Source: Eggerthia catenaformis OT 569 = DSM 20559
GTDB lineage: Bacteria > Bacillota_I > Bacilli_A > Erysipelotrichales > Coprobacillaceae
Assembly: GCF_000340375.1 (NCBI RefSeq)
Contig: NZ_KB446648.1
Location: 105,284 to 169,283, forward strand
DNA length: 64,000 nt
Direction of reading: 5' to 3'
This document shows positions 1 through 64,000 of this stretch, piece by piece; the first letter of the stretch is position 1; each line of letters starts with the position of its first letter. The notes under the pieces were generated by a model. It saw only the letters and a program-made list of their open reading frames with translations, ran no database searches and was not told the origin of the DNA. The position numbers and the translations under genes are program-made.

Positions 1-38
1 GAAAGTAATAGAGTCTAACGGAGAGGACTTGGATTAAT

Positions 39-86
39 AAAAGAAGATTGCATCTACTTAAACTTTTGTAGTATGCAATCTTCTTT
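39..86 (-). terminator. Hairpin terminator of the helicase gene
   Basis: Fourteen-base arms (AAAGAAGATTGCAT and its complement) enclose a 19-base loop that itself pairs CTAC with GTAG. On the minus strand the stem is followed by a T-rich run. The loop contains the stop codon of the helicase gene. Confidence 0.75.
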
Positions 87-2720
87 ATTTTCTTTGTTAA
101 GCCTTTGAAGGTTATTTCCATATGAATAACTTCTGGCTTTTAAAAGAATTTTTCGTCCTTTTATATTTCTTGTATATACTAGGGATACGGGTCCAAGATG
201 TCTTTTGAGATGATTTAAGAATAATTCAGCATCTTGCTTATTTTTTTCAAAAATTGACGGAACAACAAAATATCTGAAAGCACCTTTTTTATAGTAAAGA
301 AGATATCTTTGATTTTCTATAGGACCTAAAAATTCATCAATACATTTCGCAAATAATTCTTTTTCTCTTAAAGAACCTTGTTTTAAATAGATACTCTGAT
401 AGATACGATCCTGTTCAGTAACAATTCTTGAAATAGTAGTAATTTCCTGTTTTTCTTTTAAAGCATCATAAATAGCCTGTCCAATTGATTTTATATAATG
501 TCCCGGAGAAAGTCTTAAATAGATTCTGATAGTAAAAAATCCAAGAAGACATATATTTAATAATAAAGCTCCAATTATAATTAATTGATTAAGATTGTTT
601 CTAAGAAAAGAAAAGTGAATTATATTAATAAGTACATTAATTATTATTAGAAAAGTATTAATAATGATACCGGCAATTAAATCAGTAAAATAAGTTTTTG
701 TTTTAATGCTTTCCTTCTCTTTTTGAAATTCAATAACTGTTTCATCGTGAGATATTAAAGCCTGTTTCCATTTTTTCTTAAGTTCTAATCTTTCTTTGGA
801 TAAAGAAAGCATTAATTTATTTGTTTTGTCAATATTTTTTGGGGTTAAAGGCTGAAAGATAGATAACCTTGAAATACCATTTTCAATAGTTAATCCATCA
901 TAGCTGACTCCTAAAAATGCTTTAAATTTACGCTGTAATAAAGCATAGTCTTCATGGGAAGGAGAATTATGAATACCTAACAGTTCTAATTTCTTAGATT
1001 CATCAGCATTATCAACACAGACAAGATGCCAGATATTTGCGGTTTTATCCGGATCTTTAGAATAAGTACGAATAGCACGTCCTCGCATTTGATTACCTAA
1101 AACATAAGAACCAACAAAACTGACCATGATTAATGAATTAATACAAGGGGAATCATAGCCTTCACCAAGCAATGATTTAGTACCAACCATTATTTGAAAA
1201 TAACCTTCTTCAAATAATTGAGTAATTAATGAAACAATTTCACTATTCTTTGAATTAACAGTTATCTGATAATAACTCTCATAGAATAGTGAAATATGAT
1301 AGCTCTTATCATTAATTAATTCTTTAAATCTGTTAATACTATTACCCGGAATAACGGTTAAGCTTCCACAAAGAATAGCTAATTGACAATGTTTATCTAA
1401 TGTTCTTCTTAATGTTTCAAAAATAGGAATAACCCCAATATCATTAAAGGCTTCTTTAGTACCAATATAATTTATATATTCTTTTTTTATATAGTCAGTA
1501 AGTATCAGCATACGTAAAGAATCTTGTCTGCTTGAATATTCACTTTGACAAATCTTAGTAATATTAGGAAGTTTACTCATACTTGTACTAAGTAAGGATA
1601 ATATATGATCATCTTGTGAAAGAACAATTTTTCTTTTGTTGATGAGATGATGCTTTTTTAAGAAAATAATCAAAGAATTTCTATAACTCTCTTCACATTG
1701 ATAAGATTTTGGATCATCAAATAAAAATGATTGGAGAAGCTTTTCCATGAATGGAATAGTCATAGGAGGAAAAGATTTAATAGAAAGAAGTTTTTTCCAT
1801 CTTTTATCAAAAGAAATATGATGAGAATTCAGATAAATAAGTAAAGAAGAAAGATACATCGGATCCGATAACATACTTTCATAATAATGCTCATAATCAT
1901 TAATACCTCTATGATTAGAAACAATCTCTGTCAGAATCGGTTCATTCATTAAAAAACTAAAGATATCTAGTATTTTTTTACAATGCTCTTTAATCATTTT
2001 CTTTTCTTCTTTTGTCGGATAGCTAAAAAGAACATAGTCTTGATGAGGACAAAGATTTCCTTCCTTAACAAGTTCAGGAATACTAATTTCCTGATCGACT
2101 TCACCACACATATTTGTATACTTTATCCATTCACCTTCGATAGAATCATAAGGAGGAGTAGCCGTTAAAGAAATAATAGTAAGATTTTCTTTTCCAAGAC
2201 TATTCATAAAGCTTTCCAGTGCTTTCCACCATTCTTTATGAAGATGATGACATTCATCCAGACAGATTACTTCAATATGGTGTTCTTTAATGTTTTGGAT
2301 AAGATCAAAATGACTGTAATCAACGGTTTCTTCTTCTGAAGTATCATCAGTATTATTATCATCTTTTTCTGTTCCTTTAAAATGTGTCATAGCACTAAAA
2401 AGTGTCTGATAAGTAATAGAAGTTATATCACCGCAGTCTATTAATGAAGAGGATAAAGAAATACCATCATTAATTAAGAAGGCATCTTTTACTCTTTGAA
2501 TCCATTGATCTCGAATCACAATACGTGGTGAAACAATTAAAGCTCGTTTACCGAGTCGTCTAATAAGTTCTATGCCCAGTGTTGTTTTACCGGATCCCGG
2601 AGCAGCGACTATATGTATTTTATTATCTTTTAAATATTCATTAGAATAATCAAGTATTCTTCTCTGATATGGTCTGAATGTTCCTTTAAAATTTAGAAAT
2701 CCATCATAAATATTATTCAT
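54..2720 (-). CDS. SF2 DEAD/DEAH-type helicase with internal membrane segments
   Basis: This 888-residue protein has the superfamily 2 helicase core seen in type III restriction Res subunits and other DNA translocases. Visible motifs are the Walker A APGSGKTT at residues 40-47, motif II DECH at 155-158, motif III SLTATPP at 184-190 and motif VI QMRGRAIR at 544-551. About 300 residues of unknown sequence separate the two RecA lobes. After the helicase core, residues about 680-703 and 711-733 form two strongly hydrophobic segments, followed by a roughly 150-residue soluble tail. No methylase or nuclease partner lies beside it; the upstream neighbour is a MATE exporter. Nucleic-acid-dependent ATPase activity is well supported by family. 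A membrane-anchored location is inferred from hydrophobicity, and the biological role is unknown. A stand-alone defence role is possible but unproven. Confidence 0.85.
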   Translation of the reverse strand: MNNIYDGFLNFKGTFRPYQRRILDYSNEYLKDNKIHIVAAPGSGKTTLGIELIRRLGKRALIVSPRIVIRDQWIQRVKDAFLINDGISLSSSLIDCGDITSITYQTLFSAMTHFKGTEKDDNNTDDTSEEETVDYSHFDLIQNIKEHHIEVICLDECHHLHKEWWKALESFMNSLGKENLTIISLTATPPYDSIEGEWIKYTNMCGEVDQEISIPELVKEGNLCPHQDYVLFSYPTKEEKKMIKEHCKKILDIFSFLMNEPILTEIVSNHRGINDYEHYYESMLSDPMYLSSLLIYLNSHHISFDKRWKKLLSIKSFPPMTIPFMEKLLQSFLFDDPKSYQCEESYRNSLIIFLKKHHLINKRKIVLSQDDHILSLLSTSMSKLPNITKICQSEYSSRQDSLRMLILTDYIKKEYINYIGTKEAFNDIGVIPIFETLRRTLDKHCQLAILCGSLTVIPGNSINRFKELINDKSYHISLFYESYYQITVNSKNSEIVSLITQLFEEGYFQIMVGTKSLLGEGYDSPCINSLIMVSFVGSYVLGNQMRGRAIRTYSKDPDKTANIWHLVCVDNADESKKLELLGIHNSPSHEDYALLQRKFKAFLGVSYDGLTIENGISRLSIFQPLTPKNIDKTNKLMLSLSKERLELKKKWKQALISHDETVIEFQKEKESIKTKTYFTDLIAGIIINTFLIIINVLINIIHFSFLRNNLNQLIIIGALLLNICLLGFFTIRIYLRLSPGHYIKSIGQAIYDALKEKQEITTISRIVTEQDRIYQSIYLKQGSLREKELFAKCIDEFLGPIENQRYLLYYKKGAFRYFVVPSIFEKNKQDAELFLNHLKRHLGPVSLVYTRNIKGRKILLKARSYSYGNNLQRLNKENKEDCILQKFK

Positions 2721-2773
2721 TATATACCTCTTTTTATTAGATTATTATAGTGTAAAAAATAAATATAACAATA

Positions 2774-2796
2774 AAAACTGACTTATTAGCCAGTTT
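2774..2796 (-). terminator. Weak hairpin terminator after the MATE gene
   Basis: On the minus strand, AAACTGGC and GTCAGTTT arms with a short loop are followed by a T-rich run. The stem overlaps the MATE stop codon. Confidence 0.5.
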
Positions 2797-4132
2797 AATC
2801 TCTAGAAATCCAATTTGCTTTCTTTGCATAAATAACCAGTATAACTGTACATATTGCCCAGGTAATAGGCCATCCCGCATAAACGGCGGCTAATGAACTG
2901 TTAAACTTTGTAAAGACAAACAAATAAATTTGTCTTAGTATAACGTAGCATAGTACTAATATATACATAGGCACTTTTGACAAGCCTACACCTCTTAAAG
3001 CACCGGCAATTGTATTAGAAATAGGTAAGACAATATAGCCTGCCATAAAGACTTGAATCATAAGATATCCTGACTGAATAACCTGCTTATCATCAGTAAA
3101 TAAGCCAAGCAGAAATTTTCCTTGTGTTAATAATACAACAATGCCTATTCCTGTAATAAAAAGCCCCATACCAAGAGTTACATATAAGCCTTTCTTTACA
3201 CGATCATATTGTTTAGCACCATAATTTTGCCCGACAAAAGTAGTAATAGCTAAAGCAAAGCTTTGAATAGGAAGCTGTAAGAATCCATCAAGCTTAACTG
3301 TTGTAGCATAGCCGGCTACCGCTGTTGCTCCAAATGAACTGATATAGGACTGTACAACAACATTTGAGAAGGAGACGATAGAATTCTGTAAAGCGGCGGG
3401 AATACCTATTGCAATAATTTTCTTAAGAAGATGATAATCTAAATGAAGTTGTTTAATACAAACAGCATAATCTTCTTTGGTCGTAAGAAGTTTTATCATG
3501 ACCAGTATGGCAGAAACTCCCTGAGCGATAACAGTAGCAATACCTACTCCGGATACTCCCATATGGCAGTAAAGCACAAAAAAGAAGTCTAAAACAATAT
3601 TAACCAGACTGGAGATAATCAGATAGATAAGAGGGTTCTTAGAATCACCGATAGCCCTTAAAATACCTGATCCCATATTATAAAATAAGGTAAAAGTCAT
3701 TCCGCTAAAGAAGATTTGAAGATAAGCGGTTGCAAGGGGAAGAACTTCTTTAGGAGAACCTATCATAATGAGAATAGGCTTTGAAATGAAGATGCCGATT
3801 ACTGTGAAGAAGATACTTAATAAGAAAGTTAGTATTATTGAGGTATGAATCGTTTTCTTCATTTTATGAATCATATGTGCTCCATAGAACTGTGAAATCA
3901 CTACTCCTGCTCCGGTTGCCAGCCCCATGAAAAAACCTACCAGCATATTAATAATAGGCGTAGATTGTCCGACAGCCGCTAGTGCATTCGCATTAACATA
4001 ATTTCCAACAACATAGGAATCTACAGTGTTATATAATTGTTGAAATAAATTACCTGCCAGCAGCGGTAAAGAAAAAATCAAAATAGATTTCCAGATACTG
4101 CCGGTCATTAAATTAGTTTTATTTGTATCCAT
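2795..4132 (-). CDS. MATE family multidrug/Na+ antiporter
   Basis: A polytopic membrane protein of about 445 residues with roughly twelve hydrophobic segments in two homologous halves, typical of MATE (MatE) exporters in length and layout. The amino end contains the family-like run PLLAGNLFQQLYNTVDSYVVG. It probably exports cationic drugs or metabolites in exchange for Na+ or H+; the substrate cannot be told. A TTG at 4150 would add six residues, but the ATG at 4132 gives the usual short MATE leader and has GGAG 13 bases upstream, so I chose it. The gene is transcribed away from the sugar operon, with the divergent promoter region in between. Confidence 0.9.
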   Translation of the reverse strand: MDTNKTNLMTGSIWKSILIFSLPLLAGNLFQQLYNTVDSYVVGNYVNANALAAVGQSTPIINMLVGFFMGLATGAGVVISQFYGAHMIHKMKKTIHTSIILTFLLSIFFTVIGIFISKPILIMIGSPKEVLPLATAYLQIFFSGMTFTLFYNMGSGILRAIGDSKNPLIYLIISSLVNIVLDFFFVLYCHMGVSGVGIATVIAQGVSAILVMIKLLTTKEDYAVCIKQLHLDYHLLKKIIAIGIPAALQNSIVSFSNVVVQSYISSFGATAVAGYATTVKLDGFLQLPIQSFALAITTFVGQNYGAKQYDRVKKGLYVTLGMGLFITGIGIVVLLTQGKFLLGLFTDDKQVIQSGYLMIQVFMAGYIVLPISNTIAGALRGVGLSKVPMYILVLCYVILRQIYLFVFTKFNSSLAAVYAGWPITWAICTVILVIYAKKANWISRD

Positions 4133-4221
4133 ATCTATAAGATACTCCAATTCAATATCTATTAAAAGTGTTTTCTAAATATGAAAAAAAGAAATATTTC
4201 TATGTGTATTTAAAAAAATAA

Positions 4222-4235
4222 TGAAACCGATACCA
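4222..4235. promoter_or_regulatory. Upstream LacI/CcpA-type operator
   Basis: TGAAACCGATACCA matches the cre consensus TGWAANCGNTNWCA at 13 of 14 positions and lies just upstream of the -35 box at 4243. It shares the core AACCG with the second site at 4283, so it may bind the local LacI-family repressor, CcpA, or both. Confidence 0.6.
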
Positions 4236-4242
4236 TTTTTTG

Positions 4243-4271
4243 TTGACATTAATAGTATGGAATAGTAATAT
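4243..4271 (+). promoter_or_regulatory. Sigma-A promoter of the sugar operon
   Basis: A consensus -35 TTGACA (4243-4248), a 17-base spacer and a -10 TAATAT (4266-4271) form the strongest promoter seen in the window. It is flanked by two operator-like sequences, as expected for a repressible sugar operon. Confidence 0.85.
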
Positions 4272-4282
4272 AAAAATGAAAA

Positions 4283-4294
4283 GGAACCGTTTCC
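4283..4294. promoter_or_regulatory. Downstream LacI-type operator
   Basis: GGAACCGTTTCC is a near-perfect 12-base dyad with the central CG typical of LacI-family operators. It sits between the -10 box and the first ribosome binding site, where repressor binding would block transcription. The likely ligand is the repressor encoded at 10569-11579. Confidence 0.65.
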
Positions 4295-4310
4295 ATTTAG
4301 GAGAAAAAAT

Positions 4311-4832
4311 ATGATGAAGTTTGATAAAAAGATATTTAAAAAACACTATGGGAGTTTATATTTCAAAGGGATGTATTGGGGATTTGGAATAGCTCTTTTA
4401 TTTTTACAGTTAATTTATTATCCTTCATTATTTGGATGGGCAGTAGCACAAAGTTATATCGGTGTATTGGCTGTTTGTATGACATTATTATTAATTAGTA
4501 TCGGAGTATCAGGCTTTCTTTATTTTGATAGAAAAAGATTAGCTAAAAATCAGCAGCAATGGATTGATCAGAATTGTATCTTTTATCGTTTAGAAAAAAG
4601 AAAGATGCTGACATTAAAGTCAGCAGAACCGCATATATTAACTTATCAGGTTCAAAGTATTAAGGAATTAAAGATTGAGAATGCCTATCTGACTATTTTA
4701 GGTAAGATACATTTAACTGATGAATCAGATGATGTTAAGATACATTATTATATTAATCAGGTACGTATACCAAGATGTTTTACAAATGAAGAAAAGATCA
4801 TTCGTTTGTCAGCAAATAAAAAGAGGAAATAG
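4311..4832 (+). CDS. Small two-helix membrane protein opening the sugar operon
   Basis: This 173-residue protein is not recognised. Two hydrophobic segments (about residues 20-40 and 47-70) are followed by a basic soluble domain of about 100 residues that looks beta-rich, resembling a bacterial PH-like domain in layout only. The start has a good AGGAG site at 4299-4303. It is the first gene after the operator-flanked promoter and ends ten bases before the fructokinase start, so it is almost certainly co-transcribed with the sugar genes. A role in sensing, or in anchoring the PTS transporter, is speculation. Confidence 0.75.
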   Translation: MMKFDKKIFKKHYGSLYFKGMYWGFGIALLFLQLIYYPSLFGWAVAQSYIGVLAVCMTLLLISIGVSGFLYFDRKRLAKNQQQWIDQNCIFYRLEKRKMLTLKSAEPHILTYQVQSIKELKIENAYLTILGKIHLTDESDDVKIHYYINQVRIPRCFTNEEKIIRLSANKKRK

Positions 4833-4842
4833 GAGGATTATA

Positions 4843-5817
4843 ATGGAAAAGAAATATGATGTAACAGCTTTAGGGGAACTGCTGATTGATTTTACACAAA
4901 GTGGCATATCTGAGCAAGGTAATCCTTTATTAGAAGCGAATCCGGGGGGAGCTGTCTGTAATGTATTGTCGATGCTTACAAAATTGGATAAGAAAACGGC
5001 TTTTATTGGAAAAGTAGGTAATGACGGTTTTGGTCATCAGCTTGAAAAAGCAATCAAAGAGCAAGGTATTGAGACAAAAGGATTAAAATTTGATGATCAA
5101 ATTCATACAACTTTAGCTATTGTAACAAAAACTGAAACAGGTGATCGAGATTTTTCTTTCTATCGTAATCCGGGGGCTGATATCTCTTTAACAGAAGAGG
5201 AAGTAGATGAAGACATTATTAAAAACAGTCGTATGTTTCATTTCGGATCGTTATCTTTAACTGATGAGCCGGTAAGAAGTGCTACTAAAAAGGCACTTAG
5301 GCTTGCCAAAGAGAATAATCTTTTAATTAGTTTTGATCCTAATCTAAGAGAACCGTTATGGGGCAATCTTGATGAAGCACATAAACAGATAGAATATGGC
5401 TTAAAGCAATGTGATATTTTAAAAATATCTGATAATGAGATTATCTGGTTTACAGGAAAAGATGATTTTGATGAAGGCGTTAAGTATTTAAGAGAACATT
5501 ATCCTCAGATTAAACTCTTATGCTTATCAATGGGCAGTGATGGCAGCAGAGCCTATTATAAAGATTTCAAAGTTGAACATCATGCTTTCTTGCATGATGG
5601 TCCTATTGAAACAACCGGTTGTGGTGATACATTCTGCGGTTCAATAATTAATACTGTATTAGAGAAGGGCATTGATAACCTTGATGAAGAAAGCTTAAAA
5701 GAAATGTTAAGGTTTGCGAATGGAGCAGCTTCTTTAGTGGCTATTAAAAAGGGTGCTTTAAGGGTTATGCCGGAAAAGCATAAAGTATTACGTTTTATTA
5801 ATAAGGGGATTAAATAA
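4843..5817 (+). CDS. scrK: PfkB-family fructokinase
   Basis: This 324-residue sugar kinase of the PfkB/ribokinase family phosphorylates a free hexose, most likely fructose to fructose-6-phosphate. The amino signature is seen at GGAVCNVLSML and VGNDGFG. The carboxyl signature TTGCGDTFCG carries the catalytic Asp; the usual GAGD is GCGD here. I start at the ATG at 4843 with AGGAGG eight bases upstream, not at an ATG 41 codons earlier inside the preceding gene. It overlaps the GH13 gene by one base (TAATG). Next to an amylosucrase-family enzyme and a PTS, its job is probably to capture the fructose released from sucrose. Fructose specificity rests on this context. Confidence 0.88.
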   Translation: MEKKYDVTALGELLIDFTQSGISEQGNPLLEANPGGAVCNVLSMLTKLDKKTAFIGKVGNDGFGHQLEKAIKEQGIETKGLKFDDQIHTTLAIVTKTETGDRDFSFYRNPGADISLTEEEVDEDIIKNSRMFHFGSLSLTDEPVRSATKKALRLAKENNLLISFDPNLREPLWGNLDEAHKQIEYGLKQCDILKISDNEIIWFTGKDDFDEGVKYLREHYPQIKLLCLSMGSDGSRAYYKDFKVEHHAFLHDGPIETTGCGDTFCGSIINTVLEKGIDNLDEESLKEMLRFANGAASLVAIKKGALRVMPEKHKVLRFINKGIK

Positions 5818-7679
5818 TGAGCATAAAATATGATAAAGTCTTTGAGAAACGCTTAAACAAACACTATGATGAACTGAAATGGCTTTATATAGAATTATTC
5901 CATGATGAAAATGCTTTTGATTATTTCTGTTCAATGCTTGCTAAGTATTATAATGACAGATCAGTCTTATTGAAGAAAATGGATAGGAAAAGAGAAAAGA
6001 ATCCTTCATGGTATCAGGGACATGAATTGTTGGGGATGCTGATGTATACAAATGCCTTTGCCGGAACATTGCAGGGAGTAAGAGACCATTTAGATTATAT
6101 TAAAGAATGCGGTGTTAACTATTTGCATCTGATGCCTATTATGGAGACTCCGATAGGAAGAAGTGATGGCGGCTATGCTGTTAGTGATTTTGGAAAGGTA
6201 CAGCCTGCACTTGGAACAATGAATGATTTGTTAGAACTTACGAATGACTGTCATAATAATGGAATCAGTGTATGTCTTGATTTTGTTATGAATCATACAA
6301 GTGAAGATCATGAATGGGCAAGACGTGCAAGAAATGGAGAAAAAGAGTATCAGGATCGTTATTTCTTTTATGATAGTTGGGATATTCCTAATGAATATGA
6401 AAAAACTGTACCTCAGGTTTTCCCACAGACAGCTCCCGGGAATTTCTCATGGAATGAAGAAACACATAAAATTGTCATGACAACATTCTATCCCTATCAG
6501 TGGGATTTAAATTATGCAAATCCGGTTGTTTTTAATGATATGACTGCTAATATGCTTAATTTATGTAACCATGGAATAGATATTATTAGATTAGATGCTG
6601 TTCCTTATATTTGGAAAGAGATAGGAACAACATGCCGAAATCTTCCTCAGGTTCATTCATTGGTAAGATTAATGAGAATGACAACTGAGATTGTATGTCC
6701 GGGAACATTATTATTAGGTGAGGTAGTTATGGATCCCAGTAAGGTTATTCCTTATTTTGGAACAGTAGAGAAACCTGAATGTCATATGCTTTATAATGTG
6801 ACAACAATGGCTAGTACATGGCATACGGTTGCAACTAGAGATGTCCATTTATTAAAGCATCAGTTAGAAACTGTCTTTGCTTTACCAAATCAGTATACAT
6901 TCCTCAATTATCTAAGATGTCATGATGATATTGGATGGGGATTAGAATATGATTTCTTAAAACAGTTTGGTATTGAAGAAGTATCTCATAAGAAATATTT
7001 AAATGATTATCTGACAGGAAGAGGATACAACAGTGATGCACGAGGAGAACTTTATAATGATGATCCACGTTTAGGAGATGCTAGACTTGTAGGCATGACT
7101 GCTTCATTAGTAGGAATAGAAGCGGCTGATTTTGAAAGAGATGAGAATAAGCTGGAGAGATCCATTCGCTATGATGTGATGCTTCATGCTTTCTTGTTTA
7201 CACAAAGCGGTATACCTGTACTTTATTCAGGGGATGAAATAGGACAGATTAATGACTGGAGCTATCATGATAATCCATTAAAATGGGATGACAGCAGATA
7301 TTTACATAGAGGAGATATGAACTGGGAACATGCTTCTTTAAGACATGATCTAAGTACTAGACAAGGCAAACTGTATAGTCAATTAACTCAGATTAGAAAA
7401 ATTCGTGAAAAATATGATGTTTTTGATAGTCACGGAGATACATGGGTTATTGAAACATATAATGATCATATTTTAGGCATTGGCAGATATTATAAGGGTC
7501 AGGTATTAATAGGATTGTTTAATTTTAGTGCAAATGATGAGACAGCATGGATCAATGAAGAAGGAAACTATATTGACTTATTAACCGGAGACTCTAGAGA
7601 AGCTAAAGCGGTGAATATTCCTGCCCAAGATTTTGTATGGCTATTCCATGAATATAAAGAAGGTACTGAAAGTGAATAA
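5817..7679 (+). CDS. Amylosucrase-like GH13 (subfamily 4) sucrose-cleaving enzyme
   Basis: This 620-residue alpha-retaining glycosidase is close in length and sequence to Neisseria amylosucrase (636 residues). Landmarks shared with amylosucrase include RSDGGYAVSDF, FVMNHTSEDHEWA, YQWDLNYANP and RCHDDIGW. The catalytic nucleophile is Asp260 (RLDAV), the acid/base Glu302 (GEVV) and the stabilising Asp370. The Asp117 and Arg494 pair corresponds to the salt bridge closing the -1 glucose pocket in amylosucrase. There is no signal peptide, so it acts in the cytoplasm. Family activities are glucan synthesis from sucrose or sucrose hydrolysis. In a PTS operon the incoming sugar should be phosphorylated, so the true substrate (sucrose, sucrose-6-phosphate or another disaccharide) is open. 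No GH32 gene is present. Confidence 0.88.
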   Translation: MSIKYDKVFEKRLNKHYDELKWLYIELFHDENAFDYFCSMLAKYYNDRSVLLKKMDRKREKNPSWYQGHELLGMLMYTNAFAGTLQGVRDHLDYIKECGVNYLHLMPIMETPIGRSDGGYAVSDFGKVQPALGTMNDLLELTNDCHNNGISVCLDFVMNHTSEDHEWARRARNGEKEYQDRYFFYDSWDIPNEYEKTVPQVFPQTAPGNFSWNEETHKIVMTTFYPYQWDLNYANPVVFNDMTANMLNLCNHGIDIIRLDAVPYIWKEIGTTCRNLPQVHSLVRLMRMTTEIVCPGTLLLGEVVMDPSKVIPYFGTVEKPECHMLYNVTTMASTWHTVATRDVHLLKHQLETVFALPNQYTFLNYLRCHDDIGWGLEYDFLKQFGIEEVSHKKYLNDYLTGRGYNSDARGELYNDDPRLGDARLVGMTASLVGIEAADFERDENKLERSIRYDVMLHAFLFTQSGIPVLYSGDEIGQINDWSYHDNPLKWDDSRYLHRGDMNWEHASLRHDLSTRQGKLYSQLTQIRKIREKYDVFDSHGDTWVIETYNDHILGIGRYYKGQVLIGLFNFSANDETAWINEEGNYIDLLTGDSREAKAVNIPAQDFVWLFHEYKEGTESE

Positions 7680-8529
7680 AAAACTTTTGTTTATAGATAT
7701 AGATGGAACATTGACACTGCCGGGAGAAAACATACCGCCTAAAAGTGCCTTAAAAGCTATTAAACAAGCACAGGAAAATGGACATAAAGTCTTTCTTTGT
7801 ACAGGTAGAAACTTTGGAATGCTGAAGCCATTATTAAAGTATGGCTTTGATGGAATTATTGGATGTGGAGGAGGTCTTATTCAGATAGGAGATAAGCTTA
7901 TTTATGATTATCCAATGACGAATCAGCAGAGAGATCTGATTATGGAAGTTCTCAAAAGGAATAGTGTATTTAGAACCATTGAATCAAAAGATATTACCTA
8001 TGGTGATGAAAATCTTGGTGAAATGCTTAAAGGTGTAGGTAAGGGCAATAGTGAAATAGAAAGATGGCGTAAAGCTTTAAGTAATGATTTGGGTATTCGC
8101 CCAATGCATGAATATGATGGAAGACCTATTTATAAGGTTGTGGTTATGTGTGAGAGAAGTGAACAGCTGAATGAAGCAAGAGAGTTACTGGAAAAAGATT
8201 TTGTTTTTGCGATTCAGGATGTAGCTGCTCACAACTGTCTTAATGGCGATATTATTAATAGAGCTTTTGATAAGGGACAGGCAATTCAAAGAGTTTGTAA
8301 ATACTTGAATATATCTATCTTGGATACGATAGGGTTTGGTGATTCTATGAATGATTTAGAGATGATCCGAACAGTCGGTATCAGCGTATGTATGGAAAAC
8401 GGCAGTCCTAAACTTAAAGAAATAAGTGATGTGATTGCTCCCGGAGTAGAAGAAGAGGGATTATATAAAGTATTTCAAAAATTAAAGTTAATAGAAGGAG
8501 AAGAGGGAAATGGCATTAAATTATCGTAA
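7672..8529 (+). CDS. HAD-IIB (Cof-type) sugar phosphatase
   Basis: A 285-residue haloacid-dehalogenase hydrolase with motif I DIDGTL near the amino end, motif II CTGRN, a Lys in DKGQAI and motif III GFGDSMNDLEM, the layout of Cof-type phosphatases with a C2 cap. The start is set at a GTG at 7672 with AAGG eight bases upstream. This overlaps the end of the GH13 gene by eight bases; an ATG 24 bases earlier is possible. It also overlaps the PTS gene by 20 bases, indicating translational coupling. Its place between a sucrose-cleaving enzyme and a PTS suggests it dephosphorylates a sugar phosphate of this pathway, possibly the imported phosphodisaccharide. The substrate is inferred. Confidence 0.87.
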   Translation: MNKKLLFIDIDGTLTLPGENIPPKSALKAIKQAQENGHKVFLCTGRNFGMLKPLLKYGFDGIIGCGGGLIQIGDKLIYDYPMTNQQRDLIMEVLKRNSVFRTIESKDITYGDENLGEMLKGVGKGNSEIERWRKALSNDLGIRPMHEYDGRPIYKVVVMCERSEQLNEARELLEKDFVFAIQDVAAHNCLNGDIINRAFDKGQAIQRVCKYLNISILDTIGFGDSMNDLEMIRTVGISVCMENGSPKLKEISDVIAPGVEEEGLYKVFQKLKLIEGEEGNGIKLS

Positions 8530-10381
8530 GTGTGCCGAAGATATTTATTCTCATTTAGGTGGGAAAGAGAATATTGCTTCAGCTGCACACTGTGCTACTC
8601 GTTTACGTCTTGCGATTGTTGACAGTAGTAAAGTAGACGAAAAAGCACTGGAAAATGTAGAAGGCGTAAAAGGCGTATTTACTTCTAATGGTCAGCTTCA
8701 GCTGATTATTGGAACCGGTACAGTCAACAAGGTTTATGATGAGTTTTTATCTATTACCGGATTAACTGCTGCATCCAAGGATGATGTAAAAGCGGCAGCA
8801 GCAGCGAATATGTCATTACCAAAAAGACTGGTTAAGTCTTTAGGTGATGTATTTGTACCTATTTTGCCGGCAATCGTTGCATCAGGTTTATTAATGGGTA
8901 TTGTAGAAGCTTTAGGTAAGGCAGTTCCGGGTTTCTCAAAAACTGACTGGTATTTATTCTTAGATATGGTTGCGAATACGGCATTTGCTTATTTACCCGT
9001 TATTGTTGCAATCAGTGCTGCCAGAGTATTTGGCGGTAATATTTTCTTAGGTGCTGTTGTTGGTTTAGCAATGATTCATTCATCATTGAAGAATGGCTGG
9101 AGTGCGGCGGAAGGATATAATGTATGGTATTTGTTTGGTCATATTAAGATTGGCAACTATACATTAGGTCAGATTAATGTTCTAGGATATCAGGGACATG
9201 TTATTCCGATTATGATTGCAGTCTGGGTAATGTGTCGTATTGAATCATGGCTACATAAACATGTGCCGGAAATGCTTGATTTATTTATCACTCCATTAAC
9301 AACAGTATTTGTTACATTATTATTAACATTTACTATTATCGGTCCTCTTTTCTCAACAGCTGAAACATATGTTTTAGCTGCTGCAAGATGGCTGATTACA
9401 ATTGGTTATGGTATAGGTGCTTTAGTGATGGGAGCTATTTACCCGGTTACTGTTGTAATGGGATTACATCATATGTATAACGTTATTGAAGCGGGATTGC
9501 TGGCAAGCAAAGAGTTCAATAATTTAAATATCTGGATGCCAATTGCATCAGCAGCTAACTTTGCACAGTTTGGTGCTTGTTTAGCAGTAGGTATTAAAGC
9601 TAAGTCAAAAAGAACAAAAGCAATTGCAATTCCATCATCAATTTCTGCAGCTTTAGGTATTACTGAACCGGCAATTTTTGGTGTTAATATGCGATTCACT
9701 AAGCCATTTATTTGCGGTATGATTGGCGGAGCCGTCGGTGCTATGTTCGGATCATGGGTTGGACTTGGAGCAGGTGCTTATGGAGTTACCGGTATTCCCG
9801 GCTATTTAACAATTAATAATCCAATAACTTATACTATTTTACTCGCTATTTCAGGAACTATTGCTTTTGTTTTAACAAGTATGGTATGGAAAGAAAATCC
9901 TGATGATATTGAACGTGAAAAGAAACTGGAGATGCCGATAACTGCTCCTATAGAAGCTGTTATTCATACAGAGGACGGTGAAGTTATTCAGCCTGTTAAT
10001 GGCGAAGTTATTACTGCCGGCGATATTCCTGATCCAATGTTTGCAGCAGAAAATATGGGACCTGGTGTAGGTATTAAACCGTCAGACGGTAATGTCTTTG
10101 CTCCATTTGAAGGAGAAGTTATTATGACTTTCCCAACATTCCATGCTATTGGGTTAAGAAGCACAAATGGATTAGAAGTTCTTATTCATGTAGGTGTTGA
10201 TACTGTGAATATGCAAGGGGAAGGCTTTGAATGCTTAGTAAAGCAGGGAGATAAGGTCACAGCCGGACAAAAAATTCTGACATTTGATATAGATAAGATT
10301 GAAGAAGCCGGTTATTCAAGTGTTGTTATTGTGGTTCTTACAAACGGTGCTAGTTATAAGACAGTTAATAAATTAATTTAA
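8510..10381 (+). CDS. PTS sugar transporter EIIBCA, sucrose/trehalose family
   Basis: A 623-residue single-chain permease of the glucose-sucrose PTS superfamily. The amino EIIB domain has the phospho-accepting Cys28 in HCATRLR. The central EIIC domain (about residues 100-460) has around ten membrane segments and the family run GLHHMYN. The carboxyl EIIA domain of Glc type carries His545 (HAIGLRS) and the phosphorylated His560 (IHVGVDTV). It imports and phosphorylates a disaccharide using HPr, encoded here at 43175. Sucrose is favoured by the neighbouring amylosucrase-like enzyme and fructokinase. It is the last gene of the operon and is followed by a strong terminator. Confidence 0.92.
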   Translation: MALNYRKCAEDIYSHLGGKENIASAAHCATRLRLAIVDSSKVDEKALENVEGVKGVFTSNGQLQLIIGTGTVNKVYDEFLSITGLTAASKDDVKAAAAANMSLPKRLVKSLGDVFVPILPAIVASGLLMGIVEALGKAVPGFSKTDWYLFLDMVANTAFAYLPVIVAISAARVFGGNIFLGAVVGLAMIHSSLKNGWSAAEGYNVWYLFGHIKIGNYTLGQINVLGYQGHVIPIMIAVWVMCRIESWLHKHVPEMLDLFITPLTTVFVTLLLTFTIIGPLFSTAETYVLAAARWLITIGYGIGALVMGAIYPVTVVMGLHHMYNVIEAGLLASKEFNNLNIWMPIASAANFAQFGACLAVGIKAKSKRTKAIAIPSSISAALGITEPAIFGVNMRFTKPFICGMIGGAVGAMFGSWVGLGAGAYGVTGIPGYLTINNPITYTILLAISGTIAFVLTSMVWKENPDDIEREKKLEMPITAPIEAVIHTEDGEVIQPVNGEVITAGDIPDPMFAAENMGPGVGIKPSDGNVFAPFEGEVIMTFPTFHAIGLRSTNGLEVLIHVGVDTVNMQGEGFECLVKQGDKVTAGQKILTFDIDKIEEAGYSSVVIVVLTNGASYKTVNKLI

Positions 10382-10395
10382 GAAAATTATATTTG

Positions 10396-10425
10396 ATACC
10401 GGAGATATTTATCTCCGGTATTTTT
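10396..10425 (+). terminator. Rho-independent terminator of the sugar operon
   Basis: Eleven-base perfect arms (ATACCGGAGAT) enclose a four-base loop and are followed by five T residues, 15 bases after the PTS stop codon. Confidence 0.9.
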
Positions 10426-10528
10426 ATGTAACTTCAGTAATCACAGTTTTTACTGAATTGAAAGAATTCTCATTGATTTAAGATAAGGTTCTAAAGAAAT
10501 CAGAATAGAATGTGAAAGTATCATTAAT

Positions 10529-10574
10529 AAATAAGACGGTTTCATGGAGGTCAGTACATGAATCCGTCTTATTT
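10529..10574 (-). terminator. Long hairpin terminator of the lacI-family gene
   Basis: AAATAAGACGG pairs with CCGTCTTATTT, and the stem continues after a mismatch through TCATG/CATGA. The arm overlaps the last codons and stop of the repressor gene. A T-rich stretch follows on the minus strand. Confidence 0.75.
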
Positions 10575-11579
10575 ATAATCTTTATTTATATTTTTAACAC
10601 TATGTCCTTCAATAAAGACATAATCAATACGTATTTCATTATTTACATCTTTTTCTTCTACCAGATCAATAACAGCTTTAGCGGCACAGCATCCTGCTTC
10701 TTCATTTTCAAAACGAATTGTTGTTAGATCAGGAGTAATCAGTTCAGAAGCTTCATAACCGCCAAAAGCAATTAAAGAAACATCATCAGGTACTTTATAT
10801 CCTCTTGATATAAGAACCTTATAACATGCTAATGCCTGATTATCAGTACTGGCAATAATAACAGTGGGGAGCTGATGTTTATCTAAATAGTGTGATATTT
10901 TAGAAACAGTATAGTCAAAAGAGAATGTTGATTCAACAAACTGAATATCATCTATTTTCATATCATTTAAAGCGTCATATATTCCCTGTTTTCTAATAAC
11001 ACCAACAGCTTCATCTTTACTATTAACACCTACAACAAGAATATTTTTATGACCATGATCAGCAACATATTTACCAATATCATATCCCGCATTATAATCA
11101 TCATAAATAATAGATATATTATTTTTATAGCTTTGACCTAATAAGACTACTGGAATATTAAGATCAGCAAATAATTTCTGATGAGCCATGGTTAAATGAG
11201 TTGCCAGTAAGATAATGCCATCTACATTAAGTTTGGAGAAATTCTGAATAGACTTTAATTCTCTTAATTCATCATGATTTGTATTAACGATATAAGACAT
11301 ATATCCTTCATTTCTTAAATATTCATCCATACTCATAATCATTCTGGAAGATGTGATAGAATCGAGAGCAGGTGTAATAATTCCAATAACGTTTGTTTTC
11401 TTTGCCTTAAGCATTTGAGCAATTACATTAGGCTCATAATGATATTTATCAATAACTGCTTTTATTTTCTCAGCAGTTTCTTTTTTTATATAACCGCCAT
11501 TAAAATATCTGGAAACAGTACTTTTTCCTACACCGGCCATTTTTGCAATATCAAGCATTGTCAGTTTAGATTCAGCCAC
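10569..11579 (-). CDS. LacI-family transcriptional repressor
   Basis: A 336-residue regulator with a LacI-type helix-turn-helix at about residues 7-30 (MLDIAKMAGVGKSTVSRYFN), a hinge helix region (NVIAQMLKAKKTNVIG) and a periplasmic-binding-protein-like effector domain. The GTG at 11579 was chosen because AGAGGTGAG lies at good spacing; an earlier GTG at 11588 would sit inside that site. It is convergent with the sugar operon. It most likely binds the AACCG-core sites at 4222 and 4283 and is released by a sugar or sugar phosphate. A TATAAT box lies upstream, but the -35 is poor. Effector identity is unknown. Confidence 0.9.
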   Translation of the reverse strand: MAESKLTMLDIAKMAGVGKSTVSRYFNGGYIKKETAEKIKAVIDKYHYEPNVIAQMLKAKKTNVIGIITPALDSITSSRMIMSMDEYLRNEGYMSYIVNTNHDELRELKSIQNFSKLNVDGIILLATHLTMAHQKLFADLNIPVVLLGQSYKNNISIIYDDYNAGYDIGKYVADHGHKNILVVGVNSKDEAVGVIRKQGIYDALNDMKIDDIQFVESTFSFDYTVSKISHYLDKHQLPTVIIASTDNQALACYKVLISRGYKVPDDVSLIAFGGYEASELITPDLTTIRFENEEAGCCAAKAVIDLVEEKDVNNEIRIDYVFIEGHSVKNINKDYK

Positions 11580-11625
11580 TACTCTCACCTCTTTTTTTGA
11601 TTATATCATAATTTCTTGGGTATTA

Positions 11626-11651
11626 AAAGATGCCGGATATCCGGCATCTTT
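11626..11651 (-). terminator. Terminator of the pilus operon
   Basis: A 26-base perfect palindrome made of AAAGATGCCGGAT and its complement follows the FctB-like gene. It has T runs on both sides and could also insulate the repressor promoter. Confidence 0.8.
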
Positions 11652-11666
11652 AATCAAATCATTCTA

Positions 11667-12284
11667 TTAACAGCAGCTTTTTTTCTTATGGCCGCTATGA
11701 AGCTGATAGATAATATATAAAGCACTTATTGCCAGTAAAAACCATCCGTAAATATGACTACTGTCTCCGGTATTAATCTTAGGAGATGACGGAGGAGTAT
11801 TAGGAATGAATGGAGGCTTATAGGTATGAGTAAAGATAAACTTATCAGATTTTTCATTTGGATCATTCTGATTATGTCCAAAATACTGATAAACAAAACC
11901 GCCCTTGCCATCATTCATCACTCTTATAGTAACAATATATACTCTCTTATCAAGTGTGAAATAAGGCTTATTTTCAGCTGTCTGCGAAATAATATACTGA
12001 TAATCGCCTGGCTTCGTAAAATTTATAGAACCGAATGTCTTCGTTTCTTCTTTAATATTATTAAAAGTTAAAGAATTATCAGAAGGCAATGGTGCATGAT
12101 TAACAGCTTTTAAAGTAACAGTGGTAGTAATCGATGGAGCATTCTCTCCTTTAACACTAACACTAACCGGTATTTTAGGACTTATATTAAGATCACCAAG
12201 TGCATGAACGTTGGAAATAAACCCTGTGCTTAATAGAGTGACTGAGAGAATAAACATACTTAATAAATGCAGTTTTCTTTTCAT
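11667..12284 (-). CDS. FctB-like basal/minor pilin with cell-wall sorting signal
   Basis: A 205-residue secreted protein with a signal peptide (residues 1 to about 28, cleaved near VHA). One pilin domain of FctA/Spy0128 type follows, with FTKPGDYQYIISQ and FTHTYK, the latter giving the usual isopeptide Asn region. A proline-rich stretch follows (about 157-168). The sorting signal consists of PKINTG (168-173), a membrane helix (178-194) and a basic tail ending KKKSCC. The PKINTG motif is a divergent LPXTG. The start has AGGAGGG at good spacing. As last gene of an FCT-3-like operon, small and with a proline-rich tail, it matches the wall-anchoring basal pilin FctB in position and size. The two terminal cysteines are odd. 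Confidence 0.8.
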   Translation of the reverse strand: MKRKLHLLSMFILSVTLLSTGFISNVHALGDLNISPKIPVSVSVKGENAPSITTTVTLKAVNHAPLPSDNSLTFNNIKEETKTFGSINFTKPGDYQYIISQTAENKPYFTLDKRVYIVTIRVMNDGKGGFVYQYFGHNQNDPNEKSDKFIFTHTYKPPFIPNTPPSSPKINTGDSSHIYGWFLLAISALYIIYQLHSGHKKKSCC

Positions 12285-12293
12285 GTTTCCCTC

Positions 12294-13019
12294 CTATCTT
12301 ATCATTTTACCAAATAACAGTATTCTTCCATTTGTTACTGCATCCTGACAGGTAGATAGAGCAATAACTTTATCATTATTATTAATATTAATATTCTGAT
12401 ATTGAATACTGTGCTTTTTAATATAATTTAATCTCTGATTTATAGATCCTTTAGTTGTATTATAAATAAGTACATTGGCAGCATCACATTGTATACAGGC
12501 GAAGAACTGAATATTATACTTTGTCTTATTCTTTAGAAATAAAGTACCGGTCTTGTGACTGTTAAAGTAAGACTTATCTGTAAATTCAGTAATATCACCA
12601 AACATAGCACCATTTTCCATATGATGGCCAAAAACAACATTATAAGGATCAGAAAAATCAGGTTTATTTAAAGAGTTAAGAAATATTGCTCCGGATAATT
12701 GAAAGTTACCATAAACATTCTTATTAATGTATTCCAGATTATTTTTACATTTCACAATCGGATAATCAATATGAGTCTTATCAACTGTTAGCCATGCAAT
12801 AACATCAGAATTGATATTAATAAGTCCTTCTAAAGTCTCTTTATGATCATCTGTAGGTTTATATTGTAATAATCTTTCAGAAGCAAAGGCACTTTTATTA
12901 ATACTGTAGTTATCATATAAAGAATATGTTCCATAAAGCAGCATACACAATGCCAGCAATAAAGAAATATGTCTTATAAAAGCATCGCCTCTGCGTGCCC
13001 ATTTAGCAATACTATCCAT
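12294..13019 (-). CDS. Class B pilus-polymerising sortase (SrtC of FCT type)
   Basis: A 241-residue membrane-anchored transpeptidase with one amino-terminal helix (about 17-36). Catalytic residues are His132 in GHHM, Cys224 in LSTC and Arg232 in GRILLF, the spacing of class B sortases. It lacks the carboxyl membrane helix of class C pilin sortases. In the streptococcal FCT-3 region the pilin polymerase is likewise a class B enzyme sitting between fctA and fctB, as here. It should cleave the IPTG motif of the backbone pilin and join subunits through a lysine. It lies eight bases after the fctA-like gene and has a weak ribosome site. Confidence 0.9.
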   Translation of the reverse strand: MDSIAKWARRGDAFIRHISLLLALCMLLYGTYSLYDNYSINKSAFASERLLQYKPTDDHKETLEGLININSDVIAWLTVDKTHIDYPIVKCKNNLEYINKNVYGNFQLSGAIFLNSLNKPDFSDPYNVVFGHHMENGAMFGDITEFTDKSYFNSHKTGTLFLKNKTKYNIQFFACIQCDAANVLIYNTTKGSINQRLNYIKKHSIQYQNININNNDKVIALSTCQDAVTNGRILLFGKMIR

Positions 13020-13027
13020 GTTGAATT

Positions 13028-14011
13028 TTATAATTCAGAGCGATCTCTTCTCTTATTAAATACTGCAAAGATTACTCCGGCAGCAGCCGCTAATAATATA
13101 TATGGAAGATAAGTCATAATAATACCTGTAGGAATATCTGAATTCTTCTCATTAATAACTGTGATTTCTTTGTTTTGATTAACTACAGTACCGGTATTCA
13201 CTCTATCTGTTGTAGTATAGCCATCACTCGAATAATCATCTTCAGTGATAGTATATTTATCAGATTTAGATAAACCGGTAATTGTGAATGATTCATTATC
13301 CGCTAATTCGAATGTAGTTGAAGATTTTGATTGTACCTCGCCCTTCTTTTCATTGCCTTGATAGATTGCATACATTTCACCTTCTGCACCATCTATTCTG
13401 ATAGTAAACTTAAACTTTTTGGAATAATCGGCAATATTACCTTTAACAGATTTCTTAACAGTCAATTCATTAACACCATCAATTCCTCTTTTATAAGTAT
13501 TTGTGAAAATACCTTCATCCTTAGTATTGTTATCATTAACAAAAGCATAGCTATAAGCATGTTTACTAGTATCAACAAATACATCAAAATGTTTAGAAGA
13601 AGTATCATATTTTATGCCTTCATAGCCGGAATTAACTTCTGTAATTTTATATCTGTATCTGCCCGGTTTTGTAAATACACTTTCATTAATCTTTAATGTT
13701 GCAGTATCAGTAAGATTTAAAGTAGTTTTACCAATATCATCAGCTTTAGGAACTGACTTGATTTCATTATCAGTAAATGTTACACCGCCAGCCGGACCGG
13801 CATAAATCTTACCGTCATTTGAAGCTATTCCGGGCTCCACCTGGAACGTAAAAGTAGTATTAGGAGCAAAATCTCTAGCTTCTTTTTCGATTACTTTTTT
13901 TATTGTAACATTCTTTGGAACATCTTGTGCTGCACTTACATTCATTATAGGAGCTGCCATAGAGAATATCATACCGGCAGCAATCATTGATTTAAAAACT
14001 TTATTCTTCAT
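13028..14011 (-). CDS. FctA-like backbone pilin with two isopeptide domains
   Basis: A 327-residue pilin precursor. The signal peptide is residues 1 to about 28 (NVSAAQD). Domain 1 starts with VTIKKVIEKEAR and ends with FTNTYKRG; domain 2 starts LTVKKSVKG and ends VINEK. Each shows Lys, an acidic ITE and Asn in the order used for intramolecular isopeptide bonds in Spy0128-type pilins. The sorting signal is IPTG, a membrane helix and a basic tail, close to the E/QVPTG of streptococcal FctA. The ATG at 14011 has GGGG eight bases upstream; a longer in-frame reading into the preceding gene is a shadow. It should form the pilus shaft. Confidence 0.88.
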   Translation of the reverse strand: MKNKVFKSMIAAGMIFSMAAPIMNVSAAQDVPKNVTIKKVIEKEARDFAPNTTFTFQVEPGIASNDGKIYAGPAGGVTFTDNEIKSVPKADDIGKTTLNLTDTATLKINESVFTKPGRYRYKITEVNSGYEGIKYDTSSKHFDVFVDTSKHAYSYAFVNDNNTKDEGIFTNTYKRGIDGVNELTVKKSVKGNIADYSKKFKFTIRIDGAEGEMYAIYQGNEKKGEVQSKSSTTFELADNESFTITGLSKSDKYTITEDDYSSDGYTTTDRVNTGTVVNQNKEITVINEKNSDIPTGIIMTYLPYILLAAAAGVIFAVFNKRRDRSEL

Positions 14012-14030
14012 AATTTTATCCCCATTCTTT

Positions 14031-14588
14031 CTAAATATTTGTTCTTCTAACAACTGTAATAACCTTTCCTTTAATTTCAGCTTTATTAACCGGTCCAAAA
14101 TATCTGCTATCTCTTGAACCTTCACGATAGTCACATAGTATAAAATATTGATCTTTTTTTAATGTCAAAGGATATCGAACATCGCTTTTATAGATACCGG
14201 TTTTATAGAAGATATTATTTTCAGTTACAATACTGTCATTAACAATAAGACGCTGATCTTTGCTAAAGCTCAATTTATCACCGCTCTTAGCAACAATTCT
14301 GCCGACATATTGAGTATTATTTTTAGTAAATACAACAACGTTTGAACTGCTATATTTCTTATCAAGGCGATAATAGAATAATAAATCTCCAACACCTATT
14401 TTAGGAAACATATCATTGTTTTTCATTGTTTCAATTCCAAAAATATATCCAAAGAGCGTGCTTAGAATTATTATCAAGAGAATAAGCTTAATGAGAAAAG
14501 ACTTTATATCGCCGATATTTCTTAACCTTATTCTTCTTTGTCTGATAATACCTAAAGGAGTATTATCTATTTCTTTTACTTTTGTCAT
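14031..14588 (-). CDS. SipA-like, catalytically dead signal peptidase of pilus assembly
   Basis: A 185-residue membrane protein of the type I signal peptidase fold with one amino helix (about 30-50) and the S26 boxes. The catalytic Ser of the SMxP box is replaced by Asp59 (NDMFP), and the general-base Lys of the KRV box by Gly96 (VGRIV). Box E is present as GSRDSRYFGPV. The same Asp/Gly replacement is known for Streptococcus pyogenes SipA, which is required for pilus assembly without being a peptidase. The gene lies directly before the backbone pilin, as sipA does in FCT-3. It probably acts as an assembly chaperone with the sortase. Confidence 0.88.
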   Translation of the reverse strand: MTKVKEIDNTPLGIIRQRRIRLRNIGDIKSFLIKLILLIIILSTLFGYIFGIETMKNNDMFPKIGVGDLLFYYRLDKKYSSSNVVVFTKNNTQYVGRIVAKSGDKLSFSKDQRLIVNDSIVTENNIFYKTGIYKSDVRYPLTLKKDQYFILCDYREGSRDSRYFGPVNKAEIKGKVITVVRRTNI

Positions 14589-14589
14589 C

Positions 14590-14802
14590 TTATTTCTTTA
14601 ATAATCTTTCGATTGTTGCGTCTTTTTCTTCGAGCAATGCGTTACTCTTGTCAAGGAGGCTTTGATAAGCTTTCTCATATTCTTTTTCTAATAAATCAAG
14701 CTTATGCCAGACATCTTCTTCATCTATTCCATTAATAAGTTTCTTTTTAAACTTGAGATCTTTTAAATAATTAGAAATATTTTCTAAATCACCTTTAATC
14801 AT
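14590..14802 (-). CDS. Small coiled-coil protein of the pilus operon
   Basis: This 70-residue cytoplasmic protein is unrecognised. It has no signal peptide or membrane helix. From about residue 25 it is rich in Glu, Lys and Leu with a heptad-like pattern (VWHKLDLLEKEYEKAY), predicting a coiled coil. It overlaps the adhesin stop by eight bases and ends one base before the sipA-like gene, so translation is coupled to both. The short gap spacing and intact frame argue for a real gene. A cytoplasmic scaffold or adaptor linking pilus secretion to another process is possible, but nothing in the sequence proves it. Confidence 0.8.
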   Translation of the reverse strand: MIKGDLENISNYLKDLKFKKKLINGIDEEDVWHKLDLLEKEYEKAYQSLLDKSNALLEEKDATIERLLKK

Positions 14803-17098
14803 TTATCTTTTTCCTTCTCATGGACATAAGAACAATCATTAATACACCTGTACCTAATAAAATAATATAGCTACGACTATCTGATTTTACACCTGTAGGT
14901 GTAAGAATTTCTTTATTGTTGATGATTTCTATAGAATCATCGCCTGTTTTATCCTTGTCAGTTATAGATAATACACCATCTTTATCACTTCCATTATAAG
15001 AAATAATATAGCCATCATCTTCAACTGACTGATCTTCTTTTACTATATACTTTGTTCCAATAGGGAGTTTCTCAATATAAATGTTTTGACCATCCCTAAG
15101 ACTTATTGATGACTGACCTTGAGCATTAAATGTAAGCGTGCCTGACTTAGATCCGCTATATTGATAAGATCCGGTAATCGGTTTATTGTTTTTATCTTTT
15201 AAAGTAATATTAATAGTGAAATCTTTAGAGGCATCTCCCATATTGCCGGTAACGGTTTTAGAAATTCTTAATCCGGGCTTTTCTCTGTTTGTAACTAAGA
15301 CCGGACTATCAGGATCTCCTTGTCTGATTTTAAAGGTATTTTGATCAGAAGCTTTGTGAATCTCTATTTCATTATCATAAACTTTGATAGTAGATTCATA
15401 TAATTTGAAATCATAATTATCTTCAGTAACACTATAAGTATCCTCTAAACGAAGATTAGTCATTACCTTTCTTTCACCTGCTTTAAGTTTATAAGTTATA
15501 TCATATCCTCTATCACTAGTAACATGAATATTGTAAACCTTATTATTGTCCTGAGCAGCCGTTTTCTCTTTTCCGTTTTTATCAATAAGTTTCTTCTCTA
15601 CTATCAGAAGTATCGGATCAACAGCCGGAATATCAAAGTCACCCTTATCCGATGAAAGTATTTTATCTGTACCGTTAACGTCTTTATAACTGACATCTGT
15701 CTTGCCGTTAGTTTTATAGGTTTTATTCTGGACTATTGGCTGATCTTTATTAATAAGAGCCAGAATATCATCATTAATATTAATTCTATAAGTCATCTTG
15801 GCAAAGCGGTATGTAATACCGTCAATTTCAGCTGTTTTCTCTAAAGTTCCGGTATCCCAGCTGATTTTCTTATTTGCATAAGACTGAGTACCTTGAGATA
15901 TATGAATATTGGAAACTTCACCAATAGGAATCTCAAAACCTGTACCCATAGGATCTGAAACTTTTACATTTTTCATAGCACTTAGTATCTTTCCGGCAAT
16001 ACCTGTAAAAACGGTTTCAAGCTGTTCCGGTGTCTTATTACGCTCATAAGTAGAACTTGAACTGGCAACCTTTCCTAAGACATAATCTCCATTGCTGCCA
16101 TTAGATACCTGCAAGCCGATAGAATAAACCTGCATCTTCTTATCTTTTTTAGCAAATCCTGATTCATTGATTGTTGAATTGGCATGACTTTCTAAGACAA
16201 GATAGCCTTTTTCCGAATGATTGAAGCCGCTATTAGGATCATAATATCTTTTATGAACCGGATGACTGCCGCTAGATTCAGTAGAATAAGAACCTGCACC
16301 GAAACCTGTTCTTGTACCATAACGATAACTGTCGGGAGTTAAATCATGGGCATTTCCTTCATTCTGATGTGAGATATAAGCGTAGCCGGAATGATCACCT
16401 ATTCGTATACTATTGTTACTATTTTGTGCATATGCGTACTCTACATTAACATTCTTAAGATCATAATTATTAATATTAGCATTTATAGATGTACTAAAAG
16501 TAGGCTCACCATCTGATAGTAAAACAATATATTTATGATCAGCGTGAGAATTATTTAGAATCTTTCTAGCTTCATATAAGCCTCCCTGAGTATACGTTCC
16601 TCCATTTGCTGACAAGCTGCTAATCTTCTGCTTTAATACTGAACCATTGGATGTTAAAGCCTGATCAACAGAAACATTACTTTCAAAAGAAACAAGAGAT
16701 ACTCTAGTATTACCGGAATTACCATCAGGCAATACTATATCAACAAACTTATTGGCAGCAGCTATAGCTTTAGCCATTCTTGAGTTCTCTTTCATACTGC
16801 CGGACTTATCAATCACGAGAACAACATCAGATGTTTCTTTGACATCTCTGGCAGTCATATACAGTGAGATATCCCAAGTATTTACCATACCGCTAACCGG
16901 ATTTGCATCTTTAAAGACAGCTGTTTTTCCCGGCATAAGATTCTTATTCTTAATTTTCTGTTTTTCAGCTTCCGTCAGCGTGCCGGCACTAGGTACAGCA
17001 GGATCTTTAGCTTTTACCTGCTTACCAATAAGACTAAAACATAAAGCAAAGCTAAATAATAGTGACAATGTTTTTCTTATCTTACTTTTGCTTTTCAT
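14795..17098 (-). CDS. von Willebrand factor A tip adhesin of the pilus
   Basis: A 767-residue surface protein. A signal peptide (to about residue 31) leads to a vWA domain with a complete MIDAS: DKSGSM gives Asp97, Ser99 and Ser101, with the Thr in GTYTQGG and Asp in LLSDGEP. Downstream are Cna-B/isopeptide-like domains (LRLEDTYSVTEDNY; KTVTGNMGDASKDF). The sorting signal LTPTG (732-736) precedes a membrane helix and a basic tail. The first of two adjacent ATGs is only two bases from GGAGG, so I use the second, at 17098. As first gene of the operon it parallels Cpa or RrgA-type tip adhesins. The ligand is unknown. Confidence 0.88.
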   Translation of the reverse strand: MKSKSKIRKTLSLLFSFALCFSLIGKQVKAKDPAVPSAGTLTEAEKQKIKNKNLMPGKTAVFKDANPVSGMVNTWDISLYMTARDVKETSDVVLVIDKSGSMKENSRMAKAIAAANKFVDIVLPDGNSGNTRVSLVSFESNVSVDQALTSNGSVLKQKISSLSANGGTYTQGGLYEARKILNNSHADHKYIVLLSDGEPTFSTSINANINNYDLKNVNVEYAYAQNSNNSIRIGDHSGYAYISHQNEGNAHDLTPDSYRYGTRTGFGAGSYSTESSGSHPVHKRYYDPNSGFNHSEKGYLVLESHANSTINESGFAKKDKKMQVYSIGLQVSNGSNGDYVLGKVASSSSTYERNKTPEQLETVFTGIAGKILSAMKNVKVSDPMGTGFEIPIGEVSNIHISQGTQSYANKKISWDTGTLEKTAEIDGITYRFAKMTYRININDDILALINKDQPIVQNKTYKTNGKTDVSYKDVNGTDKILSSDKGDFDIPAVDPILLIVEKKLIDKNGKEKTAAQDNNKVYNIHVTSDRGYDITYKLKAGERKVMTNLRLEDTYSVTEDNYDFKLYESTIKVYDNEIEIHKASDQNTFKIRQGDPDSPVLVTNREKPGLRISKTVTGNMGDASKDFTINITLKDKNNKPITGSYQYSGSKSGTLTFNAQGQSSISLRDGQNIYIEKLPIGTKYIVKEDQSVEDDGYIISYNGSDKDGVLSITDKDKTGDDSIEIINNKEILTPTGVKSDSRSYIILLGTGVLMIVLMSMRRKKIND

Positions 17099-17102
17099 CA
17101 TG

Positions 17103-17205
17103 TCCTCCTTTCTGAATTTTCTCAAGCAATTAATAATACTTCTGTTAAGTTTTTTTTTTGTTAATTCCTCCTTTCTAAATCGCTTGAAACGATTAATCTT
17201 ACTTA
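17103..17205 (-). repeat. Imperfect direct duplication in the pilus leader
   Basis: Two copies about 40 bases long, offset by 63 bases, begin CCTCCTTTCT on the plus strand and continue with similar AAT, CAA/GAAA, ATTAAT and ACTT blocks. Each carries a Shine-Dalgarno AGGAGG on the minus strand. Only the copy next to the adhesin is followed by a start codon. A run of ten T (17150-17159) separates them. Confidence 0.6.
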
Positions 17206-17212
17206 TAAAAAT

Positions 17213-17241
17213 ATAATATGTTTTAAAAACAAGTAATTCAA
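17213..17241 (-). promoter_or_regulatory. Promoter of the pilus operon
   Basis: Read on the minus strand: -35 TTGAAT (17241-17236), a 17-base spacer and -10 TATTAT (17218-17213). The resulting leader of about 105 bases holds a small hairpin at 17178-17194 (AATCG/CGATT) and the duplicated Shine-Dalgarno region. Confidence 0.6.
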
Positions 17242-17378
17242 TAAAATTTAATAAAAAAATATTTTTTGTTGTAAAAACATATATTAATATAATATATTTG
17301 TTTTTTTAGTAAATTATATAATAAATTAATAAATGATAATTAATGAATAAGCAATTCTTCTGTTTTTAACATAAGTTT

Positions 17379-17386
17379 GTTATAAT
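17379..17386 (+). promoter_or_regulatory. Extended -10 promoter of the methyltransferase gene
   Basis: TATAAT at 17381-17386 is preceded by TG at the extended -10 position. No good -35 is visible. The surrounding 17240-17380 stretch is extremely AT-rich and holds nothing else that I can identify. Confidence 0.5.
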
Positions 17387-17410
17387 TAAAATATAAATGG
17401 AGGTATCAGT

Positions 17411-17908
17411 ATGAAAAAGAATGATCAAAAGCATCTTCCGATATATGGAGTAGGACCGCTTTATGGCAGTATCATAATACTGATGTCGGCAATATCTGTT
17501 ATTTTATCTGGGAACAGGATTCTTTATATTGGCATTCCTCAATATTTGGATACTCTATTTATTGTGATAGGAACTTTATTGATTATGCTGGGGATATATA
17601 TATGGATAAGAGCTGTCTTAATAGATAAGCTGGACAATAGTATCAAAAAAAATAAGCTTCTTACCACAGGAATATATGCCTGGGTAAGAAATCCGGTTTA
17701 TACCGCAATAACATTTGTTTGTATAGGTATTCTTTTCTTTGGAAAAGATCTATGGCTTTTAATATTCCCATTTATATTCTGGTTAATTCTTACAATTCTT
17801 ATGATATGTACAGAAGAGAAGTGGCTAAAGGAATTATATGGGAAAGAATATGAGGAATACTGTGAACATGTGAATCGATGTATCCCATGGCTTCCTAGAA
17901 ATAGATGA
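17411..17908 (+). CDS. Isoprenylcysteine carboxyl methyltransferase-like membrane protein
   Basis: A 165-residue membrane methyltransferase of the ICMT/PEMT-like family with about four hydrophobic segments. The carboxyl half has the family pattern LTTGIYAWVRNPVYTA and then EEKWLKELYGKEYEEYC, which forms the S-adenosylmethionine site in this family. In bacteria such proteins are often uncharacterised and may methylate lipids or small molecules. A good GGAGGT site precedes the ATG. It stands alone, divergent from the pilus operon. Confidence 0.85.
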   Translation: MKKNDQKHLPIYGVGPLYGSIIILMSAISVILSGNRILYIGIPQYLDTLFIVIGTLLIMLGIYIWIRAVLIDKLDNSIKKNKLLTTGIYAWVRNPVYTAITFVCIGILFFGKDLWLLIFPFIFWLILTILMICTEEKWLKELYGKEYEEYCEHVNRCIPWLPRNR

Positions 17909-17919
17909 AAGGAGATAAT

Positions 17920-17970
17920 ATGATCGGTATTTTGCTTGGTAACTTTGTTTTAGAAACAGACCGTATATAG
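17920..17970 (+). other. Very short reading frame with strong ribosome site
   Basis: A 16-codon frame starts at an ATG with AAAGGAG seven bases upstream, 11 bases after the methyltransferase stop, and ends at TAG. The reading continues with no recognisable gene. It is either a truncated gene start or a small peptide. The 17971-18140 stretch shows nothing further. Confidence 0.3.
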
Positions 17971-18144
17971 TTTTATGTAAATATGTTTGAAAGTTTTTTA
18001 ACTGGCAGCTAATAAATCAGTATATTCATTTTATGAGATAAGCCAACAAAGAATGAAGTTAACTTAGAATTAATAATATTTAAAAGTATGATAATTGTCA
18101 CTTATATTCTTTTTTTATACTCTTATAGATAAAAGGTGATAAAT

Positions 18145-18252
18145 ATGAAATACAGGTATAATCTTTTAAGATTGATGATTATTTTTATAGTAATAGGAGC
18201 AGGCTTTTATATCCATAAAATGATTATTGCTTTAATTAATTTAAACAGATAA
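18145..18252 (+). CDS. Small single-helix membrane protein (35 aa)
   Basis: The frame encodes 35 residues: a basic amino end (KYRYNLLR) followed by one hydrophobic helix (about residues 11-32). AAAAGGTGA at good spacing precedes the ATG, and a promoter-like TATACT lies further up. Its size and composition are those of small bacterial membrane proteins; function unknown. It lies between the methyltransferase and reductase genes. Confidence 0.5.
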   Translation: MKYRYNLLRLMIIFIVIGAGFYIHKMIIALINLNR

Positions 18253-18309
18253 TATTGTTTTTTGTTTAAAAAAATTAGTGATATAGTATTTATAACTGGA
18301 GGATATAAT

Positions 18310-19251
18310 ATGTCTAAATTAATTATTAATGGAGTAGATGGAAATTTTGGATATTATGTAGCTTCTCATATTGAGAAACTGGTAAAGAAAGAGGATCTGA
18401 TCTTAACAGTTCCATTTGAAAAAGCAAGAGAACCTTGGTTGGAGAAAGGCTATGATTGTCGATTAGCTAACTTTAATCATCCTGATTCATTAACTGAAGC
18501 TTTTAAGGGAGGAGATGCAATCCTAATTATTTCTGCACCGTTTGTTGGAGTGAAAAGAAGAGCTGCTCATAAGAATGCGGTTGATGCAGCTATTAAGGCA
18601 GGTGTTAAAAAGATTGTCTATACGTCTTTAGTAAATGCTCAAGATGAGGAGAACCCTTCTATTGAAAAAATAGATCATGCCTGGACTGAAAATTATATCG
18701 CAAATAAAGATATTAATTTTGTTTTTCTGAGAAACTCACAATATGCAGAAGCAATGATTACTGCTTATTTTGCAGCTGTAGATACCGGTCATATGATGAC
18801 CTCATGTCAGGGAGATGGACATATGTCTTATATTTCTCGAAGAGACTGTGCTAAAGCTGCTATGTATGCACTCGCAAGAGAAGACTTATTCTATTCAGTA
18901 TTGAATATTAATGGTCCGGAATCAATGACTTTAAAAGAGTTTATTGCTTTAGGCAATAAGGCATCCGGACTTCATATAGGATTAAATGAAGTAAGTGAAG
19001 AAGAAACATATGCTGCCTTTGATGCTATTGGTGTTCCTAGAAATACCGATGGTAAATTTCAGGAAGATTCAAAAGCACCTTATTCATCTGATGGTATGGT
19101 TACTTTTGCACGAGCAATTAGGTTAGAGAAAATGTCTACTCATACAAAAGTATTTGAATGGTTAACAGGAGATCAACCTAGAACAGTTTCCTATATGTTT
19201 GAGCATCAGGAAGATTATCAGGTAGGCAGAAGAAATAGTACAGATAATTAA
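18310..19251 (+). CDS. NmrA-like NAD(P)-binding oxidoreductase
   Basis: A 313-residue short-chain-dehydrogenase-like protein of the NmrA/QorB atypical group. The amino end has the Rossmann glycines NGVDGNFGYYV and a beta-strand/loop IISAPF. The central KKIVYTSLVNAQ and LRNSQYAE correspond to family blocks in NADPH:quinone oxidoreductase 2-type proteins. The ATG at 18310 with TGGAGGA is preferred over an upstream frame start at 18262. It may reduce quinones or act as a redox sensor. There is no operon partner. Confidence 0.85.
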   Translation: MSKLIINGVDGNFGYYVASHIEKLVKKEDLILTVPFEKAREPWLEKGYDCRLANFNHPDSLTEAFKGGDAILIISAPFVGVKRRAAHKNAVDAAIKAGVKKIVYTSLVNAQDEENPSIEKIDHAWTENYIANKDINFVFLRNSQYAEAMITAYFAAVDTGHMMTSCQGDGHMSYISRRDCAKAAMYALAREDLFYSVLNINGPESMTLKEFIALGNKASGLHIGLNEVSEEETYAAFDAIGVPRNTDGKFQEDSKAPYSSDGMVTFARAIRLEKMSTHTKVFEWLTGDQPRTVSYMFEHQEDYQVGRRNSTDN

Positions 19252-19280
19252 AAAAATATAATAAAGCAGGGGGTGAGTCT

Positions 19281-20213
19281 ATGATATTGAATACCGGCAA
19301 TAGAACAGACATTCCTGCTTTTTTTAGTGAATGGTTTATGCAAAGAATAAAAGCAGGATATGTCTATACTAGAAATCCATATAATCCTCAAATGATTATT
19401 TCTTACAAACTGAATCCTGATTTAATAGATCTTATTACATTTTGTACTAAGAATCCTATTCCTATGCTTAAATATATGGATGATCTTAAAGTTTATCGTA
19501 TGTTTTGGCATATTACTTTAACTTGCTATGGAAAAGACATAGAACCATTTGTACCTAATAAAAACAGAATTATAGATGCAATCAAAAAATTATCTGAGTA
19601 TGTGGATAAAAAAGCTATCTGCTGGCGTTATGATCCTATCTTAATTAATCAAAAGTATACTGTAGAGTATCATATCAAAATGTTTGAAAGTATTTGCCGG
19701 AGATTATCTGGTTATGTGGGATGCTGTATTTTTAGTTATATAGATTTATATAAGAAAACAATCAGAAATTTTCCTGATGTAAGACCTGTTTCTTATGAGG
19801 ATAAAAAGAAGCTTGCGGAAGCTTTTATGAAAATATCCCGACAATATCATATTAAGTTAAAAACCTGTCTGGAGGATGATCGGTTTTTAAAAGATTCAGA
19901 TATTGATACAGGCGGATGCTATAGCCAAGCTGCGATTGAAAAAGCTATAGGAATCAAGCTCAAGGCTCCTGTTTCTTTAATGACAAGACCAGGATGTTCT
20001 TGTCTTTTAGGGAATGATATTGGTATGTACAATACTTGTCTACATGGATGTAAATACTGTTATGCAAATGAGGATAGGGCTGTCATTAAGAAGAATTATC
20101 AGAATCATGATCCTTTTTCTCCTTTATTGATTGGTCATGTAAGAAAAGAAGATATTATTAAAGAAGCAAAGCAAGTTTCTTATATAGACTATCAGATGTC
20201 TTTATTTGATTAA
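19281..20213 (+). CDS. DUF1848 protein with carboxyl CX3CX2C cluster motif
   Basis: A 310-residue cytosolic protein whose start NTGNRTDIPAFFSEWF and middle WRYDPILI match my memory of the DUF1848 family. The carboxyl part contains GCSC (Cys239 and Cys241) and then CLHGCKYCYA with Cys253, Cys257 and Cys260. This is a CX3CX2C arrangement as in radical SAM enzymes, but near the carboxyl end. An iron-sulfur cluster is likely; the reaction is unknown. GGGGGTGAG precedes the ATG. It is convergent with lactate permease. Confidence 0.8.
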   Translation: MILNTGNRTDIPAFFSEWFMQRIKAGYVYTRNPYNPQMIISYKLNPDLIDLITFCTKNPIPMLKYMDDLKVYRMFWHITLTCYGKDIEPFVPNKNRIIDAIKKLSEYVDKKAICWRYDPILINQKYTVEYHIKMFESICRRLSGYVGCCIFSYIDLYKKTIRNFPDVRPVSYEDKKKLAEAFMKISRQYHIKLKTCLEDDRFLKDSDIDTGGCYSQAAIEKAIGIKLKAPVSLMTRPGCSCLLGNDIGMYNTCLHGCKYCYANEDRAVIKKNYQNHDPFSPLLIGHVRKEDIIKEAKQVSYIDYQMSLFD

Positions 20214-20240
20214 TAAAAAAAAGAAGCTGTTAAGCTTCTT
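20214..20240. terminator. Bidirectional terminator between convergent genes
   Basis: AAGAAGCT and AGCTTCTT arms with a short loop have a poly-A run on the plus-strand left side, so the minus-strand transcript of the permease gene ends in a long U run. It can serve both convergent genes. Confidence 0.75.
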
Positions 20241-21780
20241 AAATAAGTCCGGTCATTGGTAATAGGAAACAGACAATTCCTCCGATAACGGTAAAGAGAA
20301 TAGTCCATTTAACAGTCTTGGATAAGATCTGACTTTCAGATCCTCCTAATCCGACAGCTGCTGTTCCAATTGCAATACTTTGAGGACATATCATTTTTCC
20401 TAATCCGGCACCCATTAGATTGGCTGCTGCCAGCCATTCCCGGTTAGCACCAATAGCTTGAGCTGTCTGAACCTGTAATGAACCAAATAAAGCTGTTGTT
20501 GAAGTACCGGATCCTGTTACAAATCCTCCAATTGTACCGATTAATGGTGAAATAAATGGGAAGAAAATACCGGTAACAGCAACTAATACTTTAGCAATAT
20601 CACCAATCATACCGCTATATCCCATGATCTTAGCAACTGCTAATACTGAGCAGATGGTTAAGATTGTTTTTATATTTGAAGTGATGGTATGTCCTAATAC
20701 TTTAAACATAGAAGGAATATTTATTCCTTGAATAAGACCGCCAATAAATCCTGCCAGCAGTATTAAGACACCGGGTGTATTGATCCAATAGAAGGTAAGA
20801 GTAGCAGGGTTTTTACCTGTATAGAACTGGATCTTTGAATGAATACCGGCGAGCGGATCATGAATGAACGGAACTAGAGTAGAAGATAATAATAAGAATA
20901 GGAAAATGAATATAAATGGTGACCATGCTTTTAAGGCTTTGATAAATGTTAATCCTTGTAAGTTATCTTTAGATGTCTTTACCTTGTAGTCATCATTATT
21001 AAACTTCATTTTCATAGCTGCTATAATCATGACAGCCATTGAAACAATAGCACCTAGAATATCAGCTAAATCCGGACCAATAAATCCGGCAGCAATAAAT
21101 TCCGGGATAATAAATGATAAATCAGCAATTAAGATGAAAGGAATGAGTCCTTTAAGTGCTTTAGTTCCTTTACCGATAATGATAACCGCAATAAATGGAA
21201 TAATAAACTGAACAGCCATTTGAATTAAAGCAACTTTACCGCTGATAGCAACAACATTCAATCCGGTAATATTAGCCATAGTATTTGTTGGAACACCAAC
21301 TGAACCGAAAGCAGTAGGTGTTGAATTAATAACCAGACAGCTGACAACTGATAATAAAGGATCAAATCCTAATCCTACCAAAATACCTGCCGGAATTGCA
21401 ACGGCTGTTCCAAACCCGGCCATACCTTCCATAAAGTTACCAAAACCAAAAGCAATAATGAGCATTAAGACTCTCTTATCGGTTGAAACAGAAGCCAGCA
21501 TAGCTTTAATAGAATCCATGGCTTTTGTTTCTAAAGTCAGATTATAAACAAATAATGCTGCCAAAATTACAATAATAATCGGCCACAAGGCATTTGCGAT
21601 ACCTTCAACAGCAGCACTTGTGGCATCAGCAATCGGCATATGCCAGAGTCCTAGTGCTTCTATAAAAGTAATAGCTAAGGCGATCAGACAAGCTTTATAG
21701 CCGGGCATTTTTAACACAGACATTGCAGCTATTAGCCATATAATAGGTAATAGAGCAAGTATAAACATAATAAGATTCAT
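20239..21780 (-). CDS. lctP: L-lactate permease (LctP family)
   Basis: A 513-residue membrane protein with about 12-14 helices. The family blocks GFGNFMEGMAGFGTAVAIPAG and INSTPTAFGSVGVPT identify the LctP family of lactate/H+ (and glycolate) symporters. A second GFVTGSGTSTTALFG block lies in the carboxyl half. GGGGAAAAG lies before the ATG. No lactate dehydrogenase or regulator is adjacent, so direction of flow and regulation are unknown. Confidence 0.93.
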   Translation of the reverse strand: MNLIMFILALLPIIWLIAAMSVLKMPGYKACLIALAITFIEALGLWHMPIADATSAAVEGIANALWPIIIVILAALFVYNLTLETKAMDSIKAMLASVSTDKRVLMLIIAFGFGNFMEGMAGFGTAVAIPAGILVGLGFDPLLSVVSCLVINSTPTAFGSVGVPTNTMANITGLNVVAISGKVALIQMAVQFIIPFIAVIIIGKGTKALKGLIPFILIADLSFIIPEFIAAGFIGPDLADILGAIVSMAVMIIAAMKMKFNNDDYKVKTSKDNLQGLTFIKALKAWSPFIFIFLFLLLSSTLVPFIHDPLAGIHSKIQFYTGKNPATLTFYWINTPGVLILLAGFIGGLIQGINIPSMFKVLGHTITSNIKTILTICSVLAVAKIMGYSGMIGDIAKVLVAVTGIFFPFISPLIGTIGGFVTGSGTSTTALFGSLQVQTAQAIGANREWLAAANLMGAGLGKMICPQSIAIGTAAVGLGGSESQILSKTVKWTILFTVIGGIVCFLLPMTGLI

Positions 21781-22117
21781 ATCTTTTCCCCTTTTATTTT
21801 CTTATATCTTTTTAGCCATTGTATGACGAAGTTACTATTATGTCTATGATAAAAGGAAAATATTTTTATTTCATTTAATAAATAGTATAATATCTTTGCT
21901 TTATAGTGTTCATAGAGAGATTTTTTGCTTGTGGTTACTTCAATTATGCAGAATTGTTATATGTACCCCTTTTTTTGTTTCACATTAATTGTAATACTAT
22001 AATAAAACTAAATTTCTGATTAATGAAATATTGGATGAATTCAATAATTATAGTATAATAATGAAAATTTTATTTACAAATAAGATAAGGTTATTATGCA
22101 TTAAACTATAAACCGTT
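21781..22117. other. Intergenic region without a gene
   Basis: This is the AT-rich stretch upstream of the permease. It must contain the permease promoter on the minus strand, and it shows a possible plus-strand promoter, TTGGAT then TATAAT, near 22031-22060. I see no coding sequence or stable structure. Confidence 0.5.
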
Positions 22118-22294
22118 ATGGATATAATAAGTAAAAAAAGGATTAAAGAAAACCGATATGATAAAAATGGCAGGAACCACTTATGTTGTGGCACAAATAA
22201 GCCTGTCATACTTAAGAATTTAGAGAGAATATATAAAGTGCTCGATTGTGCACCTAATGATGTATTCTCTTTTGATGATAAATATATTGAATAA
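22118..22294 (+). pseudogene. Degenerate Cro/C1-type (YozG-like) regulator
   Basis: The 58-codon frame keeps both ends of a small XRE-family regulator: MDIISKKRIKENRYDKNG at the start, then KNLERIYKVLDCAPNDVFSF. The middle, which should carry the recognition helix, is scrambled (NHLCCGTNKPVI). It is followed at 10 bases by a broken membrane gene. I treat it as decayed, though it could still be translated. Confidence 0.55.
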
Positions 22295-22304
22295 TTTAGG
22301 AGAG

Positions 22305-22606
22305 ATGGCGAATATGGACAAATTTAAGATTTCTTTACTTTGCCGGCTGATTGTACTTGTCTTAAGTGGCATATTATTTGTAATCTCGGAATTTTATTCT
22401 ATTTTTTGTTAGGGAAAGGCTCTTTCAAAGAAGATGGAAATAAAGCATCTTGGAAATTTAAATTAAAAATAATGTATTCCATCTTTTTTACCGGATTGAC
22501 TACAATTTTTAGCTTGATATGCTTTGTTTTTCTTTATAATGGGAAAAGTTTTTTCGAATTAGCATTTATTATTAAAGACAGTTTTCAATACATAGACCGG
22601 TGGTGA
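22305..22606 (+). pseudogene. Frameshifted small membrane protein gene
   Basis: An ATG at 22305 with AGGAG opens a 35-codon hydrophobic frame beginning ANMDKFKISLLCRLIVLVL and ending at TAG. A second frame carries on with LGKGSFKEDGNKASWKF and two more hydrophobic stretches to 22606. One frameshift near 22390 would join them. With the preceding regulator it resembles the common pair of a YozG-like regulator and a DUF2975 membrane protein; that identity is tentative. Confidence 0.5.
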
Positions 22607-23039
22607 ATGCTTGTTTTTGTTGCTTGTTGTGTTTTTTTGTGTTTGTAATGTGGCTTGATCATAAAAAACATTCATCAAAGCAGGAATTTACCTATATAAA
22701 TTTATGAGAACTATTTGATTGTATAGCTTTAGTGTTGTTTACGATCGGTTAATGCCTATCTACTTGACTATTTATTTCAGACAATACATTGTCATTAAGT
22801 GGGTAATAGATTTGAAAAATACTTATTATTCCATGCCGATTCTTATATATAATATCTGCTTCATGTATATTAAATATTCTATATGGGGAATATATATCAT
22901 ATCTGTTAGACAGTTCAGAAAGAGATTGATGTTTTTCCGTAGTATAATAATGTATCAAAGATAGATATTATTTATGTACTTCATTTTCTAAAGTTTAAAA
23001 AAGAATGAAATATTTTAACTGCTATGATAATCTTTAAAT
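22607..23039. other. Intergenic region, no supported gene
   Basis: Two overlapping opposite-strand frames of 70-80 codons exist here (around 22719-22964). Neither has a ribosome site or a recognisable sequence, so neither is annotated. The stretch may be gene debris. Confidence 0.4.
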
Positions 23040-23432
23040 ATGAAAACAATGACTAATGAAATAGCTTTACAGTTTGGCTTAACTGTCATAGAAATAGTTA
23101 AAAAGAAAGCCTTAAATCCGGTAAGAATAAGAGTTGTATTAGATGGGGATGTTGTATTTCAGTATATGATGGAAGGAAAGAAAGGAGATGAATGGCTAGA
23201 TAGGAAACAGAGAACTGTTGAGAGAACACATCGATCTTCATTAGATGTATTTAATCATTCCTATGATTATAAGGAACTCTTAGATGATCATCGTTATGCA
23301 GTGTGTGGAGGTGGTTATCCTATTATTATTGATGGAGTTTATCGTGGAACTTTTATTGTTTCCGGATTAGAACATACACAGGATCATCAGTTAATTGTAG
23401 ATGCTTTAAAAGAAATGGAGGAAAATAAATGA
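23040..23432 (+). CDS. UPF0303 / HbpS-GlcG-like protein
   Basis: A 130-residue cytosolic protein matching the UPF0303 (heme-degrading-domain-like, YBR137W) family by length and by the block WLDRKQRTVERTHRSSL followed by GGGYPIIIDGVYRGTFIVSGL. The biochemical role of the family is not settled. It overlaps the next oxidoreductase by four bases (ATGA), so it is first gene of a three-gene operon. The ribosome site before the ATG is weak. Confidence 0.82.
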   Translation: MKTMTNEIALQFGLTVIEIVKKKALNPVRIRVVLDGDVVFQYMMEGKKGDEWLDRKQRTVERTHRSSLDVFNHSYDYKELLDDHRYAVCGGGYPIIIDGVYRGTFIVSGLEHTQDHQLIVDALKEMEENK

Positions 23433-24409
23433 AACTTGCGATTTTAGGAACAGGTATGATTGTTCATGATTTAATGAATACAATTCATGATTTAGATTTA
23501 GAGAGAGTAGATATTTTTTCTACACAATCATCATATGATCAGGCTATAGAACTTGTGAGAGAATATCACTTGAATGATGTTTACGTAGACTATGATCAGC
23601 TTTTAGAGGGTGAGTGTGATACTGTTTATATAGCTCTTCCTAATTTTCTTCATTATCAGTTTGCTAAAAAGGCATTGCTTCATAATAAGAATCTTATTAT
23701 TGAAAAGCCAATTACAAGTACATATGAAGAATTAAAAGAGTTAGAAGAGTTAGCTGATAATAAACATCTAATTATATTAGAGGCTGTTACTGTTCATGCA
23801 ATGCCGGCTTATCTATCATTGAAAGAGAAAATCAAGACATTAGGAGATATAAAAATTCTTTCGTTGAACTATTCGCAGTATTCTTCACGTTATGATGCAT
23901 TTAAACAAGGTAAGATACTTCCTGCATTTGATTATCATAAATCGGGCGGTGCACTTTATGATCTTAATATTTATAATGTTCACTTTACGGTAGGTTTATT
24001 CGGTAAGCCGAATAAAGTCTTTTATTATCCTAATATTGAAAGAAATATTGATACAAGTGGTATTCTTATTCTAGAATATTCCCATTTTAAAGCAGTACTG
24101 GTAGGTGCTAAAGACTGTCAGGCACCGTTAATGAACACTATTCAGGGAGATAAAGGTCATATTGTTATTAGGATGCCGGTATCACGGATGAGAGATTATC
24201 AGATAACTTACAACAAAGAAAAGACTGAAGATTTCTCATTTGATAATAAAGCTCATGGCATGAGCTATGAATTTAAAGAATTTATTAGAATAATTGATAC
24301 AAAGGATTATCAGAAAGCACATGATTTATTTGAAATATCAAAAACTGTCAGTGAAGTATTAAATCAAGCACGAAAAACAGGAGGTATTAGATTTGATGCA
24401 GACAAATAA
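23429..24409 (+). CDS. Gfo/Idh/MocA-family oxidoreductase
   Basis: A 326-residue NAD(P)-dependent dehydrogenase with an amino Rossmann domain (ILGTGMIVHDL), the family EKP motif (IIEKPITS) and a carboxyl substrate domain containing DYHKSGGALYDLNIYNVH. It probably oxidises or reduces a sugar, inositol or amino-sugar derivative. It is translationally coupled to the UPF0303 gene and overlaps the next oxidoreductase gene. Two different family members in tandem suggest successive or reversible steps on one substrate. Confidence 0.9.
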   Translation: MKLAILGTGMIVHDLMNTIHDLDLERVDIFSTQSSYDQAIELVREYHLNDVYVDYDQLLEGECDTVYIALPNFLHYQFAKKALLHNKNLIIEKPITSTYEELKELEELADNKHLIILEAVTVHAMPAYLSLKEKIKTLGDIKILSLNYSQYSSRYDAFKQGKILPAFDYHKSGGALYDLNIYNVHFTVGLFGKPNKVFYYPNIERNIDTSGILILEYSHFKAVLVGAKDCQAPLMNTIQGDKGHIVIRMPVSRMRDYQITYNKEKTEDFSFDNKAHGMSYEFKEFIRIIDTKDYQKAHDLFEISKTVSEVLNQARKTGGIRFDADK

Positions 24410-25427
24410 GATAACAGTAGGTTTTATTGGAGCAGGAAAAAGTACACATCGTTATCATTCACCATTTATTCTAAACAGGTCAGATAAATTTATTATTAAA
24501 TCGGTGTGGGCCAGGGATTTGAATCATATTAAATGGGATCGCTTAAAAGATGTAAACTATACTGATGATTTAAATAGTGTTTTAAAAGATCCGGCTATTG
24601 ATTTAATTATAGTAACAACACCGGTTAAGCATTATGAATTCACAAAAATGGCTATTGAACATGGCAAGCATGTTATTTGTGAAAAACCTTTTGTGAATAC
24701 AGTATTGCAGGCAGAAGAACTTTTTGCTTTAGGAAAAGAAAAGGGAGTTATGGTTCAGTGTTATCAGAATAGACGATTTGATAGTGATTTCTTAACTGCT
24801 CAGAGGGTTATGGAATCAGGCAAATTAGGAGACATTTTGGAAGTAGAAATGCATTATGATTACTATCGTACATCAATTCCTGAAAATACAGATTATTTTG
24901 ATCCTTACCATGGTTATTTATATGGTCATGCCTGTCATACTTTAGATCAGGTCATTTCTTATTTTGGGAAGCCTGAAAGAGTTCATTATGACGTCAGACA
25001 ATTGTTAGGTGAAGGACGGATGAATGACTATTTTGATATTGATTTATATTATTTGAATGCTTTAAAAGTATCTGTAAAGTCTTCTTATTTTAGAATAAAA
25101 TCAAGACCTAGATTTATTATCTATGGAAAGAAAGGAATGTTTGTTAAGGAAACGGAAGATAGGCAGGAATACGATTTAAAGAGATTTTATATGCCTGATC
25201 ATTCTGATTTTGGAGAAGATAGAGAGGAACATTATGGAACATTGACTTATTATAATGAATATCATGAACTGATTAGTGAAAAGATAAAAACAGTTCGTGG
25301 TGATTATGCAAGATACTATGATGCTGTTTATGAAACTTTAGTGAATAAGAAACCTCAGCTTGTCACTCATGAACAGACATTATTACAGCTCTCCATGTTA
25401 GAAGAGGGTATTAAGGAATGTAAATAA
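24396..25427 (+). CDS. Gfo/Idh/MocA-family oxidoreductase (second copy)
   Basis: A 343-residue relative of the YdgJ/IolX-like group, with a nucleotide-binding GFIGAGKSTHRYH, the family motif CEKPF and HACHTLDQVISYFG in the substrate domain. It is clearly divergent from its upstream neighbour rather than a recent duplicate. The start is ambiguous: a TTG at 24393 has ideal spacing to AGGAGG, while the ATG at 24396 is the commoner codon. It ends the three-gene operon. The mobile-element debris begins directly after it. Confidence 0.9.
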   Translation: MQTNKITVGFIGAGKSTHRYHSPFILNRSDKFIIKSVWARDLNHIKWDRLKDVNYTDDLNSVLKDPAIDLIIVTTPVKHYEFTKMAIEHGKHVICEKPFVNTVLQAEELFALGKEKGVMVQCYQNRRFDSDFLTAQRVMESGKLGDILEVEMHYDYYRTSIPENTDYFDPYHGYLYGHACHTLDQVISYFGKPERVHYDVRQLLGEGRMNDYFDIDLYYLNALKVSVKSSYFRIKSRPRFIIYGKKGMFVKETEDRQEYDLKRFYMPDHSDFGEDREEHYGTLTYYNEYHELISEKIKTVRGDYARYYDAVYETLVNKKPQLVTHEQTLLQLSMLEEGIKECK

Positions 25428-25904
25428 TAAAAACATTAAGTGCATATTTCAGTGCAATCGGAACAAATACTAAACTAGCCGGGTAGCATAATATCAACTG
25501 AACAGGTATGATATATAGACACAAAAAGGAGGATAGCGTCATGATAGAGACACAAATAAAATCACGGCACTATACTCCTGCCTTTTGAGGATGGGGATGA
25601 TGGAGAAAGTAACAGTATCGTAAATCAAAAAGCATTCTTAGAATGGTATGCAAGACAGAACAAGAAATGAGACAGATGAGGGAAGAAATCGAAGAAGCAA
25701 AGAAAGAAAAATCACGAGCTTATCACAAGGTATATTCCAAAGAATACCGAGCAAGAAAGAAGTTACAAGACACAACCTAAAACAAAATATCAAGCAATAT
25801 GAAAAGAGTTTTCCTAAGTACAGGAAATCTTTTTTTGTGCAAGTAAAAAGGAAAAAATACAGATCAATGAAGAACGAGCTACACCCCCAAAGCCGAACGG
25901 AACT
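25428..25904 (+). mobile_element. Debris of a serine-recombinase/relaxase type transposon
   Basis: A small frame from an ATG at 25541 (IETQIKSRHYTPAF) with AGGAGG is broken by TGA. After a frameshift the reading GESNSIVNQKAFLEWYARQNKK appears, resembling the amino-terminal block of TnpX-type large serine recombinases. A charged helical stretch follows (MREEIEEAKKEKSRAYHKV). All are out of frame with each other, so this is a scrapheap of fused element pieces rather than one gene. Confidence 0.55.
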
Positions 25905-26021
25905 ATGATAAAAAAGATTAGAAGAAAAACTTTTGTAACAGAAATATATTTTGACCCAAACAGCAAGGATACATTCCAAGATAAGCTGTTAAAGGTAGTA
26001 CAATCTGAAAAGAAAGAATAA
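25905..26021 (+). CDS. TnpW-like small transposon protein
   Basis: A 38-residue frame reading KIRRKTFVTEIYF, then DTFQDKLLKVV, matches the pattern of the small TnpW proteins carried beside relaxases on Tn4451/Tn1549-like elements (basic start, beta-strand, then an E/DDK(I/L) helix). It could be intact or an N-terminally trimmed copy. It has no good ribosome site and is surrounded by element debris. Confidence 0.5.
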   Translation: MIKKIRRKTFVTEIYFDPNSKDTFQDKLLKVVQSEKKE

Positions 26022-26218
26022 AGAAAAATAGATCACTTTGTATTTACCTTTTCAGTTCTTTTCCTATCTATTTCAATGAAAGTCTTAAAAACAAGTAGGA
26101 AATCTGACAGTAGAAAAAATGCCTTAAAAAGGGTATAATAAATTCATATAAAATTAACTTCGCTTTCATATATTGAAAATTGATAAGGCGAAATTCTGAT
26201 ATAGAGGAGGAATGTATT

Positions 26219-26689
26219 ATGGGATGGTTTGGAAAAAAGAAAGAATGGGATACTCAAAAGTCCGACGCAAACAAAAACAGATTAAGAGAATTATTTAATG
26301 GAGTTATGGAAAATGGAAACTCTTACAATATTGTTTATGGATATGGCTTGAATATAAAAAACAGCAGCTATATTATAGCCAGAAAAACTACATATACCTA
26401 TACAAGCTTGATTATAGGTTATCGTGAATCTGATATGAGCATAGTATTACTGCAAACAACTCCGGAGCTTGAGGGTTGTAGTGAAGCTGAAATTTTTAAA
26501 AAAGATAATATTAAAAAGGCAAAAATTGCAACAGGTATGTACACGATTTATCATCAAGGTGGATTGATGGCAGGATATACTCAATTCGCAATTTTAGCAG
26601 AAAATGATGAAAAATTCCTTGCTTATGTATATCAGCCTGAAGAATATGATAAGTTTCACACATTTTTTAAGAAGTTTTCAGGTAAGTAA
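26219..26689 (+). CDS. Small protein, paralogue of the 54738 gene; possible immunity protein
   Basis: This 156-residue cytosolic protein is not recognised by family name. It is clearly homologous to the protein at 54738-55202: both have a short charged start, NK.R.RE(L/I)FN, a beta-rich middle ending IVGY/IIGY, and a carboxyl EF(K)KFFKK-like helix. The ATG at 26219 follows AGGAGG at eight bases. A TATAAT box at 26135 may drive it. It stands amid element debris with no toxin beside it, which fits an orphan immunity or accessory gene, but this role is inference. A 52-residue membrane protein follows after three bases. Confidence 0.75.
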   Translation: MGWFGKKKEWDTQKSDANKNRLRELFNGVMENGNSYNIVYGYGLNIKNSSYIIARKTTYTYTSLIIGYRESDMSIVLLQTTPELEGCSEAEIFKKDNIKKAKIATGMYTIYHQGGLMAGYTQFAILAENDEKFLAYVYQPEEYDKFHTFFKKFSGK

Positions 26690-26692
26690 GCT

Positions 26693-26851
26693 ATGGACCG
26701 GTTAATATATTTATTCGTTTTTTTAGTTATCTGTACTATATGGTTTTTTATTACACGTATTTGGGTAGGCAGTATAGATTTGATAATCTCCGGATTTAAG
26801 AAACTATTTGGACTTGATAAAAAAATAATACAGAAAAATGGCACACCTTAG
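26693..26851 (+). CDS. Small membrane protein (52 aa)
   Basis: A frame of 52 codons starts three bases after the preceding stop. It has a hydrophobic helix over residues 3-20 (LIYLFVFLVICTIWFFI), a second moderately hydrophobic stretch and a basic end. The AGGTAAG overlapping the previous stop may serve as ribosome site. The close spacing suggests co-expression with the 26219 gene. Function unknown. Confidence 0.5.
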   Translation: MDRLIYLFVFLVICTIWFFITRIWVGSIDLIISGFKKLFGLDKKIIQKNGTP

Positions 26852-26916
26852 AGGATATTAGAGACAAGAAAAAAGATTAAATAACAAATATTAATTAAAT
26901 TTATAAAACTTTGAAA

Positions 26917-27000
26917 AACAGTAAATCAAATGATATGTACCCTCCTTACTGATTGTCCAGTAAAGAGGGTACATATCAAAATCGGTTTACTGTTTTTTCT
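26917..27000 (+). repeat. Nested hairpin terminator, repeat copy 1
   Basis: The outer arms AACAGTAAA and TTTACTGTT, followed by TTTTCTTTGCTC, match two other copies at 28727 and 38397. Between the arms sits a second perfect hairpin, GATATGTACCCTC with its complement, looped by 20 bases that again contain TTACTG/CAGTAA. The result is a cruciform-like terminator. Confidence 0.7.
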
Positions 27001-27059
27001 TTGCTCAAAAATAAAAAGAGGGAAAAGCAGAAAATGAAAAATATAGATGAAAAACTTTA

Positions 27060-27383
27060 ATGACAGAAGTAGAAATCAAGCAGTTACAAAACAAAAGAAA
27101 AAACTCATCAGCCAGCAAAAACAGGAAGAACGAAAAAAAGAGAGATAGACGGCTTTATGAGAAAGAAGCAGTCTTTGAAAGTGCAAAGAAATATTTGCAA
27201 GAGCATTTAGAAGAAAACAAGACCTTAAACATATCCAAATAGAAATCAGAAGTTGCCAATATGAAGAAAGAGAAAAATAGCTTTTACAATCAAATATTAA
27301 AGATACGAGAGGAAGTAGAACAGGCAGAAAAAGTTAAGACTTGTATAGAGCAGTTATAGGAACAAGAAAAGGAACTAACATAG
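27060..27383 (+). pseudogene. Fragment of a relaxase carboxyl-terminal region
   Basis: Charged coiled-coil readings, interrupted by stop codons, contain EVANMKKEKNSFYNQILKI and EQAEKVKTCIEQL. These resemble the tail of MobA/MobL-type relaxases on Tn1549-like elements. The first half reads as one 60-codon frame. There is no catalytic relaxase domain, so only the tail remains. Confidence 0.45.
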
Positions 27384-27647
27384 GTAAAGAGGAATGAATT
27401 ATACATATAAAACTTGGTTTAAGTATGTTATAATATATGGTAATAATCAGATTGGCTGTCTGATTGTTTCAAAAATTTCAGATGATTGTAAGAGAGTATT
27501 TGTAGGGTACCATTACCGGATGATTTTCCATTTAAAGAAATGTACTTTGAAACCAATTGCTGACGCTAATTAGCAGTGCATGCGAGTCAATTTCTGGAGC
27601 TACTCCATCGGCTTAGGATGATTGGATTTCAATTCAAAATGGAGGAT

Positions 27648-27860
27648 ATGTATCAAAAGAAAGAACAGGGTAAACTTCCAAAGACAATTTCTATTTCCGG
27701 TATAGGAAAATTTAAGTATGATGACAGGGGTGGTTACCAAGCGAGAATAAAAGGAATTGATGTTTCGCTTAGCTGTGAAGACAAAACAGAATACAAATAT
27801 ACGGCTGAAGAGATTATCGAAACGATGAAAGAAATGGAGTATGACGGGATGAACGGATAG
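27648..27860 (+). CDS. Small hypothetical protein
   Basis: The coding part reads ISISGIGKFKYDDRGGYQARI, then EYKYTAEEIIETMKEME, about 70 residues, acidic and probably alpha/beta. The frame extends upstream to 27576, but that part looks non-coding. An in-frame ATG nine bases earlier is possible, because GGAGG is only two bases from this ATG. It ends ten bases before the next gene, so the two may be co-transcribed. No function is recognised. Confidence 0.5.
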   Translation: MYQKKEQGKLPKTISISGIGKFKYDDRGGYQARIKGIDVSLSCEDKTEYKYTAEEIIETMKEMEYDGMNG

Positions 27861-27870
27861 GAGGTTTCTC

Positions 27871-28683
27871 ATGGCAATAGACGGTGTAAAAATTATAGAT
27901 AGTGATGATGGATATGATATTTACAACTGTGTTGTAGAAAACTATAAAGATGGAGTAAGTGTCGACAAAATTATAGCGGATATGCTGGCAGATGAAAAAA
28001 ATTATTGTACCGATGATTTTTATGCAGAAATTTATTGGACTTCTTTTGCCTATTCTTTATGGAAAATAGGACATTTACCTGATGAGATAAAAAATAAAGC
28101 CTTAGAAATAATTGCAAAAGGAGCTAACGAATTTTGGCTTGAAATCGACAGTAAAGCATTGAAACAAAGACAAAAGGTTTTAGATAAATTAGCTGTACAA
28201 TTACAGAGCAAAAATCTCAAACCTATTAAAGTTCCAAAAGGAAAGATAAAACGAGTACCTTATTTTAATAAGGGAGATGTTCTTGTAATAAAGTTTGATA
28301 ATGAATATGGAGTTTGTTTTGTTTCATCAGTAGATGAAAGACCGAGAAAGTTAGAATACAATTTAGCTTGCACTCGTTTATTACAAAAAGAGAAACCCAA
28401 TATTGATGATTTCCTAAACAGTCAAATTGCGTGTACTAAACAAAACACGTCATATTGCCTTAGTACAGATTGTTGGTTCAATCATAAAGATTTGGGAGTT
28501 CTGTTAGATAGAATAGAAAAAATAGGGCAAGTTGAATTGGAAGATTATATTTTAGGAACACTATCACCGGCTTCTACACTGGAAGATATTTATAATGAAA
28601 TCACAAGAAATAAAGAAACTTCGAGTCTTAGATTCAAGGATACTTACTATCTAATAAGAAATTTTGAAACTTATGTAAATTGA
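27871..28683 (+). CDS. Hypothetical cytosolic protein, immunity-like
   Basis: A 270-residue protein starting at an ATG with AGGAGG. The amino half (about 1-120) is helical and acidic with a WTSFAYSLWKIGHLPDE block. The middle has a barrel-like segment YFNKGDVLVIKFDNEYGVCFVS, and the tail repeats acidic helices. Similar helix-plus-barrel layouts occur in immunity proteins of polymorphic toxin systems, for example Imm26-like ones, but I cannot assign the family. No toxin gene adjoins. The repeated hairpin element follows 44 bases later. Confidence 0.65.
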   Translation: MAIDGVKIIDSDDGYDIYNCVVENYKDGVSVDKIIADMLADEKNYCTDDFYAEIYWTSFAYSLWKIGHLPDEIKNKALEIIAKGANEFWLEIDSKALKQRQKVLDKLAVQLQSKNLKPIKVPKGKIKRVPYFNKGDVLVIKFDNEYGVCFVSSVDERPRKLEYNLACTRLLQKEKPNIDDFLNSQIACTKQNTSYCLSTDCWFNHKDLGVLLDRIEKIGQVELEDYILGTLSPASTLEDIYNEITRNKETSSLRFKDTYYLIRNFETYVN

Positions 28684-28726
28684 ACAACAAATCCCGGTTT
28701 GTCTAAATGAATATAATAAATTGAGA

Positions 28727-28760
28727 AACAGTAAATCAAATCGTTTTACTGTTTTTCTTG
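28727..28760 (+). repeat. Hairpin terminator, repeat copy 2
   Basis: AACAGTAAATCAAATCG then TTTACTGTTTTTCTTGCTC forms a stem with a T run. It is the simplest copy of the three-member hairpin family at 26917, 28727 and 38397, each downstream of an accessory gene. Confidence 0.7.
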
Positions 28761-29013
28761 CTCAAATGTCAAAAGAAAAAGCGTCTATAAATATAAAAAG
28801 GTACATATCAAAACGTTCGCTGGAAAGCTGTCCGATGTTATGGGAACAGTTCTTTATGAAATGAAGCCTAAATTACCATATACGCTAGAAATACTCATCA
28901 GGAACTATTAGTCTCATGTCAGAATACAATCTTAAAAGAAGACTTAAAATCTTGGGCTTATATTTTAATAATAGAATATTGAATTCGGAAAAATTGAATA
29001 TAGATTAAAGATT
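28761..29013. other. Accessory debris between the island and nanE
   Basis: A start-less frame at about 28799-28911 reads HIKTFAGKLSDVMGTVLYEM and then PYTLEILIRNY before a stop, so it is probably the tail of a lost gene. Its first bases, GGTACATATCAAAA, repeat the right arm of the nested hairpin at 26967-26981. Nothing else is recognisable. Confidence 0.4.
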
Positions 29014-29033
29014 ATATGAAAGCACTTTCATAT
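29014..29033. promoter_or_regulatory. Perfect 20-bp dyad upstream of nanE
   Basis: ATATGAAAG and CTTTCATAT flank a central CA. The core TGAAAGCACTTTCA fits the cre consensus except at the central G. It ends six bases before the -35 box, so it may bind CcpA or a local sugar regulator. Confidence 0.55.
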
Positions 29034-29038
29034 TTTTA

Positions 29039-29066
29039 TTGTATAAAACTAATATTTCTTTATAAA
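29039..29066 (+). promoter_or_regulatory. Promoter of nanE
   Basis: -35 TTGTAT (29039-29044), a 16-base spacer, and -10 TATAAA (29061-29066). It lies about 85 bases before the start codon, just downstream of the 20-bp dyad. Confidence 0.5.
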
Positions 29067-29149
29067 TTTTGAAAGTAGATACTGAACATATGTGAATTAT
29101 TGAAAGAAAAAATAAATTTTTATAAGATATACATGAAAGGAGACAGAGA

Positions 29150-29845
29150 ATGATAGAAAGTATAAGAAAGCATCTGATTGTTTCTTGTCAGGCTTTAAAG
29201 GATGAACCTTTATACTCCTCGTTTATTATGTCAAAAATGGCATTGGCTGCACAAATGGGAGGAGCAAAAGGTATACGTGCTAATTCGGTGGACGATATAA
29301 CTGAAATAAAGAGAACTGTTAATCTTCCGATTATTGGTATTATTAAAAAGGATTATGATGATAGTGATGTTTATATCACACCAACCATTTCTGAAGTAGA
29401 TGATTTAGTAAAAACAGGCTGTGAAATAATAGCTATGGATGCAACATCTTCATTAAGGCCAAATAATATACCTTTAGATATATTTTTTAAACAGGTTAGA
29501 GAAAAGTATTCTAATCAGTTATTTATGGCAGACTGTTCTACTATTGAAGAGGCTATTAATGCTGATAAGCTGGGATTTGATTTTATTGGAACAACATTAG
29601 TAGGTTATACTTCTCAAAGTCATAAAGATAGAATAGAAGCAGAAGATTTTAAGATAATAAGAGAGATTATTAAGAATGTAAGTCATCCGGTTATTGCTGA
29701 AGGAAATATTGATACTCCTGAGAAAGCAAGAAGAGTATTAGATTTAGGATGTTATAGCGTGGTAGTAGGATCTATTATTACAAGACCACAGGTTATTACA
29801 AAAAGGTTTACAGATATGATAGAAAGGGGAAAAATGAATGAATGA
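29150..29845 (+). CDS. nanE: N-acetylmannosamine-6-phosphate 2-epimerase
   Basis: A 231-residue TIM-barrel enzyme that converts ManNAc-6-phosphate to GlcNAc-6-phosphate in sialic acid or ManNAc use. Family blocks visible are [13 protein letters not shown] at the start, [32 protein letters not shown] and [13 protein letters not shown], with the phosphate-binding [10 protein letters not shown] near the end. Length is typical. AAAGGAG precedes the ATG. It overlaps the next frame by eight bases. The expected partners (lyase, kinase, transporter) are absent, and the adjoining PTS gene is a deletion remnant, so the pathway here looks incomplete. Confidence 0.92.
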
Positions 29846-30227
29846 ATTAATGGACAAATTAGCTGATAAGATGCTCCCTGTTGCACAAAAAATGTCAGAT
29901 AACAGATATCTTTCAGCTATTAGGAATGCATTTGTAACAGTTATGCCGATTATTATTGGCTGTTCTATTTTTACTTTATTAAATAGTGTTTTATTAGGTA
30001 AAGGCAATTATTTGGATAAATGGTTTGGTATTCAGTGTAATGAGCTTGTCAATATGGGTGGAGCTATCGTTTCTGCCGGCACTGGGGAAATGAAGAAAAG
30101 ATATGGTTTTGTCTATGTTGACAGATTTAATGATGGACATGGAACATTAGAAAGAAAAATCAAGAAATCTTACTATCATTATAAGGAAATCATTGAAACA
30201 AATGGGGAATACTTAATAGATAAGTAA
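29838..30227 (+). pseudogene. Deletion fusion: PTS EIIC start joined to GH1 phospho-beta-glucosidase tail
   Basis: The 129-codon frame begins like a lactose/cellobiose-family EIIC (LADKMLPVAQKMSDNRYLSA, then NAFVTVMPIIIGCS) up to about residue 76. It then switches to SAGTGEMKKRYGFVYVDR and the end NGEYL, which is the carboxyl tail of GH1 6-phospho-beta-glucosidases. The joint lies near 30065-30070. An internal deletion has therefore removed most of both genes while keeping the frame. Neither activity can remain. A terminator follows directly. Confidence 0.8.
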
Positions 30228-30232
30228 TAGAG

Positions 30233-30270
30233 ATGATAGTGAAGCAATGGCTTCACTATCATTTGTTTTT
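30233..30270 (+). terminator. Terminator after the nanE operon remnant
   Basis: Thirteen-base arms beginning ATGATAGTGAAGC, a four-base loop and a following T-rich run form a strong rho-independent terminator. Confidence 0.9.
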
Positions 30271-30384
30271 AATTGTAAGATTAATAAGTATGCAAGGAAG
30301 ATCTGGCAGAGTAAAAATAGCGTAGCAGTTATAAGACTGTTACGCTAAAAAAATTAACTTTTTGAGGTTCCTCATAATCGGTGG

Positions 30385-30894
30385 TTATGATTTTTTCTTT
30401 TTAGATTTTTCTTCTGATGGGAATTTTTCTAGTAGGTAAGATTGAATATAAACTTTAAAGACAACAGAGATAATTGTTTTATGAAAAATATCAGTAATCT
30501 TTTTATCACTGAATAAATCTTTTTGTTCATAAACATTTTTTAAAAGATTTTCAAAGATATCACAGAAGTTATTATAGGCAGTTTCCAGTTTAGAATTTTC
30601 TAATTGAATCTGAATCATATGTGCTATTTCATCTAATGAATAAACACGTTTATAGAGACATATTACAATAAAATAAGCAACCTGAGATCTTGTATATCTT
30701 TTTTTGATAGGTGCTTCTACAATGCCGTTTTTTACATAATTATTAATCATTGTAGAAGTAATGATTTTTTCACCCTTCTCTTCTGATAAAAAAGAAAGAC
30801 TCTTTTCAATAAGTGTGATCACTTGATCAATATAAAGAGGAAAATCAGGTATTTCTTCCCAGCGTAAAATATGTATATCTTTAAATTTTTCCAT
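30385..30894 (-). CDS. DUF1836 protein, putative MerR-like regulator
   Basis: A 169-residue cytosolic protein matching the DUF1836 family: an amino stretch with WEEIPDFPLYIDQV and a helix-turn-helix-like part, ITSTMINNYVKNGIVEAP then KRYTRSQVAYFIVICLYKRV, reminiscent of MerR winged helices. The tail is helical and ends in a lysine run. It faces the degV gene across 124 bases containing a 37-bp palindrome, so it probably regulates itself and degV. DNA binding is inferred from sequence pattern and context. Confidence 0.8.
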   Translation of the reverse strand: MEKFKDIHILRWEEIPDFPLYIDQVITLIEKSLSFLSEEKGEKIITSTMINNYVKNGIVEAPIKKRYTRSQVAYFIVICLYKRVYSLDEIAHMIQIQLENSKLETAYNNFCDIFENLLKNVYEQKDLFSDKKITDIFHKTIISVVFKVYIQSYLLEKFPSEEKSKKKKS

Positions 30895-30934
30895 TTATAT
30901 CACCTTCTTCATTTTAACAAAGTAGAACAAGGAA

Positions 30935-30971
30935 GTCAAATGTTCTAGTTTTTAAAACTAAAACATTTGAC
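30935..30971. promoter_or_regulatory. 37-bp near-perfect palindrome in the DUF1836/degV divergent region
   Basis: The half-site GTCAAATGTT is mirrored by AACATTTGAC, and TAGTTTT is mirrored by AAAACTA inside, with a single mispair. The right end overlaps the -35 TTGACA of degV. This is an operator-like site for a dimeric or tetrameric repressor, most simply the DUF1836 protein. Confidence 0.8.
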
Positions 30972-30995
30972 ATGCTATATTAGAAATGATAAATT
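30967..30995 (+). promoter_or_regulatory. Promoter of degV
   Basis: -35 TTGACA (30967-30972), a 17-base spacer, and -10 TAAATT (30990-30995). The -35 overlaps the palindrome, so a protein bound there would block polymerase. Confidence 0.65.
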
Positions 30996-31018
30996 TAAAG
31001 AGAAGGACGGTGTGGAAG

Positions 31019-31852
31019 ATGAAAATAATGACAGATACAAGTGCATTATATTCTCACAAGGAAGGAGAAGCCTTAGGCTTAGAAATTTTATCTTTGAGTG
31101 TTACCATTAATAATAAAACATATAAAGAATTTGAGGAAATACAGCCTGAAGAATTCATCGAAATAATTGAACAAGGCCATATGCCTGTGTCTTCTCAACC
31201 TCCTATTGGAGAAACAATAGAAGTATTAGAGAAATATGAAGGTGAAGATGTTATTATCTTGAATATGGCTGATGGTCTTTCAGGGACTTACCAGTCTACT
31301 GTTTCAGCGAGAAATAGTATAGATGGAAATGAGCATATGCATGTGATTAATACGAAAACATTATGTGGACCACATCGCTATCTGGTTAATCTTGCTTTGT
31401 CTTTAAAAGATAAAGGATGCAGCACGGAAGAAATAATAGATATTATTTATCAGAAGATGGAATTTACAAAATCATTTTTAATTCCGATAGATTTTAAGTT
31501 CTTGCAAAAAGGTGGAAGATTATCTCCATTAGCCGCTAAGATCGGTGGTATGCTTAAAATTATTCCGGTCTTAGAGCTCACAAAAGATGGCAGAAGTTTA
31601 GATAAATATACAATCAAGAAAACAGAGAAAGGTGCTTTAAAATCAGTGATTAAATGTTTTAAAGAAATGGGAGTTAACGAGACATGCTTGATTTCTGTAA
31701 CTCATGCCGGAGTACCGGCTAAAGCAGCTTATTATAAAGAGATTCTTCAGGATAGCTTTCCGGATACTGAAATAGAAATTATTGAACTGTCACCGGTATT
31801 TATTACTCATGGGGGACCTGGCTGCATTGCGATTCAGATGATAGGAAAATAA
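31019..31852 (+). CDS. DegV-family fatty-acid-binding protein
   Basis: A 277-residue protein of the DegV (FakB-like) family, which binds a fatty acid for phosphorylation by FakA or an equivalent kinase. Visible blocks are MTDTSALYS at the start, SSQPPIGE, the LNMADGLSGTYQST strand-helix with ligand-contact Ser/Thr, and FLQKGGRLSPLAAKIGGML plus THGGPGCIAI at the end. The ATG at 31019 was taken instead of one 33 bases upstream, which lies on the -10 box. It is controlled by the palindrome upstream. Confidence 0.9.
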   Translation: MKIMTDTSALYSHKEGEALGLEILSLSVTINNKTYKEFEEIQPEEFIEIIEQGHMPVSSQPPIGETIEVLEKYEGEDVIILNMADGLSGTYQSTVSARNSIDGNEHMHVINTKTLCGPHRYLVNLALSLKDKGCSTEEIIDIIYQKMEFTKSFLIPIDFKFLQKGGRLSPLAAKIGGMLKIIPVLELTKDGRSLDKYTIKKTEKGALKSVIKCFKEMGVNETCLISVTHAGVPAKAAYYKEILQDSFPDTEIEIIELSPVFITHGGPGCIAIQMIGK

Positions 31853-31880
31853 AACGAAGAAATCCTTCTTCGTTTTTCTT
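31853..31880 (+). terminator. Terminator of degV
   Basis: AACGAAGAA and TTCTTCGTT arms with a four-base loop are followed by TTTCTT, starting at the stop codon. Confidence 0.85.
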
Positions 31881-31966
31881 ATTTGGGATAGAATAGATAT
31901 AATCCATTCATGGAAAATCTATTCATTATGGTATATAATGGAAAAGGAAAGTAGTGGTGATTAAAG

Positions 31967-32686
31967 ATGTTAGAAGTTTGTTGTGGCAGTTATGAAGATG
32001 CATTAACAGCTTCTCAGGCGGGAGCTAAACGAATAGAATTGAATAGTGCATTACCATTAGGAGGATTGACTCCAACAACTGCAACATTAGATATGATTAA
32101 AAGAAATACAGATATGGAAGTTATCTGTATGGTTAGATGCCGAGAAGGAGGCTTTTTCTATAGTGAGAATGAATATATGCAAATGATAGAAGAAGCAACT
32201 GAATTATTGGAACATGGAGCTGATGGTATTGCTTTCGGTTTTTTAGATGAACAAAAGAATTTAAGTGTAACGCGTATTAGAAATATGGTGACATTAATCC
32301 ATAGTTATAATAAAATAGCTGTTTTTCATAGAGCATTTGATGTGATGGAGAACACTGATTCTATTCATATGCTTTATGAATTAGGTATAGATAGAGTACT
32401 TACCAGCGGTCAGAAGCCTACAGCTTTTGCCGGAATAGAAACATTAAAGAATCTTCAGGAAAATTATGGAGATAAAATAGAAATTGTAGCAGGATGCGGC
32501 ATTACACATGAAAATGTTTTACATATTATGAAAGAGACAGGAATTATAAATATTCATTCTTCATGTAAAGAGTATAGTCTTGATCCAACAACATCAGGAT
32601 CATCAGTAAGTTTTAGCGTTCATAAGAATGAGTATCAGCATGTATCTTTCAGTAAAGTAAAAGCTATGATGAATTATCTTCCTTAG
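31967..32686 (+). CDS. cutC: CutC family protein
   Basis: A 239-residue TIM-barrel protein with the CutC blocks LEVCCGSYEDALTASQAGA, IELNSALPLGGLTPT, MVRCREGGFFYS, FGFLDEQ and RVLTSGQKPTA. The family was linked to copper homeostasis in E. coli, though its catalytic role is unclear. GTGGTGA lies upstream of the ATG. It is a single gene with its own terminator. Confidence 0.92.
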   Translation: MLEVCCGSYEDALTASQAGAKRIELNSALPLGGLTPTTATLDMIKRNTDMEVICMVRCREGGFFYSENEYMQMIEEATELLEHGADGIAFGFLDEQKNLSVTRIRNMVTLIHSYNKIAVFHRAFDVMENTDSIHMLYELGIDRVLTSGQKPTAFAGIETLKNLQENYGDKIEIVAGCGITHENVLHIMKETGIINIHSSCKEYSLDPTTSGSSVSFSVHKNEYQHVSFSKVKAMMNYLP

Positions 32687-32716
32687 CTTATTGATATCAG
32701 ATAAAGAATATAGATA

Positions 32717-32755
32717 ATAGTCCTTTTAGAAATACGGTTTCTGGGACTATTTTTG
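32717..32755 (+). terminator. Terminator of cutC
   Basis: ATAGTCC pairs with GGGACTAT, with an inner AGAAA/TTTCT stem, followed by TTTTTG. The stretch from here to 32977 shows nothing further. Confidence 0.75.
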
Positions 32756-32977
32756 TATAAGGAGTTCTTTATATATTTATAAATATTAAAAATTAGTTAA
32801 AAAATTATTCCTTTACTGTAGCAGTACTAACATACTTTATTGAACATGTGATAAAATATTTCTATCTACAAGAATTTGAATATCCTTGTATTCAAGAGAT
32901 TAGCAGTTCATTTCATAACAGTACAGATATCACAATTAAAAATAGTTTATTAATGCTTTATTTATGATAATTTTTTG

Positions 32978-33006
32978 TTGTAATAGGAGATTGTTGTTGC
33001 TATAAT
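32978..33006 (+). promoter_or_regulatory. Promoter of typA
   Basis: -35 TTGTAA (32978-32983), a 17-base spacer and -10 TATAAT (33001-33006) with TG at the extended -10 position. Confidence 0.75.
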
Positions 33007-33033
33007 GTCAAAGTTAAAGAGAGGTGCACAAAT

Positions 33034-34857
33034 ATGGAAATAAGAAATGTTGCAATTATTGCCCATGTTGACCATGGTAAAACAACATTAGTCGATCAGT
33101 TACTGAAACAGTCAGGAACTTTAGAAGCACATGAAGAGATAGCTGAAAGAGCTATGGATAGTAATGATTTAGAGAGAGAAAGAGGAATAACTATTCTGTC
33201 TAAAACAACTGCTATTCATTATAAAGATAATAAGATTAATATTATGGATACACCGGGTCATGCTGATTTTGGTGGAGAAGTAGAACGTATTATGAATATG
33301 GTTGATGGTGTTTTACTGGTAGTAGATGCTTATGAAGGAACCATGCCACAGACGCGTTTTGTCTTAAAGAAAGCATTAGAAGCACATGTTAAGCCTATTG
33401 TTGTAATTAATAAGGTAGATAGGCCGGTGGTTAGAATAGATGAAGTAATGGACGAAGTTTTAGAATTATTCATGGAACTGGGAGCTGATGATGATCAGCT
33501 TGATTTTCCTACTTGTTATGTATCAGCATTAAATGGAACAAGTTCATTAGATCCTGATATTAGTACTCAAGAGCATAACATGGATTGTGTATTTGATATG
33601 ATTGTAAATGAAATACCTGCACCTATTGTTGATGAGGAAGGAAGTTTATTATTCCAGCCTGCTTTATTAGATTATAATGATTTTGTTGGAAGAATTGGTA
33701 TTGGAAGAATTCAGAGAGGAACAATGAAGCTCAATCAGAATGTAGCCTGCTTAAGAGCTGATGGAACAAAGACTACTTTTAGAATTCAGAAGCTTTATTC
33801 TTTTTTAGGCTTACATCGTATTGAAGTATCTGCTGCACAAGCAGGTGATATTGTTGCAATTGCCGGTCTTTCTGATATTGGTGTTGGTGAAACAGTCTGT
33901 GATCCATCTCATGAGGAAGCTTTACCTTTATTACATATAGATGAACCAACTATTCAGATGGTGTTTGGGACAAATACATCACCTTTTGCCGGTCAGGAAG
34001 GTAAGTTTGTAACAGCTACTAAATTAGAAGAAAGACTTCTAAGAGAAACCAATAAAGATGTATCATTGAGAGTAGAAAGAATTCCCAATTCAGAAGAATG
34101 GATTGTTTCTGGACGAGGAGAATTGCATTTATCAATTTTAATTGAAACTTTAAGAAGAGAAGGATATGAAATGCAGGTTTCCAGACCGCATGTTATTATT
34201 CGTGAAATTGATGGTGTTAAATGCGAACCTTATGAGGATGTAGAAATAGAAGCACCTGATGATTGTATTGGTTCGGTTATTGAATCACTAGGCTTAAGAA
34301 GAGGTGTTATGGAAAATATGGATTCTAATGATGGTATGACATCTGTTCATTATATTGTTCCATCAAGAGGGTTAATAGGTTTTATGACTAATTTCTTAAC
34401 AATAACAAGAGGATATGGTATTATTAATCATACTTTCCTGGAATATCGTCCTTTAGAAGGGGAAGCGGTCGGAGAAAGACAGTTAGGAGCTTTGGTATCC
34501 ATTGATTCAGGACAAACAACAGCATATTCATTGGGTGGTGTTGAATCACGTGGTGTAATGTTTGTAGGTCCCGGTGTACAGGTTTATGAAGGAATGATTG
34601 TTGGAGAACATGCTAAAGATAATGATTTAGTTGTTAATGTAACAAAAGGAAAACAGATGACGAATACTCGTTCATCAACAAAAGATTCAACAGTTGTTTT
34701 AAAAAGACCTAAACAGATGAATTTAGAAACATGCCTTGATTATATCAATGAGGATGAACTGGTTGAAATTACACCACAAAGCATTCGTTTAAGAAAGAGA
34801 TATCTTACTGAAATAGAACGTAAAAGAGCATTTAGAGCAAACAATACAAAGGGGTAA
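33034..34857 (+). CDS. typA: Ribosome-associated translational GTPase TypA/BipA
   Basis: A 607-residue GTPase of the TypA/BipA family acting on 70S ribosomes or in 50S assembly, often needed under stress or low temperature. GTPase motifs are G1 AHVDHGKTT, G2 RERGITI, G3 DTPGHADF and G4 NKVD. They are followed by EF-G-like domains II and III, the V-like domain (SRGLIGFMTNFLT) and the TypA carboxyl domain with RSSTKDS. The length is usual for the family. AGAGGTG precedes the ATG. It ends in a terminator that includes its stop codon. Confidence 0.96.
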   Translation: MEIRNVAIIAHVDHGKTTLVDQLLKQSGTLEAHEEIAERAMDSNDLERERGITILSKTTAIHYKDNKINIMDTPGHADFGGEVERIMNMVDGVLLVVDAYEGTMPQTRFVLKKALEAHVKPIVVINKVDRPVVRIDEVMDEVLELFMELGADDDQLDFPTCYVSALNGTSSLDPDISTQEHNMDCVFDMIVNEIPAPIVDEEGSLLFQPALLDYNDFVGRIGIGRIQRGTMKLNQNVACLRADGTKTTFRIQKLYSFLGLHRIEVSAAQAGDIVAIAGLSDIGVGETVCDPSHEEALPLLHIDEPTIQMVFGTNTSPFAGQEGKFVTATKLEERLLRETNKDVSLRVERIPNSEEWIVSGRGELHLSILIETLRREGYEMQVSRPHVIIREIDGVKCEPYEDVEIEAPDDCIGSVIESLGLRRGVMENMDSNDGMTSVHYIVPSRGLIGFMTNFLTITRGYGIINHTFLEYRPLEGEAVGERQLGALVSIDSGQTTAYSLGGVESRGVMFVGPGVQVYEGMIVGEHAKDNDLVVNVTKGKQMTNTRSSTKDSTVVLKRPKQMNLETCLDYINEDELVEITPQSIRLRKRYLTEIERKRAFRANNTKG

Positions 34858-34873
34858 TAAATTCCCCTTTTTT
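34848..34873 (+). terminator. Terminator of typA
   Basis: AAAGGGG and CCCCTTT arms enclose the TAATAAAT that contains the stop codon, then a T run. Confidence 0.85.
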
Positions 34874-34887
34874 GATAAGGTGATCAT

Positions 34888-35757
34888 ATGAAGAAAAAAG
34901 ATCTTACACAAATATTCAAAAAAACAGATAAAAAAAATTATTATTACTATGATCGTGACTACCCTGTCATTGCCTGTCTATATAGAAGAAAACTTGCTTT
35001 GATGTTAAGCATTACTATTAATCAGCAGGTTAAAGACTATCTTGATAAGCTTTATATCACAAGTCCATTTGTAACAAGAACCTATACAGATCATAATGAA
35101 TGCGGTATTATTCTTAATTATAGAAAAATGACTAGTGATGTTTTAAAAAAGCTCATTGAAGATCTTCAGCTTTTTTTAAAACAGGAGAATATTAAGAATG
35201 TCTGTCATATATCAGGAAATATTGGTGATGTAAAGGTAGCTTTAATGGATGATCAAATAGAAATTGTTTCTTTAGAAACATTTAATGATCAAAAAGATTG
35301 CCCCGTAACTCATAAGAGTCATCATCTCGCCTTATTCGGAAGTATTCTATTCTGTATTCTTCCTTTATTAATATGGATATTCTTGCATGATTTTGGTCTT
35401 ATTATTACCTTAGATGGTTTCTTATTTGGGATTATGAGTTATTATGGCTATAAGAAATTCAGTCCTTATATTAATTATCTATCAGTATTATTTATCACTA
35501 TGGTTTCAGTTATGATGCTGATTATTGCACAAATATTTGTGATTCCTTTAGAGATCATGGATGTATTCTCTTATTCAATGAAAATTAATATTACCTATTT
35601 TCAGGCATTTTCCATTCTTCCTGAAATGATTACTGATTTTGAATTAATTAAGACGATGAGCGTTTACCTGGGTATTTCCATAGTCTTTATACTCATTAGT
35701 CTAATTATACTTTTGAAAAGATCGGACAAGCTTGATAATCAATATAAATTATATTGA
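34888..35757 (+). CDS. Hypothetical membrane protein with cytosolic amino domain
   Basis: This 289-residue protein is not recognised. Residues 1 to about 150 are hydrophilic, with an alpha/beta pattern (LDKLYITSPFVTRTY; GIILNYRKMTSDVL). Four to five hydrophobic helices follow (about 152-172, 175-190, 197-222 and 262-280). AAGGTGATC at good spacing supports the start. It follows typA after the terminator and its end overlaps nothing real. No function can be assigned. Confidence 0.7.
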   Translation: MKKKDLTQIFKKTDKKNYYYYDRDYPVIACLYRRKLALMLSITINQQVKDYLDKLYITSPFVTRTYTDHNECGIILNYRKMTSDVLKKLIEDLQLFLKQENIKNVCHISGNIGDVKVALMDDQIEIVSLETFNDQKDCPVTHKSHHLALFGSILFCILPLLIWIFLHDFGLIITLDGFLFGIMSYYGYKKFSPYINYLSVLFITMVSVMMLIIAQIFVIPLEIMDVFSYSMKINITYFQAFSILPEMITDFELIKTMSVYLGISIVFILISLIILLKRSDKLDNQYKLY

Positions 35758-35822
35758 TTATCATTGATAAAATTGTTTTTTTAAGAATATTATGCTACTA
35801 TTTGAAAAAGGAGGTACTATCT

Positions 35823-36041
35823 ATGAAAACAAATATTGAATTACAGTTTGAAGGTAATGATATTTTATCAAGTGATATAGAAAAATGTGTTAAAGAAGAT
35901 ATAAAATCAAGAGGCATTAAACTCCAGACGATAGATAGTCTTGATATTTATTATAAACCTCGTGAAAATGATATTTACTATGTTGCAGTTGATAAAGATG
36001 GAAAGGTATTTGGAACCAATAATACGCCTTTACATTTATAG
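35823..36041 (+). CDS. DUF6465-like small protein
   Basis: A 72-residue protein starting at an ATG with AAGGAGG. It has the pattern ELQFEGNDI then LDIYYKPRENDIYYVAVDKDG, which I associate with the DUF6465 family of short Bacillota proteins. It is probably a compact beta-rich cytosolic protein of unknown role. The upstream in-frame extension to 35754 lacks a ribosome site and is not used. Confidence 0.7.
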   Translation: MKTNIELQFEGNDILSSDIEKCVKEDIKSRGIKLQTIDSLDIYYKPRENDIYYVAVDKDGKVFGTNNTPLHL

Positions 36042-36088
36042 GATAGAAGCAATAGAATTAAGCAGAATATTGAATCACTTTTTAGTGA

Positions 36089-36265
<177 letters not shown>

Positions 36266-36391
36266 GTATTTTATCGTAAAATTCTTTAAATAGGTATGGC
36301 ATAATTATTATTTTAGTTAAAGTAAAATATAGTGATCTAAAAGCAAATATGATAATATTATTATAAAGTTAGATTAAAAAGAGGACAAAAA

Positions 36392-36880
36392 ATGAAAAAT
36401 AAATTTGGAATATATGTAATGATAGGATTAATTTTTATATTATTTTTGTTTACAGTTTTTTATAGAGCTTATTCAGTATTGTCTTATGATTATCTTGGAA
36501 TTTATACATATATATTTTTGTCTATAGAAGTTTTAGCTTATTTTGTCTTTGCCTATATTATATTTACAAGAGTCCTTTTCAGTTTAAAATTCCACAGCAA
36601 AGGAGGAACGATTTATTTTTTTGAAGGAGATAAATTATATACTTCAAATCATTTACGACCTATTGAGACAGACAAAATAGAAGCTGTTACAATTAAATCG
36701 ACATCTAAATATAGAGGTAATCGTGCTTATAAGGTATCTATAAAATTAAAAGACAGATTTTTCAGCTATACTTTTGGAATCGGACATATCTCAAGAAGTA
36801 AAGAGCAAAAACTATATGACAATTTTATAAAAGAATTAAAAAAATATCGGATTGATTATGAAATGATGAATTACAAATAA
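36392..36880 (+). CDS. Small membrane protein with PH-like tail
   Basis: A 162-residue protein with two hydrophobic helices (about 7-27 and 37-62) and a beta-rich carboxyl domain (GGTIYFFEGDKLYTSN; AYKVSIKLKDRFFSY). The layout resembles that of the 37169 gene and, loosely, of the 4311 gene. AGAGGAC precedes the ATG. It lies just after a recombinase fragment in an accessory patch. Function unknown; an immunity role is possible but unsupported. Confidence 0.65.
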   Translation: MKNKFGIYVMIGLIFILFLFTVFYRAYSVLSYDYLGIYTYIFLSIEVLAYFVFAYIIFTRVLFSLKFHSKGGTIYFFEGDKLYTSNHLRPIETDKIEAVTIKSTSKYRGNRAYKVSIKLKDRFFSYTFGIGHISRSKEQKLYDNFIKELKKYRIDYEMMNYK

Positions 36881-36921
36881 TATTGTGACACTTAAAATAA
36901 ACTAAGTTTAGTATAAACAGG

Positions 36922-37106
36922 AACATTTACCGGCATTGGAGATGAACCGTTTTTTGTGTTTTCCTTAGTTAGACAATTTCCTAATGAAGATGAAGAATTT
37001 TATCAAGTACATGTTAAGGTTCTATATAAACCTGATAATGAAAATATATTTAGCTATATCAGAAATTCAAAGGTCTTTGAATATGCAAAAAAAAGAATAC
37101 TGTAGA
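36922..37106 (+). pseudogene. Start-less fragment of an accessory gene
   Basis: A clean frame without a start reads IGDEPFFVFSLVRQFPNEDE and then EFYQVHVKVLYKPDNENIF, ending at TAG. The sequence looks protein-like and resembles the tail of a small immunity-like protein. The 5' half is missing. Confidence 0.5.
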
Positions 37107-37168
37107 GTAAAAATATGGTGTGATGAAATTGAAATAAAATAAAATGATAAGCAAGAAAGGGATAAATT

Positions 37169-37714
37169 ATGGAATTAGATTTTTTACAAGATGAACCAAA
37201 ACTTATTTTGACATATCCTCATAAGTCTAAATTTAATATGATAGGCTATTTATCTCTGATATCTTCATTTTTTATTATTATTTCGATACTGAATTATCTT
37301 AAAAGTTATGGAAGTGATTTTGCAGATAAATTTATTATTGCAACAGTGTTGGTTTGCATTCCAATCCTTATTTTTTTTATGGGATATTATCTCTTCATAA
37401 ATGCAGTGAAATTAGAACTTTATGAAAATAATGTTGTTAAATATTATAGCTATGGAAGCAGAGGGCATAGTGTACTGCTTTTTAAATTTAAACTCGCAGA
37501 TATAGAACAAATAAAAATCAAAAAACGCCCGTTTAATTGTTCAAAGCTGACCATAAAAATCAAGAATCCTGTTTTTTACGGTTTCCATGAGAAGAAACTA
37601 AATAAGCTGATAAATGCAAGTATCATCACGGATAGAAAAAAATTGGAATTTTTTATGCAACAGATGGAACAATTCCAAGTACTGCAAAAGGCTGATATAG
37701 AAAAAATGACTTAA
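37169..37714 (+). CDS. Small membrane protein with PH-like tail
   Basis: A 181-residue protein with two hydrophobic helices (about 24-43 and 55-79), then a beta-rich cytosolic part (VKLELYENNVVKYYSYGS; IKIKKRPFNCSKLTIKI) and a helical end. AAAGGGA before the ATG fits a ribosome site. It shares its architecture, not obvious sequence, with the 36392 protein. It is followed at 31 bases by a HEAT-repeat gene. No family was recognised. Confidence 0.65.
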   Translation: MELDFLQDEPKLILTYPHKSKFNMIGYLSLISSFFIIISILNYLKSYGSDFADKFIIATVLVCIPILIFFMGYYLFINAVKLELYENNVVKYYSYGSRGHSVLLFKFKLADIEQIKIKKRPFNCSKLTIKIKNPVFYGFHEKKLNKLINASIITDRKKLEFFMQQMEQFQVLQKADIEKMT

Positions 37715-37745
37715 AAATTAGAGGTTGTGAATGGGGTGAGTTCAT

Positions 37746-38363
37746 TTGAAAGAGTATATTGCAAGTTTAGAAAAAGAATTCTCTTTGAGAGAAAATGGTT
37801 TTAAAGAGGAAGAGAAAAGAGCCTTAATCGATTATAAATCTAATGATAATGAATATATAAGAAAATTAGCATTTTTAGCATTTAAATCTAATACCTATCA
37901 AGTTAGAATGTACGGTGTATTTCTTTTTGGATACTTATCAGAACAAGATGATATTTTAGCATTTATGAGAGATGAAGTTTCCAAAGATGATAATTGGAGA
38001 GTTCAGGAAGTATTAGCAAAGGCATTTGATGAATTTTGCAAGAAAATAGGTTATGAAAATGCCCTTCCTATTATTGATGAATGGTTAAAAAGTAGTAATC
38101 CTAATACAAGGAGAGCAGTTACAGAGGGACTTAGAATATGGACAAGTAGACCATATTTCAAAGATAATCCGAATGAAGCTATCAGACGAATTGCTGCATT
38201 AAAAGAAGATACGAGTGAATATGTTAGAAAATCGGTAGGGAATGCTTTAAGAGATATTAGTAAAAAATTTCCAGAGTTAATTAAAGCTGAACTCTGCAAC
38301 TGGAAGTTGGAAAGCAAAGAAATAAATCAAGTGCACAAAGTGGCAAGTAAACTTATTAAATAA
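37746..38363 (+). CDS. HEAT/DNA-alkylation-repeat protein
   Basis: A 205-residue all-helical protein with repeated helix pairs (EYIRKLAFLAFKS; YQVRMYGVFLFGYL; WRVQEVLAKAFDEF; PNTRRAVTEGLRIW; EYVRKSVGNALRDIS). This is the pattern of AlkD-like HEAT repeats. AlkD-family members excise alkylated bases, but many small relatives have other roles. The start is a TTG with GGGGTGA upstream; an ATG is absent. The repeated hairpin element follows 34 bases later, as it does for island genes, so it probably belongs to the same accessory pool. Confidence 0.8.
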   Translation: MKEYIASLEKEFSLRENGFKEEEKRALIDYKSNDNEYIRKLAFLAFKSNTYQVRMYGVFLFGYLSEQDDILAFMRDEVSKDDNWRVQEVLAKAFDEFCKKIGYENALPIIDEWLKSSNPNTRRAVTEGLRIWTSRPYFKDNPNEAIRRIAALKEDTSEYVRKSVGNALRDISKKFPELIKAELCNWKLESKEINQVHKVASKLIK

Positions 38364-38396
38364 CTTATAAAAAAACAATAAGATAACAACTTACAA

Positions 38397-38430
38397 AACA
38401 GTAAATCAAAAAAGCTTTACTGCTTTTTCT
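38397..38430 (+). repeat. Hairpin terminator, repeat copy 3
   Basis: AACAGTAAATCAAAAAAGC then TTTACTGCTTTTTCTTTG is the third member of the hairpin family (others at 26917 and 28727). Here one stem base differs. It ends the HEAT-repeat gene. Confidence 0.7.
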
Positions 38431-38713
38431 TTGTCTAAAGGAGGAAAGGAGATTAACTATTAGGAATCAAGTACTTTTTTAGTTGATTCAAATAATGAAA
38501 ACTATCCAATCTTATTTGACTCAAAATCTGTATTGTTGTTCATTTTAATGAAAAGGTAATTGAAATAATGGAAGATAAATTAAAACGGATAATACTGCGA
38601 GAAACAGAGAAATAAAAATGATTAGAAAGTCCCTGATAGAGATTGTTACAGGTGCTTCTAGTCTTTATTTTATTATAAGATATGTTATAATCAGAAAGCA
38701 AAGGAGGTCTTGT
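38431..38713. other. Intergenic region with a promoter for the Big2 lipoprotein
   Basis: Short broken frames fill the first part, probably debris. A TATAAT at 38686-38691 preceded by TG at the extended position lies 23 bases before the lipoprotein start. The -35 is poor. Confidence 0.45.
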
Positions 38714-41700
38714 ATGAAAAAGCAGCTACCCTTAATACTTATGTGTCTATTCTTTCTATCAGGATGTACATTAAATAAAACAAATAGTGATAGAATGATG
38801 GTCATGGATAAGAATAATCTTTATGCATTGGCAGATACAAATGGAAAGAAATATACAGACTATACCTATAAAGATTATCAGAGAGTAAATGAAGCAGGCT
38901 ATATAGTAACCAATACTGATAATAAGCAGGGATTCATTAATGATAAAGGAAAGAATATTATTCAAGCGGGTATGTATTCTTATTTAAATGGCTCATATGC
39001 TTTGATAACTGCTAGCAGTTTCCGGAAACAGTCTTTTACGTTTAAGGAAACACAAGTCATTTTAAAAGAAGAGAATACCAAGCAATTGGAATTAAATGAT
39101 CAGCAGCAAGCAGCCTATTCTTCCAGCAATACTAAGGCTGTAACAGTTGATAAAGATGGTAAAGTAACAGCTGTAGGCAAAGGAACAGCTATTATTAAAG
39201 CAAGTAGGGAAGGATATTATACTTCTTGTCAAATTACTGTAGAACCTTTAAAACCGATATTAAATAAAACTGAATTAAATTTATATGTGAATGATGAAAG
39301 TGATTTAAATATTAGTGATAAAGGGAATAGAGAAGTTAAATGGTCTGTTAGTGATCAGAATATTGTATCGGTAGAGAATGGAAAAGTAAAAGCATTACAA
39401 AAAGGAAGTACTGATATTATTGTTTCAGTTGGGAATGATACATTAAAATGTCATGTTACCGTCAATGAAAAGAAAGTTTCTTTTAATAAGAAGCGTTTAA
39501 CTTTATTAACTGATGATAGTGAAACGATAGTTATTAATAATAAAAGAGAAGATGCTAATATTAAATGGTCATCCAGTCATAATGATGTTGCCAGTGTTGA
39601 TCAACAAGGTAGAATTACCGGCTTAAAGCCCGGTACATCAACCATTTCTGCTTCTTTAATGTCTCAGACATTAAAATGTCAGGTAACCGTAGAAAAAAGA
39701 GTTTTGTCATTAAGTGATCAAAAACTGACTCTTTATAAAGATGATAAAAAAACCTTGAAGATTAATCATATCAAGGCGAACAGTCAGGTTACATGGTCTT
39801 CATCAAATAATAAGGTGATAAGTGTCAATCAAGGTACTATTGAAGCATTACAGACAGGAACAGCAGTTATAACTGCTGTTGTAGATGATCAGACATTGAC
39901 TTGTCAGGTGACTGTAAAGGAAAAAAAGATCTCTTTAAACAAAGAAGATTTATTACTTATGGAAAAAGATACATTTTCATTATCGCTTCAAAATAGTCAT
40001 GATGATATTCAGTGGTCATCAAGTCATGAAAAGATTGCTTCTGTAGATAATAAAGGTGTAGTAACAGCTTTATCTGCCGGTGATACTGTGATAAGTGCTA
40101 AAGCAAATCATAAGATCTATAAATGTTATTTGAGTGTTAAAGAGAGAACTTATGGCTTATCTTCTTATAAGATGATTTTAACAGAAGATGATCAGACAAA
40201 TCTTTCTGTTAAAAATAGAATAGAGGGAATAAATATTCAATATGAAAGTATGAATCCTGATATTGTAAGTATTGATAATAATGGTCAGATGAAAGCTTTA
40301 AAAAAGGGAACCGCATATATTAAAGTAACGGTAGAAAACAATGTTTATCGCTGTAAAGTAAAAGTTAAGAGGAAAATCATGAAACTGAGTAGTGAAAATC
40401 TTTCTATTTATACCGGTGAACATGCTTCTATAAAACTTGAAAATGCCGGTAATAGAGAAATAAGTTGGCAGAGTCAGAATAAGACTGTTGCAGATGTAAA
40501 GAATGGAACTATTAATGGAGTAAGTAGTGGAAAGACAGTTATTATTGCCAGTATAGGAGATAGAGAATATTATTGTAATGTTATTGTTGAGGACAAGAAA
40601 GTTGTTTTATCTGATACAGCACTTACTTTAACGAAAGGACAGACACATCAGTTAAAAGCAGATAACACCTACAACAAGACTGTTGTTTATTCATCACTTG
40701 ATGAAAGAGTTGCCTCTGTTGATGAGAAGGGTCTTATTAAAGCAAATTCTTCCGGGAAGACAGAAATACAGGTTACTGTTGGAAAGAAAGTTTATATCTG
40801 TTATCTTACAGTTAAAAGGGATCGGAATAAAATTATTCATACGAGAAATAATCCGGTTTATAGAAAAGGTGTTATTATCTATAAGAATAATGGAAAAGTG
40901 TTTAAGAAAGCCGGTGATAATGTAGGTATTAAGCTTACTTCATTACCTGTTATAATAGAAAAAGGTATTTCTTATGTTTATTATGATCAAGATACAGTTC
41001 TTTATAAAGGAACAGATGAAGTTTGCGATGTTCTTGTCAGCAAGGATAGTAAACAGGTTGCTTTAGTCTTTGCTGATCATATTCAAGCTTATTATATGGA
41101 TGGAAGAAAATATTCTGAATTATCTATTAAAACGGAAGGTAATTATCAGATGATGACTTCTAATGATAGATATATTGTCTTGTATGATAAAGAAAATCAA
41201 AATCTTGTTTATTTTGATTTAGAGAAGAAAAAATCTATTTCTATTGAAGCATCTATTACGCATGCTTCTATCACTGATAACCATATCTTACTGACAAATG
41301 GCGATGCACATATGATCTTTGATGATTATCTTCATTTAGTTACTGTTAATTCTTATTATAGAGATGCTTCTTTATATATTGAAAGAAATGAAAATGTTGT
41401 TTATGGACCTCATTATATTGTTAGTAAAGGGAAAAGAATACCATTAAAAGATATTCAGCTTTATCCGGATATTGCTTACTTACATGCTGAAGTTTTCCCG
41501 GGATATATAAAGAATAAAGGTTTTGCTTATTATAATATAGAAGGAAAGAAAGCTTTTGATAAGATATATTTAGAAGCAGATGCTTTTGATGAAAATCAAA
41601 GAGCTATTGTTTTAAATAAGAATAAAACATATAGTTTGATAGATACTCATGGAGAAGAGATTATTAAAGGTGATATCGGACAGATAAAATATCTTGGCAA

Positions 41701-41980
41701 TCAGTATTATGCCGTTTTTGATAAGTCAGGTATTTTTAAAGTTTATGATAAGGATGGGAAACAAGTATTAGATAATACTTTTACTGATTTAAATCAAAAT
41801 TCTATGATAAAATATCATGATAAGATTTATTTGACCTTAAATAAAAATGGAAGATCTTACTTATATGATATGTCTTCTTATAAAGTGATCTTTGATATTG
41901 AAGGCACGATAGAATTAAAAGATGGTTATTTTAGAGCAAATTTGGTAAATTATACAATGAATGGAGAAAAGATAAAATAA
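38714..41980 (+). CDS. Surface lipoprotein with eight Big2 domains inside a WG-repeat-like protein
   Basis: An exported lipoprotein of 1088 residues. The signal peptide ends in the lipobox LSGC (Cys18). Residues about 25-105 hold short repeats of the WG/beta type (NGKKYTDYTYKDY; KQGFINDKGKNII). Residues about 110-695 are eight tandem bacterial Ig-like group 2 domains of about 70 residues. Each shows a WSSS-type turn, a V.SV...G strand, an A...G.T.I hairpin and a C.VTV end. The remaining 390 residues return to WG-like and propeller-like repeats (NKGFAYYNIEGKKAFDKIY). The ATG at 38714 follows GGAGG. It overlaps the next methyltransferase gene by one base. It is probably a cell-envelope adhesion or spacer protein; the ligand is unknown. 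Confidence 0.88.
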   Translation: MKKQLPLILMCLFFLSGCTLNKTNSDRMMVMDKNNLYALADTNGKKYTDYTYKDYQRVNEAGYIVTNTDNKQGFINDKGKNIIQAGMYSYLNGSYALITASSFRKQSFTFKETQVILKEENTKQLELNDQQQAAYSSSNTKAVTVDKDGKVTAVGKGTAIIKASREGYYTSCQITVEPLKPILNKTELNLYVNDESDLNISDKGNREVKWSVSDQNIVSVENGKVKALQKGSTDIIVSVGNDTLKCHVTVNEKKVSFNKKRLTLLTDDSETIVINNKREDANIKWSSSHNDVASVDQQGRITGLKPGTSTISASLMSQTLKCQVTVEKRVLSLSDQKLTLYKDDKKTLKINHIKANSQVTWSSSNNKVISVNQGTIEALQTGTAVITAVVDDQTLTCQVTVKEKKISLNKEDLLLMEKDTFSLSLQNSHDDIQWSSSHEKIASVDNKGVVTALSAGDTVISAKANHKIYKCYLSVKERTYGLSSYKMILTEDDQTNLSVKNRIEGINIQYESMNPDIVSIDNNGQMKALKKGTAYIKVTVENNVYRCKVKVKRKIMKLSSENLSIYTGEHASIKLENAGNREISWQSQNKTVADVKNGTINGVSSGKTVIIASIGDREYYCNVIVEDKKVVLSDTALTLTKGQTHQLKADNTYNKTVVYSSLDERVASVDEKGLIKANSSGKTEIQVTVGKKVYICYLTVKRDRNKIIHTRNNPVYRKGVIIYKNNGKVFKKAGDNVGIKLTSLPVIIEKGISYVYYDQDTVLYKGTDEVCDVLVSKDSKQVALVFADHIQAYYMDGRKYSELSIKTEGNYQMMTSNDRYIVLYDKENQNLVYFDLEKKKSISIEASITHASITDNHILLTNGDAHMIFDDYLHLVTVNSYYRDASLYIERNENVVYGPHYIVSKGKRIPLKDIQLYPDIAYLHAEVFPGYIKNKGFAYYNIEGKKAFDKIYLEADAFDENQRAIVLNKNKTYSLIDTHGEEIIKGDIGQIKYLGNQYYAVFDKSGIFKVYDKDGKQVLDNTFTDLNQNSMIKYHDKIYLTLNKNGRSYLYDMSSYKVIFDIEGTIELKDGYFRANLVNYTMNGEKIK

Positions 41981-43041
41981 TGAGAAATACAATGTTAACA
42001 CTTATTAGTATGCTTTTAAGTTTGGTAATGATCCTATTTTTAATGCAGGTCTTCTTTTTTGAACTATCAAGAAACAGGGCTAAGCAGACAAATAATAGTG
42101 CATTCTTTATGCAGCTTGATAAGCCTTATAGCTATACTCGTACAGGTATGATAGCTTTTTTATGTGGATTAGTTTATTTATTTAATGGAAAAAATGAAGT
42201 TTCAGGGCTTACTTGGTTTGCTTATCTATTTGCATTTATTGCTTTAGGTGTCATTTCAGATGCGATTGTTCAGTTTCTGATTTTAAGATATGGTAAAATC
42301 AGATGTAAAAAAGAGATAGAAAATACAAGAGAAATTTTAAGTGAACTTGATGCTTTATCAGTAAGTAGAGAAGATGATGACCGGTTTGAGCTTTCTTTTC
42401 CTTCTTATGATGAAATCTCTATTACTAAGAAGTATTTAAAGCCTACGGATCATATGGCTTTTCTATCTATTGATAAAGGAGAATTTGTAAAAAAATTTAA
42501 AGATTACCCTGCTTTAACATATGATGTTGAGCCTTATGCTGAAATATCAGAAGTACAAGATAATCTAGGTGATTTACCTGTTCGTGTCACAACATTGACA
42601 CCAAGCAATCAAATGCCTTTTAAAGATGATCGTATTGATTTAGTTATGAATCAGTATTCTAATTATGATAAGAATGAAGTAGCACGTGTATTAAGACCGG
42701 GAGGTTATTTTATAGTTAATCAGAATGGTACAGAGAATCTGAAAGAATTTCTTTCTTTATATATGCCTCTTTCTTTAACCGGTATATGGGATGTAACAAG
42801 CTGCCAGAATACTTTATCTGATGCAGGATTTAAAATAGAAGAATCACATGAAGACTTTGGTTTTATTCGGTTTAGAAATCTTAATCAGATTCGTACTTAT
42901 TTTAAAACAGCGGCTCCTGAAGTTGCCGGTGATGTTAAGAAATTTGTTAATTTCTATACAAAAGCATTTAATGAAATTAAAGAAAATGGTTTCTTTAAGA
43001 TGACAACTTATCGATTCATTGTAGTTGCCAGAAACAAGTGA
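41980..43041 (+). CDS. Membrane-anchored class I methyltransferase-like protein
   Basis: A 353-residue protein with about three amino-terminal helices (9-31, 56-72 and 80-102), then a charged linker and a Rossmann-type methyltransferase domain. The usual glycine-rich motif I is not obvious. The later blocks MPFKDDRIDLVMNQYSNYDK, EVARVLRPGGYFIVNQNG and SDAGFKIEESHEDFGF are typical of type 11 methyltransferases. It begins at the last base of the lipoprotein gene (TAATG), so the two are translationally coupled. The substrate may be a lipid or the lipoprotein system itself; this is a guess. Confidence 0.78.
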   Translation: MRNTMLTLISMLLSLVMILFLMQVFFFELSRNRAKQTNNSAFFMQLDKPYSYTRTGMIAFLCGLVYLFNGKNEVSGLTWFAYLFAFIALGVISDAIVQFLILRYGKIRCKKEIENTREILSELDALSVSREDDDRFELSFPSYDEISITKKYLKPTDHMAFLSIDKGEFVKKFKDYPALTYDVEPYAEISEVQDNLGDLPVRVTTLTPSNQMPFKDDRIDLVMNQYSNYDKNEVARVLRPGGYFIVNQNGTENLKEFLSLYMPLSLTGIWDVTSCQNTLSDAGFKIEESHEDFGFIRFRNLNQIRTYFKTAAPEVAGDVKKFVNFYTKAFNEIKENGFFKMTTYRFIVVARNK

Positions 43042-43074
43042 GAATAGAAAATAAACTCTATTCAAGCTTGTTTT
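43033..43074 (+). terminator. Terminator of the lipoprotein-methyltransferase operon
   Basis: AACAAG...GAATAG pairs with CTATTC...CTTGTT and a T run follows. The stem includes the stop codon. Confidence 0.8.
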
Positions 43075-43088
43075 TTCTGTTTTACAAG

Positions 43089-43102
43089 TGAAAGCGTTTA
43101 AA
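43089..43102. promoter_or_regulatory. cre-like site upstream of ptsH
   Basis: TGAAAGCGTTTAAA matches the CcpA-binding consensus at 13 of 14 positions and lies about 37 bases upstream of the extended -10 element of ptsH, suggesting carbon-catabolite control. Confidence 0.6.
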
Positions 43103-43138
43103 AAATTAAGGCTAAAGTATGGAAATGTATAAGAATTG

Positions 43139-43147
43139 TGCTATAAT
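43139..43147 (+). promoter_or_regulatory. Extended -10 promoter of ptsH
   Basis: TGCTATAAT gives an extended -10 (TATAAT at 43142-43147). No clear -35 is present. Confidence 0.65.
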
Positions 43148-43174
43148 GTTTTTATATTTAAGGAGGAAAGACTA

Positions 43175-43441
43175 ATGGAAAAATATTCTTTTGTAGTAGC
43201 TGACCCGGTTGGCTTACATGCAAGACCTGCAACAATTTTAGTTAATCAGGCAAGTAAATTTGCTAGTAACATCAAGCTTATTTACAATGGTAAAGAAGTT
43301 AATTTAAAGTCAATTATGGGTGTTATGTCTTTAGGTGTTCCAACTAAAGCGGAAGTAGAAATTACTGCTGAAGGTGAAGATGAAAAAGACGCTATTGCTT
43401 CAATTGAAAAAGTTGTTCTTGAACAGAAAGTTGCAGAATAA
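43175..43441 (+). CDS. ptsH: Phosphocarrier protein HPr
   Basis: An 88-residue HPr. His15 in GLHARPA takes phosphate from enzyme I and passes it to EIIA proteins such as the sugar PTS at 8510. Ser46 in LKSIMGVM is the regulatory site for HPr kinase in Bacillota, forming the CcpA co-repressor. AAGGAGG precedes the ATG at 43175. Enzyme I is not adjacent, which is unusual; the gene stands alone with its own terminator and a cre-like site upstream. Confidence 0.96.
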
Positions 43442-43452
43442 TAAGAATATCA

Positions 43453-43478
43453 AAGGGGAGGAATCTCCTTTTTTTATT
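43453..43478 (+). terminator. Terminator of ptsH
   Basis: AAGGGGAG and CTCCTTTT pair (with G-T pairs) around GAAT, then a seven-T run. Confidence 0.8.
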
Positions 43479-43489
43479 AGGAGAAACAA

Positions 43490-43981
43490 ATGAGTAAGAG
43501 TATTAAAACAAATGCATTAAGATTATTAGATAGAGATCATATTTTTTATAAGATTATAGAATATCAATATGATGAGGATCATTTATCAGGAAGTCATATT
43601 ATTAATCAGGTAGATATGAAAGCTGAAGATATCTATAAAACACTGGTACTGGTAAGTGATAAAAAAGAATATCTGGTTTGTTGTATACCGGTTTTAAAAA
43701 TAATAGATTTAAAGAAATTGGCTTTACTATCTCATCATAAGAAGGTTGAAATGATACCAATGAAAGATCTATTAAAGATAACAGGATATATGAGAGGAGG
43801 ATGCAGTCCGATAGGAATGAAAAAGAAATTTCCTATCTATTTTGATTCATCTATTCTTAAAGATCGTCCTATTGCCTTAAGTGCCGGAAAAAGAGGCTAT
43901 CAGATGGTTGTTAGTGCATTGGAGATTCTTGACTATGTAGAAGGAATATGTGGTGAGGTCACTAGAAATGAAGAAGATTAG
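43490..43981 (+). CDS. ybaK: Cys-tRNA(Pro)/Cys-tRNA(Cys) deacylase YbaK
   Basis: A 163-residue editing protein of the YbaK/EbsC family, which clears Cys mischarged on tRNA-Pro. Blocks seen are KTNALRLLDRDHIFYKI, EDIYKTLVLVSDKKEYLVC, and the family hallmark GYMRGGCSPIGMKKKFPIYFD. Length and order are normal. AGGAGAAAC precedes the ATG. Confidence 0.93.
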   Translation: MSKSIKTNALRLLDRDHIFYKIIEYQYDEDHLSGSHIINQVDMKAEDIYKTLVLVSDKKEYLVCCIPVLKIIDLKKLALLSHHKKVEMIPMKDLLKITGYMRGGCSPIGMKKKFPIYFDSSILKDRPIALSAGKRGYQMVVSALEILDYVEGICGEVTRNEED

Positions 43982-44040
43982 ATATAGCATATTGTCATTT
44001 CTATCTATTGTTCTTAGATTTATAGCAGGAATTAAGGAAA

Positions 44041-44586
44041 GTGATTATGGAGATGATCAGTCTTTTAACAATCAAGCTTAAAGAGCTTATTGATCAGAAT
44101 AGTATGGGAGATATTCATTATATTGAATTAAAAGTGGAATTTCCCGGACGATTTAATAAAGATCACTGTAAAGCAAGGAGGAGCAGTATATGGCAGTGCC
44201 TCCTATACTTTAGAATACTTAATGTATTTGTTTGATGATCCTCAAATGGATATTCCGTGAGTATGTTTAAAGTCTTCATCAAGTGTTGATGAAATATGTA
44301 ATTTTAATATTAAAATAAACAATCATATACTTGTTTCTTCTACAATTTCAATGAATGTTTCATTAAAAATGAAGCTGTTTTCTAGGGGGAAAAAGGTTAT
44401 AGTATTATATCTGATTATTGGAAAGCGGATCATTTAGAAATGCATTATCTTAATCATCAGGAGATTATTCATAGTCCTTATAAAAGTGAATTTGTTTATG
44501 TGATTAATCATTATTATAGTCCTGTAATGACCGGAAATAAAATATTAAAGACAGTAGAACCGGTAGATACTCTGATAAAATCATAG
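44041..44586 (+). pseudogene. Broken Gfo/Idh/MocA oxidoreductase
   Basis: Three frames carry successive parts of the substrate domain of a Gfo/Idh/MocA enzyme: LKELIDQNSMGDIHYIELK, then VKQGGAVYGSASYTLEYLMY, then KGYSIISDYWKADHLEMHY near the end. At least two frameshifts and a TGA interrupt them, and the NAD-binding domain is missing. It is therefore a dead, 5'-truncated gene. Confidence 0.75.
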
Positions 44587-44668
44587 GAAGAATAAAATTA
44601 TAAAAGACTGATTTTTTGTATCATTATAGAAAAAAATTTGATATACTTTTAGGTAAGAGGTGACATAT

Positions 44669-46354
44669 ATGGATTATAAACAGAATTATGAAAAATGGTT
44701 AAATTTTGAGGGATTAGATAAATCTCTTAAAACTGAATTAATGAGTATGGACGAAAGTACCAAAGAAGATGCTTTTTATAAAAACATTGAATTTGGTACT
44801 GCCGGAATGCGTGGACTTCTTGGTGCCGGAACAAATAGATTAAATATCTATATGATCAGGAAAGCCAATGTCGGTTATGCTAAATGGATTTTACAGCAAC
44901 CTGATGGAGCAAATAGAGGAGTTGCTATTTCGTATGATAACAGGCATATGTCTTATATCTTTGCGAATGAATCAGCTAAAGTATTAGCAGGATTTGGTAT
45001 TAAGACTTATCTGATGGAATGCTTAAAGCCTACTCCTGAATTATCATTTGCAGTTAGATATTTTAAATGTGCAGGTGGTATTATGATCACTGCTTCTCAT
45101 AATCCTGCTGAATATAATGGCTATAAAGTTTATGATGATACCGGCTGTCAGCTTATTCCTGAATGGGCTGATCAGGTAACACAATATGTTAATGAAGTGG
45201 AGAATGAATTAGAAGTAAAAGTGCCTAGTGATGATGAGGCTTATGATTATATTAACTGGGTAGGAGAAGAAGTGGACAGAGCTTATTATGATGCTGTAAA
45301 GACTTGTGAAATCAATTCAGGCTTAGATAAAAAAGATTTTAAGATCGTTTATTCTCCTCAGCATGGTGCTGACAATTGGCCTGTTCGTATTGTTTTAAAA
45401 GAATTGGGATATGATGTTATACCGGTATTATCTCAATGTGCACCTGATCCTGATTATACAAATACTTTATCACCAAATCCGGAAGTTGATTCTTCATATA
45501 TTGAATCAATTAAATTAGCTAAGAAAACAGATGCGGATGTTATTGCGATTACTGATCCTGATGGAGATAGATTAGGTGTTGTAGCTAAACATAATGGTGA
45601 ATATGTATTAATGTCCGGTAATCAGAGTGCTGCTGTATATCTTGAATATATTTTATCTCAGTTAAAAGCACAAGGTAAACTTCCTGATAATGCTGTTATG
45701 TATAATACAATTGTTACATCTGACTTAGGTGAACTGGTGGCAAGAAGCTATGGTGTGGATGTTGAAAAGACTTTAACAGGATTTAAGTTTATCGGTGATA
45801 AGATTAGAAAATATGAGAAAACAGGAGAAAAACAGTTTATCTTCGGTTATGAAGAATCTTATGGCTGTGTTGTTAAAGACTTTGTCAGAGATAAAGATGC
45901 AGTACAGGCTGTTTTATTAGCCGCTGAATGTGGTAATTATTATAAGAAACAGGGAAAAGACTTGATTGATGTATTAAATGATTTATATGCAAAACATGGA
46001 ACATTTAAGGAATCTCAGATTGCTTTATCTAAGACTGGTGTAGAAGGAGCAAAGAGAATTGCTGAAATCATGGATAATTTAAGAAAAGATGCACCATCAT
46101 CTATTGGCGGTTTTAAAGTAACTTTAGCTGAGGATTATGGAAACAGTACAAGAAGTGATGGAACTGTTATTGATCTTCCACAATCTAATGTATTAAAGTA
46201 TTACTTAGAAGATGGTAGCTGGATTGCAGCAAGACCATCAGGAACAGAACCAAAGTGTAAGTTCTATTTCTCAATCAAAGGTAATGATGCTAAAGATGCA
46301 GCTGATAAAACAGAAGTATTCCAGAAAGATATGATGAAAATTATCGGTGAATAA
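44669..46354 (+). CDS. Phosphoglucomutase/phosphomannomutase
   Basis: A 561-residue alpha-phosphohexomutase interconverting glucose-1-phosphate and glucose-6-phosphate. The phosphoserine loop is TASHNP with Ser143. The metal loop is DPDGDR at 296-301, the sugar-binding GYEESYG follows, and the phosphate-binding RPSGTEPK lies near the end. The ATG at 44669 with AGAGGTGAC is preferred to a GTG nine bases earlier. Together with galE at 60240 it feeds UDP-sugar and wall precursor synthesis. Confidence 0.94.
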   Translation: MDYKQNYEKWLNFEGLDKSLKTELMSMDESTKEDAFYKNIEFGTAGMRGLLGAGTNRLNIYMIRKANVGYAKWILQQPDGANRGVAISYDNRHMSYIFANESAKVLAGFGIKTYLMECLKPTPELSFAVRYFKCAGGIMITASHNPAEYNGYKVYDDTGCQLIPEWADQVTQYVNEVENELEVKVPSDDEAYDYINWVGEEVDRAYYDAVKTCEINSGLDKKDFKIVYSPQHGADNWPVRIVLKELGYDVIPVLSQCAPDPDYTNTLSPNPEVDSSYIESIKLAKKTDADVIAITDPDGDRLGVVAKHNGEYVLMSGNQSAAVYLEYILSQLKAQGKLPDNAVMYNTIVTSDLGELVARSYGVDVEKTLTGFKFIGDKIRKYEKTGEKQFIFGYEESYGCVVKDFVRDKDAVQAVLLAAECGNYYKKQGKDLIDVLNDLYAKHGTFKESQIALSKTGVEGAKRIAEIMDNLRKDAPSSIGGFKVTLAEDYGNSTRSDGTVIDLPQSNVLKYYLEDGSWIAARPSGTEPKCKFYFSIKGNDAKDAADKTEVFQKDMMKIIGE

Positions 46355-46366
46355 TATAAGCTAATA

Positions 46367-46400
46367 AATAACACTGCTTTAATCTTAAAGCAGTGTTATT
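46367..46400 (+). terminator. Hairpin after phosphoglucomutase
   Basis: Sixteen-base perfect arms starting AATAACACTGC with a minimal loop. The T run is short, so termination efficiency is uncertain. Confidence 0.65.
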
Positions 46401-46517
46401 CCGTTTATAGTCACCTAAATATAAGGAGAATGGAACTTGAGTATTATTACGATTAAAAATGAAATGCCTGTATTAGTGTTTGAAAAGAATTATTGAAAAT
46501 AAAGGGGGAGGTACCTT

Positions 46518-47114
46518 ATGTTTAAAGTATCAGTAAAAGGTATCATTAAGAAGAATGGCAAGTGTTTATTAAGAAAAAATGAGAGATCAGAATATGAGCT
46601 ATTAGGTGGCAAATTAGAATATACAGATAGTTCTTTAAATGATAGAGTAGTGCAAGAATTTAAAGAAGAATCAGGTATGAGTATTAAAGTCAATAAAATA
46701 AAAGAACCATGGTTTTATATAATAGGAAATAAAGCTAATTTAATAATTCCTATTGATTGTGATATATTATTTATGCCTCATACATTATATGATCAGGATG
46801 GCGGGATTCTGGAATGGATAAATATGGAAGATGTTAAGACTTTAGATATGCCATCCGGCTATAAAGATTCAATAATAGGCCATATACCTAGCCTCTCTTT
46901 TACTCATACCGTTAGTAATAAGACATTTCAAGATCATATGTTTAGGATATTTGTGGATGTAGAAACTCGGAATGGACTGATTTCTAATGAATTAAATGAT
47001 AGTTTAGAAATGAGAGTATATTTAATGAATTTAGGTATCAAATCAGTGATATTTAAAACTGTTGATTATTTTAATCATGATATTCATATTATTTATGAAG
47101 AGATAAGTTTATAA
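46518..47114 (+). CDS. Nudix-like hydrolase with imperfect Nudix box
   Basis: A 198-residue protein whose first 110 residues form a Nudix fold: SVKGIIKKNGKCLLRKNE, GGKLE, then VVQEFKEESGM. Relative to GX5EX7REUXEEXGU, the first Glu is Asp, the Arg is Gln, and there is one extra residue, but the metal-binding EE pair is kept. The last 80 residues are an extra domain without a recognised family. GGGAGGT precedes the ATG. The substrate is unknown and activity may be altered. Confidence 0.78.
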   Translation: MFKVSVKGIIKKNGKCLLRKNERSEYELLGGKLEYTDSSLNDRVVQEFKEESGMSIKVNKIKEPWFYIIGNKANLIIPIDCDILFMPHTLYDQDGGILEWINMEDVKTLDMPSGYKDSIIGHIPSLSFTHTVSNKTFQDHMFRIFVDVETRNGLISNELNDSLEMRVYLMNLGIKSVIFKTVDYFNHDIHIIYEEISL

Positions 47115-47384
47115 TGGTATTAATTCAAAAATAAAAAAGAAGTAGGTTAAAATGATCATCTTATAGCATAATGAGGATATATGAAATATGCATCTCTATG
47201 AAGTAGATATTTATATAAACACATAATATTGGAGTTATTAATTAATACTTATCTTACTTATAGACTAAAACTGTCAGTTTTCTTTTTTGATTAATCATAT
47301 CAAATTTTTATTTATGAATATATATTTTCTTAAATGGGGTATTCTTTTAAGTCTATCTTTGGTATACTTATTGCGGTGAGAAAA

Positions 47385-47657
47385 ATGAAATTAAAAACAG
47401 TAAAGAAATATATGTCTTTAGAAAAGTCTGTTCTTATCATATTAAGTATTATAGCTTGTGTTTTATACTTTATAAAAATAAAAGCAGCTGTTTATATGGT
47501 CTGTGGATTAATGATTATTTCAATAGGTATATATTTTGTGATGGCTTTAAGTTTTTGGAGATGCCCACATTGTCATCGTTATCTGCCTTTAAAGAATACA
47601 AGTGATTTAACAGTCTGTCCGGAATGTCAGAGAAGGCTATTTGAAAAAGAGGATTAA
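47385..47657 (+). CDS. Small membrane protein with zinc ribbon
   Basis: A 90-residue protein with two hydrophobic helices (about 13-30 and 35-57) and a carboxyl zinc ribbon, CPHCHRYLP then CPECQRRL (four Cys in two CXXC pairs). GGTGAG precedes the ATG at 47385. The upstream 47115-47384 stretch shows no gene. The zinc ribbon probably faces the cytoplasm; role unknown. Confidence 0.78.
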   Translation: MKLKTVKKYMSLEKSVLIILSIIACVLYFIKIKAAVYMVCGLMIISIGIYFVMALSFWRCPHCHRYLPLKNTSDLTVCPECQRRLFEKED

Positions 47658-47674
47658 ATATTTTAATCCTTTTT
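47650..47674 (+). terminator. Terminator of the zinc-ribbon gene
   Basis: AGGATTAAA and TTTAATCCT arms with a three-base loop and four T residues; the stem includes the stop codon. Confidence 0.8.
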
Positions 47675-47687
47675 ATGTAAAATAAAA

Positions 47688-47705
47688 AGTGGACATATGT
47701 CCACT
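47688..47705 (-). terminator. Terminator of the minus-strand membrane gene
   Basis: AGTGGACAT and its complement form an 18-base perfect palindrome, followed on the minus strand by TTTTTATTTT. Confidence 0.8.
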
Positions 47706-48198
47706 AGCTTCTCCGTGTAATTGCTCTTCTTAAGATAGGAATATCAAGCCACCTTGTAGAGAACTTATAATTATGCTGTGAAAAAACAAAAGTCATCTCA
47801 TTATGATAATTAAAATCTACTTTTTTCATCTTACGATAATCAATAGCTAAACGACCAACCATCATATGCTTTTTACCTATTAATACAATATTAGCAAGCT
47901 GCATAGAAAATAATAATGTATATAAAGTTGGTAATACTATCCCATTTAACCAGACTAACACGTCATTGTTTTTTAAGCCATTAATAAACATATAAACACC
48001 TAAGCCAATCATAACAAAGTAAAGTACTGTTATCACAATATAGAAGATTTTACCTTTTAAAGAAAAACAAAATATCAATGTTTTATCTTTCTTTTTTTCT
48101 CGTATTAAAGTTACAAGAATATTGAGAATTGTATAAGTGAGATATATAAACATAATACCTAATATAAAAGCAAATACTATTCCAAATGTTTTTTTCAT
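47704..48198 (-). CDS. Hypothetical membrane protein
   Basis: A 164-residue protein with four hydrophobic segments (about 4-30, 50-70, 74-90 and 93-110) and a carboxyl beta-rich tail (MMVGRLAIDYRKMKKVDFNY; NYKFSTRWLDI). GGAAG lies nine bases before the ATG at 48198. No family was recognised. It is convergent with the zinc-ribbon gene and parallel to capA. Confidence 0.7.
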   Translation of the reverse strand: MKKTFGIVFAFILGIMFIYLTYTILNILVTLIREKKKDKTLIFCFSLKGKIFYIVITVLYFVMIGLGVYMFINGLKNNDVLVWLNGIVLPTLYTLLFSMQLANIVLIGKKHMMVGRLAIDYRKMKKVDFNYHNEMTFVFSQHNYKFSTRWLDIPILRRAITRRS

Positions 48199-48249
48199 CA
48201 CAATCTTCCTTTCGATAAACAATATTATACAATGAAATAAGTCAGTTGA

Positions 48250-49404
48250 CTAGTATTGAATTTTAAAGTTATTACCCATTACTTTATCGGTAAGGTTCTT
48301 GAAATGTTCTTTAGTAACCGTAATATTCTTATAACCATTTAAAGTATGTTTTTTTGCAAGAGCTTCTGTATAATCTTTTAAAGCATAAGGCTGAATATGA
48401 CAAAGATTGCTGAATGGTTTCTTATGACCGGATTCCATATGGTTTACAATAGGAATAAAAGAAATATTCTTAATAGAACATTTATTTCCTTGCTTGTTAA
48501 AAGAACATGAGAGCATCCCGCCAAGTGAAGTACTTAAAGTATTCTGGCAAGAAATAAAATTACCAAGAGAATAAGCAATAAGAGTACGATGACCATTTGT
48601 ATTGGTCTGATATTCCATTTTTTGAATAACATGAGGATGAGCACCAATCACAAGATCAACATCCAGACTGGTAAATAACCCGCTATATTCTTTTTGCATA
48701 GAATTAATCTGATGATGATATTCAGTACCCCAGTGTGCACTAACAACTACAAAATCAGCTTGTTTTTTTGCTTCTTTTACTTCTTTAGTGATAAGTTCTT
48801 TATCAAACAGCTTAACTGCACCATACGGAGAACGTCCATTAAGACCATAAGTATAAGATAAAAAAGCAATTTTAATACCTTTTTTATTAATCACAGGAAT
48901 ATGATTATATGCTTCTTTATTTTCATAGACACCAATATAAGTAAGCTTATCAGCATGTTTTTTAAAGACTTCAATAGAGTGTTTTAAGCCGGCAAGTCCC
49001 ATGTCCATAGAATGATTATTACAACCATTGACAACATCAAAGCCGGTATCAGCAAGAGCATCAGCCATTGAATTAGGAGTATTAAAGTTAGGATAGTTTT
49101 TTGGCTTGCCTCCTCCTAATACTGTCTCCTGATTAATAAAAGATAAATCTGCAGCTTTAATATAAGGTTTAACCTGTTTATAAGCATAATTAAAATTATA
49201 CTTTCCATCACCTGAGACACCTTCATTTTTATCTGCTTCACGATAAATAGGCGAATGAATAAGATTATCTCCCACCGCAATAAAAGAAACTTCTGATGTC
49301 TCCTCCTTTTTCTTAATCACAGGAGTTTCTTTTGGCTTTGTAAGATTGAGATAGGACATAAAAGCAATTGCAATTACAAGTATAAGTATTATTATTTTTT
49401 TCAT
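48250..49404 (-). CDS. CapA-family (PGA_cap) metallophosphatase-like protein
   Basis: A 384-residue protein with an amino membrane anchor (about 2-20) and an extracytoplasmic CapA domain. Metal- and substrate-site blocks are GDNLIHSPIY, FINQETVLGG, NGCNNHSMDMG, SAHWGTEYHH and GAHPHVIQ. CapA proteins take part in poly-gamma-glutamate synthesis or related envelope polymer processing; no capB/capC gene is present, so the role is open. The start was set at the ATG at 49404, which puts the anchor at the amino end. A TATAAT box lies only six bases upstream (see the promoter entry). Confidence 0.9.
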   Translation of the reverse strand: MKKIIILILVIAIAFMSYLNLTKPKETPVIKKKEETSEVSFIAVGDNLIHSPIYREADKNEGVSGDGKYNFNYAYKQVKPYIKAADLSFINQETVLGGGKPKNYPNFNTPNSMADALADTGFDVVNGCNNHSMDMGLAGLKHSIEVFKKHADKLTYIGVYENKEAYNHIPVINKKGIKIAFLSYTYGLNGRSPYGAVKLFDKELITKEVKEAKKQADFVVVSAHWGTEYHHQINSMQKEYSGLFTSLDVDLVIGAHPHVIQKMEYQTNTNGHRTLIAYSLGNFISCQNTLSTSLGGMLSCSFNKQGNKCSIKNISFIPIVNHMESGHKKPFSNLCHIQPYALKDYTEALAKKHTLNGYKNITVTKEHFKNLTDKVMGNNFKIQY

Positions 49405-49410
49405 AGATTT

Positions 49411-49419
49411 ATTATAGCA
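49411..49419 (-). promoter_or_regulatory. Extended -10 promoter of capA, possibly leaderless
   Basis: On the minus strand TGCTATAAT (TATAAT at 49416-49411) ends six bases before the capA ATG. Transcription would start at or next to the A of the start codon. No ribosome site is visible. Confidence 0.5.
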
Positions 49420-49464
49420 TAAATAATTATATAATTGTATAATTGCTAAAAAAGAGGGTAAAAT

Positions 49465-50172
49465 ATGTTTCAAGAAGAGAAAAGAATAGAATTATGTGAT
49501 TGTGATTATAAAGGAAAAGTAAGAAATGAATATTTTTTTATTAGATTCGGGGAAATTGCTACCTACGATGCCTATAAAACAAATATTTATAATCAGAATA
49601 TGTTGATGCATTATGGTTGGGTCGTTTCTAAGCAAACTTTAAAGCTTGCTCAGCCAATTTATTATGATGATCTGATTACTTTAACAACACATATTAGAAA
49701 ACCGTCACATGTTATTTTTCCCAGGTATTATGAGATAAAAAAAGAGAATCATATTATTGGCGAATGTGCCAGTATATGGACACTAATGGATTTAGAAAAA
49801 AGAAAGATTATAAAACCTATGCAGGCAGGTATTCAAGTACCTGATAGTATACCTATGGAATTTGAACCGGAAACACTCTTTCCATTAGATGATGTAGAAT
49901 ATGTAAAGTCTCATCAGGTTCTATATAGTGATGTTGATATTAATGGGCACTTTAATAATACCAGATATATAAGATTAGCATGTGACCTTATTCCTTTTCC
50001 ATTATTTAATGATCATTTTATTAGTAAGATATCTATTAATTATAAAAAAGAGCTTCCTCCGCAATCTTTTTTAGATTTATATATGTGTAGGGATCATGAT
50101 TTCTTTCATATTGAAGGAAAGTATGATCAGGAAGTATGCTTTATTACAGAAATGAGGATTACAAAGATATGA
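49465..50172 (+). CDS. Acyl-ACP thioesterase
   Basis: A 235-residue double hot-dog protein of the FatA/acyl-ACP thioesterase family. It releases fatty acids from acyl carrier protein. The first hot-dog contains HYGWVVSKQTLK, and the second has SDVDINGHFNNTRYI with the conserved Asn/His region. AGAGGG precedes the ATG. It shares a four-base ATGA overlap with the next HAD gene. Together with the DegV fatty-acid-binding protein it points to active recycling of free fatty acids. Confidence 0.9.
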   Translation: MFQEEKRIELCDCDYKGKVRNEYFFIRFGEIATYDAYKTNIYNQNMLMHYGWVVSKQTLKLAQPIYYDDLITLTTHIRKPSHVIFPRYYEIKKENHIIGECASIWTLMDLEKRKIIKPMQAGIQVPDSIPMEFEPETLFPLDDVEYVKSHQVLYSDVDINGHFNNTRYIRLACDLIPFPLFNDHFISKISINYKKELPPQSFLDLYMCRDHDFFHIEGKYDQEVCFITEMRITKI

Positions 50173-50822
50173 ATAAAATAGAAGCAGTTATATTTGATAT
50201 GGATGGTGTTATAGTTGACAGCAGCTGGTATTGGATAGAAGTATTATCAAATATTATTAAAGATCATGGTGATACTATTACAGATCAGGATAAAAACAAC
50301 ATTACCGGATGCAGTGATGATTATGAATTAGAAATATTATCTCATTATATTAAAAAGAATAAAGAAGAGCTTAGACAGATACGTACAGATTATATCAATG
50401 ATCATCCTATTCAATATGATCATCATATAAAACCGGGTATTTATGAATTATTAAATTATTTAAAAGAAAAAGGTATTCTTATTAGTTTAGCTTCCTCATC
50501 CCCATTAAAAGATATTCATAGAATGATTAAAGAGCTTCATCTAGAAGAATATTTTAAGGTCATTATGTCCGGTGAATTGGTAAAAAAAGCAAAACCGGAT
50601 CCTCAGATATACCTAGATACAGTAAGATTGTTAAATATTCCAAAAGCGAATATTCTGGTTGTAGAGGATTCTATTTATGGCATTCAATCAGCAATGAATG
50701 CAGGATTAGAGGTATTAGTCTTAAAAACACCGGAATATGACTTTGATAATCAGATTTATCATATTTTTGATACCCATTTTGATATTATTAAAGAGATTGC
50801 AAAGATAAATAAATATCGGTAA
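50169..50822 (+). CDS. HAD phosphatase, beta-phosphoglucomutase-like
   Basis: A 217-residue HAD subfamily I hydrolase with motif I DMDGVIVDS, motif II ASSSP, a Lys in KKAKPDPQIYL and motif III VVEDSIYGIQSA. The cap is helical, as in PGMB or YcjU/GS1-like phosphatases. The substrate is unknown. The start overlaps the thioesterase stop (ATGA), and no separate ribosome site is needed. Confidence 0.88.
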   Translation: MNKIEAVIFDMDGVIVDSSWYWIEVLSNIIKDHGDTITDQDKNNITGCSDDYELEILSHYIKKNKEELRQIRTDYINDHPIQYDHHIKPGIYELLNYLKEKGILISLASSSPLKDIHRMIKELHLEEYFKVIMSGELVKKAKPDPQIYLDTVRLLNIPKANILVVEDSIYGIQSAMNAGLEVLVLKTPEYDFDNQIYHIFDTHFDIIKEIAKINKYR

Positions 50823-50845
50823 TATCTTTACTGATATTTTCTTTT
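50813..50845 (+). terminator. Terminator of the thioesterase-HAD pair
   Basis: AAATATCGGTAA pairs with TTTACTGATATTT with one mismatch, followed by a T-rich run. Confidence 0.7.
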
Positions 50846-50899
50846 TTGATATTGTAACTTATTGACTATATATTATATTAGAAAGGATTGATTAATAGG

Positions 50900-51967
50900 A
50901 TGGAAAAGAAAAGATATGATGGTTTGGATCTAATGAAAGCAATCGCCATTTTGATGGTTATTTCTTTGCATATACCACTATGGCATATTAATTTCATAGA
51001 GCATAGATCCATTACTAGAATGTTTCAATATGGGGGAAGGCTTCTTTCAGAGGGAGTTCCTATTTTTGTTACTATTAATGGATTTCTTATGTTAAGGAAA
51101 TCATCTTTTGATTTAGATAAGCATCTAAAGAAATGTGCAAAATTATTTGGTATATTCTTATTTTGGGCAGTTGTTTATACGATTGTTGGAATTAGTGTAA
51201 GAAATGCATGGTCATCAACCGGTATCTCTGATTTTTTTGTCTATATTTTTGAAACAGGAGGAAAAAGTACCTATACAGGGGGATTATGGTTTCTGCAATG
51301 GCTCTTTGGCGTATATCTGATTTTTCCTATTTTATGGTATGTTTATAAGAATGATTTTCGTTTGTTTCAATACTTTTTTATAATGCTTTTTATTGTCAAT
51401 ATTGGGCTTAATACATTAGATTTATTAGGAAATATTATTTATATTTATGATGATGCACCTTCTTATTTTGAAATGATTCAAATGATTAAAAGATTTGCTT
51501 TTATAAGAGAACCATATATTCTATTCTTTTGTTTTGGAGGAATGGTTTATCATTATTATGATGAGATTATCAAAAGAAAGAAACTTATTATTATAACAGG
51601 TATTTTAGCATGGCTGACAGCCTGGGGATATGGTTTATTTATAAGTTTTCATGATTTAAAAGTCTATAATCAGACTTTTAATTACGGGACTATCTGTACT
51701 TTTTTTATCATGTTAGGATGGTTTGCGATTACCTCGGATTTTAAGGCTGATAGTAATGTTGCATCCAAGCTTTTAGTTTATATTGGTAAAAATACTTTTG
51801 TATTCTATATCTATCATAAGTTGCTGGTGAATGTAATCAAAGCACTACGTCCGGAACTGATGATCAATCATCGTTTTATTATTTATGGCATAACTATTAT
51901 TTTTTGTCTGATGATGACATGGATTGTAAATAAAGTATCGGTGCTTTCAAAATTAACAGCACTATAA
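50900..51967 (+). CDS. Acyltransferase 3 family membrane protein
   Basis: A 355-residue protein of the OafA/YrhL acyltransferase family with about ten helices. The start YDGLDLMKAIAILMVISLHI includes the family's His in helix 1, and the LSEGVPIFVTINGFLML block follows. It probably adds acetyl or succinyl groups to a surface polymer. The ATG at 50900 is preferred over a TTG 12 bases earlier, which would touch the AAAGG site. It ends in the terminator shared with the convergent EF-G-like gene. Confidence 0.9.
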   Translation: MEKKRYDGLDLMKAIAILMVISLHIPLWHINFIEHRSITRMFQYGGRLLSEGVPIFVTINGFLMLRKSSFDLDKHLKKCAKLFGIFLFWAVVYTIVGISVRNAWSSTGISDFFVYIFETGGKSTYTGGLWFLQWLFGVYLIFPILWYVYKNDFRLFQYFFIMLFIVNIGLNTLDLLGNIIYIYDDAPSYFEMIQMIKRFAFIREPYILFFCFGGMVYHYYDEIIKRKKLIIITGILAWLTAWGYGLFISFHDLKVYNQTFNYGTICTFFIMLGWFAITSDFKADSNVASKLLVYIGKNTFVFYIYHKLLVNVIKALRPELMINHRFIIYGITIIFCLMMTWIVNKVSVLSKLTAL

Positions 51968-51972
51968 TAAAA

Positions 51973-52001
51973 AAGAGGAGGGACAATTTGTCCCTCCTCT
52001 T
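51973..52001. terminator. Bidirectional terminator between convergent genes
   Basis: Thirteen-base perfect arms AAGAGGAGGGACA and complement with a three-base loop. An A run lies to the left and a T-rich run to the right, so it works in both directions. Confidence 0.9.
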
Positions 52002-54066
52002 AATCTTCTTTTTTATGAGCTTCAATGACTCTCTTTTCTAAAGTTTTATCCATATATTCATAATCCAAGAATTTTTGATCATAATAGCCCTGTCCTTGAG
52101 TAATAGAACGTAAATCGACCGCATATTTCATAATTTCTACCTGAGGTGCTTCAGCAGTTATTTTCATTAATCCGTCATTAAGTATTTCCTGTCCGATAAC
52201 ACGTGAACGATGCTTATTGAAATAACTCATGATATCACCTAAATAAGTTTCTTCACAGTATGTATGAATAGTAACATATGGTTCTAATAATACAGGCTTA
52301 GCTTTTACAAGTGCTTCTTTGAAACACATAATAGTAGCTGTTTTAAAAGCTTGTTCGCTCGAATCTACTGAATGATAGCTTCCATCTAAAAGAGTCGCTT
52401 TTAATCCCAGTACAGGGTATGAAGCCAAAACACCATGTTTTGTAGCTTCGATTAATCCTTTTTCTACAGCCGGGAAATAGCTTTTAGGAACTGCGCCTCC
52501 AAAAACCTGTTCTTCAAAGATATAAGGCTTTGAATAATCATGAGATGGTTCAAATTTAATCTCTACATCTCCATATTGTCCATGACCGCCTGATTGTTTC
52601 TTATATTTTGTTCTATGAGTGACTTCTCCCTGAATAGTTTCACGATAAGGAATAATGATTTCTTCTAAGGCAACATCAATTTTAAACTTATTCTTTAATC
52701 TGGATACTACAGAAGATAAATGAATATCACCGATACCATATAAACATTGCTGTCCTGTTTCAGCATTTGTTTCAAATCTTAATGTTGGATCCTCTTCTAA
52801 TAAACGTCCCAAAGCTTCTGAAATTTTCTCTTCATTAGCTTTTCCAACCGGCTTAATAGCCTGTCCATAATAAGACTGACTAAACTTAATCGGATCAATA
52901 GTTATTGGATAATTAGGAACAGATAAGACATCATTTGTACGTGTATCATCAAGTTTCATGACTGCTCCAATATCACCGGCATGTAAAACGGACACTTCAT
53001 CCAATGATTTACCAAATATAGTATAAAGCTTACTTGGATGCTCTTCACGTCCATTACGGCGATTTATTAAAGACATATTAGCTGATAAATGACCTGTTAA
53101 TACTTTAAAGATAGATATATGACCTACAAAAGGGTCAGCAATTGTCTTAAAGACAAACAGGCTTGCAGGAAGATCTTCATTAAAGCCAATAATATCTTCA
53201 TCACCGCTTTGAGTATTATAAGCAATATAAGAATTATAAGTATCACCGGCAGCCGGGAAGAAAGAAACAATAGAATTTAATAAAATACTAATACCTATTG
53301 TATCTGTACCACATAAAACAGGAATTAAAGAATGACTCATAACACCTTGTCTTAATGCCAGTGATATTTCTTCTTTAGTAAAAGGCTCTTCAGCTAAATA
53401 TTTTTCTAATAACTCATCACTTGTATTGGCTACAGCTTCATCAATCATATCCTTTACAGGTTTAATTTCATTCATCATATCTTCAGGAATAGGACATGGA
53501 TGAGTCATACCATCCTTAAATAAACGTCCTTCCATTTTAGCCACATTAACATAGCCAATCATTTTTGTGCCTTCCATCATCGGCACCTGAATAGGTGCAA
53601 TGACACGACCATAAGTTTCTTGCAGTTCTTTCAGTTTTTCATGATAGCTATTATTTGGATAATCAATATTGTTAATATAGATTATCCGTGCTTTATCATG
53701 TGCTTTATACATAGCTTGTTTTGTTCCGGTTGTTAATCCTTTTGTAGCCGGAACAACAATGACGGCACTTTCAGAAACATGCAAAGCAGCTTCTGTTTCA
53801 CCCTGAAAATCAAATGCGCCGGGTGTATCCAGAAGATTTATCTTAATATTATTCCATTCTAGAGGAATAACAGTAAGAGAAATGGAAGATTGTCTCCTGA
53901 TTTCTTCATCATCATAGTCGGAAATAGTATTTCCGTCCTTAACATTTCCTACACGGCTTATCCTTCCACAGCGATAAGCCATAGCTTCAATGACGCTGGT
54001 TTTCCCGCTTCCAGAGTGTCCGAGGACTGCGACATTGCCTAATTCAGTAGAGTGATAGTCTCTCAT
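52000..54066 (-). CDS. Elongation factor G-like paralogue
   Basis: A 688-residue translational GTPase of the EF-G type, but not the main EF-G. G1 is GHSGSGKTS (16-24) instead of the usual AHIDAGKTT, and G3 is DTPGAF. The G4 motif is NNID (132-135), where the Lys of NKxD is replaced by Asn. Domains II-V follow, with SGGHGQYGDV and a carboxyl RSITQGQGYY. Such EF-G2-like paralogues are common but poorly understood and may lack translocase activity. The ATG follows AGGAGCG. It is monocistronic. Confidence 0.9.
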   Translation of the reverse strand: MRDYHSTELGNVAVLGHSGSGKTSVIEAMAYRCGRISRVGNVKDGNTISDYDDEEIRRQSSISLTVIPLEWNNIKINLLDTPGAFDFQGETEAALHVSESAVIVVPATKGLTTGTKQAMYKAHDKARIIYINNIDYPNNSYHEKLKELQETYGRVIAPIQVPMMEGTKMIGYVNVAKMEGRLFKDGMTHPCPIPEDMMNEIKPVKDMIDEAVANTSDELLEKYLAEEPFTKEEISLALRQGVMSHSLIPVLCGTDTIGISILLNSIVSFFPAAGDTYNSYIAYNTQSGDEDIIGFNEDLPASLFVFKTIADPFVGHISIFKVLTGHLSANMSLINRRNGREEHPSKLYTIFGKSLDEVSVLHAGDIGAVMKLDDTRTNDVLSVPNYPITIDPIKFSQSYYGQAIKPVGKANEEKISEALGRLLEEDPTLRFETNAETGQQCLYGIGDIHLSSVVSRLKNKFKIDVALEEIIIPYRETIQGEVTHRTKYKKQSGGHGQYGDVEIKFEPSHDYSKPYIFEEQVFGGAVPKSYFPAVEKGLIEATKHGVLASYPVLGLKATLLDGSYHSVDSSEQAFKTATIMCFKEALVKAKPVLLEPYVTIHTYCEETYLGDIMSYFNKHRSRVIGQEILNDGLMKITAEAPQVEIMKYAVDLRSITQGQGYYDQKFLDYEYMDKTLEKRVIEAHKKED

Positions 54067-54569
54067 ATAATCACGCTCCTTTATTTAAAAAAGACTTCAT
54101 GATGCTATTTTATCACATATTAAAACAAAAGAAAACGCTACCATTAAAATTTAATATCATTTATGGAAACTTAATAATAATATTCTGATAAAGAAATATT
54201 TTATAAAATAATAATAAAAAAGCAGCTGCTGCAGGAAAGAATAACGGATTATATCAGCATTCTTTAAAGTAGAATCTTAAAATAAGTTTCTTTTTTGATT
54301 AATTAAATGGTAAATAGATAATAATAGAATTAAGTTAAAATAGATGGCTCTAATATCAGCGATAAATTATTAAAAAATATAATAGACTTTGAGTTATTAT
54401 CATTTTTATGTAGGAGAATCAGATGAATAATAATATAGTTTATTCAGGTGACTGTAAATGAAAAATATAGATATTATATATAAAAATCAGGTTCTGGCCT
54501 AATGAGGCTTTGAGGTAATAATAAACTGTATTTATGGATTAAAAGTCTCTATCAGGCAGGATAGAAAAA
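54067..54569. other. Non-coding accessory stretch
   Basis: An AT-rich region upstream of the EF-G-like gene. It contains no gene that I can support. A GCAGCTGC palindrome at 54221-54228 sits alone. Short broken frames near 54423-54560 are probably debris. Confidence 0.4.
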
Positions 54570-54701
54570 ATGGGATTTGTTGGCGGATATCCCTATGAAT
54601 GGTATATATTTATTGAGAATTTAACCGATGAAAGAAAAAAGCATATTATAGATATTAATGTCTTATTTTTTGATATGGACAAATATCAGTTCAATGATTA
54701 A
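54570..54701 (+). pseudogene. Fragment of an accessory (immunity-like) gene
   Basis: A 43-codon frame reads GFVGGYPYEWYIFIENLTDE and ends MDKYQFND. It looks like the tail of a small acidic protein with a displaced start. No ribosome site is present. It lies 36 bases before the next accessory gene. Confidence 0.4.
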
Positions 54702-54737
54702 AATTTATATAGATTAAAAATAAAGGAGAATATAGAA

Positions 54738-55202
54738 ATGGGACTTATGGATTTAGCTAAAAAAGCTTTTTTGGGAGCTACTGATGAGGAAAACAGAAAG
54801 AATAAAGCAAGAATGAGAGAAATATTTAATAACTGTGTTCCTAATGGTGATGAATATAAATTGATTTATTGTCATATGGAAAACTTTACTAATGCTGTTG
54901 TTGTTAAGATTACAAAACATAGTAATTTTATTGTAGGGTACAAAGAAGGGGAAGTTGTGGTTATTCCTGTTGATTCGGATTTAACGGGATATGGTGAGGC
55001 ATTTATATTTAATAAAGAGAATGGAAGTTCTATTAAATCTTCACTGGGATATTGTATGGCAGGTAACTCGGAAATTTCATTTCAGTTTGTACCGGTCACG
55101 TATGAGCCCGGTATAGCTAAAGGAGCGAAATATTCGGTAGCTATTACTCAATCCGGTTCTGAAGTTTCAGAATTTAAGAAATTCTTCAAAAAAGGCTTAT
55201 AA
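54738..55202 (+). CDS. Small protein, paralogue of the 26219 gene; possible immunity protein
   Basis: A 154-residue cytosolic protein with AAAGGAG before the ATG. It aligns over its length with the 26219 protein: charged start, KARMREIFNNCVPNGDEYKL, a beta-rich core with FIVGYKEGEVVVIPVD, and a carboxyl EFKKFFKKGL helix. Two copies in separate accessory patches, each next to other small genes, suggest a mobile family. Immunity function is inferred only. The next gene starts 15 bases later. Confidence 0.75.
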   Translation: MGLMDLAKKAFLGATDEENRKNKARMREIFNNCVPNGDEYKLIYCHMENFTNAVVVKITKHSNFIVGYKEGEVVVIPVDSDLTGYGEAFIFNKENGSSIKSSLGYCMAGNSEISFQFVPVTYEPGIAKGAKYSVAITQSGSEVSEFKKFFKKGL

Positions 55203-55217
55203 GAGAGGAAAACTAAA

Positions 55218-55724
55218 GTGTATCTGAATAGTCATAAATATCCGGCCATTAAATATGAGAAGGGTGAAGAGATTTTCTTATCTCCGGAGGAGACAAATTG
55301 GTCTTTCTATTTTGATGTTGAAGAAGAACTGACTTCAGATGATAAGGCGATGGGGATTGTAGCTTCAATGATAGATGAAATAGATATATTATTAAAAACA
55401 GCTAAAGACTGTTTAAAAAAGATACTGGCAGACAAGAAAAATAAATATTACGAGACTGTTTTATATTTTATGGAGTTTCATAGAGATGGAATAGAATCTG
55501 ATATTGCAGTAAGATTATTTGATATAGACAAGCCATCTGCTATTTCATTTATAGAAATGGCGGATTTCTTACAAATCAGACGTTTTGGCAGTCTTGTTGA
55601 CAGTGAATCACAGCGGCAGATTTTTGTTATGGATTTAAGTTTTAATCCGGAGCTGACAGATGAACTGATGGTTATTTATTTCGATTTAGAGAAGCAGATA
55701 ACTGCTATAGCACATGAAAGCTGA
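55218..55724 (+). CDS. Hypothetical protein, DUF2004/immunity-like
   Basis: A 168-residue acidic cytosolic protein starting at a GTG with AGAGGAAAA upstream. The end LMVIYFDLEKQITAIAHES resembles the carboxyl pattern of DUF2004-type proteins, often found as immunity-like partners, but the match is from memory and uncertain. It lies 15 bases after the 54738 gene and is probably co-transcribed with it. No toxin is nearby. Confidence 0.6.
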   Translation: MYLNSHKYPAIKYEKGEEIFLSPEETNWSFYFDVEEELTSDDKAMGIVASMIDEIDILLKTAKDCLKKILADKKNKYYETVLYFMEFHRDGIESDIAVRLFDIDKPSAISFIEMADFLQIRRFGSLVDSESQRQIFVMDLSFNPELTDELMVIYFDLEKQITAIAHES

Positions 55725-55961
55725 TTTAAATAAAACAATACCTAACTTGTAGGAGAGAAAACATGAATATGCTATCTGTTATAAGATGCTTTATTAAAGG
55801 ACAGATAGTATATAATACTGTTATTTATACATATATAGATGTTAAAAAAATATCATAGTCGGGATATTATTTAGTGATATGTTGATAATGCCGGAAGCCG
55901 GCAAGTGGCTGCACAGTTTTCAGCTTATTGAATGATGATTAGAATTTATGGAGGTAAAAGG

Positions 55962-56183
55962 ATGATGCTATTAAAAATACTTGCTGTTGGACTTGGATTG
56001 ACTTCTTCAGTATTTGGCTATCTTATTTTCTTTCAAAAAAAGTATTCATTAATAAATGGCTTTGAGGAGGATTTTAAGTCAGGAAGAAAAGATGAGAATT
56101 ATGCAAGACGTGTGGGGATTATAGAGTTTGTTTTAGGTATTTCAATCTTGATTGCAGGAATGGCCTTGGTAATATTCGACTGA
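55962..56183 (+). CDS. DUF3784 small membrane protein
   Basis: A 73-residue protein with two hydrophobic helices (about 3-22 and 51-71) separated by the family-like block KKYSLINGFEEDF then GRKDENYARRVG. This fits DUF3784. GGAGGTAAAAGG precedes two adjacent ATGs. The gap before it (55725-55961) holds a 31-codon frame at 55763 with AGGAG, probably a truncated gene. Function unknown. Confidence 0.8.
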   Translation: MMLLKILAVGLGLTSSVFGYLIFFQKKYSLINGFEEDFKSGRKDENYARRVGIIEFVLGISILIAGMALVIFD

Positions 56184-56214
56184 TAAGAGTCTTCCTGCAA
56201 AAAGGAAAATTATT

Positions 56215-56677
56215 ATGAATATTAGACGGGTAAAGAAAAAATACGGGAAAAGTACTGAAACTCTTAAGTGAGGTTCTTGATATTCATTCCCGGATTTGTC
56301 CGGATATTTCCGGAACAACAAAGTACACAAGTGATCAGCTGATAGAAAAATTTAATGATGATACAAAACCGGTTTTTGTTGCTGTAGATGATAATGATGA
56401 TGTCATAGGATATGTTTTCTGTGCTTTTTTAGAATAGCCATTTAGTACTAATATGTATCAATTTAGCACACTATTCATAGATGATCTTTGTGTTGATCAG
56501 AATGTCCGGAGACGGCAGATCGGAACAAAAATTTATAAGCATGTGCTTACATTTGCGAAAGAAAAAGGCTGTTATGATGTTATGCTTAATGTATGGAAAG
56601 GCAATGAGAGAGCCAAAGCATTTTATGAGAAAATGAGTATGATTGTGAAAGAAATACAAATGGAAGTGATTTTATAA
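56215..56677 (+). pseudogene. Broken GNAT acetyltransferase
   Basis: The amino part begins in one frame (NIRRVKKKYG), shifts near 56245 to LKLLSEVLDIHSRICPDISG, and meets a TAG at about 56436. The rest carries the acetyl-CoA site, here VDQNVRRRQIGTKIYKHVL, and the end CYDVMLNVWKGNERAKAFYEK. One frameshift and one nonsense codon make it a pseudogene. Confidence 0.8.
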
Positions 56678-56787
56678 AAGCCCTTGGTGAAAAAGCACTT
56701 TTAGTGGGATTTTCACTTGGTGACCAGATCGCTTTTGAATTTATTTCAGAATATCCGATCTTATTTTATTCGGTAATTATTTGTTAG
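56677..56787 (+). pseudogene. Alpha/beta hydrolase fragment
   Basis: A 36-codon frame reads KALGEKALLVGFSLGDQIAF and then EFISEYPIL, which is a nucleophile elbow (GFSLG) with the following helix of an alpha/beta hydrolase. Nothing of the rest of the fold remains. The 56788-57120 stretch has no gene that I can support. Confidence 0.6.
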
Positions 56788-57120
56788 TTCTTGGCTGAAT
56801 AAAATGAAACAAGCTTTACCGGGGATCATGGAAGTCAATGAGAAGCAGTCTGCATCATATTAAAGGAAATGGTTTTGTAATATAAAATTGCTTTATAAAC
56901 GGTTTTCCGGCTTTAGAGAGGAAAAAAATTGTTAGACAGATGCAAAATAATATAATCCAAAGCCAAAGGAGACGATATATGGCAAGAATATCAAATGTCT
57001 ATAGAAAATCAATTGAAAGATGGAGAAGATTTTGAAGAATCAGTATGAATCCGGATATAGTTTATAAAATTGTATGACGAGTGCCGTATAATCAGAAGAA
57101 ATTAAATTAGATATGAATGA

Positions 57121-57156
57121 TTAAAAGAAGCGGAGTGAGGATCTGCTTCTTTTAAT
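57121..57156 (+). terminator. Isolated hairpin terminator in debris
   Basis: TTAAAAGAAGC pairs with GCTTCTTTTAA around a 13-base loop. No intact gene precedes it. The following 57157-57339 stretch has a TATAAT near 57211 and a few short frames but no supported gene. Confidence 0.5.
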
Positions 57157-57339
57157 ACCAGCAAGAGAAAATAAAATTATGGCAGATAATGATTGAATTT
57201 AATAATTGTGCTATAATAACACCGATTATACTTACAAAGAAAAGAGGGTTAATGTAAAATATGATAGATGGAAAAGACAATTCTATTGTATTTAAAAATT
57301 AATTGATATATTTTATTTATTAAGGGATGTTGTTGTTTA

Positions 57340-58200
57340 ATGATAAAAACATGTGTAAAAGATGACAGGTTTGAAGGAATACTGTTTCCCGGAAATGGGA
57401 GTAAGAATAAAGCGCTGATAGTGATGTCAGGTTCTAATGGGGGAATGAAGATTACAAGGCAATGTGCAGCATTTTATAATCAGAACGGAATTCCGGCACT
57501 GGCACTTGCTTTGTTTGGTACAAAAGGGACACAGCCTTTTTTAGATAGAGTTCCTGTTGAATATATAGAAAATGCTATAGAGTGGCTTAAGAAGAAAGGC
57601 TATAAGAAAATCGGAATTGACGGTACATCAAAAGGAAGTGAAATAGCATTGGTGGCAGCATCCATGTTTTCTGATATTTCCTGTGTTATTGTACGTGTTC
57701 CATCATATTTTGTCAGTGAGGGATTGATAGGCAGGAAAAAAGATAAAAGACCGTCCGGAACATCCTGCTGGAGCTATAGAGGAAAAGAACTGCCTTATGC
57801 TCCATATAAATCGAGAACATTCGATATTCTTAGAATACTTAGAGAATATAGAGAGCTGCATATCATTAGTTTTAATAAAGATAAAGACATTACCCCGGAT
57901 AGTCTTATAAAAATAGAAAATATAAAAGCTCCGATACTGATGTTCTCATCAAAGAATGATACTGTATGGCCTTCTTATGACTATGCAATGTATATTGAAA
58001 ATAAATTGAAGAAAATAAATTATTCATATAAGTATAAACATGTTGCTTATAAAAATATGAGTCATGCCCTATTAACAAAGCTGCCATTTATATATAAGCT
58101 TGCATTCAAGTCTGAAAGAAATAATATGGCGGCATGTGCAAATGAAAGGGAGAATTTGAAGAAAGAACTTATAAATTGGGTGCATGAAGAATGGAAATAA
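57340..58200 (+). CDS. Alpha/beta hydrolase, acyl-CoA thioester hydrolase/BAAT type
   Basis: A 286-residue enzyme with an alpha/beta-hydrolase core: the strand/loop VMSGSNGG, the nucleophile elbow GTSKGSE, the Asp in SSKNDTVWPS and the His in KNMSHALL. The sequence order and the ALALALFG/YIENAIEWLKKKG block resemble the carboxyl domain of bile-acid-CoA:amino acid acyltransferase and related thioesterases. There is no signal peptide. Bile-acid or dienelactone-type substrates are both possible. It sits in the accessory patch and uses somewhat higher-GC codons than its neighbours. Confidence 0.85.
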   Translation: MIKTCVKDDRFEGILFPGNGSKNKALIVMSGSNGGMKITRQCAAFYNQNGIPALALALFGTKGTQPFLDRVPVEYIENAIEWLKKKGYKKIGIDGTSKGSEIALVAASMFSDISCVIVRVPSYFVSEGLIGRKKDKRPSGTSCWSYRGKELPYAPYKSRTFDILRILREYRELHIISFNKDKDITPDSLIKIENIKAPILMFSSKNDTVWPSYDYAMYIENKLKKINYSYKYKHVAYKNMSHALLTKLPFIYKLAFKSERNNMAACANERENLKKELINWVHEEWK

Positions 58201-58230
58201 GAATATTAAATTTAGAAAGAAGGTAAAGTT

Positions 58231-58487
58231 GTGAATCAAAAAACACTTAAAATTATGGGATAGGTAGCAATATGTACTGCTATGTTTATGTATATATCCT
58301 ATTTTCCACAAATAATGAATAATATACATGGGGTTAAAAGTGTTTTTTGTAGCCTATGGTTGCTGCAATAAATTGTACTTTATGGGTCAGCTATGGCTTT
58401 TTTCAAAAGAAAATAGACTGGCCTCTTGTGATAACAAATATACCGGGCGTAATATTTGGCGTCATTGCTGCAATTACTGCTTTATAA
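58231..58487 (+). pseudogene. Broken SemiSWEET sugar transporter
   Basis: A GTG with AGAAGGT opens a frame NQKTLKIMG followed by TAG in place of the conserved Trp codon. It continues AICTAMFMYISYFPQIMNNI. A frameshift near 58338 leads to PMVAAINCTLWVSYGFFQKK and ends PGVIFGVIAAITAL. These are the PQ-loop and third helix of a SemiSWEET. One nonsense and one frameshift mutation inactivate it. Confidence 0.8.
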
Positions 58488-58557
58488 GCAGGTATACTAT
58501 ATAAAATATGGAATTAATTTGTTTTTTAGACTGGAATTAAATATAAAAGGAGAATTT

Positions 58558-59190
58558 ATGAATGCATTTATATTAGTCACAATAAAATTAGTAATCGGTT
58601 TTTTGGCTTTAATAATGATAATAAATATTTCAGGAAAAGGAAACTTGTCACCATCATCTGCTAGTGATCAGGTACAGAATTATGTGCTTGGCGGTATTAT
58701 TGGAGGAGTTATTTATAATAATGATATTCAAATACTGGATTATATTTGTATCTTATGTATCTGGTGTGCACTGGTACTGGTCTTAAAATGGATTAAAAAA
58801 CATAGTGTGAAAGCAAAACAGTTAATAGATGGTAAAGCATTAATAATTATTGATAATGGTGAAGTTAATATTGATAATTGTAAAAAAGCGGGCTTATCTG
58901 CTCATGATGTATCTTTTAAGCTTCGAACGGATAATATTTACTCGACAAAAAAAGTAAAAAGAGCAGTAGTGGAACAAGATGGTCAATTAATCATTATTCA
59001 GGAAGGAGAAGAAAATCCAAAATTTCCATTGATAACGGATGGACAATTGCAAACGGATATTTTAACTGTAATAGGCAGGGATGAGGAATGGCTTTTAAAA
59101 GAAATGGAAAAACAGGGAGTAAGTAAATACAGCGAGATATTTTTGGGGGAGTATGTCGATAGCAAGCTGACATTGATACTCTATCATTAG
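58558..59190 (+). CDS. DUF421 (YetF-like) membrane protein
   Basis: A 210-residue protein with three amino-terminal helices and a cytosolic YetF domain. Family blocks are SPSSASDQVQNYVLGGIIGG and KAGLSAHDVSFKLRTDNIYS, with KVKRAVVEQDGQLIII. YetF/DUF421 proteins occur across Bacillota; the function is unclear. The ATG at 58558 has AAAGGAG; the 34-codon upstream extension overlaps the SemiSWEET remnant and is not used. Confidence 0.88.
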   Translation: MNAFILVTIKLVIGFLALIMIINISGKGNLSPSSASDQVQNYVLGGIIGGVIYNNDIQILDYICILCIWCALVLVLKWIKKHSVKAKQLIDGKALIIIDNGEVNIDNCKKAGLSAHDVSFKLRTDNIYSTKKVKRAVVEQDGQLIIIQEGEENPKFPLITDGQLQTDILTVIGRDEEWLLKEMEKQGVSKYSEIFLGEYVDSKLTLILYH

Positions 59191-59254
59191 AATTTTCTTT
59201 TATGTTATTTATGACGGGTTATATATTTCAGAAAAATTTTAAGGAGAAGATAAA

Positions 59255-59408
59255 ATGAAGTTTTATCCGGCTGAATCAGTTGAGGAAAAGATATGGTCAC
59301 CGGTATGATATATCTATTAAGAATAATAAAATTGAATTAAGAAATAACGATGATGTTCATAAATTAATATTGGATAATATGAATGATTTTAGATGGATAA
59401 AATTATAA
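59255..59408 (+). pseudogene. Frameshifted small gene
   Basis: An ATG with AAGGAG begins KFYPAESVEEKIWSPV and stops. The next frame continues DISIKNNKIELRNNDDVHKL to a TAA at 59408. Together they look like a short protein of about 50 residues broken by a one-base shift. No family was recognised. Confidence 0.45.
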
Positions 59409-59479
59409 TGTCTATAAAAGAAAATAATGAAAAAATACCTTGTCTGTGATAGAATGGTTCTGGTTAGGAGATGAATGCT

Positions 59480-59767
59480 ATGGATTATACAGGAATTGCA
59501 TTATTGTTAGGATTATTTGCAGTTAATGCTTTTGCTTTGAATTTTTTATATGATTCTAAATATAAATTAGTAGGTGCTATGAATATTATCGGGTTATGTC
59601 TGACTGTCGGATTAGCATTTAATTTTAAACAGATGGAAGATATATTTAAGATCTTTTTGGGATTATTTATTTTAGTTATTATTTTCTTTATTATTAGAAT
59701 CAGGCTTGCTAGAAAAAAAGTAAAGCGGATTGAAGTACATGATGAGGAGAAAGAGGATGAACTTTAA
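59480..59767 (+). CDS. Small membrane protein upstream of cyclophilin
   Basis: A 95-residue protein with three hydrophobic segments (about 3-19, 29-46 and 52-73) and an acidic tail (VHDEEKEDEL). The ATG at 59480 has GGAG nine bases upstream; another ATG nine bases earlier is too close to it. Its end overlaps the cyclophilin start by 11 bases, so it probably forms an operon with the next two genes. Function unknown. Confidence 0.75.
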   Translation: MDYTGIALLLGLFAVNAFALNFLYDSKYKLVGAMNIIGLCLTVGLAFNFKQMEDIFKIFLGLFILVIIFFIIRIRLARKKVKRIEVHDEEKEDEL

Positions 59768-60230
59768 AATTGAAATGGAAAATGGCTCAGTAATGACAGG
59801 AGAGCTTTATCCTGACATTGCTCCCTTAACAGTTGAAAATTTTGTAAATTTATGTAATCAGCATTTCTATCAGGGATTAATTTTTCATAGAGTTATTCCC
59901 GGATTTATGATTCAGGGAGGTGGCGTAGATAAAAATATGCAGGCTAAGTCTGCTGACCCTATTAAGGGTGAATTTGCATCAAATGGTGTAAAGAATAATT
60001 TAAAACATACTAGAGGTGTTCTATCTATGGCTCGTACAATGATTCTTGATAGTGCATCTTCTCAGTTTTTTATTATGCATGCTGATGCACCTCATTTAGA
60101 TGGACAGTATGCAGCTTTTGGTAAAGTTTTAGAAGGATTAGATGTGATTGATAATATTGTTGATGAGAAGAGAGATTTTAGAGACTGTCCATATAATCCT
60201 CAGATTATTAAAGATATTACAATATATTAG
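59757..60230 (+). CDS. Cyclophilin-type peptidyl-prolyl isomerase
   Basis: A 157-residue cytosolic cyclophilin with the catalytic region FHRVIPGFMIQGG (the Arg of FHR is retained), SQFFIMHADAPHLDGQYAAFG and VLEGLDVID. It catalyses proline isomerisation during folding. The ATG at 59757 follows GAGGAGAAAGAGG, inside the end of the upstream gene. The galE gene starts nine bases after it. Confidence 0.93.
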   Translation: MNFKIEMENGSVMTGELYPDIAPLTVENFVNLCNQHFYQGLIFHRVIPGFMIQGGGVDKNMQAKSADPIKGEFASNGVKNNLKHTRGVLSMARTMILDSASSQFFIMHADAPHLDGQYAAFGKVLEGLDVIDNIVDEKRDFRDCPYNPQIIKDITIY

Positions 60231-60239
60231 GAGAAGAAT

Positions 60240-61253
60240 ATGAAGATATTATTAGCAGGAGGAGCTGGCTATATTGGTTCTCATACAGCTTTAGCTCTTA
60301 TAGAAGCAGGACATGAAGCAATTATTGTTGACAACTATGATAATAGCTGTGAAGAAGCTATATTAAGAGTTGAACAGCTAACAAACACGAAGATTAAGCA
60401 TTATGAAGCTGATGTAAAAGATAATCAGGCGATGGATAAGATTTTTAAAGAAAATAAGATTGATTGTGTTATCCATTTTGCCGGATTAAAGGCGGTAGGT
60501 GAATCTGTTCAAAAGCCTATTGAATATTATCGTAACAATATTGATACAACTCTTTCATTATTAGAAGTTATGAGAGACAATGATGTTCATAATATTGTAT
60601 TCTCTTCTTCAGCTACTGTTTATGGTGATAATGTATCACCATTATATGAAGATGTTAGAAAAGGTGTATGTACTAATCCATATGGATGGACAAAATGGAT
60701 GATGGAACAGATTTTATCCGATGCCAGTTCTGCTGATAAAGAATTAAGTGTTATCTTATTACGTTATTTTAATCCGATTGGTGCTCATCCATCAGGAAGA
60801 ATAGGAGAAGATCCACAAGGTATTCCTAATAATCTGATGCCTTATATTTCTCAGACGGCAGTTGGTAAAAGAGATCATTTAACAATTTTTGGTAATGACT
60901 ATCCAACTCCTGATGGTACATGCCAGAGAGATTATATTCATGTTATGGATTTAGCTGATGGACATGTTAAGGCTGTTGAATATGCAAAAACAAGAAAAGG
61001 AACAGATATTATTAATTTAGGAACCGGAACACCTTATTCTGTATTAGATATTGTACATGCATTTGAAAAAGCCAATAATCTAAAATTAAAATATGAAATG
61101 GGTCCTAGACGTGAAGGAGATTTAGCTGTATGCTATAGTAATGCTGATAAAGCATTGAAAGTATTAGGTTGGAAAGCTAAACGTCATTTAGAAGATATGT
61201 GTCGGGATTCATGGAACTGGCAAAAGAATAATCCTAATGGCTATAGAGACTAA
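60240..61253 (+). CDS. galE: UDP-glucose 4-epimerase
   Basis: A 337-residue short-chain dehydrogenase-like enzyme interconverting UDP-glucose and UDP-galactose. Motifs are the NAD-binding GGAGYIGSHTALALIEAGH, the SSSATVYG Ser region, the catalytic YGWTK (YxxxK), and RYFNPIGAHPSG with RDYIHVMDLADGH. AGGAGAAGAAT precedes the ATG. No Leloir partners are adjacent, so it probably serves surface polysaccharide synthesis. Confidence 0.96.
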   Translation: MKILLAGGAGYIGSHTALALIEAGHEAIIVDNYDNSCEEAILRVEQLTNTKIKHYEADVKDNQAMDKIFKENKIDCVIHFAGLKAVGESVQKPIEYYRNNIDTTLSLLEVMRDNDVHNIVFSSSATVYGDNVSPLYEDVRKGVCTNPYGWTKWMMEQILSDASSADKELSVILLRYFNPIGAHPSGRIGEDPQGIPNNLMPYISQTAVGKRDHLTIFGNDYPTPDGTCQRDYIHVMDLADGHVKAVEYAKTRKGTDIINLGTGTPYSVLDIVHAFEKANNLKLKYEMGPRREGDLAVCYSNADKALKVLGWKAKRHLEDMCRDSWNWQKNNPNGYRD

Positions 61254-61279
61254 CAGGAGATACCTCCTGTTTTGTTTTT
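61252..61279 (+). terminator. Terminator of galE
   Basis: AACAGGAG and CTCCTGTT arms with an ATAC loop and TTGTTTTT tail, starting within the stop codon. Confidence 0.9.
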
Positions 61280-61380
61280 GGATATTTTATCCTAAAATAA
61301 TCAAAAATATTTATTATTTTTCTAAAAATGTAGATATTAGATAAAAAATCACATATAATTAAAGTGTTGGAGGTTTAAAC

Positions 61381-61992
61381 ATGAAGGAAGGAATCCGTAG
61401 AGAATACAAAAAACAATATGATGCTTCTACTAAGAAAATTGATATTGTGAATGTACCTGAATTCAATTTTATTATGATTGATGGAATAGGAAATCCAAAA
61501 GTTGAAGAATTCAGATTAAAAAGCGAAGCCTTACGCATAATGTCTCAGGAAATAAGAGAATACTTTAAGAAAGAAAAAGATCTTCTTTATTTAATTTCCC
61601 CTCTGGAAGGTCTTTGGGATACGTATGATAATTCTCGTTTTGATGTTACAAGAAAGAAAATGATTAAGTTCACTTTAATGATGGCACAGCCTAAATTATT
61701 GGATGAGTCAACATTTGAAATCATTAAACAGTCAGCTGCCAATAAGAAAGATAATCCTTATATTGTTGATGTATATCTTAAAAGGTATACAGAAGGTGAA
61801 TGTGTTCAGATGCTTCATAAAGGAGCATATAATGAAGAAATTCATACAACAACACAGATTATGGAATTTATCACTATTCAGAATATGAAGCTTGTTGGCT
61901 TTCATCATGAGGTTTATTTGAATGATCCTGCTAAGGTGCCGGAAGAGAAATTAAAGACTATTGTAAGATATGCAATTAAGGAAAGAAATTAA
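61381..61992 (+). CDS. GyrI-like small-molecule-binding protein
   Basis: A 203-residue protein of the GyrI-like/SHS2 fold found in effector domains of multidrug regulators. Family blocks are VPEFNFIMIDGIGNP at the start, the DLLYLISPLEGLW strand, and QMLHKGAYNEEIHTTTQIMEF with the conserved Glu near the ligand cavity, then FHHEVYLNDPAKVP. There is no DNA-binding domain. It may hydrolyse or sequester a hydrophobic compound. GTTGGAGG precedes the ATG. It is a single gene with its own terminator. Confidence 0.88.
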   Translation: MKEGIRREYKKQYDASTKKIDIVNVPEFNFIMIDGIGNPKVEEFRLKSEALRIMSQEIREYFKKEKDLLYLISPLEGLWDTYDNSRFDVTRKKMIKFTLMMAQPKLLDESTFEIIKQSAANKKDNPYIVDVYLKRYTEGECVQMLHKGAYNEEIHTTTQIMEFITIQNMKLVGFHHEVYLNDPAKVPEEKLKTIVRYAIKERN

Positions 61993-61994
61993 AG

Positions 61995-62014
61995 AAACTC
62001 GTAAGAGTTTTTTT
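61995..62014 (+). terminator. Terminator of the GyrI-like gene
   Basis: AAACTC and GAGTTT with a GTAA loop, then a T run. Confidence 0.8.
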
Positions 62015-62078
62015 AATTGGTATTGCTTTATTAATAGAATGTTTTTTAGTAAAATAAAGATTATCAAGGAGGATTATT

Positions 62079-62834
62079 ATGTTATTAGCATCATGGAATG
62101 TCAATGGAATCAGAGCCTGTCTGACAAAAGGGTTTGAAGATTCTTTTAAAAAGATTAATGCTGATATATTCGCATTACAGGAAACTAAGGCTCAGGTTGA
62201 TCAGATTGTTTTAGATTTTCCTGAATATCATGCTTTTTATAACAGTGCAGTAAAAAAAGGATATAGCGGTGTCGCTATACTGACTAAGATTAAGCCTAAT
62301 CATGTTTATTATGGTATAGATATTAAAGAGCATGATCAGGAAGGAAGAGTATTGACATTAGAATTCGATCATTTTTATTTTGTTGGCTGTTATACACCAA
62401 ACAGTAAAAGAGAGTTAGCTAGATTAGATTATCGCATGAAATGGGAAGATGATTTCTTAGCTTATCTGGATAAGCTAAATAAAACAAAGCCTGTCATATT
62501 ATGTGGTGATCTGAATGTTGCTCATCAGGAAATAGACTTAAAGAATCCATCGTCAAATCATAAGAATGCCGGTTTTTCTGATGAAGAAAGAGAAAAAATG
62601 ACACAGTTATTAAGTCATGGATATATCGATACTTTTCGTTATTTTTATCCTGATCAGACGGACGCTTACTCATGGTGGAGTTATATGTTTAAAGCAAGAG
62701 AAAGAAATGCCGGATGGCGTATTGATTATTTTATTACCAGTGAAAGATTAAAAGATAAACTTAAAGATGCCTATATTTACAGTGATATTCTTGGTAGTGA
62801 TCATTGTCCTGTAGGATTGGAGATCAGCTTATGA
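62079..62834 (+). CDS. exoA: Exodeoxyribonuclease III / AP endonuclease
   Basis: A 251-residue enzyme of the exonuclease III family of base excision repair. Catalytic blocks are SWNVNGIRA, LQETKAQ with the metal-binding Glu, GCYTPNS, GDLNVAHQEIDL with Asp/Asn, and the terminal GSDHCPVGLEI with Asp/His. CAAGGAGG precedes the ATG. Its stop overlaps the next start (ATGA). Confidence 0.95.
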   Translation: MLLASWNVNGIRACLTKGFEDSFKKINADIFALQETKAQVDQIVLDFPEYHAFYNSAVKKGYSGVAILTKIKPNHVYYGIDIKEHDQEGRVLTLEFDHFYFVGCYTPNSKRELARLDYRMKWEDDFLAYLDKLNKTKPVILCGDLNVAHQEIDLKNPSSNHKNAGFSDEEREKMTQLLSHGYIDTFRYFYPDQTDAYSWWSYMFKARERNAGWRIDYFITSERLKDKLKDAYIYSDILGSDHCPVGLEISL

Positions 62835-63376
62835 AACTGATGATTATTTCTGATATACATGGTTCTTATGATGATTTGAAAAGAGTGATAGATTATTTTG
62901 ATGAAGAACATCCTGATAAGCTTATTATTTTAGGAGATATTCTTTATCATGGACCAAGAAATGATTTACCTAAAGGATATGCTCCTAAAAAATGTATTCC
63001 TTTGTTAAATAAATATAAGGATAAAATTATTGCTGTAAGAGGAAACTGTGATGCTGAAGTTGATCAGATGGTCTTAGATTTCCCAATACGCAGTGATTAT
63101 TTATTATTAAACTGTGATGGACATAATTTTTTTATAACTCATGGACATTTATATGATGAGAATCATTTTCCTTATTTAAATAAGGGAGATGTTTATATTT
63201 ATGGACATTATCACATTCCGGTACTAATTAAAGAAAATAATTATTATAAAGTTAATCCTAATTCGATTTCTTTACCTAAAAAGGGAGAGAAGAGTTTTAT
63301 TATTTACGAAAATGAAACATTTATTCTTTATAATATAGATAAACAAGAAATTAATAGATTAAATATTAAAAAATAA
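62831..63376 (+). CDS. YfcE-like metallophosphodiesterase
   Basis: A 181-residue calcineurin-like phosphodiesterase. Metal-binding blocks in order are SDIHGS, LGDILYHG, GNCDAEV, THGHLYD and YGHYHIPV. YfcE/MJ0936-type enzymes hydrolyse phosphodiesters, but their natural substrate is unclear. The start at 62831 overlaps the exonuclease stop, giving translational coupling with DNA repair; whether this has meaning is unknown. Confidence 0.92.
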   Translation: MKLMIISDIHGSYDDLKRVIDYFDEEHPDKLIILGDILYHGPRNDLPKGYAPKKCIPLLNKYKDKIIAVRGNCDAEVDQMVLDFPIRSDYLLLNCDGHNFFITHGHLYDENHFPYLNKGDVYIYGHYHIPVLIKENNYYKVNPNSISLPKKGEKSFIIYENETFILYNIDKQEINRLNIKK

Positions 63377-63433
63377 AAAAATCCCGTGAAACATATTTAA
63401 AAGTATGGTATTTTTATATATGGAGGGGAGAGT

Positions 63434-64000
63434 ATGCCTAAGTATAAGAAGATTGCAGATAAAATAAGAGATAAAATTATGACGCATGAATATCCTATCG
63501 GTACAAAGCTCCCTTATGAGTATGTTTTATGTGTCAATTATCATTGTAATAAAGAAACAATGAAAAAAGCTTTGGATATTCTAGTTAAAGAAGGTCTTAT
63601 TATTAGAAGAAGAGGAGCAGGCACCTTTATTAAGGATATTAGCTTAGATGATAAGCCGAATTCAATCTTTAACAGAAGTCTGACAAAGAGATTTGAAACA
63701 AGTAAGGTTAGCAGTGATGTCATTGAGTTTGAAGTGATTCCCTGTGATGAATTTCTTGCCGGTAAATTACAGATAGAGATAGGAGATTTTGTTTATCATA
63801 TCATTCGTAATAGATATGTAGATGGTAAACCTTATTTGATTGATATATCTTATATTCCTTTGAATCAGATACCCAATCTGAAGATTCAGATTCTTAAAGG
63901 CTCAATCTATGATTATATTTCAAAAGAACTTAATCTTAAGCTTCAAAGCTGTCATATAAGTATTAGCAGTGCCTTATCTACAAGTCTGGAACAGGATTTT
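63434..64000 (+). CDS. GntR/HutC-family regulator (partial, cut by window end)
   Basis: The first 189 residues of a transcriptional regulator. The winged helix is at about residues 1-68 (KYKKIADKIRDKIM; PYEYVLCVNYHCNKETMKKA; LIIRRRGAGTFI). A UTRA ligand domain follows (IEIGDFVYHIIRNRYVDGK; IDISYIPL). TGGAGGGGAGAGT precedes the ATG. The 3' end lies outside the window, so targets cannot be told. UTRA domains typically bind sugar phosphates or similar small ligands. Confidence 0.88.
   Translation, partial: MPKYKKIADKIRDKIMTHEYPIGTKLPYEYVLCVNYHCNKETMKKALDILVKEGLIIRRRGAGTFIKDISLDDKPNSIFNRSLTKRFETSKVSSDVIEFEVIPCDEFLAGKLQIEIGDFVYHIIRNRYVDGKPYLIDISYIPLNQIPNLKIQILKGSIYDYISKELNLKLQSCHISISSALSTSLEQDF

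What the first reader, a model, noticed from the sequence alone, without database searches (positions are those of the whole stretch)
14031..14588. Signal peptidase homologue with the catalytic Ser and Lys replaced by Asp and Gly
Asp59 stands at the Ser position and Gly96 at the Lys position, exactly the replacements described for S. pyogenes SipA. Conservation of the same dead residues in a distant organism implies that the substituted pair is functional in pilus assembly rather than random decay.
Basis: partly seen in the sequence, partly recalled or inferred. Interest (0 to 1): 0.55.

Follow-up and report, generated by a model that had tools for sequence, protein, structure and literature searches.

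The report
Catalytically dead SipA-like pilus assembly protein
This bacterial gene encodes a signal-peptidase look-alike that has lost its cutting residues and sits in a pilus gene cluster laid out like that of Streptococcus pyogenes, where the known counterpart (SipA) is needed to build pili; it is a new example of a known protein, and the two odd residues themselves are probably not what makes it work.

Summary
On the minus strand (14588-14031) lies a 185-residue signal peptidase I homologue with Asp59 at the Ser and Gly96 at the Lys position, aligning with Asp48/Gly85 of S. pyogenes SipA. Its operon matches cpa-sipA-fctA-srtC-fctB apart from one inserted ORF: a SipA-type assembly factor, a new member of a known kind.

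That the Asp/Gly pair itself is functional is not supported. Changing this Asp to Ala or Ser in M1 SipA did not affect polymerisation (PMC4049620). In the 50-row SipA-like clade of a tree built without the two columns, the Ser position changes 20 times, near the median of columns. Conserved instead are the absence of the dyad (Ser+Lys 0 of 50, against 15 of 20 in the signal peptidase clade) and pairing with pilus-type class B sortases (41 of 43 places, partly circular). SipA-specific Arg181 (47 of 49) is a better functional candidate. A small ORF beside sipA in six genomes, weakly and sub-threshold DivIVA-like, is the most novel lead.

The parts
14031..14588 (-). sipA-like gene, 185 aa: N-terminal helix (probable membrane anchor) and S26 signal-peptidase-like domain without the Ser-Lys dyad
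   Evidence: Peptidase_S26 E 4e-18; TIGR02227 95.6 bits, cut-off 47
14412..14414 (-). codon of Asp59, at the position of the catalytic Ser
14301..14303 (-). codon of Gly96, at the position of the catalytic Lys
14133..14135 (-). codon of Cys152, at the position of Gly272 of E. coli signal peptidase; Gly in 18 of 20 rows of the signal peptidase clade and in 9 of 50 of the SipA-like clade
   Evidence: role of Gly272 from PMC4049620; equivalence by the box LGD/LCD
14046..14048 (-). codon of Arg181, the strongest SipA-clade signature (47 of 49 rows against 2 of 15)
14795..17101 (-). tip pilin: VWA domain, GBS104-like Ig domain, DUF7601, sorting motif LTPTG; likely start ATG at 17101 behind AGGAGG
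14590..14802 (-). 70-aa coiled-coil-like ORF between tip pilin and sipA, weakly and sub-threshold like the DivIVA N-terminal domain; relatives next to sipA in five other genomes
13028..14011 (-). FctA-like major pilin, 327 aa: Spy0128-like isopeptide domain, DUF7601, sorting motif DIPTG, no YPK motif
12294..13019 (-). class B sortase (TIGR03064, 188.5 bits, cut-off 153.75), pilus type
11667..12284 (-). small FctA-domain pilin in the position of the basal pilin FctB, C-terminal NTGD and hydrophobic tail

Best explanation
The gene encodes a SipA-type assembly factor: a membrane-anchored protein with the signal peptidase I fold but no proteolytic centre, encoded in one tight gene cluster with the pilins and the class B sortase that links them. 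It most likely acts as a non-catalytic scaffold or peptide-binding subunit that presents pilin sorting signals or acceptor lysines to the class B sortase, which lacks the lid of class C pilus sortases. Signal peptides are cut by a separate Ser-Lys signal peptidase of the same genome. Asp59 and Gly96 fill the vacated catalytic positions and are tolerated rather than required. Shown here: homology, missing dyad, gene cluster, pairing with pilus-type class B sortases, variability of the pair. Inferred from S. pyogenes: requirement for polymerisation and absence of protease activity. Inferred without direct evidence anywhere: the scaffold step.
For: Best solved relative is SipA by sequence and fold. 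Gene order equals cpa-sipA-fctA-srtC-fctB (quoted in PMC4049620) with one extra ORF; gaps between genes of -8 to 19 bases. Class B sortase over its curated cut-off; pilin without YPKN motif, as described for Spy0128. Ser+Lys in 0 of 41 pilus-linked rows and 14 of 22 rows without sortase, pilin or wall-protein neighbours; 0 of 50 in the SipA-like clade (one row unreadable at the Ser) against 15 of 20 in the signal peptidase clade, tree built without those columns. Other catalysis residues are relaxed too: Ser at the Ser278 position in 9 of 50 against 18 of 20, Gly at the Gly272 position in 9 of 50 against 18 of 20. 41 of 43 pilus-type class B sortase places lie in loci with a SipA-like ORF. The genome holds a separate S26 protein with Ser and Lys. 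In S. pyogenes sipA deletion abolishes polymerisation and D61A/D61S do not.
Against: Nothing here tests function in this organism. Pull-downs of Young et al. found no binding of SipA to pilin, sortase or peptides. My relatives were gathered with this protein as query (E 1e-15 or 1e-10), and the sortase profile came from 14 SipA-linked sortases, so 0 of 41 and 41 of 43 are partly circular; two of the 43 showed no SipA, on cut contigs. S. suis and S. agalactiae have a SipA homologue with an apparently intact dyad, so loss of the dyad is not a rule for all. Gly96 is more conserved than Asp59 (17th percentile). The window protein itself keeps Ser at the Ser278 position (Ser158).
Confidence: 0.8

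Rival explanations
1. The Asp/Gly pair is itself a selected functional site (for example Asp59 as acid, metal or hydrogen-bond ligand at the head of the peptide groove).
For: All five rows of the window's own subclade (98/98 support) have Asp and Gly at 41-47% identity to the window protein, as does S. pyogenes SipA. Gly is the commonest residue at position 96 (26 of 50).
Against: D61A and D61S are neutral in M1 SipA. Position 59 holds Ser 14, Asn 8, Asp 7, Thr 4, Ala 4, Arg 4, Tyr 3 and others in 49 rows, with 20 changes. The nearby Lys83 of SipA, the other half of a possible Asp-Lys pair, is Tyr94 here.
Confidence: 0.08
2. It is an active signal peptidase with an altered mechanism, dedicated to pilin precursors.
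For: It passes the curated cut-off of the signal peptidase I equivalog TIGR02227 (95.6 against 47 bits).
Against: No Ser, no Lys, no Gly at the Gly272 position. S. pyogenes SipA has no detectable peptidase activity. A Ser-Lys peptidase is encoded elsewhere in the genome.
Confidence: 0.03
3. A decaying remnant of a signal peptidase without function.
For: Catalysis residues are relaxed in the clade.
Against: Intact ORF within a tightly packed cluster, invariant structural residues, clade-specific conserved Arg181, presence in 41 of 43 pilus-type class B sortase places of the order.
Confidence: 0.04

Closest known systems
SipA/LepA of S. pyogenes FCT-2, -3 and -4 pilus operons (PDB 4n31, 4k8w)
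   Same: Fold, Asp and Gly at the Ser and Lys positions, gene order, class B sortase partner, two-domain FctA-like pilin without YPKN motif.
   Different: 37-41% identity in the Foldseek alignments; Lys83 equivalent is Tyr94; extra 70-aa ORF upstream; tip protein has a VWA domain (that Cpa has none is recalled); in the tree the two sit in different supported clades, though one clade is not rejected.
SipA-like proteins of Sharpea azabuensis and Faecalicoccus pleomorphus (L044, L045)
   Same: Closest relatives found, 47% and 44% identical, Asp/Gly, pilus loci.
   Different: Gene order: in Sharpea three pilin-like genes and the small ORF precede sipA and the sortase follows it; in Faecalicoccus the order is tip, pilin, sortase, small pilin, sipA, and the small ORF was not found.
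Type I signal peptidase (S. aureus SpsB, E. coli LepB)
   Same: Fold and the conserved Met60, Arg97, Asp153, Asp160, Arg162.
   Different: Catalytic Ser and Lys and the supporting Gly are absent.

Membership tests
SipA-type pilus assembly factor (class B sortase pili) | S26 fold with membrane anchor, without Ser-Lys dyad | tested here: met
   the anchor is inferred from the N-terminal hydrophobic helix
SipA-type pilus assembly factor (class B sortase pili) | Encoded between tip and major pilin genes, in order tip-sipA-fctA-srtC-fctB | tested here: met
   one extra ORF between tip and sipA
SipA-type pilus assembly factor (class B sortase pili) | Partner sortase is class B | tested here: met
   (TIGR03064, 188.5 bits, cut-off 153.75)
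SipA-type pilus assembly factor (class B sortase pili) | Groups with S. pyogenes SipA apart from Ser-Lys signal peptidases | tested here: met
   50-row clade 96/95 holding both, tree built without columns 59 and 96
SipA-type pilus assembly factor (class B sortase pili) | Required for pilus polymerisation | not testable with these tools
   shown for S. pyogenes, and per the review for related proteins of S. agalactiae PI-2b and S. pneumoniae PI-2
Type I signal peptidase (catalytic) | Ser nucleophile and Lys general base | tested here: not met
DivIVA/GpsB family (small ORF 14802-14590) | Match to Pfam DivIVA over its gathering score | tested here: not met
   15 bits, E 0.024 for the window protein (cut-off 28); 2 of 6 members match at E 5 or better, best E 0.0037; profile against own GpsB and DivIVA not significant; best PDB sequence match DivIVA 2wuj at E 0.35

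The most novel reading that the evidence does not exclude
Pili built by class B sortases across this order obligatorily pair the lidless sortase with a dyad-less SipA, and one lineage adds a cytoplasmic DivIVA-like coiled-coil partner that places the SipA-sortase assembly site at the septum or pole; Arg181 and the neighbouring C-terminal arginines, not Asp59/Gly96, form the conserved contact.
Probability: 0.15. Interest if true: 0.55.

Novelty: new member of a known kind. Interest (0 to 1): 0.22.

Why it matters
It extends the SipA-class B sortase pilus system, worked out in streptococci, to another order of Bacillota, and says which residues to test: the vacated catalytic pair looks dispensable, while absence of the dyad and a C-terminal Arg are shared by nearly all relatives examined. 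It also warns that automatic annotation may call such proteins signal peptidase I, since this one passes the TIGR02227 cut-off.

Tried and rejected
A scan of genome contigs with an 8-row alignment was not possible (no conserved stretch); a 3-row alignment gave two loci. One of its two search patterns spans Asp59, so I did not count residues from that scan. tblastn on plasmids gave six records, all under 32% identity and annotated lepB; the five I opened list no sortase gene; one (Finegoldia) has an FctA-domain gene about 4 kb from the match with other genes between; not used.

A first sortase-anchored check with TIGR03064 (capped list): I chose 60 listed places that lay outside the regions already fetched, so SipA-linked ones were excluded by design. 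In these 60 loci (some cut at contig ends) no S26 ORF reached E 1e-4 and one FctA-like ORF was found (counts printed before that script crashed); at E 1e-2 there were 4 weak S26 hits. A positive control of the S26 model found all 70 fetched SipA-query loci. FctA detection was less sensitive in this set, as its profile had fewer members. It shows only that these stand-alone sortases have no signal-peptidase neighbour. I then used a profile of 14 pilus-linked sortases. In that search at most eight candidates per genome were scored in most genomes, so some places may be missed.

The rate comparison defined the active set by Ser+Lys, which is circular for positions 59 and 96; in its pilus-only set position 59 lies at the 45th and position 96 at the 23rd percentile. 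I use the clade-based counts. A first tree (simpler model, all columns) agreed on the split of the two groups (93 for the SipA-like group without L080), but placed the inner branches with weak support. Dropped or set aside: one duplicate row (L056); L080, a long branch with Asp/Gly, left out of the clade counts; L071 has no readable Ser region because of a stop in the frame. S. pyogenes SipA was put in the pilus-linked group by hand.

That the streptococcal and window Asp/Gly are certainly convergent was rejected as undecided: AU p 0.33. The DivIVA idea for the small ORF was not confirmed: hhalign probability 0.2%, Foldseek no match, sub-threshold Pfam; two weak phmmer hits (L055, L094; E 0.02 and 0.08) were not used. 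No paper on SipA in Erysipelotrichales stood in the listings of the searches (open-licence PMC only). Papers: PMC4049620 abstract, passages, section 8 and the first of two parts of section 12; PMC7900414, PMC8088525, PMC3178606 passages; all others search listings only. Zahner and Scott 2008 was not held.

Full report
What is there. The finding lies on the minus strand: ATG at 14588, stop ending at 14031, 185 residues. Residue 59 is Asp and residue 96 is Gly. Pfam gives Peptidase_S26 (E 4e-18) and NCBIfam signal peptidase I TIGR02227 at 95.6 bits, twice its cut-off, so automatic annotation may call it an active peptidase. phmmer against the PDB puts S. pyogenes SipA first (4n31, E 2.7e-27; 4k8w, 1.5e-24), far ahead of S. 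aureus SpsB (7e-6); Asp59 and Gly96 align with Asp and Gly of SipA and share columns with Ser and Lys of SpsB. An AlphaFold2 model from three sequences is of middling confidence (mean pLDDT 71; under 50 at 1-4, 53-58 and 125-132). Its best matches are 4n31 by Foldseek (E 2e-7) and VIA-align (Z 14.4, 120 residues, rmsd 2.6), then 4k8w (12.3) and true signal peptidases (Z 10-11). The model does not test the place of Asp59: its helix runs through residue 60 and the structural alignment starts 59 against 37, not 48.

Surroundings. Six genes run on the minus strand with gaps of -8, 1, 19, 8 and 9 bases: a tip pilin with VWA and GBS104-like Ig domains (17101-14795), a 70-aa ORF (14802-14590), the sipA-like gene, an FctA-like pilin with a Spy0128-like isopeptide domain (14011-13028), a class B sortase over its curated cut-off (13019-12294), and a small FctA-domain pilin (12284-11667). 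[quoted passage not shown] pyogenes (PMC4049620) with one ORF inserted. The main pilin lacks a YPKN motif, as described for Spy0128. The genome has a second S26 protein with Ser and Lys, 30% identical, which can do ordinary signal peptide cleavage (inference). The window's genome belongs to the order of Sharpea and Faecalicoccus: two contigs of genomes of its order have the same lengths as the named records that hold L044 and L045; the species was not determined.

Relatives. Genomes with a match: 8 of 43 of the family (E 1e-10), 45 of 315 of the order (E 1e-15), 11 of 395 of a class sample and 9 of 392 of a phylum sample; the sets overlap. I fetched 70 regions around the places listed there, the own-genome peptidase and the window among them, removed one duplicate, added the two PDB stretches, and aligned 71 rows. 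Rows were called pilus-linked if a sortase and a pilin-like ORF lay within 4.5 kb on the same strand (rules). Of 41 pilus-linked rows (S. pyogenes SipA put in by hand), none has Ser+Lys. The pairs are DG 7, NG 6, SA 4, SG 4, TR 3, two each of AR, GG, NQ, SR, YG, one each of AG, HR, MK, SL, SS, TG, and one without a readable Ser region. Of 22 rows without sortase, pilin or wall-protein neighbours 14 are Ser+Lys; the other 8 are RS 3 and one each of AR, DG, QR, SQ, SR. The remaining rows are 3 with a sortase only, 4 with a wall protein only, and SpsB.

Tree and rates. A tree built without columns 59 and 96 puts 50 rows, the window and S. pyogenes SipA among them, apart from 21 rows that hold the Ser-Lys peptidases (96/95). 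Ser+Lys: 0 of 50 against 15 of 20 (L080, a long branch, left out). Within the 50, position 59 changes 20 times (60th percentile of 151 columns), position 96 changes 8 times (17th), the Ser278 position 21 times (62nd) and the Gly272 position 12 times (27th), whereas Met60, Arg97, Asp153, Arg155, Asp160 and Arg162 never change. So relaxation falls on residues that serve catalysis, most on the Ser and Ser278 positions. The window's subclade (5 rows, 98/98) is all Asp/Gly; S. pyogenes SipA falls in another supported clade (29 rows, 95/89) whose members carry D, T, G, S, A, N, Y or R at position 59. The data do not reject one clade for all six (AU p 0.33), so shared descent or convergence stays open. 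One further Asp/Gly row, L085, lies in the same 29-row clade as SipA but pairs with a Gly/Gly row (97/89).

Pairing with the sortase. A profile of 14 pilus-linked sortases searched in 315 genomes of the order finds 43 places at 204 bits or more, then a drop to 170 bits and below. 41 of the 43 lie in loci that hold a SipA-like ORF, by their coordinates; these are 40 different ORFs, none with Ser+Lys, one unreadable at the Ser. The other two are on a 3.6-kb contig and on a contig that begins inside the pilin gene and showed no S26 ORF, so they decide nothing. The profile was built from SipA-linked sortases, so the figure is partly circular, but the score gap is clear. 60 further class B sortase loci, chosen outside the fetched regions, had no S26 ORF at E 1e-4 and one FctA-like ORF (4 weak S26 hits at E 1e-2).

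What is known. Young et al. 2014 (PMC4049620; abstract, passages, section 8 and part of section 12 seen) show that SipA is essential for polymerisation, has no detectable peptidase activity, and that D61A, D61S and D61A/K98A leave polymerisation intact; they state that these residues are not conserved in homologues of other species and propose recognition of sorting signals with, or a scaffold for, the class B sortase, which lacks the class C lid. They also report no detectable binding to pilin, sortase or peptides. A 2021 review (PMC7900414, passages) calls the exact function unknown. C. perfringens has a pilus operon predicted to encode a class B sortase and a signal peptidase (PMC8088525, passages), so the pairing is not limited to streptococci. 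S. suis and S. agalactiae have a SipA homologue with an apparently intact dyad, so the rule found here should not be stretched to all pili.

Where function may lie. Comparing the 50-row clade with 20 signal peptidase rows, the strongest clade-specific conservation is Arg181 (47 of 49 against 2 of 15), then Arg182 (35 of 48 against 0 of 15) and an Arg at 183 (33 of 48 against 0 of 15; Thr in the window). These C-terminal arginines are better candidates than Asp59/Gly96; their role is unknown.

Small ORF. The 70-aa protein has relatives directly beside sipA in five other genomes; a profile search of 23 genomes found these six and no further copy (6 of 23). Four of the five other neighbours are Asp/Gly SipAs, one Gly/Gly. 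It is predicted as a helix, a turn and a long helix. Likeness to DivIVA is suggestive only.

Verdict. Observation right, family right, specific claim for the pair not borne out. New member of a known kind; interest modest.

Noticed in passing
window 14590-14802 (-): 70-aa coiled-coil-like ORF between tip pilin and sipA, with relatives beside sipA in five other genomes; weak, sub-threshold likeness to the DivIVA N-terminal domain.
   Followed up: partly
L080 7995-8890 / L190 18380-19275: An Asp/Gly sipA-like gene with the same small ORF but no pilin or sortase recognised nearby: an apparent orphan pair on a long branch.
   Followed up: partly
L103, L106, L113, L115: A separate S26 lineage on the signal peptidase side of the tree (100/87) that has also lost the dyad (Asp/Arg or Ala/Arg); in two of the four loci LPXTG-type wall proteins lie nearby, in one a sortase.
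   Followed up: no
L098, L100, L101, L102: A SipA-like subclade with Arg/Ser at the two positions (100/95); a sortase is next to one of four, no pilin was recognised by my rules.
   Followed up: no
window 13028-14134 and 14795-17125 (-): The longest ORFs start upstream of the likely starts: the major pilin probably begins at ATG 14011 (signal peptide), the tip pilin at ATG 17101 behind AGGAGG.
   Followed up: partly
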